A stretch of 64,000 bases of DNA. Origin: Neckera pumila (Eukaryota > Streptophyta > Bryopsida > Hypnales > Neckeraceae). The notes under the pieces were generated by a model. It did no database searches, was not told the origin of the DNA, and was given only the letters and a program-made list of their open reading frames with translations. Location of the stretch: NCBI GenBank assembly GCA_963969595.1, contig OZ018416.1:3922065-3986064 (forward strand). Reading direction: 5' to 3'. Below are positions 1 through 64,000 of this stretch, piece after piece (positions within the stretch are counted from its first letter, which is position 1; each line of letters begins with the position of its first letter). The position numbers were made by a program, and so were the translations under genes.

Positions 1-1122
1 CCATTAGAAGTTTTTTTTCTTTGGGTAAACAATAAAGGTTAGTCATAACTATACAACCATTGCATTCAAGTATGAATTTGTTTCCAAGAAATGAGTCTCC
101 ATTACTACCAACTTGCAAGAAATTTCTTGTGGTTTAATTGTGCACGTTAGCAATGGCCACAAAATCACACACAATAAGAGTTACCATTTTACTTCATAGA
201 CTAGTTTTTTGTATGTAGTATATATTGGTTATGATAGGACTTATAATTTAATGTGAGATACTATTGAATTGTTACACCATTGATAGTAACCTATGTTGTA
301 ATTTTATTCCTTTGTTATTGATTTGTTCTTGAATGTGAGAATATATCTTACATCTTCATTTCTGTAGGAAATACACCAAAAACTGTAATTATTTTGAATT
401 TGAAATCATACTGTGCCACAAATATGATATGGTTGCAAATTCTTCAAATCACAATTATTTCCTTTTCAAACATAGACATTTTTATAATTTAATTTATTTT
501 CTCTTCATAAATAGTCTATGGGTTTATCTTTTAAGTGTTTACACTAAGGTTCATATAACCAAGATTATATGAAAAGAAATTGTACATATAATAGCTTGCC
601 ATATTTGAAATAAATTCAATGACTATTGTGCATTGCATTAGCTTGCCATAGTGGTACTACATAACTAAACTAATCAATTCTATTAGTCTAAGTGACACTA
701 GTTTACCAAAGTCATACTCTGTAAATTAATGTAAACTAAAATATTATTTTTACACTATTAATTAATTAATCTCCACATTTTCTTAATGACACTAATGTTG
801 CACCTGTCACTAATAGGGTAAGGTAGTGTATGAGAGATCCTTATACAAAAGAAATAATAGCAAAAAAAAAAACCCTTTGGTGCAGATAAAACAAATAATG
901 AGAAAAGTTTTGTGCTTACCCCCACTTCTCCTCAAACCAGCGCGTTGCATGAGTGTTTCTTACGATAAATGAAATATTTTGTAACATAAGTAGACTAATT
1001 AGCAATTACACCTCTACAAACTCAAATCCTCAATAAAGTGCGACAATGGAGCTGGACAACATGAGATTTGAAGGTTGGAAAACAAAAGTGAGGATAAACC
1101 TTCAAACTGGGTAGTTGCATAG
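1..1122. other. AT-rich intergenic DNA, no gene seen
   Basis: No long open frame, RNA gene or recognisable protein similarity was seen on either strand. The stretch is AT-rich with short A and T runs. It ends at a TTAA-flanked transposon remnant. Confidence 0.5.
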
Positions 1123-1126
1123 TTAA

Positions 1127-1348
1127 CCCTTAAACGCCGGGCTGGTGGCCGTGGAAATCACCCTTTTGCAAAACCGTGGGAACAATTGGCTTAAAAAAAT
1201 GAAAAAGTATTCATTGGAAGTCAAACTACTGTAAAGGACCTTCCTTTTCACAACAAAATTTGGAGGATGAATAGTTGCATTTCTGTCCTACACAGGAGAT
1301 TCTCTTGTCATTCATCGGACGCAAAACGTCCGCCTCGACGTTCAAGGG
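1127..1348. mobile_element. TTAA-flanked MITE (piggyBac-like ends)
   Basis: A 222-bp unit lies between two TTAA tetranucleotides (1123-1126 and 1349-1352). Its ends are imperfect inverted repeats: the left begins CCCTTAAACGCC and the right, read in reverse, begins CCCTTGAACGTC. TTAA target duplication with termini starting CCC is the hallmark of piggyBac-type transposition, so a non-autonomous derivative is the likeliest reading. It has no coding capacity and is more GC-rich than the flanks. The family name is inferred from the ends alone. Confidence 0.6.
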
Positions 1349-1352
1349 TTAA

Positions 1353-2214
1353 CCTGTAAACGATAATCCCTGTCACTTGGAAAGGAATCCAGGAATCCAT
1401 AATACTTTCTGCAAAGTTGAGCTCAATTTCAACAAATGAGGGCTCTTCAAACCAAGGAGCCATTGTCTTCACATTTGAGATTTGCTTTTAATTTTGCATG
1501 GCTTTGCTCTAAACCACCTAGTGGCACTTTTTTCTAAAGGTGCCACACCACTGCTGGTACTCACAAATGTGACAAACTTCCAATGTTTACATAAAAAGAC
1601 CTTGATACAGTAATCATCGACTAACTCAATTACAGATTGAACTTCCCATATTTACATTAAAAGCTGCAGCTTGCTACTCCACACCGTATATCTACAATAC
1701 ATTGAGAGTCGAAGTTTGCAGATGCAAATTGTAAGAGATAACTGACCTATCGATCCCTTCAGTTCTACCGACTCAAAGGTGCATTGCAACTCCACGGATT
1801 CTTGTGATGAAGAATCCCCAACGCTGGCCACATATTTGCAATCCAGCGGCCACCCAACTGTTGCAAAACGTCATGAGCTATGCTGTGCCCGAAACAATAT
1901 AAAGACAAAGGGGAGGATAATAGAGGTGTCACAGTGCTTGCCTCCAACTGCAAAGACTCTCCTCTTGAGGCAGGTCCGAATTCAAGTGCTAGAACCTTGA
2001 AATCGCCGTTATCCACTTGCCTCCTTCAGGACACAAGTCTCCCAGTCTCTCAGCTCCAACTAGACCCTCATAAAACTTGAAATTCGTGCTGCTCAACTAG
2101 ACTCTTCTCCATCCGTGCACAAATCTCCTCCTAAAACTAACAACCCTCCAAGGCCCCTTGTCGAATTTTGCTATTGCAAAGCTCAAATCGCTTTGCGCCC
2201 CGCGCTTCGCCTCG
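1353..2214. other. Probable 3' flank of the minus-strand small membrane-protein gene
   Basis: No convincing coding exon was recognised. Short open frames exist on both strands (for example minus 1765-2016) but resemble nothing known. Base composition is mixed and becomes GC-rich toward the adjoining gene, so part of this is probably its 3' untranslated region. Confidence 0.35.
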
Positions 2215-2499
2215 TCAAAATCCGCAGCAGCAAGGTCCGTGGCAGGGCCAAGTGCAGCACCAGCAAACGATGAAGATCGCGGCGAGGGCGTTGGCGATGC
2301 TGTTCCTGCGCCGACGATCGGGACTGCCGTAGTAGCGACAGTCAGGGGCGTGCGCCGGCTTCACCTCCTGCGCGTAAACATACGGGTTTCCGTAGCCGTC
2401 CCGCATCACGGGTGCACTGGGGTATGAGGACTGATGGTGCACCACGTGAGGGGGGTAGCCTACGACGGGGGGATACATGGCTGCTTGTTGCCGATCCAT
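2215..2499 (-). CDS. Small Pro/Tyr-rich protein with Cys-rich membrane tail (CYSTM-like)
   Basis: A single-exon frame encodes 94 aa from an ATG at 2499 to TGA at 2215. The first ~50 residues are rich in Pro, Tyr, His and Val (PPVVGYPPHVVHH and similar). A basic stretch, DRRRRNS, follows. A short hydrophobic segment (IANALAAIFIVCWCC) comes next, and the protein ends in a Cys cluster, CHGPCCCGF. This order (flexible P/Y/G-rich N-terminus, then a C-terminal Cys-rich transmembrane module) is that of plant CYSTM proteins, small tail-anchored membrane proteins often linked to stress. The exact family spacing of Cys was not confirmed. The frame sits in a local GC-rich island unlike its AT-rich surroundings, which supports a real gene. 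An unseen additional exon is possible. No function is assigned beyond likely membrane association. Confidence 0.5.
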   Translation of the reverse strand: MDRQQAAMYPPVVGYPPHVVHHQSSYPSAPVMRDGYGNPYVYAQEVKPAHAPDCRYYGSPDRRRRNSIANALAAIFIVCWCCTWPCHGPCCCGF

Positions 2500-2721
2500 G
2501 GCTGTCTACAGCACGGTGCACGGCTGCTGCAATGGCAACAATAGGGTTTCAGACTACCCCAATTCCAGTGCGAGACTCACTCTCGTCTGGATCGAAAGGA
2601 AGGAGGCTTTGGCATCGACAGAAGGGACAGAACCTGAGGAGGTTGGAGTAGGAGTAGCTACCTTACCTGAGAAGTAAGTCAATGCTACAGGGACAAGTCT
2701 TTTGCAGTGAGCTACTTGTTA

Positions 2722-2973
2722 CTACCTCTGTCCCACTAAAAAGCTATGGATTTTACCTCCTGTTTTTTTTAGTAGTTTTGAGTACGCATATTGGAAGCTT
2801 GTTTGGGTCCAAATTTTGTTTTGGTTGCATTGAACACATACAATGTCCTTCATGGATTGTGGTGATATAAAATTTAGACCATTTTGAATTTTACATTTCA
2901 CAACATGGTCAGTGAAATTAGTATAAGAAAAACGTGAGATAAAATAAGGAGCTTTTGAGTGGGACAGAGATAG
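2722..2973. mobile_element. Stowaway-like MITE with TA target duplication
   Basis: A 252-bp unit is bounded by about 24-bp inverted repeats: the left starts CTACCTCTGTCCCACT and the right, reversed, starts CTATCTCTGTCCCACT. TA dinucleotides flank both ends (2720-2721 and 2974-2975). Plant Stowaway MITEs, which are Tc1/mariner derivatives, have TA duplications and closely similar termini (CTCCCTCCGTCCC-like). There is no coding potential; open frames crossing it are incidental. Confidence 0.8.
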
Positions 2974-2975
2974 TA

Positions 2976-5900
2976 ATATGGATTTTCCTAGTAGTTGTTA
3001 TGGGGTATATTAATGGACTCTTGACCGAAAGCATCAATTGTGCAAGATATACTTCGATAATTCCTTGCATTTTCACTTGAAACCCTAAATTTTTTGAAGT
3101 ACATATCAATAGTTTCCTACATTTATCATTTGAAGTATGCTATTTGGAAAACTGAAAACTGGTCATCTGAAACATCCTCGAAACGGCGTGACTCCAGTTG
3201 GGGTCGGTCGGGGGAAGATTCTCGGGCAAGTTGCTGAAGCACGAAAGCCGGGCCGACTAGAAATTGGTTGAAGCCAAGTGCCTTGAAAGTTGCTTCTGGA
3301 CGGAATCTGGAATCAAACGGATTGTCAAGTTGCTGAAAAGGACTTCAGTACTCGCGTAACCCTGAAATCCGGAGTTACTCCCACTGGTTTTTAGGAGGTA
3401 TGAAGTAAGGCAGAAACACCTAAGGTAGACAAGCCTATTACCACCCTCATTTGCAATCTGAATATCTGGGGGACACTCCAAGAGGGGCACACATTTATCA
3501 AAGGTGTGCGCTTGTTTCACAAATCAAACCTAAGTGGAATTATAATCTTTCAATTAAAATTGTAATTTCTATTAACTTTCGAAGAGGTTTGCCCTAAAAT
3601 GCAACAGAATAGAGTCATAAACGTCCTATTAGCAACATGTAATTGGTTGTTGACTTTTCAACATTAACGTGGCACCGTCCCATTGGCAAACCATTACCAT
3701 TGCCATTACAAGTTCCAACTCGTAACTTTCTTTCTTTTCAATTTGCTTCCTACACCCTTAGATCATGAAGATCAAAGGTTGTGATTGAAAAATGTACAAC
3801 GGATTTATGTACGATGTACATTAAATCAAGCAGTTATGTATGATGGTCTATTTGCTGCTAGTGTGGCTCATTAGTCATTAGTTATCTAATACATAACTAC
3901 CTTTCCATGTATCAATTAGCACTTAAGTGTTCACTGATGAAGCATTGACACGTTACCCCCTATGACATTAATACACTGATTTTGTCACAAAAGTGAACAG
4001 ATTTAGATGAGTTTGGTGGCGGAATTGGGGCCAAAAGTAGAATGACAAAAATAGGCAGTTGGTAGAGATAGACTTGTCTACCTTAAAAGCAACACTTTTT
4101 CTAGTCCCACTAAATTATCTCAAAGGTCAATTAGGTAAAAATAGACCCCATTGTAAAAGCGTTCTCTAGTACTGTTTGCTTTCTTCAATGCACCAATAGT
4201 ATATATTTCAGTTGGGGGCGCTTTTAGAGAATATTGTATTTCAACTTCAAAAATTTGCAAAAAATTCCACAAAGGTCCAAAAATTATTGAATGACTTGAA
4301 TAAGATGCCAATTCTATAATTCTTCCTATGAAAATTTGCTAAAAAATGTTTCAAAGAATTTAGCTTCCTTCCAAATGCAATCAGCTCTTAAAAGGTCGCT
4401 TTAAGAGCATACTACCTTAATTCAAAATCTAATGAGATTATTAGCAAATTCAAGAGAAATGCAACCAAATTAGTTTAGTAATTTTTCAAAGTTCTAAAAA
4501 TATTTTACAAATTTTCAAAGTTGAAAACAAACGGAAGCATATATACAACACTAGATTCACCTTGAATGGACACCCTTGAAGCATAAAATGTCTCAACTTT
4601 CATGAGTTGCTTCAAAAATTATCCACCTCTCATTGGTTGCTTTTGAAAAGTTATGGTGGTTGTGAGTCGTGGAAATGCTCACTCAAGGCCATTTTTTTAG
4701 GTGTTTGAGATTTGAAAATGTTGTAATTAAGTGTTTCTATCTTACTTCCTATTAGAATAAAGGTCAAACAATTAAAGTACTATGATGTGTATAGATAGAG
4801 TCAAAATTAAAATTTGGGAATATTTGTAACTTTTTGGTGAATGAATCCGAAATTGAATTTAGAGTCTATTTTTTTTCATGAATGTTTGTACTTTTAGTAC
4901 ATATCTTATGCATAAAATTATAGTCCTTCCCAAATTTCATTATCACAAATCAAGATGAATTTTGGAAATTTTGAACTTTGATGAAAATCAACGCACTGTG
5001 AAAAAAAGAATTGGTACACAGTAGCTTACAAACACCCTTGTATATTTTTTTAAATACACAGCCAACCAACTTGAGCTGGAAGTTAGAATTGAACTTCTCG
5101 ATTAACCTTGTAAGTGTCTAAATATGAAACAAATAGAATAATCTATTCAATCAATATATTTATATGCAAAGTTAGAAAGTAATTTGAAAGGAGGCAATTC
5201 ACGTGAACTTCTTGTGGAACAAACTTGAGTTTAGAAAATGAATAAGGTGCTCTTATGATATTTGTATAAGGTGGATAACCAAAATTGCCACAAATTGGGT
5301 TGTGGATAATTTGAAGGCTAAGCAGTAAATAGTGAATACATGAGAGTAAAGAGATGTGTAGAAAAGGAAGGAATGCACAATAAATTCTCTGATTCTTACA
5401 AATATATGACCACAGTAGAACTACAAAGCTTTGGAAGTAGAGAACTTGAAATTGTTCATAGGCAACATTGAATATGAGCGGTCACATATAGAAGGTCTTC
5501 CTCGCAAAGTGTCTGAAGGAAAAGAAATGAAGCTGCAATTCTATTATTAATATTGAAAAAAATTGAGAAGCTTGTAAATAAATAAGCAATAGAAAAGCTT
5601 GTCAAAATACTGAAATTGTCATATAATGTGAATTTAGAAGCCTGTCACCACCGCCAAAATTGCCAATGCTTCTTTGAATGCCCCCATTTACAATCATATG
5701 CATTACACATAACTATCATGGCAGTGTACGTAAATATGCAAATGATATATTATACAGATTCTTTGTGTGATTTGGTGTTCAAGTAAATACTGATTTTGAG
5801 TTTTTTAATTTATATTTGATTATTTTATCATTCATATTATAATATTTAGATTTTAACTTACTTCATTGTGTTGTTTTTTAAAGCACAAAAGACAAAGATG

Positions 5901-6842
5901 GCAATAAGGTAGATTTTCATTTATTGGGGGTGAAATTGTTCACTATACCTTGCGTTAGTGATGTTTTATTTTGCAAAGTAGAGAAATTGTGGGACTAGTG
6001 GCATTGTACAAAGACCATAGGTGATAAAAAGCAATTTGGTATTGCATTGTAGCAAAAACCTTCATTCTTTAGGTACTATTCTATTTTGAAGAGTAGAGTG
6101 TTTGATACACTTTACGATAAACTTATAACTAGCTAAATTAGCAGTTGTGATAGAGTTATTAGGATTATGTAGTCTAATAGGATAGGTTCTTCTATTTTAA
6201 TGAAGCTTTCAATTTGTATTATTAAATGCATTATAATATATTATGATGTTTGTGGTGTTCATTTTCAACATTAATTTGCCTATATCATTGCTATCATATA
6301 GTTTTATGCCATTGCAAAAGACATTTTCTGCCAAGTTGTGAACTTTGTCTTTTTAAGTATTGGTCCTCAATATTCACCCTGTAAAAATGCCTTTTTTCTA
6401 GCAAAACATACTTTTAGTTTTTAAAGTAACCAAGCTTTTGCTAAAAAAAACTAAAACACTTTTCACTACAAAAACTACTATCATATAGTATAGTTGGCTT
6501 TCAAATTTTTGCTTCAAGTTGATGGGCTACTCATTGAAAGAAAACATTGCAAAATCTACATGTAGAAATCGTTATTTGAATAAACTACATCCTAATTGCA
6601 CCGAACTGAAGTACGGAGGAGGTTTTTAGCAGTTGTCGACACCTGCATCCATTCAGATGGATGTAGGTATTGCATGGATGGAAATAGAAAAGGCTGGATA
6701 GAAAAAGTATTGATGGATGTAATTGAAGGTGGTAGAATATTAAGATGGGACTGTCAGGGCCGCTGGAATAGCATGCTCTCTAGAATTGCTTTAGATAGTT
6801 CATTATTGTTAATTTGTTACATTTTAGATGTAGAAATTTGCA
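2976..6842. other. Intergenic DNA without a recognisable gene
   Basis: Mostly AT-rich. The part at 3170-3520 is noticeably more GC-rich, and an 87-codon minus frame (3257-3520) crosses it without resembling a known protein; it could be a gene remnant. A 112-codon plus frame at 6596-6934 overlaps the direct repeat that follows and was not accepted as a gene. Confidence 0.4.
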
Positions 6843-7133
6843 GGTGGGATTGTAACATAACTTGTGATATGAGTGTTTTAGTAGAATTAAGAGGTACAAT
6901 GTATCTTTTCTTATTAGTGACTGCTAAGAACTAGTAAAGGTAGTTAGGAACTAATTATCATGTGTACAATTGCATTGCCAAGTTCAATGTTATTATAATT
7001 TGGAGGAAGAATTTTGCTGGTGGGATTGCAATATAACTTATGATATGAGTGTGTTAGTAGATATCAAAGGTATGCATATTTGTTTGCAAGTGAGTGCTAA
7101 CAACTAGTAAAGGTAGTTAGGAACTAATTGTCT
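6843..7133. repeat. Two-copy direct repeat, period ~176 bp
   Basis: Units at about 6843-6960 and 7019-7133 share long similar blocks, starting GGTGGGATTG and ending in a common block that includes AAGGTAGTTAGGAACTAATT. They are separated by ~58 bp of unrelated sequence. The copies differ at scattered positions, so the duplication is not recent. Confidence 0.7.
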
Positions 7134-10100
7134 TACGCTAATTTTACACAGTCTATTTTTTGTTGTTGTAAGGTACAAAGTATTTGTAGATTTACATATA
7201 AAAGTTGTTGCATTCTGTAATAATTTTCTTCAAAGAATTGCAATTTGGCAGGTGAACATTCATAATGACTGGCTCCAATATATTTCAAACACCGTATACT
7301 AGAGTGACTATTGGTATAATTCATAGTGTTGTTCAACGATGCATAGTGTCTCCAGTGTATGTAATGGAGAGTAGCTACAGAAGAAACTCGAAGAACCCTA
7401 ATGAAGTTCAAGAATACTTACACCTAGTAAACGCCCTCCTAATTAAATATTTTAAATAATATATTTCATGTAGTAAAATTAGGTAAGGTCTTGACCGAAG
7501 TGTGCATAGAATGAAACCATAGCTAAAGAGTACTTCATGTTGCAACAATATGCTTGCTTGTATCCATTTGTCTATCTGTACAGAATGTGAACCAAAGAGA
7601 TTTCTATATTTTAGAAAATTGACAAGACAATTGCTTTGTACAATTTCAAACATTATTATACAATGAGGTTTAGTTGGCAATAAATGATATAATAAAAGGT
7701 TTCAAATCCTAATGACAACAAATGATACAATTAGCCCTAAATCTGTTTGTTTGAGTTCGTTAGTTTTCCATAAGGTATAATGTAGCTCTTCACCATCAAT
7801 TTATTTCATGTTCATTACTTTCCTCAAATTCAGTAGTTTAGAATCATGTTCTATAGAACTTTCTAATGTTCCATGTTCTATATTTTATGAAATTATAAAC
7901 CAAATTTTGAAAATTAAAGGCACATATAATTCATAAACCTAAAATATTCATTTATGCTTTATTTTTTCAAAAATTCGGATGTAGGGTCCAGCTTTACTTA
8001 AATGGTTAAACAATTGATTCCTAAAATTTTAAGAAAAAAATCTTACAAATTATAATATTTTGACGCTCAAATAGTCAGATTCTATTTTGGGTAGAAGCAT
8101 GCTAATAGGAGCTACATGTAAACGTTAGTGAGGTGCTTATGAAGGTCCTTATTGGAATATTCTATGAAGCAATTGCCACTTATTCATCTAAAATAGTCCT
8201 TAAATCATCCATAATGGATCCTTAATGAATCCAATTAAGCAATGATTACAGCTACATTTAGGCCCTTGTAATATTTAGAAACTTAATATAATTAATTTTG
8301 TTTTGCATTATATCAAATCCATTACTAAAAATAATGCACTTCAATTTTTTTTCATATTTCAACTCATACTCAAAAGTTAGAATGAAGATTCTTCAAAATA
8401 AGGAGTAGTTACGTCCAAGTTGTCTCCTATAGCATGCTTCCACCCTTTTCCAAACATATTACCCTAGAATGTATAGACCGTAGAACTTGCAACTTTACAT
8501 AATATATTACATATAAAACTTGGGCATATATAGAAGAAATATTTATAAAATAATCATATTAGGGTTACTATAGGATATAGACTTAGAAGAAGGTTTCATA
8601 TACTTAAAAGAAGGTTGCACAACATTCAAAATTTTAATTTTAGTTATTATTTTTTACTATTATTTTTTACTAAATGATTCATTACTATTGAAACTCAAGC
8701 CTTCTTTAGTGAACATCCATTGTAAAAATATATATTGAGTTTCTTCCAAATGAAAAAAGATTTGTGCAATATGAAGTCTTTGAACATTACATGAAAACAA
8801 TGGTACAATCAAAATTTTCATACTGAAGATGCCACATTTGTAATCCATATACCAAACTAGAAACTCTACATCCCATATTCTAAATCCCCTATCATGTATC
8901 ATGTGTTCCATATTGTGAATGGAACTTTCAATAATTTGTATTCCATATTTTGTACCTCTACACTCTATATTAGCACCCCTCAAATTTCAAGTTTTTAAAA
9001 TTTTTTTAAATTAAATTTGAGCTTTGGATCAAAAATTGAAATGTAAATTTGGAAGGTCAAATATAGTGCCTACGTTGTGTAATTATGAAAAATTACATGG
9101 GATAGTTTATGCACTATGGTGTTTAAAGATGTACTTTAGAGTTTTAGATGGTATGAGACCATAGATATTCTGAAACACTTTGCTTATTCAACAAATTTCT
9201 ATGATATGGTTCAAAATTTTTTAGGACTGTTAAGTGTAGAGGAAAGAAAAATTCACATAAGTATAGCAAACACAAGAACACCACACACTAGAATATTGCA
9301 AAGCTAATTTATCCAATATTTCTATACTTTTGATTTCACAACTTAACTTCATTGTGTCATTTCTTTCATCAACTCTCACATCAACTAGAGTATTTTGAAG
9401 ACCAAAGAATAAGAATTTCATAAGCTCCATCCACTCAAACTTTAAGTACAATTTTGAGGTTGTCTATGCCAAAAGGCAACTTTGATTGCATTTTAGATAT
9501 GTCCACTAACAATAAATTACTCTCTTATCTTAAGAATTTTCTAAAAAACATCAAGCTTTCTTGTTGAAGCAAACATGTCCTATCATGACGTCGAGGTGGT
9601 TATCTACTTTCTGAGACCATTGATGTCAATTTATAGGAGCATTAAAGATTACTTATATTTGGCTAATACAATTTGAAATAGGCACTTTGGTCCATATATT
9701 GGTGGTCATTTAGGAAATAAATAATGTAAATCTATCAAAATGCTTTCATTAGATGTCAATTGTCAGTTGCTTAATCTAGTACATTTCTAAACCCCAAAAC
9801 ACTCAAGCGATCATATTTTGGTCGTTGCCCGACTTCGAGCAGATTTTTCAAAGCAGAACTTTTTTTTTTCAAATTTTAGAAAAATAAAAAATAAAAAAAT
9901 TCGGTGGTGGTAATATTTGTATACAAAACTCAAATCACTTTTGTCAAACAAAAACTATAAGAGAAATAGCACAAAATATTTAGAATTTACCTAGTGTTGA
10001 AAACTTTACTCTTTGTGAAAGCATTGGTGTTCTCATTACTAGAGCTGATGCATTTTTTCACAAATCAATAGAAACCACAATTTTGACCAATAAAAAAAAT

Positions 10101-10344
10101 TAAATACTAAAAACCGAAATTGTGTTTTTGGTGAATTTTTAAAACTATATTTTCAAAATTTATTTGAAGAGAATCTAAAAATAATTTTGTAATTTTATAA
10201 CACACTTGTATTTTGTCCAAATTCCTTCAATTTTTAGAGGTTGATATCATCTTTTCTTCAATATCACATCTCTATTCTCTTGCTAAACCTTGGAGGGTTC
10301 ACTCTTTGTGGGGGTTATATATTATGTGCAAACAAAAGGTACTA
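7134..10344. other. AT-rich intergenic DNA, no gene seen
   Basis: Only short frames rich in Phe, Leu, Ile and Lys occur, as expected from AT-rich DNA read by chance. No conserved motif, RNA gene or clear transposon end was recognised. Confidence 0.45.
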
Positions 10345-10348
10345 TTAA

Positions 10349-11272
10349 CCCCTAAAGGACCAGTATGCATTTTTTGGCAATATAGAGATTTTAGGCAAGG
10401 TACGTGTGACTAGAGATTTGTATGTCTTAGACGCAAACTTTAATAGAAGTTGTGGACAAGGAATATCTTTCATGTGAACAAAATTTTATGACATTTGGAA
10501 ATATGAGTAAAAAATTATGGCCAAATATGTTATTTATTTCCCCAGGCTGGTAGTTCGGGCAAATTAGAAAAAATCACTTTCTTCATAAATAAAAAATAAA
10601 AAATAAACTTCCAGAGTATTTATATGTGGAAAGCTCTTGAATGATTCCATTTTGATCAACACGTCAAAAATTATGAGGAGTTTTGTTTGCAAGTAGTTAT
10701 GGATTCTCTATCCTAAAATATACTTTGAAGCCCTTTATTTTACTCAATTTTTGATATTTTTTAAAATAAATGAAATCGTAGGATGTAAACTGTTTATTAC
10801 AATATTGCAACCATTGGAATTGGCATTTTTCAATTCAATAATTAAGTTCTTAACAAATTAGTATTTTGAACCATTTCCTACTTCTTTCTACATACTATTT
10901 TTTTCTTATATGTTGAACAATTCTAAATGATGTAAACTTTTCCAAGCAAGTAGTCAACTTGTCTAAGAAAATGAATCCAAAGAAGTTCCACCATTTTGGC
11001 CATTTTTCATAGAAAAGTGAGCTCATAAAGTGCAGCTGTCCAGTTTTTTGCAGGGACCAAAATAGGAATTTCTATGATTTCAAACTTTCATATCTTTCAA
11101 TCCACACAATGGAAATGTCTAAACTTTTTTTTCCACAAGTTTTCAAGTCAGTTTTCAAGATCCTATGGTTACATGTGTCAAAAAAGTTTTTTTTTCAAAA
11201 ATTTGGCACTTGTACTAAAAATGGCAATTTTTGAGCATTTTGAATGAAAACATAGTCATAGAAATTTAGGAG
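10349..11272. mobile_element. ~0.92-kb TTAA-flanked repeat, copy A
   Basis: The unit is bounded by TTAA at 10345-10348 and 11273-11276. Its ends are short inverted repeats: CCCCTAAAGG on the left and TTTAGGAG before TTAA on the right. The right third aligns by eye with 44700-44829, sharing for example CAAGATCCTATGGTTA and AAATGGCAATTTT in the same order, and both stop at TTTAGGRGTTAA. It is therefore a dispersed non-autonomous element. The TTAA and CCC ends suggest the same mechanism as the small unit near 1.1 kb. It has no substantial coding capacity. Confidence 0.6.
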
Positions 11273-11524
11273 TTAAGGGGGGTATTTTGATAGAGAAGAC
11301 CAAATAATTAGACCCTATCATTACCTAATTCTAGTTTTCTATATTTCTCAGTACCATATCCCTACTTTGAATTCAAAAAAGAGGTTAATTTTTAACATAA
11401 TCTTCATTATCATTGAATTTTTTTCATTTGAAGATGTTGCATTTAAATACTCATAATATACTTAACTTTTTAGCCAAAAATAATGAATTATATTGTGATC
11501 CATACTTCATGTTCATCCATGCTG

Positions 11525-11617
11525 TCATCCATGCTTCATGTTCTTAACATAATCCATTCAATTGAGAATATTTTGGCTACAATTTTTGTCTATATTATGA
11601 ACATGAAGCATGGATGA
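11525..11617. repeat. Perfect 19-bp inverted repeat (hairpin)
   Basis: Positions 11525-11543 (TCATCCATGCTTCATGTTC) are exactly complementary to 11599-11617. A 55-bp AT-rich spacer separates the arms. It may be a MITE remnant or a transcribed hairpin; nothing else supports an RNA gene. Confidence 0.6.
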
Positions 11618-13485
11618 AAGGTTTCAAATTACTTTATACATTCACCGCAGTCAATCAATTACATGAACATAAATAGAACAGTATACAGAAGCATTACAGA
11701 AAATCTCAGCCCTCCGAAGGCTGTTCTAGAGTGACAAACCAAGCTATTTCAAAGCTTGCTTTGTTATTCTGGAAAAGTGCCGCAATGAGCAGTCAGCCAA
11801 GCCGACTTGTTGACTGAAACAATTAGGTTTTGCAATTTTTTAATTTTATTTAATTTTTTTAATATATTTTAAACTCTTAAAACTTGGTTCCTACTCTACT
11901 TTCATTGCAATTTCAGGTGGACGGGAACAGGGGAGTAATGATTTTTTCAGCCTCCCAAAACCAAATTTCAAGGTACCTTAAAGGGCTATGGAGCCGCCCT
12001 TTGGAGTCCTGAAATTTTCTCTAATGCAAGCAAAAATATCTCCCAAATAAACATTGATTTTGTATTATAGTGTATTGAGAAACACCCCCTATTGTATGCC
12101 TCTAGCTATATACACTAGAAGAAACCCGCGTTATAGGTGGCGTTTTGTGATTTTTTCAGATGAATTTTGGATGACATTGAAAAAAAGAACTTTTGTTCTT
12201 TTTTTCAATAATAACGTTTAATACAACATATAAAAAATGTTTTTTTTTCTAATAACACCGGCGGGAGGGTGTGTGTGTGTCAAAACTTGCAAACCGCTCG
12301 AGGCCTGAAATTTTTCCTAATGTTATACTTTTATCGTATATCCTAGCAACCTTTAATACCAAACAGTATATTAGATTTACAAAAATAAAATTGGATATAT
12401 TAATGGGGACCTTATATTAATTATAACCCAATGTTCTCTTTGTTCCATCCTAATATATTATCTCTAAAAAATTTCAAAATTTTAGGTTCAACTAATTAAA
12501 CATACTATATCTTTCATTGCACAATTCCAAATAAATTTTCTAAGTGACTCTTCCAAGTAGTAACAAAATGCACCTAATTCTGAATTCCTTCTATTCTCTA
12601 ATTGCACTAATTTATCTTATTAGTAAGAGCGCAAATCTTGTACTCATGTATCTCCAAGACAACTAATGCCACTACAAATTACAAAGTCAATATTTATGAA
12701 CATCAATAAAATATAGTAATATTCCAAATTGTACTAATCTAAAATAGAGTACCTTAGATAGATTACCTTGTACTGCTACTGCAGATACAAAGTGTTTGAT
12801 GGATGACTTCAGTTGAGATTGGAAGATAGAAAGAAATGCTTATTCATCCAATTTATTTATTTGGAGGGTATTTGAGTACATTTTCAGTGAATAGTATTGC
12901 AAAGTCCCTCATTATGATCTTAATGATTTTTCTAAAGAAGAAGATGCTAAATCCAAGGATCACCTTTGTAGCGTATTTGGGCCGTTTACTCTTGATGTGA
13001 ATTTTAGTCATAAAAGTGGCATTTTTTGAATTTGAGTCCAACTAATGTAATGAAGCTTATCTATTGTACTTTCTATTCCAATTGAAAATTTTGAAAAAAA
13101 ATCTTAAATTTCAAAATATTATAGCAACATGAACGTTAGACCTATAATTATGGTTTGTTGGTATTCTAATTATAGAATGATATGATATCTTTGATTTATA
13201 TCATAATGCTATACACTATATGAATCATCTATAGTGAAAATTTCAGATTTTTTGAATATATTTTGTATTTGATATAAGTTTTCTTCATTCTTTTCTTAAG
13301 AAATTCACAATTATTTCAAATTTTTCCAAAAAATATTGAAAATTTTACAACTACAGCAAATATGTGATTTCATCTCTGAAAAACAAATATAAATTGTTTT
13401 ATTCATATCTGGTTGGAAAATGATAGTAAATCAAGTAATGGATAGTACTGAGGTTAGAAATCAATGGTCATGAGCCCGTCCTTAT
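11618..13485. other. Intergenic DNA with a CACTA-like end and a hairpin
   Basis: No gene was recognised. Near 12113 the sequence CACTAGAAGAAACCCGCG followed by TTATAGGTGGCG closely matches the left terminus of the CACTA-type MITE at 45.6 kb, but no matching right terminus was found. A 14-bp stem (TTGAAAAAAAGAAC with its complement) folds around 12178-12208. A short (GT)n run sits near 12270. Confidence 0.4.
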
Positions 13486-13728
13486 GGCCAAGGTGAACCG
13501 ACCCCTTGCATGTTCACCCCCTGTCATTCTAGAGGAGCATTTAAAAAAAAAGACCCCCTAGTTATTTTATACTTGAATAACTGATTTCCTATACCTTTCC
13601 TAGGCAGTTGGGGGCATTTGATTGCAAATCTAAATTCAAAATTTGCAAAGTTTATCATTTGTAGAAAATAAAAATTTTACAACTTTTTCTCTCGTGGATG
13701 AGCAAGGGGGGTTCACCTTGGTCTGGCC
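13486..13728. mobile_element. MITE-like unit with GGCCA...GGTGAACC inverted ends
   Basis: The left arm reads GGCCAAGGTGAACCGACC. The right arm, reversed, reads GGCCAGACCAAGGTGAACC and then CCCCTTGC, also present on the left. The ~200-bp interior is AT-rich and non-coding. The inverted ends are clear; the target duplication and superfamily are not. Confidence 0.5.
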
Positions 13729-13767
13729 TTATTTATAGAGTTAATGTCACATAAATTAAACCCTGAC

Positions 13768-14087
13768 TACCGTACGTGAAGGTCTAATTTAGCACCTTAG
13801 GGCCAAAATAGTTTCATTTTCACGCCCCAATGATTTTAGATAGTTGGAATTATTGGTGTTAATATTTTGGCATTTTGGCGTCCAAATTATTTTATGTTCG
13901 GCAACTTCTAGGTTTTCTTATTTTGGGAAACCTATCCTGTGGGACTTAAGATGTGACGTAGGTTTTCAAAAATATTCAAAAATTTGGGCAATATGGATGA
14001 AAAATTTCGGCAACATTTCGAACATTTCACTTGAAACATTTCAAAAAATACTTAATTTATGTCTAAATCTGACCTTCACGTAGGGTA
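13768..14087. mobile_element. 320-bp MITE, TACCGTACGTGAAGGTC family, copy 1
   Basis: The ends are inverted repeats: TACCGTACGTGAAGGTC on the left and, reversed, TACCCTACGTGAAGGTC on the right. A second, inverted copy lies at 36798-37127 with shared internal blocks such as AGGTTTTCTT and GCCAAAATG-type stretches. A 79-codon frame inside (13844-14083) is incidental. This copy sits just upstream of the IMPACT gene. Confidence 0.75.
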
Positions 14088-14659
14088 ATCTCACTATCAA
14101 ACTCTTTTTACTGTCTATGTATTCCGTAATAAATAATTGCAAACGAATGTGATAATACGGAGTGTGACATGTCCAATCGACCGAGTGAACATGAATCCTC
14201 CTTTCCTGTTCTTTCGTTTTCTTTTGATTGCTGTTTCACTGAGTTGCGGTGAGAGGCGGGGACTCGACTTTGCGCAGGTCTTCTGCTTCCGAATTGAATG
14301 GATTTTTGAATGAGGTGCAGGTGCTGGTTTTTGAATCGTAAGGTAGCGAGCATTGGATCCAGGCTACTTCAAAGTTTTATTCTCTAAGCTTCCTCGGCAT
14401 TTTTCAACATGGAAGTTGAAGGCGAGCTGCATATTTCCTCTGCCTTTTTGCTTTTTAAGAAAAAATTCTTCTCATTCTTCTTGCGAATTCTTGTCTATCG
14501 AGTGCTGCGATGTGAGCAGAACGAGCTGGCGATCAAATGCAATATGTCAATGTAGCTGAAACCAATTTCTGATTCAGTGCGTTGCATTCCAATTGTTGTG
14601 ACCTAGTAAATCGTCATGTCCTCATTTCTTAATTTTCTGAAACTTCTTATTGTGTAGAG

Positions 14660-17600
14660 AATAGAATCGCCCAAGCTGAGGAACTGGAAGTCCTAAGATC
14701 AATATACGGGGAAGAAGATTGCCGGATTTCCTCCACGAACCAATTTTGTGAGGTATGTTCTAGCATTGCGAAGCGTAAATGTGTCAACAGCGCAGTTAGG
14801 GTTTCTACTTTACCATCAACCAATTGTAGCACTCCCTTGTTTTGTCAAGCTGTTTGCGTGGATCTGATCTAAGGTTGGATGAAGCTGAAATCAAGATCCT
14901 AACCAAGAGTGTACTTTAATAAACCTAGGTAATGTATCTAATAAATCTAGATATGGTATAAGTAGATAATTGTTGCTGAATGTATAAATCAAGGGCATCA
15001 AGATTAGGGCACAGATTTAGGACTTTGCTTTGCTTACTTCTGCACTCTTATAATGTTTACTCTTGCATACGCTATTCAAATCTCATTCCTACACTTCACT
15101 TGTGCTGAGCCTCAACTTGTCTACCTATGATAAAAAAATGCAAACCTCACTTCATAACATTCTTAAGAACTTGTGAGAACTCAACCTTTTCTCACTGCAG
15201 ACAAAAAGGGAAGACTGAAAAGCTTGACATTTACGGTATGGAGCATGCATGTTGCGTAGTGACTTGCTTGATTTCTTTTCTATGAGTGCTGCTGTTGCTA
15301 AGAAAAATCTAGATTTTTTTGGCTAGGGTGTATAAGGCAGCTGCTCAAGAATGATATATCGCACTCGGTCATGTTTGTAATTGAAATTGCTTGAATGGAG
15401 CTCATCCTTTCTCAACGGAGCGATGAATGGATTTTATACAGGTTCAGGTATATCCAGTCGATGGGAGCACCAACGGGGAATTGTCACTGAGACTGGGAGT
15501 CCACTTACCAGAGTCTTATCCTTCTGCTTCGTGTCCTGTGTCGGAGCTACATGCTCCGTGGCTCTCTGAGAATTCTCTGCGACGAGTGGTGGAAATGTTC
15601 AGAAGCTTGTACGAGGAATCTGTTGGAGAAGTGGTTGTTTTCAGATGGGTGGAATGGTTGAAGGTCCTACTTCATTTCCTGATTTCACACACAAATCAGT
15701 AATATTTAAACATGGTATTCGGATAATTAGATTGCTTCTACAACTTTACAACATTGTAATGAGGATCTTTTCCATGGAGAGTTCTCCTTATGGTTATATA
15801 GAGATCATAGGGAGATTCTCTCTATGGAGTTTTCTAAAAGGTCTCAAATCAGTCCAATTTTAATGGAAGCCCTGCTTTTATATGCATTCCACTTATTGAT
15901 CACGGTGAAATTGTGGAGTCAGTTCCGGTCTACTCATGAGAATGCTCTTCAGCTTCATGCTCAATCAGCTCTTTTAACAGGAACAGGATTGGTTGTGGGA
16001 CGAAGCCAGGAGTTGGATGTGGGAGCACGCTCCTCCCCCGGTTGAACCTACAGGTACTAGCGTTTCCACATTTTGGTCAAAGCTGTGGTTCCATACTAAG
16101 GTAACGTGTGAATAAACTGCTCACTTCAGAGCTGTGGATATTTGGGGTGTATCAGAAACATTTAATTTAAATTTTCATGGATTGAAAAATACAAATGATG
16201 GACAGCGCACTTTGAATCAAGACTTTTTAACACTTTGCGAGTTTTGGAAGGGAAGCAGTGTGTTCTAAATCCGGACCATAGAGTGGAGCAAGAATAATGA
16301 ATGATTGTATTTATTCTCTTATGATTCCTTAGTGATCCACTCTAGTAATGTTGAATAATCCACGAGAAGAAGATCCACTCTTGTTCTTTTGGATACACAA
16401 TTGTGCCCTCAGATGGTCCTCATTTTGTCTCAACTTCATCAAGAGTTCATTTGTCAATACAAATGAGTTTGGTTCAAGCTCCTTGAAAGGAGCAGAATGA
16501 TGGTCGTCACATTGACTCTCACAAGTACGCCATGCGCTGATCCCCATTGAAAGGAGCAGATTGACTTGGGGATTAACCCATTTGTTAACTTTATGAGAGC
16601 CAGTTATCAGTACATGAGAAATATGTTAGATCCTTTTCCGTCATTTCCTTTGACTGATAGAGGAATTGGTGCCAAGCAGGAGTTGGGATAATGATGAAGA
16701 TAATGCACGAGGAAACCCCTAACTAGTTTTTATTGGGACATGCAGATCAGAAAGGTGCTTCTACAGCGTCAATAGACTCTTATAAGTACGCCATGCGCTG
16801 ATCTCTTCTTTGTATTATGGCTTGGTGTGCAGAAGTAGAATGCTCATCTTCGTTTATTAAGAAATAGTTGATCTTCTTCTCCCTTAGCTCGCAAGCATGA
16901 GACTGGGGTCTACTCGTGTCTGCAGGCCAGAGGAGGAGGTAGTGCTGGGCATAAGTTTGCAAAGCTCAGAGAGAACCCTTGATGAGAAAGGATTAGAAGA
17001 GCTGGACAAGATTATCGGCATAGTCCATGGAGAACCCTTCACCGAGAAAAGAAGTCAGTTCCGTAGTCACTTCTAGACCCTCTTTGTTTTCTGATTAGAG
17101 TCCAAAATTTCTTGTTTTTACTTATTAATTAATCGGAAGCAGCGAAGGAAAATACGTGTGCTGCCTGACCTGATCTGACCCACTTCCTTAAACTTAAACA
17201 GGCACGTTTCAAGCGCATCTTGCACCAGTGAAGAATGCAGACGATGTAGAAGCAGTTATGAGTGCTTTACTTAGGAACCGGAAAATTGCTGCAGCAACTC
17301 ATAACATCATGGCTTACCGAATTTCTATGCCAGTAAAGAATACTGTAATAATCATACCCCTTTGATCAGTAGATTTTCTTCTCATTCTTCATGCTTTTTT
17401 CAGGCTGTTTGTTGCATCAGTGGTGGAGATCTCTCGAGTCCTATGTTATGCTCCGGTGCTGGAGTTCCAAGCGAGATTATGTGTTTTAGGCATTGACTGT
17501 CAATACTCGTGGCTCTCTTGTGGATTACCTGCAGGTATTACAAGATCATGACGATGATGGGGAAGCAGCCGCTGGTGGGCGTCTGCTCCATTTGCTTCAG

Positions 17601-18475
17601 ATTGTGGATGCACTTGATGTGGTAAGCCTCTACAAGCAGCTGTACTTTGTATCAGTATAAAAAGCCTGTAATCTTTATGCATCTGTGATGTAGACCAATC
17701 ATGACATTCTCGAGTAGTAATTTAGACCGTAAGGTCAGTATTGCAAAAATTGTTGGGGACCTGACTCCGTCTCCTCTACTGAACTTTTTCACAAACAGGA
17801 ACTCGTCTTTTCATACACTTGATTGGCAAGTGGTGTAAGCATGACTTGGCTAAATGTCTCCGGCCACTGATCTTTGAATGAAATGGGATTGTTCACTGTC
17901 ACTTAGAGTGGTCTGCAACCTCCCACTTTGAATTTGCATAAGAAATCCATTTGTAGTTCTAATAATAAGATGTCAAACAGATTTGGCTCTTCCCAAAGAT
18001 CTTTCTACAACTTTTCTTCTCTTAATATTGAAACTACTACATATTGATTTAAATGTTTAAAGTGAAGCAAAGAGTATCCTCTACCTTAGTATTTGTCCTT
18101 CACTTCGTTGTTCTTTCCCCCTCACTACTTCTTGAGCTGTAATTGAAGATTAATTCTGCTGCCTTTGGATTCTAGTAGTTCAAGGTGTAGATCAGGAGAT
18201 TTTATGACTTTCTATTGCAAACAGAATTGGCTTGTCCCTCTTCCTAATGAAACCATATGTTGCTCCAGGTCGTAGTTGTGTCTCGATGGTATGGAGGAAT
18301 TCTATTGGGTCCTGACAGGTTCAAGCACATCAACAACGCAGCGCGGTCGCTGCTTGGCTCCTGGGGTTATATTGCTGGTGCGAATTCCAGTGCTAACGCA
18401 AATCAGAAGACGTTACCGAAGTCTAACTTGCAAAAGGGTAAGTCTCTTGGCAATATTTTCCTATTGGTGTTTTAG
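14660..18475 (+). CDS. IMPACT/YIH1-family regulator of GCN2 (RWD + Impact domain)
   Basis: Family members bind GCN1 and restrain the eIF2-alpha kinase GCN2, tuning translation under amino-acid stress. Phase-consistent exons: 14660-14752, 15442-15663, 15981-16053, 16931-17053, 17202-17332, 17490-17621, 18269 onward. The N-terminal RWD part shows EELEVLRSIYGEE, then YPSASCPV and a helical FRSLYEESVGEV segment. The Impact domain begins at the exon 4/5 join with RSTFQAHLAPV. It continues through KIAAATHNIMAYRI, DDDGEAAAGGRLLHLL and VVVVSRWYGGILLGPDRFKH, near-identical to animal IMPACT signatures. The visible part is ~326 aa if the last exon reads to the TAG at 18475. A good donor (GGGTAAGT) at 18438 could instead splice to an unseen last exon. 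The first exon with the initiator Met was not located. Intron 3 (16054-16930) carries a short duplicated block, GTACGCCATGCGCTGATC. Confidence 0.88.
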
Positions 18476-21400
18476 TCTGGTGCGCATAGTGTCAATTTGT
18501 GCACATGTCCCCTGTCCCATTTTGGAAACTTTAGGAGATCCGGCCTCATGAAAAAAAATGCTTACCGGATCTGAACTGCAGCTGCACGTGACAATTGAAT
18601 TACAAATTATAAACTTATACATGACGGGACAGATCCAAAGCTGTGGGATAATAAGGCATACTGACCTCGTATTCATTTTTGTATGGTCATATTGTTTAAT
18701 CTATCCGTATCAGTACCTGACTATTTGTACACGATAGGTACTCTATGTCATACTCCGGGTGGGTAGTGTCTTGAATTTCCTGTACAATGCATGGTGCACA
18801 ACTTCGTAAGTGCCCAATCTAAAAATACGAAGTTTCCTTTTGACACTAACAATCATTCATAGTAACTTAAAAAACACAATTCTATCATTCAAAGTGTAGG
18901 GTTTGATTCTTTTTTCTATTAGTACATTTTGTTGAGTCACTTGAAGTGATTTCTTCCAACTCCTAAGCAACCACTTTTAAACATTTGCCCATGGGTGTAA
19001 TATGCACCCATACCTAGGATGTTTGGACAAAAAGATGAATAGATAGATGGATTTGATACCCTTGGATGGTTTTTAGACATTGAGATTTGTCATTTTAACT
19101 AAGGATAATTGGCCATCCATTCTCCATCGAAGGTCCTTATAAGTCAATTTTGTCAGTTGAGTGTTGCCTTAATCATCTAATGTGAATTTTTAATTTCCAA
19201 TTTTCTTTACGATGAATTTTCTTAGACAATCTTGGATGGATGTTTGTTAGACCATATCCCTCAATGACATTGTTGACTTTCTTAGATCTACACTCTAATG
19301 TACAATTGCTCATAATTTATATGGTTGTTAACTTTTTGAGCATGCAGGTAGGAAAAGATGATGAAGCAGTTTCTAGGAGCTTTTTCAATTTCAACATACG
19401 AGCACCTTCCAATATAGATTAAAATTTTGCAAAGTATTAAAATAATTACTTAGGATAGTTTAATCTTGGAAGGATGGAGTCTATAAGCTTTTTATTTTAT
19501 TTTCAAAGATGAAACCACATGTCTTCTATTTAGTCATGAAAATTTTAGATTTTTTTGTAAAGATTTGAAATAAATGTGAAGTTTTGCAAAATAGTAAAAT
19601 AATTCATATCATATATAAAATTATCTAAAAAATCTAGAAATTTCACCATAGGTATATATGGTAGTGAAGAATATCTTGGTGTACACAAAAATCCAACGTC
19701 ATTTTATAAATAAAAAATTAGTATATCATGGTAATTGGTCCTAAATTCAAATTACAATAAAAATATTTAATTTTAGAAAATTTTGAATTAGAGTAAAAAG
19801 TAAACTTGATTAATTTCAACTCAATAGTTGGGGTCAAATTCAAAAATGATCATTTTCATTGGTGAAAATTAGATTTAGAAAAAAAAGCTAAAAGTTAATT
19901 TATAGTAATGCATGACAATAAGACATAGCAATTGGACTACCAAAAAAAAAAATGGTGCAAAGGTTAAAAAAGAGGCCGAAGATAGAAAGGATAGAAATTG
20001 TCTATTTAAGAGCATATCGACTTAGGATCTCTTTGACGTTGATCAAATTATTTTCTAACAAATCTTTTAGGGAAGGAAGAGAGGGAGATTCATCCCTAAT
20101 AAATTGATTTGTAAATTTTAGACCTAAATTGAATTAGATATGATTTTTTAGAGCTCACAATAATAGGATATTATAGAAGGCCATAGGTACTACCATTTGT
20201 CAAAAAGTTGTTCATCAATAGTGCAAATAGCATCTCCAAATGAAGGTATGAAAACTTTAAATTAGAACAACATAGTACATGTAATTGTCTAGGATGGTAC
20301 AAAGTGTCCCACCACTAATAACTCTACATTATTTACATTGAAATTTTGTCTACTTCCAAATCAAAGTCTTTCCAACCACTTTTAAAACTATACAATAATA
20401 GCAAATTGGCACCAATTCAATTCTTGGAACATGCATAGAATTAGTATCTCCTATCTTATGATTGCTTTTTTAAACTTCAACTTGATATGAATGAAAACTT
20501 CATGTCTTTATATACTCCCATTTTACAACTACATATGCTTGACATCATCCAAAAGACACAAAACATCTACACACTTCAAGATGAATGGAACTAAGTGGAT
20601 TACAACTTTTGGGATGAATTTGAAACTTTACTCATGAATCCATGCTTTATATGCATTAATAATACAAACATTTAACATGGAACCAAATGCTAGGGTTGGT
20701 ATCATTGGAATGGTAAATTTGTATAAAAATGTCTATAATATTGAAGCAATGATTGCATACTACTAAGCCTTATTTCTCTACTTGTTCCAAATATTCAAAA
20801 ATGAAATAAGTAAGTCAATCCAATAAAATTAGAATTGGACTACAATTTAAATGCTTTTATGGATGAGTATCGAACCATATAATCTGGAGTTTTCACATGT
20901 CTTTACAATTAACTCTATTGTTTAACTCTATCTGCACTGTAAGACATGGAGCTAGTCTACAATTCTTAGAACTAATAAAACAGAGTAGCAACTGAACGAG
21001 AAAGCTACAATCGAGATTGAACGAGGGTAATCCATGTAATGGGGGTTATCATGCATATTGGAATGTGAAATTCAAAATGTGGAGATTTATTCGATTCCAG
21101 ATTGTGTAACGTAATTGAGAGAACAGAAGAAGAATTACCAGACATCCCAAACAGGATGATGTGCTCCATGTCATACAATGCAGATAAAGTTAAATAATAG
21201 AGTTAACCCTGAATATGGACGTCGAACAGAGGGCTCCGAGGCACTGTTTCGTCCAACTAAGATCTTATTCATCCAATGAAATATTTGAATCTAGAAAAGA
21301 CAACCTTCCTTAATGACCAAATTCATGAAAATCCGGTAAATGATGTTTCTGTACAAAGATATAAACAAAAGTGTGCAAAACTTCAGAAAAGGATTGAGAC

Positions 21401-21700
21401 GTTTAAAGGTTAATTAGCGCTACTCTACATAACTTCTGAGTCGCCCTTCCTGCCAAAACTGGCTAACCGAGGACATAGAACCTGAAAAGAAAATGGTTGC
21501 ACCGAAATATTTGGATGGTAAGAAACTTGAGACTTGGAAGTAAAAGGCTCAGAGACATTGTCATTGGGAGGAAGGGAGAGGAGAGCCTAGAACAGACCCC
21601 AGGGATAGCGTAAATCTAAACCAAACGGCTCAAGAGGATGGAGCTTTTAAAGCAGATTCCAGAACTAGCGTGAACATCTCTGAGGGATGCTGTTTATAAA
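18476..21700. other. Intergenic DNA between IMPACT and VDAC
   Basis: No coding exon was recognised. 18.8-21.0 kb is AT-rich with poly-A/T runs. From about 21.0 kb composition becomes more balanced, probably where the 3' flank of the minus-strand porin gene begins. Confidence 0.4.
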
Positions 21701-21920
21701 CTCTTTCCAGAAAAGACGTGAAACCTTTCCTTCCATTAAAATTGTGCAGCATATCGGAAATGCTTATTCTCTTCTAGGTGAAACCTTGCTACTCCTGCGA
21801 GAGAATAATGGACGCAGGGATTGCACTCACAATTTCCAAGGCAAAAATCACAACGCAGCATATCAAATACCCCTACACCGCCCAGGGGATCTGACGGTAT
21901 GAGAACCACAATTTGCTCTC

Positions 21921-23788
21921 TCAAGGCTTCAGGGCCAACGCCAAACCAATCTTCGCTGTCTTATCCAAAGACTTGGTGTCCACTTCCCCGGAGAAGGTAA
22001 TCAGAGACTTGGGCCTCCACTCATGCTGAAGAAGCGATGCCAACTTTCCATGGTTGTTCAACCGTGCCTTCACTGTAGTCAAAGCGTCCAACTCGTAAAG
22101 GCCTCCAACGGTGAAAGTGTTCTCATTCTTCGAAAACCTGTGTGCAATCTCAGCAGCCACAGTTGTCCTGGATACTGGGCTCACAGTGTGCAGGTATGAA
22201 GCCTTCAGAAGGTCACCTTTCTCAGCCCTGCATTGTCCAAGAGCAACAGTCGTCACGGGAAGAGTTGGGACGCAAAATATGCCATGCCACAGAGGGCGAA
22301 ATATATAAAACCAAAGGTTAAACATGCTACAAATGATCATGAAGTAAGATAGCGTACAAGATCAAGGAGGCATTGAAGTCGGGCTTCACGAATCCAAGAC
22401 CAGCGTTGTATTTAATAAGAGATCCCGATGCAGTGTCAAAAGCAAGCTCGCCACCAACAGAAAATCCCTCGCTTCCGAGAGCTCCAGTAGCCTCCACAAT
22501 AGGTGTGGGCGTCAAACCGATACTGCCACTAATTCCACAGAAGTCTTGCTTGTACAAAAGCTCAAGCTGCACACACATCATACAAAGGTTACAGCCGCAC
22601 TCTTACACAGCTGTTCTAAGCCCTCAAAGAGAAACTTAATTCCAGTGATCACTGTCAGCAAACACTAGTTTTGAATTACCTTGCCAGACTTGTGATCGGG
22701 AATCGTGAAGGTAAACACACTCTTGGCTCCGGGTGCAAATTCGTCGACGGTGACGGTAGCAAAAATCTGTAAAAATCGTTGAAGAGAACGTTAGTGACCG
22801 GTACTTCCAGAACAGAGATCAATATCATTAGCCTCCATAGAAGAGTATAAGAAGGTGGTTCCTGTCAAGTCGAGTGATTTGAGACTTACGTTTGACTTGG
22901 TGTCAACTTTCACATCAGCCGTGATGTTCTTGTTTACGAAAGATGTATTGACATCACCAGAGAATCCCTCCCCTCTCTTCACACCAGTGGAGGTGAAAGC
23001 CTGCAAAGGTGATTGAATAATTTCTCAGTAACGAAAAATTCATGAAAATCGGAAATAAATGCGGATGAGCAAGAAATATGAAGGTCGTCCTTACTTTCGA
23101 AGCACCTCCTGAGAAACTTGAAGGCCATTTACAACGGAGATACCAATTACAAACGATATGGACCAAATGATGCCCTCAACTAGCAGTGTGACCAAAAATG
23201 GCTTACCAATCCAGACTGAGTGTTTGTGGTGATCACAAATTTCTGGTCATAGGTGTAGTCCTTGTTAAGAAGATCTGTACAGAAAATAAGATAATAAGAA
23301 AATCGAAGGATCGAAATTCAAACCCCATACAATTATCAGCATGTAAAACCTGACTAAAAAGGGTACTCGGTAATCAAAGAGACACCTAATATATAATAAA
23401 ACGGAACAGGAGACAGCTAAATGGAAGGGCGTAACTACCCGGTTTGAAACATTAGAGGAGATAAACTGATCAGAACGGCTGAAACGCTCATTCCTGACAA
23501 TATGATATGAACATAATTAAATCTACAAGGAATCCTGAATAAATGACTACAGAATTTTCTTTCGATGCCACCGATGCTATATAAAACAGAACCACCTAAT
23601 AAAAGTTGATAATCACTAGAGAGGCAAGATGTGATGTACAAGTAATTTGAGGACGACGTAAACAAGAAGCAAGAGGAAGCAATAAGAGGAGTAGGCAAAC
23701 AAGGTTGAACAAAAATGAGAGAATCCTAGCATATCACACCTTTGGTCTTCTTGCCAATGTCGGAGTACATTCCTGGTCCCTTGCCCAT
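21921..23788 (-). CDS. Mitochondrial outer-membrane porin VDAC
   Basis: VDAC forms the voltage-gated beta-barrel channel that passes ATP, ADP and other metabolites across the outer mitochondrial membrane. Six exons on the minus strand: 23788-23740, 23274-23207, 23000-22890, 22766-22680, 22566-22358, 22227-21921. They total 831 nt, giving 276 aa plus stop, the usual plant VDAC length, with all phases and GT-AG sites consistent. Landmarks: N-terminus MGKGPGMYSDIGKKTKDLL, then DYTYDQKFVITTNT, GDVNTSFVNKNITADVKVDT, VDEFAPGAKSVFTFTIPDHK, the strand-rich SIGLTPTPIVEATG region, LIKYNAGLGF, and the C-terminal porin signature region ending LQHEWRPKSLITFSGEVDTK and LGLALALKP-like IGLALALKP. The start lies in a favourable context (CACCATGG). 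It is divergent from IFT54, about 2.2 kb away. Identification is secure. Confidence 0.96.
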
Positions 23789-24810
23789 GGTGACCTGCTT
23801 TATCAACCTCTTGAACCGAGGAAGAAAGCAAATCGGCAAACCTTTCACTGCAGAGGAGGACATAAAAATGTGAGTAAGCAAGTACAAACATAAGGAATCT
23901 CGGAAAAATCGATCTCGGATGTCCCATTTCAGGTCTTTGTTGATGACCTTGACATATTCGGAAATCTTAATCATGCCATCGGAGTCGTTCATTTTCCTCA
24001 GTGAGGTTACCAGCAGTCATGCGCATCATTACAAAGTTAACGGGTGCAATCGGCATTAGGAAACAACTGCCGCGCAACATAGAGTGCCAGACACGCATGA
24101 CCAACACTCAATGATGCAAAAATAGATCTCTCGAGTCCTAATACCTTACCTAATGTGTCAAAGAAAACTCGAGATAATCTCCCATACACACATGCTGCAC
24201 TGATCGACAACTACACTAATAAAAGGTGCAGAACCCCGCTACTCTCGTAACCCGCGCTAAAGATACTCAGTTTTTACCTCAAATCGATCAAGATCACACC
24301 ACCGACAAGAACCACAACCACGAGACGACATACAAAAATAGGGCAAACAAAAAAGACGAGCCCGTGCAAAAATATCCTGACCTCGAACATAGTCGACCAG
24401 GCCAAAGCAACTCGTACTACAAAAAAATCAAGAACAAACCGCGACAAAAGAGAACGATCACGTTAGCACAAAATGGATCGGAAAAAACGAGGAAAACGGA
24501 AGAAGAAAACAAAGAGAAGAAACAAGCAAAAGAGAAGAAGCCGCACGCCCCAAGGCGGCCGGAGAAAATAATGTAAACACGTACGCGAGACCTGGATGTA
24601 TCCGCTACAGCCGCAGGCAGGGACGCACAAGAGAACACAGAGGCGGAAAGACAGCGAAAAGGCGACGGCACTGGCTATGGAGAACTCACCTGCGCGAGCA
24701 CGCAATCAGCAGCACGGCAATCAACGTGGGAAAGAGTAGCGCGGTCGAACGAGGCGAGGCAACCAAATAGGAAGAGGAAGGGCAGAGACGGGTAGTGTGG
24801 ATGTTAGGGT
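23789..24810 (-). promoter_or_regulatory. VDAC leader and promoter region
   Basis: The frame of VDAC exon 1 stays open upstream of its ATG to another ATG at 23992. A likely leader acceptor (CTCTGCAG, near 23854) splits this stretch, so most of it is probably intron or untranslated. Further upstream, 24.2-24.8 kb is purine-rich on the plus strand (CT-rich on the transcribed strand) and more GC-rich, as in many plant leaders. No TATA box was assigned. Confidence 0.4.
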
Positions 24811-25169
24811 TCGGTGTGGCTGGAAGTTGCGTTGGAGGGCTTTCCGCCCTTGGTTTCACGGGCTGGGCCCGCGCCGCACCCGTTGCTCATTCATCCCATG
24901 TTCTCTGGTCATCCCATGTTCCCTTCGCTGGTCCACAGGAAACTAAGCTATAGCTACATTTTAGATTCTCGTTCCAAGATTGGATCTTTGATTTGGTAGA
25001 CTAGCTGCCTTGGTGCATGGAGCACAACTGCAACCGCAACGGCAAACGGTGTTGGGCCGTGGTCCCAGCTGCAAAATACTAAAGATCGTGCTGCCTCTCG
25101 TAAGACTGCCGATCAGTTCACACACAGCGAGGGCCGTATTCTCTCGCTGTCCTGCCGCAACGGCCGCCA
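24811..25169. other. Divergent VDAC-IFT54 intergenic DNA
   Basis: Balanced-composition DNA between the two divergent genes. A few overlapping short frames occur on both strands without recognisable similarity. It leads into the tandem repeat block upstream of IFT54. Confidence 0.35.
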
Positions 25170-25985
25170 TTGCCGAAAGGAGAGCTTCTGTCTTTCCAAA
25201 GGAAGGAAAGAGGCGAGTTGTTTCGTAGAACTTCGCCTCTGCTACCAAATGTGTTGTGCTCCCGATGAGCTATAGTATGATTCAAGAAATCGAGGCTGTT
25301 TTTGAAGAGTATTAACGTATTGGACATGAAACTTCAAAATGGCTTACCCTTGCGATACTAAATCCTGCCGCAGCTGTCGTTGTTCCTGAGGACGGGGAAA
25401 ACTGTGTTATTTCGAAGAATTTTTGTGGACGAATTTGGCATCCGAACCTTGTGTGTTGCTCCTGACGAGGTATTGAACGAGATTAAAGGAATCGAGACTG
25501 TATTTGGAGTGTTAAATCGGCATAAGTTCGAAATTGCCTAGTCTAGTGATAAATGATGCTGCCGAAGCAGCGCTTCTGTCGTTCCTATGAAGGGGCAGAG
25601 GAGAGTTAATTCGGGTAAACCGAAGAAACTTGAGAATAAATTTCACGTCCGCTCTCCAGTCAACGGTGTCTGTCAGTTGCTCCCCATGAGCTGTGCAAAG
25701 AGTGAGAAATCGAGGCTGTTTTTGAAGAGTATAATTCGACTCGAAATTGCCTCCTCTTGCGATATTAGTTTTTGCAACAACTAGAACCAATGCTGAAAGC
25801 ATCGCTTCAGGAGGGAAAGAAGAAAGTTCAGTGTGAACCGAAGAAACTTGCGGACGAATTTCGCATCCGCTTCTCGGTCTACCGTGCCTGTTATTGCTCC
25901 CGATGAGCATCGAAAGAGTTTAAGAATTCGAGGATGTTTTTGTTGCACATGAAATTGTACATGAAATTTCAAAGTCGCCTGCTCT
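25170..25985. repeat. Four degenerate ~200-bp tandem units upstream of IFT54
   Basis: Units lie at about 25170-25370, 25371-25565, 25566-25795 and 25796-25985. Recurrent blocks appear in the same order in most units: GCTTCTGTC near the start, a purine-rich stretch, ACCGAAGAAACTTG, GACGAATTT with CATCCG, TTGCTCCCGATGAGC, AATCGAGGCTGTTTTTGAAG, and CGAAATTGCCT. Similarity is partial, so these are old. The last unit ends about 45 bp before the IFT54 start codon, so the array occupies its promoter and leader. Open frames through it do not agree between units. Confidence 0.65.
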
Positions 25986-26029
25986 TTAACGACAGTGAAA
26001 ACGCATTGACGCATTGAAGGAAGATCTCT

Positions 26030-29000
26030 ATGGCTAAAATGTATCAAGGACAGCCTGCTTTGGAGTACTGGGAAGCCACGCAGAAGGTATTGCAAGGAGA
26101 CACTCCGATAGTGCGGAGGCCACGCCTTACTGAAGCTCTCCTCAAGAAGCCTCCCTTTCGCTTCCTCCATGACATAGTCACCGAGGTAACATACTCTCGC
26201 TCATGTTGAAAAACGATCAAACACCTGATGAACACGTTGTTTGAAGGAGCTCTGTCAATGAGAGCTAATTTTTTCCGCTGCTTGAAACCTGGGAATGAAG
26301 AACGAGGAAGGTTAGCGTTGCTCTATGAAAGTTTAGAGTTGCTTGAAGTCTAAGAGGAATTTCTCGGGAACTGTATGTATACACTGCTCCTAACTTGAAC
26401 AGCTCTTGAGCAGGTTTGCCGCCAAACTGGATTTGCAGGAGGACTATTTAGTCCAGAAGAGCAGATATCATCAAACATGAAGGTATCATCAGGAAGCAAT
26501 TGGCAATGTTTCTCTCCGCAAATTGCAATTAATCGATTTGCATTCGGAGTATCGGTTAGAGTATTGTTTCAAGAAATTCGATCTCATTGATTGACTAGGG
26601 ACACGTAGAGAATGGTAGTTATTGAGGGCAACCCATACAGGGCTTGAAAGGCATTTGTGTGTACCAGCTTGTTCTATAGAGCGTCTGCCCTGGAGCATCT
26701 TGATCTGCAAAGTCGAAATCATCCACGCAGTCAGTGTTGCCTCACTTTCATACATTTCTGAAGAGATGTCTACCTGATGTTGTAGGATAAAGACAGCAAA
26801 GTTGCATACTTGGTCAAGATCATCAACTGCGTTGGCATCACCCTGAATGCTCATGTACCGGCTCGGACGCTAAAGGTGCGTTACTTTCTCATACAGAATA
26901 ACGTGGTATTCAGTGTTATTGATATTGTCTATCTTCCCATTTATCCTGGTTATTGTGCGTTTTTCAGATAGTCTCAGGAATGGAGCCAGAGCAAACGAAC
27001 ATTTTCCTTCAGGCAAGCCGCTGGGCATTCGTCTCCATTTCGTAGTTTCCATGTTAGGACAAATAGTGCTTAGATGTTGTATTTTGGCTATCATAAACGA
27101 CTATTTCATCCTTGCATGACACAACTAATCAGAGACTTTTGCAGATGCTGGCAGCAGCGACAACAGTAGACAGTCCAGTCCGACAACGAGCCGTGAGTAG
27201 GGTGTTACTAGGAGAGAAGATGCCCTCTCTCGAGCAAGGCACAATGGATTGGGCTCACCGTTACTTTCTTTTGTCAGGTCTTGCCATCATCCCATCCACA
27301 GATTTCGTTAAAATCCATCGTACCATGTGATTTAGATCTTGAACGTTCACTGTAACTGTTTAGAAAAACGAAGGGCTAATTTGACAATGGTTGGGACGTG
27401 ATTCTGGGCCTCATTATCGGTTGAAATGGTTCACCTTTCAAGGCGAGCAGAATCCGAAACAAGAGTTTGATTATCATTTCCCGTGTATGGGTATGAAAAC
27501 AGGATGCGTGCTGCCTAGCATGAAGGAAGGTGGTGGAGCAAGTGCACATCGTAATGCAGAGGAAACTATAGCGGCTAGCCTTTTGGGCATCGCCTCTCAA
27601 CATCCAACTTCAGCAAACGAGGATCTGGACTTGAAGGTACGAAAGTGAAGATACTGCTCTTGCCTCATTCGAAGTCCTTGGTACCTAATTGATGCAAATA
27701 TCCATTATCTCGACACATCGAAAGTACTAAATGCTCTGTGATTGTGGTTGATGTGCGGGATTAAGACGGGGAGGAACGAGATGGATAGAAAGTTCCAAAA
27801 GCCTCATCATGAGGGAAATATGGCATCCATACCATATCCTCAGCAGCCCTCGACGATTATCTCAAGTGGGGCAATGACACCAACGGGTCTGAGTAGAAGG
27901 GCAGACGAGAAGTTCGTTGAAGAGGAAGCCGTCGAGCCGTTGATTACGGTATCTACGACAGAGGAAGCTTGGCCACCAGTGGTGCAATCCCTCTCTGGTA
28001 ATTCACTTCTTGTACTTGAGAAACCTGATTTGGTCTGTTGAATTATGAATATACCTGGAAGTATGGACGATCCTATCTCTTGCCCTCGAAGCTTCTCTCG
28101 CGAAGCATAAACCAGGCATGATTTTGCTTTCAATTGGAGCTCAGATGCAAATATAAGGACCTGCGACACACCTCATCAGCACTCGTTGGACGCGCCCCCT
28201 TCAACAGCTCGAACTCAAACTTTGTCATCAGCTGCTCGACCCATGACCGTAGGTATTTTCATGTTGGCTTAACCTTGAATACCCCACAGTATGAACCAAC
28301 CGACATCTCAGTTTGGTTCGGTTTTTCAAAGGAATTGAAGAAAACGTTCCATTAGAATATCTATTATACTTGTTTGAGAGTTTGTATAAGTCATACTCAG
28401 CGTTGTTATTATTCTTGGCTTGAAATGTCGCTAATTGAAAAGGTTCCGCAGGAGGAGATGGGAGGGCAAACTTCAATGCGTGGACTGCTCGCTTGGACAC
28501 ACTGGGTGGATTTCCATCCTTTGCAGCTAGGCCTCAATCTGCACGTAAAGGGCCACCCAAGATTCACAACAGTGTTGTAACCGCTGCGAAGGTATTTAAT
28601 ACAACTGTAAAATATGTCGTTAGATTTGTTTTGCCTCCTTTAGTGCATACTTTTATGGGCTAAAAATAATTAAAATTCCCACAGTTCGATGGTTGAAAGA
28701 TTGGCTTTTGAAGTGTGTTCTATGACAGGCTCCAACTAAGAAGTCTGCGACAGCTCAGCCAGACATGCACTCTTCTCTGTGAGTTCCAGCCTAGGAAGAA
28801 TGGTCGTTTAAGGGCTGGGGAAGCTTTTTATTTGTCAGTTTTAAAGTCAGATTAGTCAGATTTCTTTCATTGGTTTGTAATGGAAGGGCGTATGCCATCC
28901 CGTACCATTTCCTGAAGAAATGTTGCGAAGGCACTGTTTTCTTTGCGGGAAAAGTCGGATCGGAGCACAATATTTAGAGCGAGTTGAAGGTCTTTATACC

Positions 29001-30765
29001 AAAAGCCTTGTAGCCGTTGGGAGAGCCACCTGACATACACTACCTTATATGTGATTTAAACTGCAGACTGGGCGGAGTTGAAAAGGACATCTCCGGCGTA
29101 AGAGGGCCGAGCATTTTGCTTGACCGAGAATTGGAAGAAGAAGACGAATCCGATTCTCTGCCTGTCTTGATCCCGACCCAACAACATTTACCTTCAGAGG
29201 TTCTACAATATTCCTATGTGTTTCAGCAAATATCTCGTGAAGGGTGGATCACATGTCATTGATACCCCTCTAGTAAATTAGATGCATGAGGAAAATGTCC
29301 AAACATGACATCCTCCAAAATGACACGAAAATTTACTATGTCGTGCTACTTGTATTAACTTACAACAACCAATTTGTGGTGGTGTCAGAACATGGTTGCA
29401 TCGTTAGAATCTGGGAAAGTCACTCAAAGCATTCCAGGACCAAGTGAAGATGGAGAGGGGCCGGTTAGTCGAAAGATTAATCAAATCATATTTATTGGTA
29501 TTCTGCTCTGTTTAAGATCGTGTGTAAACGAGTTCTCAAGTATCTATCTGCTGGTATTCAGGTTGGAAGGGCCGATAATGATTCAGTTGAAGAGCAGGAT
29601 ACACTATTAGGTGCCATCGAGACAACCCACGAGGATGCCCAAACCAGGGAGGAGGTACCTCCAAATCTATCCATGCTGCTCCAGTGAGCCGCATATTCTG
29701 GTTGGACGTTTTCATGTAGGTACTGTGATTTTCTCTATAATTCTGTTTGAAGTCATATTGAGTGAGGGATAATGCTATTCTGCTTCATTTATCCAGGTTC
29801 AGAAGCTACGAGTGATGGTGCAGTCTCTGTGTCAGGCCACAAATCCCTTGGGGAAGGCCATGGACTACCTCCAGGTTTTCCCTCTTACCACATCCTCATC
29901 CTACTCTGATTCTGTGTTCTACACTGGAAAGATTAGGTGTGCAATCAAATTCAAATGAAGAGCATAGCATATATGTAATTTCTTATCATTTGATTTTCAA
30001 GTTTTCACAAAAGAGGGCTGGTGCAAGATGAAGAAAGGGGTTTATGACAGGTGGGCAGGAGGATGAGGAAGCCATGAACAAAGAGCACCAATTTTGGATC
30101 AAAGAGCGGGACGTTTACAGCGTCCGTCTCGATGAAGAGAAGAGGTATTATCGTATGGTCCAGCATTTTTCCTATCACGTCATCTAGGCCTTCTTTGTCT
30201 GACGGAGCTTGTGATAACCTGTTAACTTTAAATGGAACCCTCGAGTCCACTCAGATTTGCTGAAAACAAGAGACATGCCTAAACCGCCACAGGTGTTCTC
30301 TTTCTGATACTAACCACCCAAGATAACCATCATTAAGATTTTGAGATTGTAAACCAGAATCACGGACGAGATTTTACAAGCTGAGACAGGCCGCATTCTT
30401 GAACTGGACGAGGAAGTTCACCATTATCAACATAAGATAACCTCGGCTAAAGCTCAGGCAAGTACTTTATCAAGCACTAATTTAAGCACTAATTTTGAGA
30501 CTTTAGGTACGATCTCTGAAACTTTGCAATCCTCCCTGATAGAGATTACACCTTGTTATTTTATCCTCATGCGACATATTTCCAAATTGGTGCCCACACC
30601 AAAATAATCCAGACTTTTTCCCTTGGATTCAGTTTTGAGAATTTGAGCTTGTAAATGTGTCCTTTGAACCATGTCTCTTTCATTATTGTAAGTGTGCAGA
30701 TTTTAAGAAATGACGACACCATCATGACTTTACTACGCATGGTGACCACTCGGCAGCTAAAATGA
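26030..30765 (+). CDS. IFT54: IFT54 (TRAF3IP1/MIP-T3 homologue), intraflagellar transport complex B
   Basis: IFT54 is an IFT-B subunit that links tubulin, kinesin and IFT20 during cilium assembly. In plants it is expected only where sperm are flagellate. I infer 17 exons: 26030-26185, 26414-26482, 26786-26875, 26968-27012, 27145-27277, 27443-27636, 27766-27997, 28145-28252, 28452-28591, 28729-28778, 29067-29199, 29389-29463, 29562-29654, 29797-29874, 30059-30144, 30358-30457, 30700-30765. They sum to 1848 nt, 615 aa, in phase throughout. The N-terminal CH-like domain (~1-130) shows [44 protein letters not shown] and [11 protein letters not shown]. The middle is disordered, with [14 protein letters not shown]. 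The C-terminal coiled coil has [20 protein letters not shown] and [20 protein letters not shown], ending [19 protein letters not shown]. Exons 4 and 16 end in GC donors (GCAAGC, GCAAGT). The boundaries of exons 6-8 and 12 are the least certain. In-frame ATGs lie at 26030 and 26039. Confidence 0.93.
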
Positions 30766-31110
30766 AGACAGTTCAAACCCAAGCTGAAAACTCCAACTTC
30801 GTCAACGAGAGAGTGCATCCGTCCGTCACAATCTAGCGACATATTAAGAGGTTGTCAGAGCTACTGGTCTGCAGAAGAAGCTGAATTCAATATTACGTTC
30901 CAAAACTTTACGAGGAGATTAGTTCTTTTGAGAAAGAAGAATAGCTACGTGGCCAATGTGGACATAAACCTGCAAATCACAGAGCTGGAATCGCGAGGTC
31001 TGACACCTGCTACTCTACAAGCATCATCAAGCGATTCTCCATATTCAACAATTCTCCGAGTCTCAGGTTTCAATTTTACTGCAGATGGTGGTCTCGACAT
31101 CCGACGCTAA
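30766..31110 (+). other. Open frame continuing past the IFT54 stop
   Basis: After the TGA at 30763-30765 the same frame stays open for 114 codons to a TAA ending at 31110. The translation is mixed and not low-complexity, with segments such as YWSAEEAEFNITFQNF and DINLQITELESRG. IFT54 relatives normally end where this TGA is. It may be chance, a decayed extension or 3' untranslated sequence. No family was recognised. Confidence 0.3.
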
Positions 31111-33904
31111 TGGCAATTCACCATGTGAAGCTTCATCCCCGCGGAGGAATAATGTAGACGTCAGTCTCCGTACTATAAATAGTTTGAGAACAAAATAGTA
31201 TAATGGTAAACAAAATTAACGACAAACAGGTATAAGAAAGTAATGCCTAAAACAATGTCAAGAGTAAGTCTTCTTGTTAAATGCTCTACATCGTAGACGA
31301 ATTTCCCCTTCGTTTCCTAAAGGAGGTAAGGTTTTGCTCATCTTGATCATTGCGTGCGCAAAGTTGGCGAAGAGCGCAGTCCTGATGCGATTCTCAATCA
31401 CCAGCGGACGGGTGGTCTTCTGCCCAGGTCAGTCGATATAAAATTGATCTGTCGCGAGTAAGCCCTTCATGAAGACAAGATTGTGGTATCACGGCGACTC
31501 AGTCGAAATGCACGGTTAGCGTTCATCCATCGTTTTGAAATTTGGACGGTTACCTTGGTCTCGATTTGAAAGAAAGCTGTAGTTACTTCATTTGGTTACC
31601 CTTGACTTGAGCAACTACACCATTTGCAGCTAATGATTGCCTTAAAATGCATGCACCTACGTTATCTTCTGCAATGCGCTCTGCTTAAGTAAGTACGATA
31701 CGGTCAAAAAGGAGGTTATCTTCTGCAAGCGCGCTCCGCATAGGTACGATAAGGTCAGCAGGAGTTGTGATTGACCGTGGGAATTAACAGGCCTAAACTA
31801 CACAACTCCAATACATGCAGCAGTATATGCTCCGCACACCCACGCACTGCACACCCGCATCTCCTTTGGTCAAAAGCAGTTTGGTTGGCCTCCAAGCTTG
31901 GAACGTCAGCAAAAAATTGGGTGCCATTCTAGCCAAGAGTTCTGTTAGGCTAGGGCTTATGCATATACAAATGAATAGGTGGAATACAGGTACTGTACAG
32001 TACTGGTCCAGACTAGGACTTGCTGGAAGCGAACATTTCCTTCCTTTCTATTTATGCTTTCTCAAAGAACAAAAGTTGTAACCACAATTTTTTCAGCTGA
32101 CAAATTTGTGATATCATTAAAGTTACAATCACCTTAGCGATCTTCAGGTTGGTAGAGTGTGTCAATTGATCTGATACAATGATATTGCTTTGAGTCTTAA
32201 ATGGGGTCAAACATTCGTCCCGCACCTGCCCTGAAAATCACATCGTAATCCGAGGTAAACTCGTTGGGATTGAAGATTAAAAAAGCAATATTGTATTGAC
32301 CCCCTTTTCAAGTGAGACCATAAACTTAAGTCAAATGGAAGTAATTGTACTCTGGATTGACTGATACTGTATTAGGGACGATAAGATAAGGACCATACTT
32401 ATCGTCTTTATCCTGAATATGCCTCCCCAGGATACTAGAAGGGAATGTAATTGAGGTTCACAACCTTTAGTGATCAACCTGAGATTTGTGACGACTAGGA
32501 TCTTGAAGAGCCCCAAAGAGAGGTTGTTAGATCTGTTATACAATGTTGCTTGAACTTGAAGGAATGCTACTTATTCAGTAACTCCTATAAATTTTGAAGA
32601 CCTTCAAGACTGCCCATCCACCGAGAAGTAGAACTTTCCTTTCAGAACAAGAGAATCGCGAAACGAGAGAAAAAAGGGAGGGCAGACGCACCTGTAAATT
32701 GACTCGAAAGTTCCTGTCTATTGTGAATGACACAGCAGTGTCGGCACTTTTCAGACACATCGTCTAGAACAAAGTCTTGGTCTACTGTCAAACACATAAA
32801 ATTTGTATTTTAAAGGCCACCACAGCCGAAAGTTACCTGCTGGCATCATAAGAATCTCAGATTTTAGTATTGGTCTAAATATATGCCCAGTCAGGGCATA
32901 TAAACAAACAGAAAATCGCTCACGTCTGTTGTGCAAGTTCCATAACTCATCCAGCAACCTGCAAACAAAGGTATCAGCGTGCCCATGGAGCTTGTCGCCG
33001 TAAAACAACCCTAGTTTCCTGCTTCTTATCAAAGAATCTCCTTCCAACCATATATTCATCTTCCTGGATCAACCCCACCACTCGAACAAAACAAATATTT
33101 ATCTTGCAAGATATACTATTTATATACTATTAAACCTGCACTAGGAGAGACCCCATCCCCAAAGATTTTCTAGAAAACCATGCCCTGTTACGATTGGCAA
33201 CGTTTACATTAGAAACTGCCTTAAATGGCATTACCATCGGCAAGGTGTAAAACGGCTAGATTTCCTGAAATGTAGGCTGTCTATTACTCCGTAGTAAATA
33301 GGCTCACTTACATCAATAGTAACAACACATTCAAGAGCTGTTAGAATTTTTCACACCCATGGCTACATATATAGGATAAGAACTTGGCAGCGCTCACGGG
33401 AAGCAGAGTCCCTGACGCTCTTTATTGCAATCATGAACCATGGAACACCTAATCCGTGAGTGAATCTACATTCTAAAAATAAATGATATGCGTCTGGAAA
33501 CCAATATAACAGTCGAGAAATCTGCATGCAGGCTTCTTACACATACAAGGTTGGCTCAGTGCTGAACCACTTTTCTACAGAATAACAACACAGAATATAA
33601 ATCCCGGTTCTGACGACTGAATCTGATTGTTCACTACAAACTAGATACCCAATCGAGGGCCGGAAGGCCAAAGTGGTCATCGTACATGACCCTCTCCTCT
33701 CAAATAAATTTGGACTTTCAGATCTCGGAGATCTACAACTCTCTGAGAGTGCAAGGGAGAATGGGGTAAATGACTCTAGACCTTCCTCCTAACCATGTGG
33801 CGATGAAAGAAACAAACGAGGTTATAAAACAAGAGTACAATGGCGAATACTATGCCACTTATGTACAAAAGCGTAAGAAAAATCTTCAATAGACAAGAAA
33901 TTGG
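31111..33904. other. Intergenic DNA, one unassigned minus frame
   Basis: No known gene was recognised. A near-repeat of GGTTATCTTCTGCAA-type sequence with CGCTC occurs near 31.66-31.74 kb. A 102-codon minus frame with ATG at 33059 (to 32751) contains an acceptor-like TTTGTTTGCAG and could hold an exon of an unidentified gene. 33.4-33.9 kb is the probable 3' untranslated region of the Mpo1-like gene. Confidence 0.35.
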
Positions 33905-34243
33905 TTATGAAACCTGAAGCATGGGCCTTTTCCCCAGCCGCTTTATCTCACGATCCATCCGCCCAGTCAGCATCAAGATGAACATCTTATAGTCGCAAAT
34001 GAAGGACCAGATTGGATGGCCGAAAGAGGCCGGCGTGTTTCCTTCGATGAAGAAGTGGCTGTACCAGGCAAGCCCGTACCCAAAGAGAGGAGCACAAAAC
34101 AACAGCCACCATTTGATCGCAATCGCGGCTATAAAAAACAGGGTTGCGCATCCGGTTGCACAGAAATGCCATCTCCGTGTTGACGCTTTTGAGTGTTGGT
34201 TGACATAGAACGGCCAAAACTCTTCAAAATTCCTGAAATGCAT
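33905..34243 (-). CDS. Mpo1-like / DUF962 membrane protein
   Basis: A single coding exon of 112 aa runs from an ATG at 34243 to the stop at 33905. The frame is open three codons further, but those begin GTG-GTC-AAC, so MHFRNFEEFW is the natural start. It has the small bacterial/plant DUF962 pattern: EEFWPFYVNQHSKASTRRWHF at residues ~6-26, two hydrophobic segments (ATLFFIAAIAIKWWLLF and an adjoining APLFGYGLAWYSHF), then FIEGNTPASFGHPIWSF, DYKMFILMLTGRMDREI and a short basic tail. The conserved His residues in NQHS, RRWHF, YSHF and FGHP fit the metal-binding set of Mpo1, the ER dioxygenase that alpha-oxidises 2-hydroxy fatty acids in yeast. Activity in this short form is inferred, not shown. 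Upstream sequence to ~36.2 kb is probably leader with an intron. Family identification is strong. Confidence 0.9.
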   Translation of the reverse strand: MHFRNFEEFWPFYVNQHSKASTRRWHFCATGCATLFFIAAIAIKWWLLFCAPLFGYGLAWYSHFFIEGNTPASFGHPIWSFICDYKMFILMLTGRMDREIKRLGKRPMLQVS

Positions 34244-36364
34244 GTTGACCACACGATAACTGCTCTCCTACGCCCCTGCTTACAGATTCACAAGAGTGAG
34301 CAGAGTCAGTTTCTCAAACCTAGTAAAGAGAAGAAAATATTTAGTACTATGAATTTGGATGAGAAATCATGAACCCTCTAATCACCGATCAGTTCAGGTC
34401 TACAACACAATTTCTGTCACTCTTCCAAATACTGATTGCGCCAACTACCTCATAAGGTAGCGGATACTAAAACCGTAAGGGGACCTGATCCCATCTCCTA
34501 ATCACTGGCCCCCGTTATTACCAGCAATTCAGCTCTTTTACTACACCAGATTGGCTTCCAATTCGCAAGTAGGGTGGAAAATGGCCACAGATCGCCACTG
34601 ATTTTTGAGTGGAAATGGGGTTGTCCGTTGTCACTTGTATTGGTCAACCTGGTGTATTTGAAATTACACAAGAAATTCCTACATAGTGATACAAATTTGA
34701 TCTCAACAGACTTGGTTCTTGTACCCAAAGTGACCTCTCCACAGATCGACACTGATATCCAATGAAAGCACACTCCTACATATTAGTTAAAATACTCAAA
34801 TTGTAAATCGTATCCTATACCTTGCTCAAAGAATCGGAGAATTTATAGAGAAGCGTCAAGGATCACAATTCAATAGGAGACGGGGAACGTATTCAAGCAG
34901 GGCCCAAAAACTCGTAGAGTATAAGCCAATGATTAGTTCTGCCGGCGGCTTATTGCTCTCCGGTCAAACCTATTATTGCAAGGCCACGATTTTCTTACAG
35001 AGAGTCGGACCAGTTTTATCAAAATTCTAGAGCCGCTGTGAGCAAATTAGCAGAAAAACATCAGCGAACGAAACAACGACTTACCGGACTTACAAATCTC
35101 TTCTGTAAATGCTGAGAAACAAATTGCATCACACGGCATGCGCAGAGGAACGCACAGAACAAAGCTCTGATTGTGAAATTTCCGCAACACAGATCACCTC
35201 CCAGGGCAACACCCTCGAAATATCAAAACCAGGCCTCAATAAACGCCAACTGCAGCAAGCACGACGACGCTCAGAACTTGCAGTCCAGAATTAGCGCCAT
35301 AACCCTTAAAGGACAAAAATTCTGAATGACCATATTGTGAATATAATAGAAATCAGATAGAGTCACATGTCATTTCCCCAGAATCAGCGAAGATTATTGC
35401 ACATGCTGGTCAAAAAAGAATTAAACTGAACAAAAGAAAGCTATACCCTACCCAAAACTGCTAAGAAAAAAAAGAGGCCCAACTTCCGGTCTTTTAAGGA
35501 TAACAACATGAACTGATTCGAGTTGAAATCAAAGGGAAGCAACTCACACCACAAAAACCGCAAAGTCAACGAGGCAAAAAAACCAGAAAAATCCAAAAAT
35601 TGAAAACCAGAGCACCCTAATCTCAACCATTAGGATTTACCGTAATCCATAATTCGCAGCGGAACACTTCTCCACACCACCACAAGCTGCGACCCAAAAT
35701 CAAAGCATTCGGCATGGAACTCTTTTATGGACATCAAATTCATAACCCTAATTCGCGTCGTAATTGTCGTTGCAACCATTAGGGCTTAGTTCCCCCAGAC
35801 GGACATGCAGACCAATTCAAGCATACAACGCGCATGATCTCAAACAATAACATTAAGCCCTCTGCCACAATCTTACAGCAAACTAATTCCATTCAATCCC
35901 GCAACTGAACAGAGCACGCAACCAAGCAAAGATATCGCACCATGAAAAACGCCCATCGTCAAGCCTTGCAAGAATACCTTCAACTATACTCCACGCAAAG
36001 CAAATCCAGCCCTCTAAAAAATAGATTTGCTCAAACTCATCACCAACGCCGCTTCTTTTCCATTAGATTCTCCTCCAAACAAAACCAACAACTGTAGCAC
36101 CGACAAGCACAAACAAGTCGACGCGAATTCTAAAGGCGGAGATGACGAGACGAGGATAAGAATTTGCAAATAATTGGTGAGGTTGGAAGAAGACTGAAGA
36201 AGAAGACGGCGTTGTCGGAGTGTTATTGAAGGGAATGATGAAACTCTATCAATTGTTGGAGGCTGGAGAGAGACTTAAGGGAAATCACCAAATGTATTTA
36301 TTTTCTATTTGTGGAAGTAGTATGTATGTTTTAAGTTTTGAATCAAATACTATTAGTGCCTTGT
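34244..36364. other. Leader/promoter region of the Mpo1-like gene and unassigned DNA
   Basis: No further coding exon was recognised on either strand. Composition is more balanced than elsewhere to ~36.2 kb, then turns AT-rich. A purine-rich stretch on the plus strand at 36.13-36.26 kb could be the first-exon area of the minus-strand transcript. Short frames (for example plus 34574-34765) look incidental. Confidence 0.35.
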
Positions 36365-37375
36365 GCCGTTGCCACAGTCGAAATAAAAGTAAAAAATCTA
36401 ATTTTTAAATTCATAATAGCTTCAAAATTCAATATCTTTCACACTACTATTGTCTAATTCTAATGAAATCTTTTAAATGAAAATAAAGTAAATGAGGAAA
36501 AATAATTTAAAGACTTATTGTGTCACACAATAAGCCCAAATTCTAGTATATGGGGCTGAAACCCTTCCAATAAATCTTAAAATTTAAAAATTTAGGTCCA
36601 AACGTTACAAAACCAAGCCCATGCACCCCTCTTTGCTAAGGGCATTTTGACGATACCATGAACGCATCCGGGGATGCACAGTCCAAGAGATTTCAACATA
36701 ACAAAGAAACAAAATAAACAAACAAACAACCTAACTGAAAGGTATGGATGGATGGATGGATACTCTGCAGTAGCAAAGAAGATTCCATTATACTAACTAC
36801 CCTATGTGAAGGTCAAATTCCGACATAAATTAAATATTTTTTGGAATGTCCAAACGTTTGGAATATTACAAGTGAAATGTACAAAATGTTGCAAACATTT
36901 TTCATCCATATTGCCTAATTTTTTGAATATTTCTAAAAATCTAAATCACGCCTTAAGCCTTGCATGATGAGTTTCCCAACACAAGAAAACCTAGAAGTTG
37001 TTGGGCACAAAAAAATTTGGACTCCAAAAATGCTAACACCGATAGTTCCAACTGTCTAAAATCATTTGCGCACGAAAGTGAAATTATTTTAGTGCTCAAG
37101 TGCCAAATCAGGCCTTCACGTACGGAAGAATACTTGTTTCGTTGCCACAGACAAAATAAAAATAAAGATTATTTTCTAATTTACAAATTCATAAAAACTT
37201 CAAAATTCATTATCTTTTATGTTGTGAGTTAGAACGCCACAAAACAAAGCCCGTGCTTCTAGAGAGCTTTCTAATGGTACCAAAAAATGTGACAAGGAGA
37301 CGCATAATCTAGAAGATCTTATTGCAATAAACAAAACAAAACAAAACAAACAACCTACTTAGGATATGAATGTTT
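36365..37375. repeat. Duplicated segment split around a MITE
   Basis: 36365-36750 and 37138-37375 share ordered blocks: GTTGCCACAG, AAATTCATAA with CTTCAAAATTCA, an AAGCCC(A/G)TGC stretch, and a final A/C-rich AAACAAACAACCTA followed by GGTATGGATG or GGATATGAATG. The second copy lacks the middle ~130 bp. A TACC-family MITE lies between them. A short (GGAT)n run sits at 36741-36757. Confidence 0.6.
36798..37127. mobile_element. ~330-bp MITE, TACCGTACGTGAAGGTC family, copy 2 (inverted)
   Basis: The left end reads TACCCTATGTGAAGGTC. The right end, reversed, reads TCCGTACGTGAAGGCC. It is the opposite orientation of the unit at 13768-14087 and shares the inner A(A/C)TTAATTT-type ends and AGGTTTTCTT block (here reversed). 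A 90-codon frame overlapping it is incidental. Confidence 0.7.
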
Positions 37376-39624
37376 TGAGTTTCCAATGGAAAGTAAAAAT
37401 GTGGACCTTCCAATTTTTATCTAGGAAAAAATTTAAATTATTCTTGATAAAGTTTGAAAATTTTGAATTCATATTTGACTTTGAATTTGGGAGGTGAGGT
37501 CATGTAATAGAAAGTGAGCGGTCCAAAGTCGATGGCAAATTTTTACTTCTTTTTACAAGTGTAAGAAAATTATTCTCTCTGCTTGCCTCACATTCTCGTG
37601 GAAGGTTTGTAGCATTGGAATAATGAAATCTATAAAAAAGACACAAATAGGGTGGCTTCAACACTATAAATTTAGAATAGAATCATTTAGAATATTGGAA
37701 TAGGAATTTTTTAAGTTTGCCCTTCTTTATTGCTAAAAAGAATTCTACTCCTCATATAGTTCTGGCAATAAAAATTGTTTCATAATCATTGCAACTATAT
37801 AGAGTTCAGAACTTTGTAATTAACAAAATGGATTTCAAATTAGAAATCCATTTACATTTTCATTGCTTATTAGAGGCCTATGATGTGGCCAACGCTCATC
37901 AATTGAATAACATGAAAGTTGGAATTTCAAAAATTGGGACAAGTTTGTGAGAAAACACTAGGAGAATGGTGGTATTTGGATACAAGAGAATGGTATTAAA
38001 GGGTGATGCCTAAGGTTCATATTGGCACCAAGCTAATATCAATATAGGTTTTGGGTACCATGCTCCTGCATTAATCCTCTAGTGGTGCCCAAATACCACC
38101 TTTTTTACTTGTGGAAGATACTATCGCCCTTCTTAATACTTTGATTTGTGAACCTATAGACTCCACTTGACCCCTTTTAAACACCAAACAACCCCTTTCT
38201 AACCTTACAACCTTTTTTTTTAATTGGCCCCTTTGCATTGTGGTTAATTTATATTTTTTAATCTGGTTTGTTTTTCTTTCCATTTGTTTTTAACTAACTG
38301 GTCCTTTCAAGCCATGATAACCACTCTCTTAGAACACATTCATTTCTTGGTTTAAAGCCTAGGTAATAACCAGTATGTGTCTATAACTAAAGGGATGACA
38401 ATACAACACTCTATGTTTTTTTGTAGGGCACTAAAGTAATAGGTAGCACTATATTAAAGTTAATTTTAGGAATCCAATTTGTATTTTAGTTTACAAAGTC
38501 TCTAAACAAAGAGACTTCTAAAGAATTGAACTTTTTGTCATGGCTTTCACCAAATCCCTTTCTCCTAGACAAGGGATCAATGTTTGTTCCTAATATAGAA
38601 TTAGGCCAACTAAACAACCAACATGGTAAGGAGGTACTATCCACCTTGATGGGTCTAGCCAAAATAATATTAGTCTTATCTTAAGGAAGAAACAACTATA
38701 ACCGTCAGATTAAGGTTTTTGAACATGATTATTATTATTAAAACATTCAACAAATTATTGAATCCTATTAGCAAGAGAAATATAATGCCTTATGAATGTA
38801 TTATTTGAATATTGTGAGAATAAATTGTGAATTTTTAGAGAGCCGATTGATTTCTAGAAGAATTTTATCCAAAAAAATAAAGATGCTCAAAACATAGAAG
38901 ATTTAAATCCAAAATAGATAACAAGATTAAAAGAAAAGACATCACAAAAATGCGATTCCGTCTATGGATCATTTTGCCTTTATTATATACTAATATAACC
39001 CTTGAAATCAGAGTCATTATCTATCCTATGCTTTCTACCATGTCAATTGATGTTTTTGATGTAGTTACTAAAATTCATCTTAAAACTAAGGTTAGAAAGA
39101 TGACTATGTGTAAGAGACCTTCTAAATGACTACAATGAGACTAAATTTCAACCATTAGAATCATATCAAAAATTCTAGAACGACTTTCCAATATGGTCTA
39201 AATAAAATAGCTTGGTAAAGTTTCCTTCTATGAAAGGGATACGACAAGTATGCAGGCATTAGTCACCTTCAAGTCATTATTTATCATTAGTTGTTTTGTA
39301 GATACACTATTGCGACTATGGGCAGTTTTGGTAATTAAAAATCTCTTCTTTAACCCCTATATCTTGAACTTCCTATACCTCTGAATGTTCATTTTTGTCA
39401 TACGGAAGTCATGAACTCATACTTGCATACCATTACCCCACTGATTCCGTGCGTTAAAATAGGCACGACTTCCGTACGTTTGATGTACTAGATTGATATA
39501 AATAGAAGTCGTGTCACTTCTGTATCATTGAGCTATGCATTGTAATCGTACAAATTTGACACTTTCGTACACCACTGTATCTTTGTATTTTCTTCATAGA
39601 ATAAATTTTGTTTTACACAAATTT
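37376..39624. other. AT-rich intergenic DNA, no gene seen
   Basis: Nothing codes convincingly. The part at 39.38-39.60 kb contains several CGTACGGAAGTCGTG-like pieces in both orientations, similar to pieces at 43.65-43.9 and 45.23-45.51 kb. This suggests debris of one foldback family. Confidence 0.4.
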
Positions 39625-39830
39625 AAGAATTTTTTTTTTTTTTTTTTTTTAAATTAAAAATTTAAAGAAAAAGAGAAATTTAAAAATTTAAAGAAAAAAA
39701 AAAAATCTGCATTCTTCAGCCACACTACCTAGGCAGCCCACCAAGTGGGAAGCCGGGTTTGAACCTTTGACCTTACAAATGGGAGGCCACATATCTATAG
39801 CCAATGCACCATGTTGGAATTCCATTGTTT
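39625..39830 (-). mobile_element. tRNA-derived SINE with T- and A-rich tail
   Basis: Read on the minus strand, an A-box-like ATGGTGCATTGGCTATAG (near 39812) is followed 30-40 bp later by a B-box, GGTTCAAACCC (near 39760). A unique body (GGTGGGCTGCCTAGG) comes next, then a long T-rich and A-rich tail. Box spacing is that of a tRNA-related pol III promoter. There is no cloverleaf acceptor stem, so this is a SINE and not a tRNA gene. Its exact 5' end is uncertain. Confidence 0.6.
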
Positions 39831-39914
39831 AAAAAAGTAGTAGAAGTTTATTTGCATACTTCTTGTGATTTTTTTTTCATTTTTTTTGTTAATTCAGCAG
39901 ACTTGGGTGGCTGT

Positions 39915-40228
39915 GTAGGCATAGTAAAACTGTTTTTTTCAAAAACTTTGATCTAAAAAAAGTTGGAAAACCAAGCCAGCTTCCATCTCCAAAAAACGTT
40001 TGCAATTTGAAGTTTGCCTTAAGAAGTTATGGACAAAATTCAGAGAGGGTGTTTAAAAATGTCAAAGAAAATTTGCATTCCAACCCCTCTCTGAACTTTG
40101 CTCATAACTTATGATTGGAGACTTCAAATTGCAAACGGATTTTTGAAGATAAAAGTTAGCTTGATTTACCAACTTCTAATAGTTCAAACTTTCTTGAAAA
40201 ATGTTATTCTACTCTGCCTAAACGGTCA
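39915..40228. mobile_element. ~310-bp foldback MITE, copy 1
   Basis: Two arms of ~140 bp (39915-40055 and 40080-40228) are inverted repeats along their whole length. Complementary blocks include AGTTATGGACAAA against TTTGCTCATAACTT, and TTGCAATTTGAAG against CTTCAAATTGCAA. The ends read TAGGCATAGT and, reversed, TAGGCAGAGT. A second copy lies at 42302-42612. It is non-coding. Confidence 0.8.
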
Positions 40229-40334
40229 CCAAAGTGTACTGACTTTCAAAAATACGCGATTGTGAATGATCTAGTTTGAAAAGGAAATTCCATTTTAAAT
40301 AGAATTCCAACCTTGGTGATTTTAACATTGCCCA

Positions 40335-41350
40335 AATGCCAAAAAATTATGTAAAACTCTTCGAAGTCAATATGAACAAAATGAACAAAAAAATATCGAT
40401 TTTTTGCTTGATGTGGATGTTGTACAGTGGGGTATTGTTCATTAACAAATTATCTATTGTGCCATTCAAATTTTGTTTGCATAGTATAGAGAAATATCGG
40501 ATTTTTTTGTCTTGCATAATTAAAACTCAATTCTTACGCAATCCCAATCAAGCGTACCAAATTTAAGTTCCAGAAATGCAAAATTTAATTTTTGGTGAAT
40601 TTTTAAAGCCAATTTGCATGATTATACACAATACTTTGTAGAAAACAATTGGTGATAAATTCGCTTAATTCAATTGTTTAGATATGTAGAGAACATCCAT
40701 ATGCGCATTTTTCATATTAAAAAACATTCCCTTAAGAAATAAAAATATTATCTAGGACGAGTTCATATAAGGCGTCATATGACCAAACTTTGTAAAATAG
40801 ATCTCTCTATATTTTAACTAGATTTTGGCAAAGTAATTGTACCATAATGTTCAAATTTACAAAATAAGTCACAATGTGTGGGTCAAATAGCAAAATCTAG
40901 TTAAAATATAGAAATATCTATTTTACAAAGTTTGGTCATATGATGCCTTATATGAACTCGTCCTAGATAATATTTTTGTTTCTTATGGGAATGTTTTTTA
41001 ATATGAAAGATGTGTATATGGATGTTCCCTACATATCTATGCAATTGAATTAAACAAGTTTATCACCAATTGTTTTCTATAAAGTATTATGTATAACCAT
41101 GCAAATTGGCTTTAAAAATTCACCAAAAATGAAATTTTGCATTTTTGGAACTTAAATTTGGTATGCTTGATTGGAATTGCATAGGAATTGAGTATTAATT
41201 ATGTAAGACAAAAAATTCCAATTTTTTTCTGTACTATGCAAAGAAAATTTGAATTGCACAATAGGCAATTTGTAAATGAACTGTACCCCACTGTATTATC
41301 CGAATCAACAAAAAATTTGACCATTTTGTTGACTTGTGTCAAATCAAGAA
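40335..41350. repeat. ~1-kb palindrome, arms ~500 bp
   Basis: The left arm (40335-40850) is the inverted image of the right arm (about 40868-41350) with scattered mismatches. Paired landmarks include TATCTAGGACGAGTTCATAT near 40750 against its complement near 40965, the CATATGACCAAACTTTGTAAA block near 40790, the ACAGTGGGGTA block near 40425 with its partner near 41285, and AAATGCAAAATTTAA-type blocks. The non-palindromic centre is under 30 bp. There is no transposase frame. It may be a long-TIR transposon derivative or a recent inverted duplication. Its transcript would fold into a long hairpin. Confidence 0.85.
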
Positions 41351-42301
41351 AAAAACTATAAAAAAAAAGATCTATGCAATATCCAAATCAACAAAAATTT
41401 GTTTTTTTTGTCCAATTCAGAATATTCTAAGCTGTGCCCACTATTAGTTACCCGATCTTGCTTCATAGTGGTCAATTTTAAACTGACAATCTTAGATTTA
41501 CAAAGGTTAATCTTAACCAATACATTATAGCACTAAGTGATAAATCACTTGTTGAAATGGTTGTGAATTTTTTCATACTTAAAACTATTCATCGTTCTTG
41601 GGATTCTTTTGCCATTTTAAAAAATATCAAAAACAAAAAAAAATTTATTCACTTTTTGCATTAGATTGTGTTGTCTCTTTGGTGCATCTCCAAAAATTCA
41701 AAAATTTTGTGATTTATTTTTTCACGAAATTGAAATAGTTGAGAGTTGTTTTCTTTTCCACAATGGACTTTGGATATTTTTGGCAATGTAAAGAACTTTT
41801 TTTTTTCAATTTCTTTTTGGAGTTTATCAGGCAAGAATTCTTTTGTATTTGAAAAAAAAATTGAAAAATTTGAAATTTTTTTTTTTGACAAACATCACAA
41901 AGTTCCTCTGTCACAAATTGTCAAAAATAATCGTACAACTATTGTCAGGCATTGTTTTCATGTTACATTTCATTCATTTGGAAACATTGTTACAACACAA
42001 TATTGACATTCATTACTATCATGCAGGTTAGGCATATCATTCATATTTGAGTTTGAAGTGCAAAAGTTGCACAATAACTGCATGACGAAATATGTATGAC
42101 TTCAATGATTTAGTGATGGGGGACTAATTTCGTGCAGCATTTGTGCTTTTCTAAGACACACAAAGTTAGTGCAATAATCACACAACATCATGTCTATGCA
42201 TAGTTATTGTACTAACATTGCATATTTTTATTTTTCAAAATTTCAATACTAAGTCAATTGAAAAGCAGGAATTGTTTCAAAGTAAAAATTTAGACCTCAT
42301 T
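41351..42301. other. AT-rich intergenic DNA, no gene seen
   Basis: Mostly poly-A/T-rich sequence. Overlapping frames on both strands at 41.66-42.03 kb are Phe/Lys/Asn-rich and look like chance translations. No conserved motif was seen. Confidence 0.45.
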
Positions 42302-42612
42302 TAGGCATAGTAGAATAAATTTTTTCAAAAAATTTGAACTAAGAAAGTTGGTAAATGAATCTAGCTTTCATATCCAAAAATCCGTTTGAGATTTAGAGTC
42401 TGCAGCCAAAAGTTATGGACAAAGTTTAGAGACGGGTTGGAAAGGACATTTTTTTGACATTTTCAAATATTGCCTTTGAATTTTGTCCATAACTTTTGAC
42501 TGGAGGCTCTAAATCTTAAACGGATTTCTGAAGATGAAATCTAGATTCATTTACCAATTTATACTAGATCAAAGTTTTAAAAAAAGGTATTTGACTATGC
42601 CAAACTAAGGTC
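42302..42612. mobile_element. ~310-bp foldback MITE, copy 2
   Basis: This is the same family as 39915-40228. Inverted arms meet near 42455, with AAAGTTATGGACAAA against TTTGTCCATAACTTTTGAC and AAATCCGTTTGAGATTTAGA against TCTAAATCTTAAACGGATTT. The ends are TTTAGGCATAGTAGAAT and, reversed, TTTGGCATAGTCAAAT. The flanks do not show a clear target duplication. Confidence 0.8.
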
Positions 42613-43391
42613 TGAATTTCTACTTTGAAAACGATTTATATGTTTTTAAAATAACTTGACTATGAGAAGTGAAGCTCTCATCTTCAAGTTATCCCATATC
42701 TTTTGAGTGTCCATAGATTTTATTATACTATAAAGAGGACCTCTCTACCCTCAACTCTCACCTAGAGATTCCATTAGTATGTTACCAAGTTTCTTGGTGG
42801 CTTACTCAAGGAATCAATTCAAGCTAAAATGAAGTAATTCTTTTACTACGCTATCAAGTTTTTTGGTAGCCTACTGATGGATTTAGTTCAAACTTAAATT
42901 TGATGGTCAACAATATTGATGGATATAATTCAAAATGTCAGAGATTTAGTTAAGTAATTTTTTAAAATTAGAATGGTGATCAACAAGTGAACATTGACAA
43001 TACTTTTTGGAACATTGATACCATTTAATAAGCATTATTTTAGTAATGACTCCAATGACACTTTTGTCATGGATTTTCCATGTCCTTCAATGCACAAAAA
43101 ATGCACAATAAAGAATGTAAATTTTTGTACATAATTTGTATTTTTTGCGCACTTGTGATTAACGTATAAAAGCTATATAATTAATACAAATTACAAAATA
43201 GTGTCATTTCTTTGCAGTAATCATGCGCATCGTAATGATGCAATAACTTGAAAATTAACGTACACACCCATGAAAATAATAGTAACTACATGATAATTGC
43301 TAACAATTCTTTGGTTCTGAACTTTGAGATGAAATTGTAATGGCTGGATCTTGTTTTTTTTTAAATTGGACTTTGGATATTTTAGTGATGT

Positions 43392-43424
<33 letters not shown>

Positions 43425-43914
43425 GCAGTACATTATGCAAGCTTTTATGTATTTCTAGAAAAATATTTGTAAAAATTTTCAATTTTTTTTGTTGACAAAA
43501 TCATGATGGTTAGGAACTATTCTTTTTTCAAAGAGGACTGCAAACATTTTTAGCAATGTTAAAAACTACTACTTTTCCCAAAACAATTTCAAAACTTTCC
43601 TTCCAATTTTTGAGAAATGCCTTCAGTCAGTGTTTATGTCACAATGATTCCGTACAAGTTGATTCAGGACATAATTAGTGACGCTTTCATCAAACATTAT
43701 TTCGACACTGAATCCGCATGGAATTGGTTACACATGATTTATGTTCGACATTAACACAATGGTAATATACACGGAAGAGATACCCGATATACGTATTGTC
43801 ATAATGGATGTCGTTTACGTGCAAGTGGGACACTCCGAAGCCCACATAATCTATACATTTGTATGAACCAACAGAATCCGTACGACAAAAATGGACATTC
43901 AGTCATATGGTAAG
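42613..43914. other. AT-rich intergenic DNA with a poly-T tract
   Basis: No gene was recognised. An uninterrupted T run lies at about 43391-43424, followed by GCAGTACATTATGC. Two phrases about cell-like similarity (TACTACGCTATCAAGTTTTTTGGTAGCCTACT and TAGTATGTTACCAAGTTTCTTGGTGGCTTACT, shortened here to their shared order) form a short direct repeat at 42776 and 42846. Confidence 0.35.
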
Positions 43915-44825
43915 TTTGAGATGTAAAGGCCCAAAGTCCCCTCAGGGGACACTTGGGATTTTGGGCAAGCTCATGTGACCTCAAATTTGACTTGATTTTT
44001 TAAAACTTTTTTGAAGATAGGGTATCACATTAGCTTTCTAGAAATATAATTTTTTTTCAATCGGTATCCGGGAGCAAACGTTATGCCACCCAAAGTTAAA
44101 AAAATACTCGCCGGGCAGAAAAAAAAGCTTTAAAAAATTGAATATTTTTTTTAAATTATTTTTTCTCAAAGATCATGTTTTGGTCTACATTTAAAGTTTT
44201 GTAATATTTGGACTCAAAATGAGAAAGTTATGGACAATCTTGTTTTCTCGGGTAATCTAAGCATCTTCTTCAAAAAACAACTTATAGAACTCATTTTTGA
44301 ATGCAAACTTCAAATTTTTTCAAATTTTTTTTGACATGGTTAAGTTTGTTTGCAAGAATAATCCCACTGTTGGAATTATGGTGTTTGAATTCCACCTAAG
44401 AGCTATTAACGATTTAGTGTTACATTCAACTTTGGACCTACTTCTACTTAATAATTTTTTTATTTGTGAAAATCAGGTTATTACAGTCTGAAATTTTTTT
44501 CCCAACTCTCAACTCAAATGCTCAATATAAATTGTTTTAACCTAATGGTGTGTAGTGCAAAAAAATCTACAAATGGCCGTCAAAGTCATTTGAAATTGCA
44601 GGCCATAGTTCAAAAAAACTTCTTTTTCCAGCTTCAAATGCTATTGTCTTCCAATTTGTACAGTCAAACTTCATGAAACTCTTATCACTTGATCGAGGAC
44701 AAGTGAAGTACAAGATCCTATGGTTAGATTCTAAAAAAATGTTTTTTTGGTTTCTTGAGTGATCGCAGTAGAAATGGCAATTTTCAGTGGTTTTGGAGCC
44801 AAAAAATGCCTTTGGCCTTTAGGGG
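43915..44825. mobile_element. ~0.9-kb TTAA-flanked repeat, copy B
   Basis: The right end is clear: GGCCTTTAGGGG immediately before TTAA (44826-44829). It is preceded by GGAGCCAAAAAATGCC, which mirrors the left-end block of copy A (GACCAGTATGCATTTTTTGGC). The internal CAAGATCCTATGGTTA and AAATGGCAATTTT blocks lie at the same distances from the end as in copy A. The left end is eroded; 43915 is an estimate based on ATGTAAAGGCCCAAAG resembling the copy A terminus. Confidence 0.55.
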
Positions 44826-45229
44826 TTAATGATGATCTGTAATTTGTGGATGAGAATTTATTGATGTAGTCAACCTAGTTTGAATTTGGATGTACTCAAG
44901 ACAATTTTCTTGCTTTAATCACTTATTAACAACTAAAGAAGAATCCACATAAAATCTCTCACCGGATTTTGTTCATTTAGTTAATTTTGAGTTACTGAGG
45001 ACAAGTAGTCATTTGTGATGTGGTTGCACAAGACATTTTTCTTTGCTAGTAAAAAGCTAGCATAGAAAACAAAGAAAGAGGCGACCTCTAAATACAACGC
45101 ACTAGAAGCAACAAAGCCACTCAGGACTAGCTAATCACTTCAAAATGTGCTCATGTATAGTGAATGTCTAAATTTCAAGATCTCATACATCTCAAACTTA
45201 GGGGAGGGCAATTTTTCAACAGATATTGT

Positions 45230-45510
45230 ACTGAAGTCGTGAAGTCATGCCTACGTACCATAATTGTATATATTACGTGTATTTTTTTGCAATGAATCAA
45301 TGTCATTAAAATCTTTATTAAAAGTGTACAATTTATGCACTTTAATTATACAAATGTGGTTTTCAAAATGCACCTAAACTATACTGATATTAGTACAACA
45401 ATTGTACGTTATTGAAAGGCATTGTTTACGCACTAATTCAGTGCGTAAAAATACACGTAATATGTATGATTATGGTGCATAGGTATGAATTCACGACTTC
45501 CGGGTTGTAT
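45230..45510. repeat. ~280-bp foldback element
   Basis: The left arm (from about 45234: GAAGTCGTGAAGTCATGCCT, then TACCATAAT and ATATTACGTGTATTTTT) is the inverted counterpart of the right arm (ACACGTAATATGTATGATTATGG, cut here, ending CACGACTTCC near 45505). The interior is AT-rich. Similar GTCGTG and CGGAAGT pieces near 39.4-39.6 and 43.7-43.9 kb suggest relatives. Confidence 0.6.
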
Positions 45511-45610
45511 TTGTATGAACCTATGAACCTTATAAATTAGAGATGTAGGTACGAAAGTATATGTGATACCCAAGACCCTTATCCAAAATCTTTTATTATT
45601 TTTTAATAAT

Positions 45611-45825
45611 CACTATAAAAAACCCGCATTTTAGGTGACGAGCTCTAATTTTTCTTGACGGGTTTCTAGTGAACATTCAATGCAACAAATCCATATTTTT
45701 ATGTCAACAGTGATGTTACATTAGACATTTGTTGACAAAAAACATGGATTTGTTGCATTGGACGTCCACTAAAATCCATCAAGAAAATCAGGGCTTGTCA
45801 TAAAAAATGCAAGTTTCTTATAGTG
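45611..45825. mobile_element. 215-bp CACTA-type MITE with 3-bp target duplication
   Basis: The unit begins CACTATAAAAAACCCGCATT and ends with the inverted counterpart, GCAAGTTTCTTATAGTG. The subterminal arms match further inside (TGCAACAAATCCAT against ATGGATTTGTTGCA). AAT flanks both sides (45608-45610 and 45826-45828). CACTA termini plus a 3-bp duplication are diagnostic of the CACTA (En/Spm) superfamily. It is non-autonomous. A related left end is present near 12113. Confidence 0.85.
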
Positions 45826-47623
45826 AATTCTACAACATGGTAATAAAAAAAGAAATTTAGTATTTATAAGCTTTATTTGTATAATACATGAGGGGTATTT
45901 TAAACTACTAGTCTCCATCAATAGTCCATTATTTATAAGTTTTGGAATTAATAGACCCCTTAATTCACTCTCAAATTGTTCTTGAAGATTTATACATACT
46001 ATCCAATCTAAGATTGCCAAGGGTCTTGCTATAATTTTGGGATTTGCAACATGAGCCATTATGATATATAAGGTACTTTAGTCTCAAAAGCAAAAATGTA
46101 AAGCATTGGCCCTATTGTATGGAGGGGCATGCTTGTGCATGATCCTACCCAAGATGTTGTTTTCTGGTGGTGATGGACTTGCTTATTGTTATAATAAAGA
46201 GCAAATATGTTTTTTGGATTACCAGAATTTCAAGCCTATGTTAGGAAAGTACATTGTGTGTATGGTGCTGAAGCATGAAGGTAACTACTACAACGTCACT
46301 TCATCCAAATTCAACCCTGCTAGTTTAATGGAGCATTGCAATAAACACAATGATCTGCTTTGTGTATAAAAAACAATGAAGAATGCCCATCATACACTTG
46401 GAAAGAAGTCACAATTGTAAGAAATCAACACAAAAAGATATACGCATATGCGGTAATGGTTTTTTTAGGTGATAAAAAGACTAAAAGCACCAAAAAATTA
46501 TCTCTTTCACCAAGTCTTTGGAAAAATGTAGAGATAAAAAAGTTTTAAAAGTCAGATCCAGATTTTTGATGATACCCTTGTGGCCACTGCCTCCACAATG
46601 ACTCTTGGAATATGCGACCTTATTGCCACATTTGGAATGGGTGATTCAACAATTTTTCATTTGACGTTGCCTAAATTACACCAAAGTTGGTAAGTTTAGT
46701 AGAGATTGTAGCCGCATGCATGCCGGTGCCTATGTCATATTGCTAGGTTTTCTTATCTGTTAGTAAGAAATTATAAGTGGTCTCTAGAGGAAGTTTGCAG
46801 AGCCTGTACTTCATGTAGCCATGTCCTCCTAATGCTCAGAATCTCATACACGATACCAAAGACAGGCAAAAAATTTCATGCGAAAACTCAATCGCACTCA
46901 TGTAGCCACCTTTGTCTCATCAATTGTGACTCCATGTAACTTAACAAACAGACGGATGAGGGTATGAGCAGTGTTTTTTTTAGGCGACAAAAAGACTAAA
47001 AGCCCCCAAAAAAATGTCTCAATTTTCTTGTTGTGGATTTTGCTTGACTTTTCTTGGCAATTGCAATCTTTGAGGTTGCATTTTTGTTGTAGACAACATT
47101 TCAAACTTTAGAGTTCTAGAAATTTCATTTTGATGTTGCTATGTAATCAAAAAATGGGTTTTTTTTTGCTGATGAGTTGCAGTTGTCCTAATTCATTTGC
47201 ACCACTCTTTGATACTTTGTCACCCTATTTTACACAAAATTTGGCTCCAAGTTAAGAATCAGTGTGAGTAATATGGCACCAAAATAAAACCTGAAAAACA
47301 TCTCTAGTAATTTCAGCTCTTGGTTTCAGTTTAGTAAATTACACCAAAGTTGGTAAGTTTAGTAAAATAAAAATCAGTGATATGCGGATGATAGCGGGGG
47401 CTCTCATATTAAAATGTGATAGCAAGTGCTCTCATGTTTTGAATCATACCAATATAATCCACCAATCAATCTACTAATCCTATATGCAGTTGCATCAAAG
47501 TACATGAATATTAGAGGAGATTTGAGGGCAAGAGAGGAAACCATATCAGGCCTATTCCCTTTCTATATTCACCTGTTTTGAACTAGCAATAATGCTATCT
47601 GAAAAAAAAAATCAAAAAAATCA

Positions 47624-47640
<17 letters not shown>

Positions 47641-47700
<60 letters not shown>
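47641..47700. repeat. (TA)n microsatellite preceded by poly-A
   Basis: An uninterrupted run of about 30 TA units follows a poly-A tract (47605-47640). A frame reading IYIYIY through it is an artefact. Confidence 0.95.
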
Positions 47701-47703
<3 letters not shown>

Positions 47704-50214
47704 AATTTTTTTATTTTTTTAATTATTATTTTTTCAAAATATCTGACATGGCGCTCTTTTTGACCATGTCAAATTGCTGATGTGGTGCATTCCCACAGTC
47801 CGGGAACTCAAGATAACTCACGGGCTTCTTTAGGCCTCAACTCTCTTCTTATGATTTGCATCACATTCACCTTATATATAAATAAAATTTCTAGACTATT
47901 CTAACTCTACTTTCTATGCCACTTCTATTTTTGTCCCTATTATATGAAAAATTGTATTACCTATATTTTGCAACAACTACAGTCTAGACTACAATGTCCA
48001 AGGAAAAAATATTTGGAATGGATTATGGAGGACCTATAGTTTCTAGAGTGTGTTCATGTTTTAGAATCGCATCCAAAACTTGGATGTAATATTCACTTAG
48101 CAAGTAGAAGCAATATATCTTGGACCACAATGTTTTTCCTTTGTGATTTCACTAAAGCCATAGAATCATTTCCTGCCCAAATTTGGCAGTACATGCTATA
48201 TTTGCACCTCTACTACTTTTAACAATTAGATCCCTAAAATCCTAAATCTTTGAATATGTAGGACCACCCATTAGTAAAATTCTCTCGAAATTGCTTCCAC
48301 CTCTATAATGGTTGTGATATCTAAAGGATTAAAACTTCACTTATACAAACATTGTATATGTCATAAATAATTTTCATCCTTATTTTCTATCAAATTGCTT
48401 TGGTATATTGAGGCTAAAATCTTCATCTTATATAGTCATAAAGGGGCATATTGAGCATTTACAAGTCTTAAGAACTATGTGAGTTCAAAAATAGGGTTCT
48501 TTAAATAAATTGGTGCTAACTTTTTGAAAACTATCTATTTTATGATAATTATATAATGGTTGATTTTTAAGTCAGTTTTAAAGAAATTTTGAGTTTCCCT
48601 TATATCAAACATTCAACAATGCTAAAGAAAGCTGTTAAATAAGACAAAGTCTTAATCTTCAACATTTGTACTATAAGTTATTGCTAAATCTTAATAAATT
48701 CAATCAAATATTGTAAAAAGATTCAAAAAGATTCAAACAAGGGTGGATTTTATGTTAGAAATTTAACAATGATGCATTAAAGAAGATACACTAACATATA
48801 GAGTTATGCACTACAATGTTTATATTGAAAGGATGTCAAACATTGGTTATCAATGGTCTTGTTCAACAACTCTTTTCTACATTAGTAAATAATGACCTAT
48901 TTAACATATAAACTTTCACATACATTTTAATGTTATTGATTGATTCAAGTGGTGATTTTTAGGTTGGATACTAGTGATGACTTCTTAATTAATTGGATTA
49001 CTTTAACTGATCTTTTTATACTAATAATTTATTATTCTTTATTGATGGATATAGGATCTAATTCTAGGTCCATGATATCAGTCTATAAAATTTTGAGTTA
49101 TCATTACTAAAGCGTCATAATTTAAAGATTTTAAGAACAACTAATAAGAATTGAAGAGTTTTCTATATAGATTTAATATGAAGTTCCGCTCAAATGCTCA
49201 ATTGATGAAATCACTTGTTTGAACTTTTTTAAAGTTCTAAATCTTCAATTGGTCATCACTTACAATAGTGAAAGCAATGATACCTAGTGGTTTTATAGTA
49301 AATCAATTTAAGTACATCAATGCTTTAAAAAAAAATTCTTACAATTCATTGCTTTTCAAGTTATTAGAAAAAAGATCTTATAAAATCTTCATTTTTAAGG
49401 CGTTGAAGCCAAAAGAAGCCATATATAGAGGTTTATCATTTAGTGAACATGGTGATGCCAAAATCCATTCAATAGTTTTCTTCAATGATATAAAATAGTC
49501 TTTAGTATGTTTTATAAATCACAGAGTTGAAACTTCAATTATTATTGCATTTGGTGATATAATAAAATTCTATATCTTTTATCAAATAATTAAATATTCA
49601 TGGCTTTAGTCCAATATAGTAAATTATAATCTAATGTTAAAATCAATAAAAAGTCACTATGTTATAATCAATAAAAAGTCACTACGTTTCAATGATTTTA
49701 AATATCCAAAATTTGTATAATGTCATTGTTTGGTTTAATTTTAGCTTTGTAATAATTAGAGATACAATTTTTATAATAGATTAATCATAAGATTAAATAT
49801 TTTGAAGTACACTGACCTTTTTTTATTTTAACATTTATATTATTTAGACTATATAAGTTGACTAAATTTAATTTATAAGTATTAAAAAATAAAAACATAT
49901 TTAAATAAATATTTAATAATCATTTTCAAAAGTACAAACATAAGGAAGGATTTCATAAACAAATTATGTATAATGCTTTAAAAATGAACAAAATATAGTG
50001 AGATATAATAATTGGTAGCTAGTAAGAATAAAATGATCTTATTGATTTCTTTAAAGTTCAATCAATTTCTATCAATACATTTATTATTAACCTACATACA
50101 TTTGATGCTTTAATTGTAAAAAATCCATCTAATATAAATTTATAATTTTTATGTATACATAGATTCAAAATCAATGTTTTTATATATATATTCATATTAA
50201 TATTCAAAATCAAT

Positions 50215-50215
<1 letters not shown>

Positions 50216-50250
<35 letters not shown>
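50216..50250. repeat. (AT)n microsatellite
   Basis: About 16 AT units sit between two imperfect copies of a TTCATATTAATATT-type stretch (50191 and 50251), that is, a small direct duplication around the AT run. Confidence 0.85.
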
Positions 50251-50253
<3 letters not shown>

Positions 50254-51468
50254 TATTAATATTGTATTGATTGTATAAAACAACTAGTATAAATCATGTT
50301 ATATTTTTTATAGCTTACATCTTAATTTTTTGATAATATTATTGTTTTGTTTACAAGAGAATGATTTTAATTTTAATTTTTTAAAATTGTGCAAATAAAT
50401 TGTATTTCATAATTTTTTAAATTAAAAAAATTATCATTTAACATCAAAGTTTCAATTTCCTTTTTATCAATGCAAATTAGAAACATGTACTAGTTATAAT
50501 CCATTAATTTTTTTTTCAATCTTTCTATATAGGAATATGGATTACTTCATAACTTTATGTTTCTTTATCTCATTTTGAACTCCAAAGTTTAAAATGAACT
50601 TGTTTAAAAATCCAAGTGAGAGCGATTAACAAAAAAATCAAACAATTGATTAGAACTTGGTGACTTTATTTATAAAAAAGGATTGCCAAACTAAATTTTT
50701 TGATGATCTGTATAGATATAATATAATAAAAAATTTACATTAATTAATAAACATGAAATAGAATTAAATAGTTTATATATTTATGGATTTGATTCATGAT
50801 TTTATGTATGATTTATGAAAAATTCACCTAAACTTTTTAGAGTTCATTTTATAAGTTATTTTATTAGTTAATGAAAATTCTCTTTTCTTTATAGACAATG
50901 ATAAATTAATATTATGGCAATATTAGCATTGATATGATTATATTAAATTCAAGATATGAATAGAATAAAATCTTTTAATAACAATGATTTTAAAATAAAT
51001 TTATAAGAAAATATTTATTTGAAGCATGATGTAATATATGAACGTCAAATATATAGCTTTGAAGTTTTGTGAATCATACAATATTTTCAAATATTAGAAA
51101 TAGCATGTGAATAGTGAGCTACGTAATTATAGAGATTGCTTATCAAATATTAGTTTTAGTAGCACTGTATAAAGAACTAAACAGAATTGAATTTTTTTTG
51201 GGTACATAAATGATAAATCTAGAAAAATATGAATTCAAATTTCAACTATTAACTTCATACTAATTGTAATTTATAAATATTCTAGAATTTATCTTTTGGT
51301 ACTTCTAATTTTCATACATATTTTATAAGTGTTGATATATTTACTAAAAACTATGAAGTTGAATTGAAATATATTTATAATCCATAAGTTTTTTAAATTT
51401 AATTTTTCAAAACACAATAAAACCAAAAAAAAAGTATATAATAAGTTTTTCTATTCGTATTGTAAAAA

Positions 51469-54400
51469 ATGGAGTCTAAACTTGCACATTCAAAAGATTC
51501 TAATGCTAGACATTCAAATCATGAAAATGATATTTATCAAGATTACGATAACAACATTGTATATAATGAAATTCAAGATTTTGATTTTGTGCAAGAAATA
51601 GCTTCAAATTACCACAATACATCTAATATTTTTGAAAGACAGGTTTATATATATTAAATATGATTAAATACTTCAATATTTAATTATATTATTAATATTG
51701 TTAATTAAAATATATATAATGATTTGAATCAAATAATTGAATTTTAGCAATTTTTAAATTGAAAAGTTTCTAAAAATGAGAGATTAAATGATAAATAGTG
51801 ATGAATGGTCTACATTTGTTTTTTTCATGTCTGAATAATAACAATTATATAAATAATTTATATGGATTTTTGTAATTTGAATAATAGTTTAGAATAATAT
51901 ATTATTGTTAATATATGTAAAAAATTATGTAGTGCAATATAATTATATTTTATTATTTATTATAATTTATAATTTATATTTGAATTGTAATTTATATCAC
52001 ATACAAATTATTAAAAAATTATAATAATTTGTTTTAATTTATCTTTAAATCTTATTTTTAAATAAATAAATAGTAATTTAACTGAATATTGATCAATATT
52101 AATGAGCAACAAAATTAGTAAGAATCGTATAAGATTTTTGTAGCACTTCATAATTTAGTATTTTAATTAGCAGTATGTATTGAATGCAATGTTTTCAACA
52201 AAACAATAATTTTTTATCAATGGCAATTATGTGCAAAAAAAGTTTGTAAATTTTTTTTTCATATTTTTATATATTATAATTTTTTTAGTATATTTTAATT
52301 TTTCAAATGCAAGTCTCATATAAAAATCAAATCAAGAGGTCTAAATTTTAAATATGATTGTTGGTGATGCAAAATATGATATATTTAAAAATACATTTAA
52401 AATAATAGGAATTAGTAGATTGCATCTAATTTGTCAATCTATTTTATGTTAGTTAATATTAGAGAATCAAAACATTTACAATCAAAATACAGAAAATCAT
52501 TTTGAAATACCTTCATTGTCTACTTCTCTACTGCCTATGGAACAAGCTATGCAAGCACTTAGTCATGTAAGTGAGGACCATGTAGACACAAGCATGCATT
52601 GTATCAAAGATCATTCACATATTGCTGAAAATATGGATCTTGATCAATTTTATCAAATAAATTTGGAATCATTATTAATTGAAATGACAAAATATGATTT
52701 AGAAGATTCAACAAAGTCACTAGAAGATTTGAACCTCATAGATAACACAAAAATAGATATTTCTTTTCAAGAGATTACACACCATACTCCTTCAAGACCA
52801 TACTCTCAACAAAAATTAAAAAGAACGATTCACACCCAAAATGCCTTATATATTACTAATAGCTTAAATAAATCCCTCTTTAATGAAGGCCCCGCAACCA
52901 AAAGAATAAGAACTCCTCGTTCTAGTTCTCCAAATTCAACTTCCCATCGATCACTTGCAAATACTCGTGCATCGTCACCTCTAAAGACTCATGAGCAATT
53001 ACCTCCAAAAACTCCTATGTCATCACCTCTAATCATGCCATCACTTCTAGATACTTATGCACCATTAATTTTACCAATTCCATATGAATTTCAGTTTAAC
53101 AATATCAATGAATCTGCCATGCAAAGCAATGCATTTTCATTTATCTCTGCTAATAATCTGAATGAAGATGTAATAAATACAAATGATACTCAAAATGATA
53201 TTACTCCAAGTTCAGACATTGACATTACAGATTTACCCCTTGATACACCCATATTAGATGATTATAATATTGGTGATAATATAAACATTCAAGATGCAAT
53301 CTTGCAATTTGACATTCCCAATGACTTTTCTAGTGACCAAAATACTGACTATGTAGATATGCCTAATTATGTTATAACAAATGATATATCTTTAAAGTTT
53401 GAAGTTCCAAAAGAACTTCCTAGTATTGAAAACTTTGACCTACTAGATATATCCAATATAGTTGATTGCAATGCTAGAAATCTAGACAACCAATGTAGCA
53501 ATGCCTTCCATACAATTGTTCCTCTATTGCATATAGAACAAATTGCACAATTAGCAAACAATGAAAGTATGATTCATATAAATGATAAAAATAGCCTTGA
53601 AAAGAACCCAGAAAAAGATCCAAATGATATGGCTATGAAGGCTATTGATGACAAAAACACAAATTTTAAAGCATGTTCACAGGGATCTAATGAGGCGTCT
53701 ATTTTATCTGATGCTCAAGATGTTAATGTGAAAAGTGTTTATGTACTTAGTAAGGACAAAACCTCTTTAGTGTCTACTGACTTGACAAGCCATGATACAG
53801 AAGAGTCGTTAGGAAAAATGAGAGAAAAAACTAATGAACTTCAAGAAGAATCCTTTGTTGAAATGATGAACAATGCTATTGACAAACCTAATGAAGAAGC
53901 TAATGAACTTTGCTGCCAAGAATCATTTGTTGAAATGATGGAAGATGATTTTCAAGAACCTATTGAAGAACTTAATGAAGAACTTAGTGAACTTTGTTGC
54001 CAAGAATCCTTTGCTGACATGATAGAAAATGATTTTCAAGAACCAATTGAAGAACTTAATGAAGAAACTAATGAACTTTGTTGCCAAGAATCCTTTATTG
54101 AAATGATGAAAGATGATTTTCAAGAACCTATTGAAGAACTTAATGAAGAAACCACTGAATTATGTTGCCAAAAATCCTCTATTGAAATGATGAAAGATGA
54201 TTTTCAAGAACCTACTGAAGAACTTAATGAAATCCAAAGAGAACCTCTTTTTAGGTCAGTGCATTGCAATCCTGAAAAAATTAAACAAAAACAAGTAAGA
54301 AAGAATTATGTACCAGATGGATTAAGTGGTATTTATAAGGTTAAGGGCGGTTGGAAAGCAACACTACCTAAGTTAGATGTTAATAATGAAAATTGGACAA

Positions 54401-56412
54401 TTGGACTTTATGCCACTTGTGAGATAGCTGCTAGGGTGCAAGATTTATTAGCTCTTAAATTAGAAATGCATCTTAAGATTAAAAATTATCTTTTTAATTT
54501 TTCTTTATCTGATTATAAGGATGACTTTGAGGATATGCAAAAATGGAGCAATGATGATTATGTATGGTCAATGAAGAGACAAGCTTTAGGATTTACACAT
54601 TCTGAATCTGATTTGAAATGTGTTCAACGTAGTAGGCAAAAAAATCCTTTGGGAGGTGAAATGTGGCTAGGAAGAATTAATAACTATGTAGGAAATAAAA
54701 AAATAAAAGGATTTGAGAAGTTTATTGATATTGACCATAGTCCTGAGAAAGAAGTAATTGGAATCTTCACAGACCTTGTTAATTTACATGTAAATGGATG
54801 GGAATATGTGACTAATTTTCGTCGTGGACATTATACTGTAGATGATGTTCAAAAATTTATCTTTCTTCTTGAAGAAAAAAAAGTAAGTGAAGCATATGCA
54901 TGGGATCTAATAACACAAGTGTTAAATGAACCTCTTCCTTGCAATATTCACAAGCGAAGTTCTCAAAAAATTATCAAACCTAGCTCTATCAATGATAAAA
55001 ATGCGTGCGTGGCAAAAAAGAATTTGAATCCAAAAGACATGGCAAAACATTTTATAGAATGTCCTTTGATTCAACTTGATGAATCATGGGCATTGTACAA
55101 AAAACCTAGTAATAATTGTGATTTGGAATTTGAAGATACAATTGTTCGTATGTATAAGGCTTCAAATTGGTCACCATCTAATATAAAATTACATAGTGTA
55201 GAACGTAAAAAATACAAATTTTATTTTCCTTGTGTCATTGCAACAAATTTTGCTAAAATTAACATACAAAGACGAATTTTGGGCTTGAATTACCATCAAT
55301 ACTTAATTAATACACCTGATACTTGTATTGTAGAATGCTATCAAAAACAATGGGTAAATCTTCCCAACATTAGATATTTAGAGTTAGACTTCTATAATGT
55401 AATTGCTTCTGATGGTGGACTTATTGTTGTGAAAAGAGAAAGGAATGAACAAAATTTGATTGATCAAGACAAAAATACATCAACAATAATAGTAACAAAT
55501 CCTCTTACGTATGACATAAAATTTTTACCTCCAATACCATATAAAATATTACAACAAAAGATAGCTCATTTAGTTTTTTACGATAGTACAAGAACAACAT
55601 ATCGCTTGATTGTTATAGGAGTATCCCATTGTGAAGAAACAGTATGTGATGATGATGTTCAAATTTTTGGAAGTACACAAATTTCATTGGTAGTATATTG
55701 CTCTATAAAAGAATCGTGGGTTCATTTTGATCATATTTTAAATGCAGCTCCACCATTTAAAGAATTAGGATATTCTAATATTGTTGTTTGTGGATGCTCT
55801 ATTTACTATGGTGGCCTACAAATCCAATCTCCACAAATACCTCCCAAAAAAGAATGCCTTCCAAAACCTGTCATATTCTATTTTAATATAAATAATTCTA
55901 GAAGGCAACAATTAATTATTGATTTTACTAAGGCTGGAGACATATTTTTTATTAAGGTTGTTGAACCACCAAAGCTTGTTCAAATTGGATTTAACACTAA
56001 AATATATGCTGTATCTCGACAAGCCCAATTTAAAAAAAATCCAGATCTTTTATTTATTATTGAAGTTGTTGTTAATAAAGATGGTACCCCCACAGGTTCT
56101 TACAAAGTCTTAACTCAAGGTATTATGCCTAAAGACATATATACATTATTATTTAAAAAGACCAATAAAAGAGGAGAGAAATTAAAGGTGTCTCATGATG
56201 AAAAATTGCCTCCATGGGAAGTAATGGCAAGTATTGAACATATAGCGATAAAAGTTATTGGACATGATCCACTCATTGCTTTATACAATGTTAAAGATCA
56301 AAAATGGAATTATACTTATTTTCCATATACGGAGTCTATTAAACTTTCTAATACTAAAACATGGAGACTAATCCCAGGGGTTTATGAACCAAGATGGAAT
56401 GCAACACCTTAA
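51469..56412 (+). CDS. Large AP2-AP2-like / kelch-propeller-like fusion protein
   Basis: Two exons are inferred: 51469-51642 (ATG at 51469; donor CAG|GTTTAT) and 52453-56412 (acceptor TATGTTAG), in phase, ~1,377 aa. The downstream exon is open upstream of its first ATG (52537), and the added residues match its Asn/acidic style, supporting the join. Residues 1-650 are acidic, Asn/Ser-rich and disordered, with a basic, possible nuclear signal (ATKRIRTPR, ~206-214), an SP/TP-rich stretch (~213-250) and 28-aa repeats (~544-651). Residues ~682-741 resemble an AP2 domain (IYKVKGGWKATL, then IGLYATCEIAARVQDLLALK and NYLFNF). A linker follows (SDYKDDFEDMQKW, DDYVWSMKRQALGF). A second AP2-like repeat (~778-847) has MWLGRINNYVGNKK and EYVTNF. 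Order and linker match AINTEGUMENTA-type AP2 proteins, but DNA-contact residues (YRGVR) are mostly lost. Residues ~934-1377 resemble plant F-box/kelch C-termini (IASDGGLIVVKRE, NPLTYDIKFLPPIP, and the ending YEPRWNATP). No F-box is seen. Codon use is very AT-rich. Confidence 0.8.
53839..54235 (+). repeat. In-frame 84-bp tandem repeats (28-residue units)
   Basis: Four good copies and a degenerate leading one lie in phase inside the large gene. The consensus contains LCCQESF(V/I)EMM, then DDFQEP(I/T)EELNEE. Each unit combines a CC pair with a strongly acidic helix-like segment. Nucleotide similarity between copies is high, so expansion was fairly recent. Antisense frames over this block are artefacts. 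Confidence 0.95.
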
Positions 56413-57799
56413 TGGCCCTAAAGGCTCCGTCAACCACATTGTGGATGACGTATAGAATGGACTCGTAGTCATCTACAAACTATGACCAATTTTACTCCAT
56501 CCAATTTTTTGATGCAACGTATATGAGTTTTGTTTTTCATGCCACAAAATTGGATGCCACTTATGCATACGTGTATTGGTTTATTAGAAAGCTGGAAATA
56601 CACAAGAATTTGTAGAAATGCCTCTAGATATTTTATAGAATAAATAAAGATTAAATTACAAACCAATTGTTGACCTTCTTATGATAAACAAAGACATGTG
56701 GTTATACATTTTGATTACTTGCATCTATTAATCAAAAAGATAATGTGGATTTTTTTGTTTGTTTCACAATATTTCTATTTTTATTTAGACTATACTATAC
56801 TTTGAGCATTGCAAAGTAAAAAAGGAAGAAAATTTCAATAGTACAAATTCAACAATGGTTTTGTGCTAAATTTGGACTAAAGCTAATACAAATTGCAATT
56901 ATGCTAGTGCATGAGCTTAGATGCATGAGCCTAGTACGGGCCTTGAATCTAGTTGTAGGTATATACCTGCAACCATTTGAAGGTGCTTATAACATTTGTA
57001 CTTGTAATATAGGTACACTATAACATGGAAAGAGTATATTACATAAGTATCTATAACCATTAATAGTGTCTATAACATAAAATTCTAGGCACATGGGCTC
57101 ATAGATTCTATACTCACAGGCTAGCACTCTTTATACAAATATTGTCGAATCTAATATAGAATATGTACAAAACCATTTCAACTTGTGGTAGATTTATACT
57201 AGTGATTGTGTATGACAAAGATCCTATCTGGTAGTGAGAGGCTTGGAGTAAATTTATATAATTTCAGTTTCTTAAACCCTATATGTCCTTCCTCACTTAT
57301 AAAAAGTGAAGGCACCGACATTTTTATAGATGTTGTCACTTTAGCATTGCAATTTTGTGCTTGGTCACCTCAAATGAGTTTAATAAATTAGAGATTCTTA
57401 TTTGTTTATATATTGTAATGATGGTCATTTAATAATTTTGAAATACTACACCAAAGTTTCTTCTATTATATACATGTGTACTCTATATTTCATACACAAT
57501 GACCAAATGTGAAAACCTACATTCTAAAAATGTTCACTATAAGAGAAAGGGGTGTATTAAGTGCGATTTTAAGCCAAAGTGCATATTAAAAGGTCTTGTG
57601 TTTTTAGTAAAAAATTGCTGAAAATGTTGTGTTTAGGAATTACCTTAAAATACCTTTTTTGAATTTCTAAATGTCTTTTCAGCATGTATTTATAGCATTC
57701 TTAAAAGACAATATTAACTACAGGGTTTAAATCTTCTCCAAAAGATGTAAAAATTTGTACATTTCAAAATGCCAAATCAATAAGGCATTTTATTTCTAT
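56413..57799. other. 3' flank of the fusion gene and AT-rich DNA
   Basis: No coding exon was seen. AATAAATAAAG-type sequences near 56640 could serve for polyadenylation of the upstream gene. At 57536 CACTATAAGAGAAAGG resembles a CACTA-MITE left end, but no partner was found. Confidence 0.35.
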
Positions 57800-57965
57800 A
57801 AAGAAGTCCAAATTTATGAAAGAATCTAAATCTATAAAACAATCCAAATCTATGAAATAGTCCAAATTTATGAAATAGTCCAAGTCCATGAAAAAATTAT
57901 AAATCTATGAAATAGTCCAAATCTATGAAAAAATCTAAATGTATGGAAAAATTCCAAATCTATGG
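57800..57965. repeat. Degenerate ~19-20-bp tandem repeat
   Basis: About eight variants of a CCAAATCTATGAAATAGT-like unit occur in a row, with A/T changes and small length differences. Typical of AT-rich minisatellites. Confidence 0.85.
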
Positions 57966-59829
57966 ATTAAATATTTTGAAATCTATTAAGCAAATGCTGC
58001 CATTTCTTGAAACTGAGTATCCAACACTTTTATCAACGATTGTACAATACCCCATTGAACAATATGAACCTAAATTTATTGCAAACACAAAGTTGGTCAA
58101 GATCTAATACCAAATTCTGACAATCAAGCTCAAGAAAATGTAGGGTCACCTATAGCTCCTGCCACTGTGAATGCAAAATAAATTAAGAAGATATTTATCA
58201 ACAACAAACAACAAAGATTGATACAAGGCTCCTGCCTAAAAACACACATAAGATCCAGTGAATTGAAAGATCATGGCAGCACTCTGTTAGTTATAGATTC
58301 AGTTTAGGTCCTCCAACAATGTAAATCTCTCCACATCTAGCCCATGAAGTTTTCCCACCATTATATATCGTATAGAGAATACTTAAGTGAATAAAGTATT
58401 GTACAAAAATCATGAGCATCCGTAAATTCCAATGCATGCCTTTTCAGTGATGTACTTACTTGTTTCACTAGTCCGGCTGCAGGTCCTCTACTAATTGCTG
58501 CTTGCAAAGCCAACTGCTTCTGGACTTCTTAATGGAGTGACAAGGCCTGAAGCAACAGAATTTAGGTAGAGCCACCTATTCCCAACCAGTGACCCATTCC
58601 CAACCTACAGGTGCACGTGTTTTTGACCAAGCTTAGAATGTTTTGTTTTTCCTTTTCAAGGTTGGAACTCATAAATACATGACACATGTCTTAAGTTGTG
58701 AGAAAGAAAGTAGGAAATAATGATTAGGAAAAAAGTTCTTAAATGATCGGAATTGGAAGAGTCTAGATGTTGGCTATGGGTTTGGAGCACTTATTGCCTT
58801 CCAAAATTCCTAGTAATTTCAGTTCAAGCGATAAATTTACCAAATTTTTTGCAATCCTTGTCATTTCTATCAATGTACCTCTGAAAAATATTTGTTTTGC
58901 CTTCACTACTTGGGATCATGTTAGAATTCTTTATTTGGTTGGTTATGGGTGGCTCTACCTTACTAAGTTAGCAGATGTTAATATCCACCATTGTCACATG
59001 GTAAAGCTTGACCTCTTGAACATCCATGATCTTAAAGTGTGTTTGAACAAAGAACATCTTAAAAACAAAGATAGGGTGGTGGAAATCCAACTAGAGTAGA
59101 TAGTGGAACTACAATATAGAGCTCAGGATTTTAAAACAAGAATAAGGAACGAGAAACAAATTCAGATTACACCTTCTCTGTCATCTCTAGTGCCTTTCAA
59201 TAAAGCTTGTTGTTTGTCTCCTCGTCAAGTGCTTGCTGACAAAAGTGAGCTGCTACCTTAAAGTAATCATTGGCCTTGACAATCTTTGTCATCAAGAAAC
59301 TTTGGTAAGTATGGCATTATATGTGAAACCCATTCGAGGATAGAAACTTTATAACTATAAACTCCAATAGGCGAGTACATGCCCAAAGGCAAGGGAATGA
59401 GGAAAGGTAACAGTGCCCTGGAGCATGGATGTGAAAAGAGGGGCCAGTAATGCCAAAAGGCCGAGGGTAATCAGAGCAAAAGAAGAGGCGCCAGAAGCTG
59501 AGATGCACCAATAAACAACTCCAAGGAACGCCCAATGGCAGGGGTGACTGGAAATCGTGTCAACAACCGAGTCAGAAGCGCCTAGTATATCAAAGTGGCA
59601 TGTTTGGTCAGGGACGGGTTAGGAGCCTAAGTGTTGAGCTGAGGGGAAAAATATCAAAGCAAGGGGATGGAAGGATCATGGGGGTATCCCCAGCCTAAAC
59701 TTAACCCTCTACTAAATCCCTACAAATTGAACTAAATGCTTCCTAAAGATTAAGGTCAACAACCTGCATGCTACACTCAGAACTATCAATCTCGTCATTT
59801 GTGGTAGGGTGTTGGTGCAGATTATCCTC
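57966..59829. other. Intergenic DNA, no identifiable gene
   Basis: A 110-codon plus frame (58767-59099) and several shorter ones have mixed composition but no family resemblance. 59.3-59.7 kb is more GC-rich and may be remains of an element related to the adjoining LINE. Confidence 0.35.
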
Positions 59830-60900
59830 CTACTGGATTTCTTGTAGAATCTGTTGTAATATGATATTGGCTTGCTGAGAGGCCATTGCTCTCCTGTCTT
59901 GAGTTGATTGATTGTTGGGGTTACTCAGTGGCATTCTGCTCGTGCCTTGATATATGTCAGATGGCGACTTGTTTGTATCTTTGGAGTTGTCTGATTGCCA
60001 TATGTGATGTGGATCTGCTAAGTCGATGATGTCTTCAAAGTTGCTTTGCATTGTTGTTTCTTCTGATGAAGCGTTGACTGTCTTGTGCTTGATCCTGGCG
60101 ATTCTTCATAATCTGCGCTTGCCTCTCCGTTTGTCGTCAATTGTGTTGATTGGGAGGGGCTGACAAGCTGGATATGTTGCTTGGTACCTACCACTGGAGG
60201 GTGGGTAGCTAAATCCTATGGTAGTAAAGCAAAAGAAGTGAGGAAGTTCCATACCGGTGAGTCGCCCATTGTGCATAAAGTTGTAGAAGAGGCCCATGTG
60301 TCTTTGAAAGTTAATAATTTTTTAGGCTCCTCCTTTTCCGATTTCCATATACTTCTCCACAATGCCACTCCAATTTGTCCTATTCTCCAAAAGTTATAGA
60401 TTGCTGTACCCAGATGGAAGGATTCATTTTTCATGACTTTCTTGCATCTGTGGCACCAAATGTTTCTAAGAATCATGCAGTAGAGCAGGTCCCACGGGGT
60501 TTTCTGCGTGACTCTATAAAATGCGTTGATTTTTTGTTGGTGAGGTTCTTGCCTGTGAGGGCAACTCCTTCTAGGATATCCGCTGCTGTATATTGTAGCT
60601 GGTGGGAGGTTGTACATAGCTTTGAGGTGGTTGAATTGTTTCCAAGCGCAATTGACTGTAGGGTAGTCAATGAAAGCATGCCTGGCTATCTCCATCGAGG
60701 CTGTCTCTCATAATTGGCAGGATTCGTCAATGTTCATCTTATCTAACCAACTACCTATCAAGAGACCCTTGTTGTGAAGTAACCTGAGAAAGGAGATAAC
60801 TCTTCTTGGTAACTACTAATGCCACATTCTGTTGTAGATACCCCTACATTTTTGGTCAGAGTATCCTTGTTCCTTGAGCTTTGTTTTGTACCTAGTCAAC
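59830..60900 (-). pseudogene. Decayed LINE: C-terminal end of a reverse-transcriptase ORF
   Basis: Read on the minus strand from about 60900, the conceptual translation shows LPRRVISFLRLLHNKGL, then IGSWLDKMNIDESCQL, HAFIDYPTVNCAWKQF, LLYCMILRNIWCHRCKK and an FHLGTAIYNFW tail. These match in order the zinc-binding zf-RVT module at the end of plant non-LTR retrotransposon ORF2 (the C.LC....E...H.F..CP......W pattern). Stops interrupt it (two near 60,835 and one after SCQL), and some Cys have been lost, so it is dead. The catalytic reverse-transcriptase core was not found. Downstream, a Gln-rich 73-codon stretch to 59830 is probably the tail. Confidence 0.7.
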
Positions 60901-61284
60901 TGCAAGTGGTTTTGGATTCCCGCTCTATATCCCTGTTTTGTGTTGTAGCAAAGGAATGGTGTGGGTGCCCGATTTCCTATAGACTTCCATTGCTACTCAA
61001 CAGAATCCCAATCCAGCTCTTGAATTTTGTGTGGTGATGAAGCCAAACTGAATTATTTGGGGGGATCGGGTGTGGTGGTTTGTATCCTACCAAAAGGTTG
61101 TTGATCTTCTACTGCACTTGTATTGCTTGGGCTTGTCTCGGTTGTAGGTCCACCTGTATTGGGCCCGTTCTTTTGAGTTTTGTTGTGGCGTCTTTGAGCC
61201 TGTAGATGTCCACCTCCATGTCGCTTGGGTTGAACCTTGACAATATGATAAATTTGTAATGGCTATTCTTCTTCTGTAGGCATG

Positions 61285-61778
61285 ATTGAGTATTTTGCAA
61301 TTGGTTCTTATTTTTTGATAGAAAGAGCCAATTTGATTGAAGCATACAATTTTAATTTTAAAAGCAGGGTTTTTGTTTTAAATTTTTTTTGTACACAGGA
61401 CAACCTCTGAGGTTTGTGAAGTCAAAACTTGGATTTTTACTAGGATAAATTCAATCATATCATATGTTGGAACTAGATATTCCTTGTGCAAGAGGTATTA
61501 AGTTATTGAATAGTAGATAAGTAATTAAGGTCCTTGGGATTGAAGTGCTTATTTCTAAAGTGGGATATGCGGTGTCAGATGTCGTGTCAAAGTTGGAAGA
61601 GGCATTGAGAATCAATCCACGCAAGCATAATACGTTGTGGTACTTAGGTAATGCCAGAGGCTGTCTTGTGCACAAAAAAATCAAAACAAAAATTCTGTTT
61701 TTATAATTAAAATTGTACGCTTCAATCAAATTGTCTCTTTCTATTTAAAAAGTAAGAACCAGTTGCAAAATACTCAAT
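61285..61778. mobile_element. Foldback unit carrying a captured gene fragment
   Basis: Two arms of ~125 bp, 61285-61412 and 61655-61778, are inverted repeats. Paired blocks include ATTGAGTATTTTGCAA with its complement at 61763-61778, CAATTTGATTGAAGC with GCTTCAATCAAATTG, and GTACACAGGACAACCTCTG with CAGAGGCTGTCTTGTGCAC. The ~240-bp interior includes a TOM20-like fragment that ends exactly where the right arm begins. No transposase or clear target duplication was seen. Confidence 0.65.
61533..61655 (+). pseudogene. TOM20-like gene fragment
   Basis: A plus-strand frame translates to a segment containing VVSKLEEALRINPRKHNTLW followed by YLGNA. Plant TOM20, the mitochondrial outer-membrane import receptor, carries the TPR-like motif (A/V)(I/V)(S/T)K(F/L)EEAL.I(D/N)P.K....WC(I/L)GNA at the same place. 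The match covers ~25 residues and probably represents one exon. No Met, flanking exons or C-terminal anchor were found nearby. It is most likely a transposed or duplicated fragment and not a working gene. Confidence 0.65.
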
Positions 61779-64000
61779 ATGCTGAATTATACTCAAAAAT
61801 AATCATTTTGTCTCACTATGGTTGTGAAAAATAGGTACATTGCCACTTCTGTGACCTTTGCATAATTTCACAATGACAGCTATCAAATGAAAAGAACAAG
61901 GATGACAACCTTGCACCATATCAATGGAATCTTGCCCTTGTCTGAAATGCGCCAATTCTAAAGAGTACCTCTCCATCTTGTCAAATTTTGCATTTACATT
62001 TAAGTGGAAAGTTTTAAAAATATTAATAAAAAATAAAAAATCATTTAGATTAAAAAATAAATTAAAATTTCTCGTGATATTTTTGTCATGGTTGAAATCA
62101 ATGTTCCATCAATATACAGCTAAGAGCAGTCAAGACGGAAAAAGATAAAGAAGAAGCAGAGGCTTCAAAAGTAGTACTATGATAGGACAAAGTAAATGAC
62201 ATAAAATACATTCTAAGATCCTCTTTGGAACGGCGTTGGTTAGATGTTGAATTGAAACTACTCGAAGCATGGATAAGTATAACGTAATCTCCGGAATCAT
62301 TATTAGAAATAGAATATAATAGATTGTAAATAAAAATAAAATAAAAAAATAAAAAACAAAAATTTACTTTTTTTTTTCATCATTTAAATCAAAATTATGG
62401 AGAAGAAAATCACAAAGGAATTTGATTGGACCTTAAAATATATACTTCAAGGTAGTTGCAAGAAACACTTAATGACTTTGGCTCGAAACAGTCTTAGTAC
62501 TAGAGTACTGTGCCTTTTGGAATAAATATTTTCATTAAAAAATAAAATATGGGTAATTTGTAAACATTCAAAAAAGTATATGTGTGAAAATTTCAGACTT
62601 AGAAAAATTTATCTCTAAAAGTTTTGCATGGTCAATGAGTGTTGAAAATGGCAAGAAATAGACCCTTTGGGATTTTGTTTTTAGAAAATAGTAAAAGAAT
62701 TCTAAAAATTCTAGAAAAAAACTATTTTTCCTAACTTGAAGATGCTTCTTCTCAATTATTTTTATTTTCCTTACTTGAAGATGCTTCTTCTCAGTTATTG
62801 TATTCTCTACATGTGCTTAAAGGTAGTGCACTTTAAGCACATGTGGAAGGTGGGTATATTATTATTTTTGAAAAATCTCTTTGTAGGCTTGTGTATCTTT
62901 AGTAGAACTACTTGTCTCCCGATTTCACCTTCAAATTTGCATGTTTGGGTTGGAAATAGTACTAAAAAATCCCAAAATGGCCAAGGCAGACATCCAATCG
63001 GGGGCAGTTTAAAAGTAGTAAACTAATTATTAAAAACTTGAAAAAATTACTCAGTGTCTAAAACTTTTATGTATACCCTCAATTGAAATTTCATAGAAAA
63101 CAGACATAAGATGCAAAAGTTATGAGCAAAAACTACCTATCTAAGGCCAAGGGGACAAAAAAAAAAGACAAGTGTTTCTTGCAACAACCCTTCAAATCAA
63201 TTCTAACATTCCTCCTTCTATCACAAATGAGCGACAAAGCAAAAAAATTCCGTAGTCATTCCAGATCCTCAAATTGTCCAAAAAAACAATGAAAAAAAAA
63301 TGAATTTATATTACTACCACCCACCCACCTACCCTGAACCCTATATCCTCTAAGACTATAATAAATTGAGTACGTATGATTTACATTAGAGAGCAACAAG
63401 TCCACTTTTTGATATCTACAATTTTATAGAGGAAAAAATATTACGTGTGGAATAAAAAGAAAGCATTTTAAAATTTCCTTTGATTTAAGATGAAACAAAG
63501 ATAGTCCAATATTTCAATAGCAAGCACTCTCCTACTCAAGCAATTCAAGGCATTTTACCTCAAACAAATCCTACTCAATTGGTGTTGGTGCTTGCATTCC
63601 TACTCGGTACAAAAGCTAGAATTCATCAGTGGAAATAAAACAAAATTGTATTTTTGAGGGGTCACACTATTTCTTAGCTGATAGCCAAGAGAAAATTTAT
63701 TTAATTGTCTATTACCTTACTGCCAGACATGAAGGTATCTTTGAAAATAGGACATTTTTATTGTAATTTTAGGTAACTCTTAATTTTTTTTTCTAAAATT
63801 GCTAAAAATTGCCAATCTTATTCATTTATTGACTATCAAATATATTGTTCTTCATTAATTCTGGTGACACAAAATAAATATGGACATAAAGTGAATATTT
63901 TTGTAGTTAATAATAGCATTAGAAAACTAATATACATTATAGGTTAAAACAATATACAAACCTGGATGTAAACAACTGCCACGGCAACCAATTCCAACAC
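61779..64000. other. AT-rich intergenic DNA to the window end
   Basis: No gene was recognised. Two small structures stand out: a 21-bp direct repeat (ACTTGAAGATGCTTCTTCTC plus A) at 62734-62754 and 62773-62793, and the hairpin at 62809-62844. A 96-codon plus frame at 62736-63026 spans both and is not convincing. Confidence 0.4.
62809..62844. repeat. Perfect 13-bp hairpin
   Basis: ACATGTGCTTAAA (62809-62821) pairs exactly with TTTAAGCACATGT (62832-62844) across a 10-base loop. No U-run follows, so it is not a pol III or bacterial-type terminator. Its role is unknown. Confidence 0.6.

What the first reader, a model, noticed from the sequence alone, without database searches (positions are those of the whole stretch)
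51469..56412. AP2-AP2-linker module fused to a kelch/F-box-type propeller region in one giant protein
Seen: residues ~682-847 reproduce, in order, two AP2-like repeats joined by a linker whose spacing and residues (Y..D..DM....DYV...RQ..GF) match AINTEGUMENTA-type proteins. Residues ~934-1377 have the repeated SDGGL / NPLT...LPPIP / W features and the EPR.(N/D)A ending of plant F-box/kelch proteins. Known: AP2 domains bind DNA, and kelch propellers are substrate-binding parts of SCF ligases. I know of no family combining them. Inference: a DNA-derived scaffold that gained, or became, a protein-binding module. Loss of YRGVR-type contacts suggests the AP2 folds no longer bind DNA canonically.
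Basis: partly seen in the sequence, partly recalled or inferred. Interest (0 to 1): 0.88.

Follow-up and report, generated by a model that had tools for sequence, protein, structure and literature searches.

The report
Double AP2 domain fused to propeller
This plant gene appears to encode one long protein that joins a pair of worn AP2 DNA-binding-type domains to a kelch-like propeller, a combination that several related proteins share, so it looks like an undescribed family of regulators rather than an accident of one genome.

Summary
One open frame (52516-56412 +, 1298 codons) carries an AP2-linker-AP2 module of the AINTEGUMENTA/WRI1 type (54328-54819) and a kelch-like beta-propeller (about 55225-56409). 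The AP2 part is found by sequence (WRI1 structure 7wq5, E 3.4e-6 alone; 4.1e-23 as profile) and by fold. The propeller rests mainly on fold. Of 13 homologues found, four carry both modules in full and two more carry parts that span the junction; five full-length ones, one of them named Sphagnum troendelagicum, share the propeller and an N-terminal motif but lack AP2. Two separate genes are therefore unlikely. Best reading: a nuclear regulator in which a weakened tandem AP2 tethers a partner-binding propeller and an acidic repeat region. Nine prior-art paper searches (listings only) showed no such protein. Mechanism is inferred; the organism is not identified.

The parts
51469..51642 (+). possible first coding exon (58 codons, GT donor at 51643)
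   Evidence: frame-keeping splice found by script; inferred only, no transcript
52453..56412 (+). long exon; open frame to stop at 56412 (ORF 52516-56412 from first listed start, 1298 aa)
52888..52944 (+). N-terminal motif GPATKRIRTPRSSSPNSTS: nuclear-signal-like basic patch followed by S/T-P sites
   Evidence: present in 11 of 14 family members; the other three (P0010-P0012) are sequences that begin downstream; T133, P134, P139, S141 invariant in the ten-sequence alignment
53876..54231 (+). 4.2 copies of an 84-nt (28-aa) in-frame tandem repeat, acidic with F, M, L (ESFVEMMEDDFQEPIEELNEE)
54328..54477 (+). AP2-like repeat 1 (three strands, helix)
   Evidence: WRI1 match, model
54478..54606 (+). 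linker of the AINTEGUMENTA/WRI1 type (DY....EDMQKW..DDYVWSMKRQ..GF), two predicted helices
54607..54819 (+). AP2-like repeat 2, ending in TNF
   Evidence: TEM1 match 0.0017
54820..54933 (+). family-specific helical extension (RRGHY..DD..F..L......WDLI...L.EP), kept in P0001-P0004, P0011, P0013
   Evidence: alignments; helices in model
55021..55224 (+). conserved pre-propeller segment, helical in the model at low confidence; no F-box match
55225..56409 (+). kelch-like beta-propeller with SDGGL, NPLT...LPPIP and EPRWNATP features
   Evidence: KIB1-4 propeller hit in homologue P0003 only, below cut-off

Best explanation
The gene encodes one nuclear regulatory protein. A disordered N-terminal half carries a nuclear-signal-like basic patch with S/T-P sites and an acidic, F/M/L-containing tandem repeat that could act as an activation or cofactor-binding region. 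A tandem AP2 module of AINTEGUMENTA/WRI1 descent follows; its first repeat has lost the usual arginines while the second keeps basic residues, so it most likely binds DNA weakly or with changed preference, or helps hold the protein on chromatin. The C-terminal kelch-like propeller binds a partner protein or ligand. The protein thus brings a propeller-bound partner to DNA or to AP2-regulated genes. Shown by calls: one open frame, AP2-linker-AP2 homology, propeller fold, conservation of the combination. Inferred: nuclear location, activation by the repeats, residual DNA binding, partner binding, and the overall role.
Against: In the window's own branch AP2-1 is hardly better kept than the disordered part (37% against 35% with P0001; 43% against 32% with P0002; P0001 with P0002 41% against 42%), so its function may be fading there. 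Five full-length relatives lack AP2 altogether, so the family can work without it. The acidic-window count had no chance control. No expression, localisation or binding data. Pfam does not call AP2 in the window.
Confidence: 0.45

Rival explanations
1. The AP2 pair no longer binds DNA; it is a protein-binding scaffold or decoy that pairs with or competes with ordinary AINTEGUMENTA-type factors, and the propeller supplies the partner specificity.
For: AP2-1 has lost its arginines; the linker is the best-kept AP2 part in two of the pairs (74% P0001-P0002; 49% window-P0001); relatives without AP2 exist.
Against: AP2-2 keeps basic residues in most members; linker conservation is not higher in P0003-P0004 or P0003-P0013 (84% and 76%, against 93 and 88%, 80 and 80% for the repeats).
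Confidence: 0.27
2. It is a substrate receptor of an SCF ubiquitin ligase, in which the propeller, or the AP2 pair, picks the substrate.
For: The propeller resembles kelch domains of ligase receptors by fold, and P0003 weakly matches the KIB1-4 propeller (E 0.0096).
Against: No F-box in the scans; the kelch fold also occurs outside ligases (ESP and thiocyanate-forming protein are in the same lists), and TolB and arabinanase propellers are listed as well.
Confidence: 0.12
3. Two separate genes, or a chance or assembly-made fusion or pseudogene.
For: No transcript was available; GC3 of the frame (0.19) is at the level of the AT-rich flanks (0.26-0.31), which fits weak codon selection.
Against: One open frame of 1298 codons without a stop; P0001-P0004 carry both modules, with P0011 and P0013 spanning the junction; protein conservation runs through both modules.
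Confidence: 0.05

Closest known systems
WRINKLED1/AINTEGUMENTA-type AP2 transcription factors (double AP2 with conserved linker)
   Same: Order AP2-linker-AP2, linker residues and spacing, predicted fold; WRI1 is the best PDB sequence match and the top Foldseek row.
   Different: AP2-1 arginines lost; AP2-2 arginines partly replaced by lysine; extra Trp residues in the linker; helical extension after AP2-2; a C-terminal propeller; Pfam cut-off not reached.
Plant F-box/kelch and KIB1-4 beta-propeller proteins
   Same: Propeller fold; NP.T...LPP and SDGGL-type features (resemblance recalled); one weak Pfam hit in P0003.
   Different: No F-box detected; fused to AP2; sequence identity to solved propellers about 9-14% in the rows seen.
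   Same: Propeller and pre-propeller segment, and, in P0005-P0009, the N-terminal KR.KTP..S.S motif.
   Different: AP2 profile finds nothing in P0005-P0009 up to E 100 (P0010: -1.8 bits); a different acidic repeat region lies in its place.

Membership tests
AP2-type (double AP2) DNA-binding proteins | Two AP2 folds joined by the conserved linker | tested here: met
AP2-type (double AP2) DNA-binding proteins | Pfam AP2 match at the curated cut-off | tested here: not met
   window: no hit up to E 10; P0003 25.7 and P0004 26.8 bits against a cut-off of 33.3
AP2-type (double AP2) DNA-binding proteins | DNA-contact residues of the YRGVR type kept | tested here: inconclusive
   lost in repeat 1, largely basic (K for R) in repeat 2; contact positions recalled
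AP2-type (double AP2) DNA-binding proteins | Sequence-specific DNA binding | not testable with these tools
   needs a binding assay
Kelch-like beta-propeller proteins | Propeller fold of the kelch kind | tested here: met
   non-kelch propellers also appear in the lists, and the number of blades was not settled
Kelch-like beta-propeller proteins | Pfam kelch or KIB1-4 match at cut-off | tested here: not met
   window none; KIB1-4 in one homologue, 15.9 bits against 27.4; Kelch_6 0.053 in one of six pieces
SCF F-box receptors | F-box domain before the propeller | tested here: not met
   not found; P0010-P0013 were not scanned on their own; a very degenerate F-box cannot be excluded
SCF F-box receptors | Binding to SKP1 and cullin | not testable with these tools
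   needs an interaction assay

The most novel reading that the evidence does not exclude
A family of transcriptional regulators of (probably) bryophytes in which an AINTEGUMENTA-derived DNA-binding module and a kelch-type ligand- or partner-binding propeller are fused in one chain, so that a signal sensed by the propeller acts directly at DNA, without the usual separate receptor and factor.
Probability: 0.25. Interest if true: 0.78.

Novelty: new variant of a known kind. Interest (0 to 1): 0.62.

Why it matters
AP2 and kelch proteins are two of the large regulatory families of plants (general knowledge). A stable fusion of both in one chain, with a sister branch that has propeller but no AP2, would let one ask directly how a DNA-binding module is gained, worn down and lost in a regulator, and whether a propeller can act as a built-in sensor or effector of a transcription factor.

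Tried and rejected
Paralogues or broken copies elsewhere in the window: tblastn found none beyond the gene itself, only matches with E 0.04 or worse outside it. Galaxin repeat, VapB and SMC hits of the N-terminal half are sub-threshold matches to the acidic repeat and were dismissed. Ribosomal uS13 matches of the AP2 profile (E 0.31 and 0.8), which lie in the end of AP2-2 and the helical extension, were taken as chance. F-box: looked for, not found. The VIA-align table shows only propeller chains among its 50 rows; WRI1 is not among them, since one domain fills the list, so it tests the AP2 half barely. The tree (13 rows, P0013 dropped) puts the AP2-bearing rows on one side of a branch (100/100), but it has no outgroup, warns of long branches, and cannot say whether AP2 was gained or lost. 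Organism: not identified; the window's other genes (porin, Mpo1-like) fit a plant nuclear genome. Prior art: nine searches, listings only, no title or abstract start shown described such a protein; only the first 15 of 36 and of 27 papers were listed. Passages of one paper (PMC8218904) were seen. The WRI1 structure paper was not held, so its DNA contacts could not be checked.

Full report
What is there. The window contains one open frame of at least 200 aa, 52516-56412 (+), 1298 aa. Shuffles of the frame's own bases give open stretches of at most 156 aa in 200 trials, and a naive estimate puts the chance of 1298 open codons near 1e-50.

AP2 half. The whole ORF finds WRINKLED1 (7wq5) among PDB sequences at E 3.4e-6, the fragment 54343-54915 at 8.7e-8. 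A profile of the window and P0001-P0004 gives 4.1e-23, with TEM1 at 0.0017 and ERF096 at 0.15. A profile made without the window (P0001-P0004, P0013) scores the window at 119.9 bits, a WRI1 fragment at 87.7 bits, and the best of 600 shuffled proteins at 5.1 bits. The second model (14 sequences, mean pLDDT 57, pTM 0.46) shows three strands and a helix, two linker helices, then again three strands and a helix; 7wq5_A is Foldseek's first row (E 1.3e-5, 24% identity, TM 0.53 by target length), tied in E with a designed kelch-like protein. Pfam AP2 does not hit the window and hits P0003 and P0004 below the cut-off; it also hits P0003, P0004 and P0013 in the database's precomputed annotation.

Wear of the AP2 repeats. 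In the alignment of six AP2-bearing members with WRI1, and in the ERF096 alignment, repeat 1 lacks the arginines of the first strands. In repeat 2 the R of YRG is K in five of six (N in P0002), the R before the conserved W is K or R in four of six, and the R of EAR is K or R in six of six. That these positions touch DNA is recalled, not taken from a call. Passages seen in PMC8218904 suggest that changes of three AP2 residues in AtWRI2 may affect its function, so such changes matter, but they do not decide this case.

The family. Thirteen homologues were found in three searches. P0001-P0004 have both modules in full. P0013 (821 aa) has the AP2 part and the start of the propeller half. P0011 aligns with the window from the last residues of AP2-2 (54802) through the propeller, although the AP2 profile gives it only 3.9 bits. 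P0012 is a propeller piece. P0005-P0009 have the N-terminal motif and propeller and no AP2 (no row up to E 100); P0010 is a propeller piece of that branch. Only P0009 carries an organism name, Sphagnum troendelagicum. The tree of propellers sets the five AP2-bearing rows on one side of a branch against the five AP2-less rows (100/100), but has no outgroup and long branches; P0013 was left out. The window's closest rows are P0012, P0011, P0002 and P0001.

N-terminal half. A basic patch followed by S/T-P sites (KR.KTP..S.S) is found in 11 of 14 members; the other three begin downstream. Tandem repeats above all shuffles occur in 7 of 14 members, with different units in different branches; the window's is 28 aa, 4.2 copies by the tandem repeat program, acidic with F, M and L. 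P0001 and P0002 carry one related motif each. The acidic-window count has no chance control.

How strongly is the AP2 part kept? P0003-P0004: repeats 93 and 88%, linker 84%, disordered part 83%, propeller 90%. P0003-P0013: repeats 80 and 80%, linker 76%, disordered part 75%. P0001-P0002: repeats 41 and 57%, linker 74%, disordered part 42%, propeller 61%. Window-P0001: repeats 37 and 39%, linker 49%, disordered part 35%, propeller 51%. So the AP2 part is under some constraint, but repeat 1 in the window's branch is hardly better kept than disordered sequence.

Mechanism. I think a nuclear regulator that uses a weakened tandem AP2 to sit at DNA, an acidic repeat to contact the transcription machinery, and a propeller to bind a partner is most likely (0.45). 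A non-DNA-binding scaffold is the main rival (0.27), an SCF receptor less likely (0.12), separate genes or artefact unlikely (0.05). Homology, fold and conservation are shown by calls; location, activation, DNA binding and partner binding are inferred.

Novelty. Each domain is known; the combination is not described in what I could search (nine searches, listings only, open-licence papers only). I rate it a new variant of a known kind. The organism of the window was not identified; a search of its own genome did not complete (nine attempts).

Noticed in passing
window 52516-56409 against 21921-22602 and 33905-34267: GC at third codon positions of the gene is 0.19, like the AT-rich flanks, while the porin and Mpo1-like coding stretches in the window have 0.49-0.61: weak codon selection, low expression or a different history.
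   Followed up: partly
window 21921-22602 (-): Mitochondrial porin (VDAC) exons, Porin_3 E 7.3e-27 and 3.5e-15.
   Followed up: no
window 33905-34267 (-): Mpo1-like dioxygenase, PF06127 E 8e-31.
   Followed up: no
window 57795-57964: 18-bp-based tandem repeat of about nine copies, about 1.4 kb downstream of the gene.
   Followed up: no
window 54820-54933: The helical extension after AP2-2 lies within weak matches of the profile to ribosomal protein uS13 (E 0.31 and 0.8); probably chance, but the segment itself is well kept in the family.
   Followed up: partly
homologues P0005-P0009: In the AP2-less branch a different acidic tandem repeat (24 or 28 aa) lies between the start of the protein and the propeller, so repeat expansion in this region seems to have happened more than once.
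   Followed up: partly
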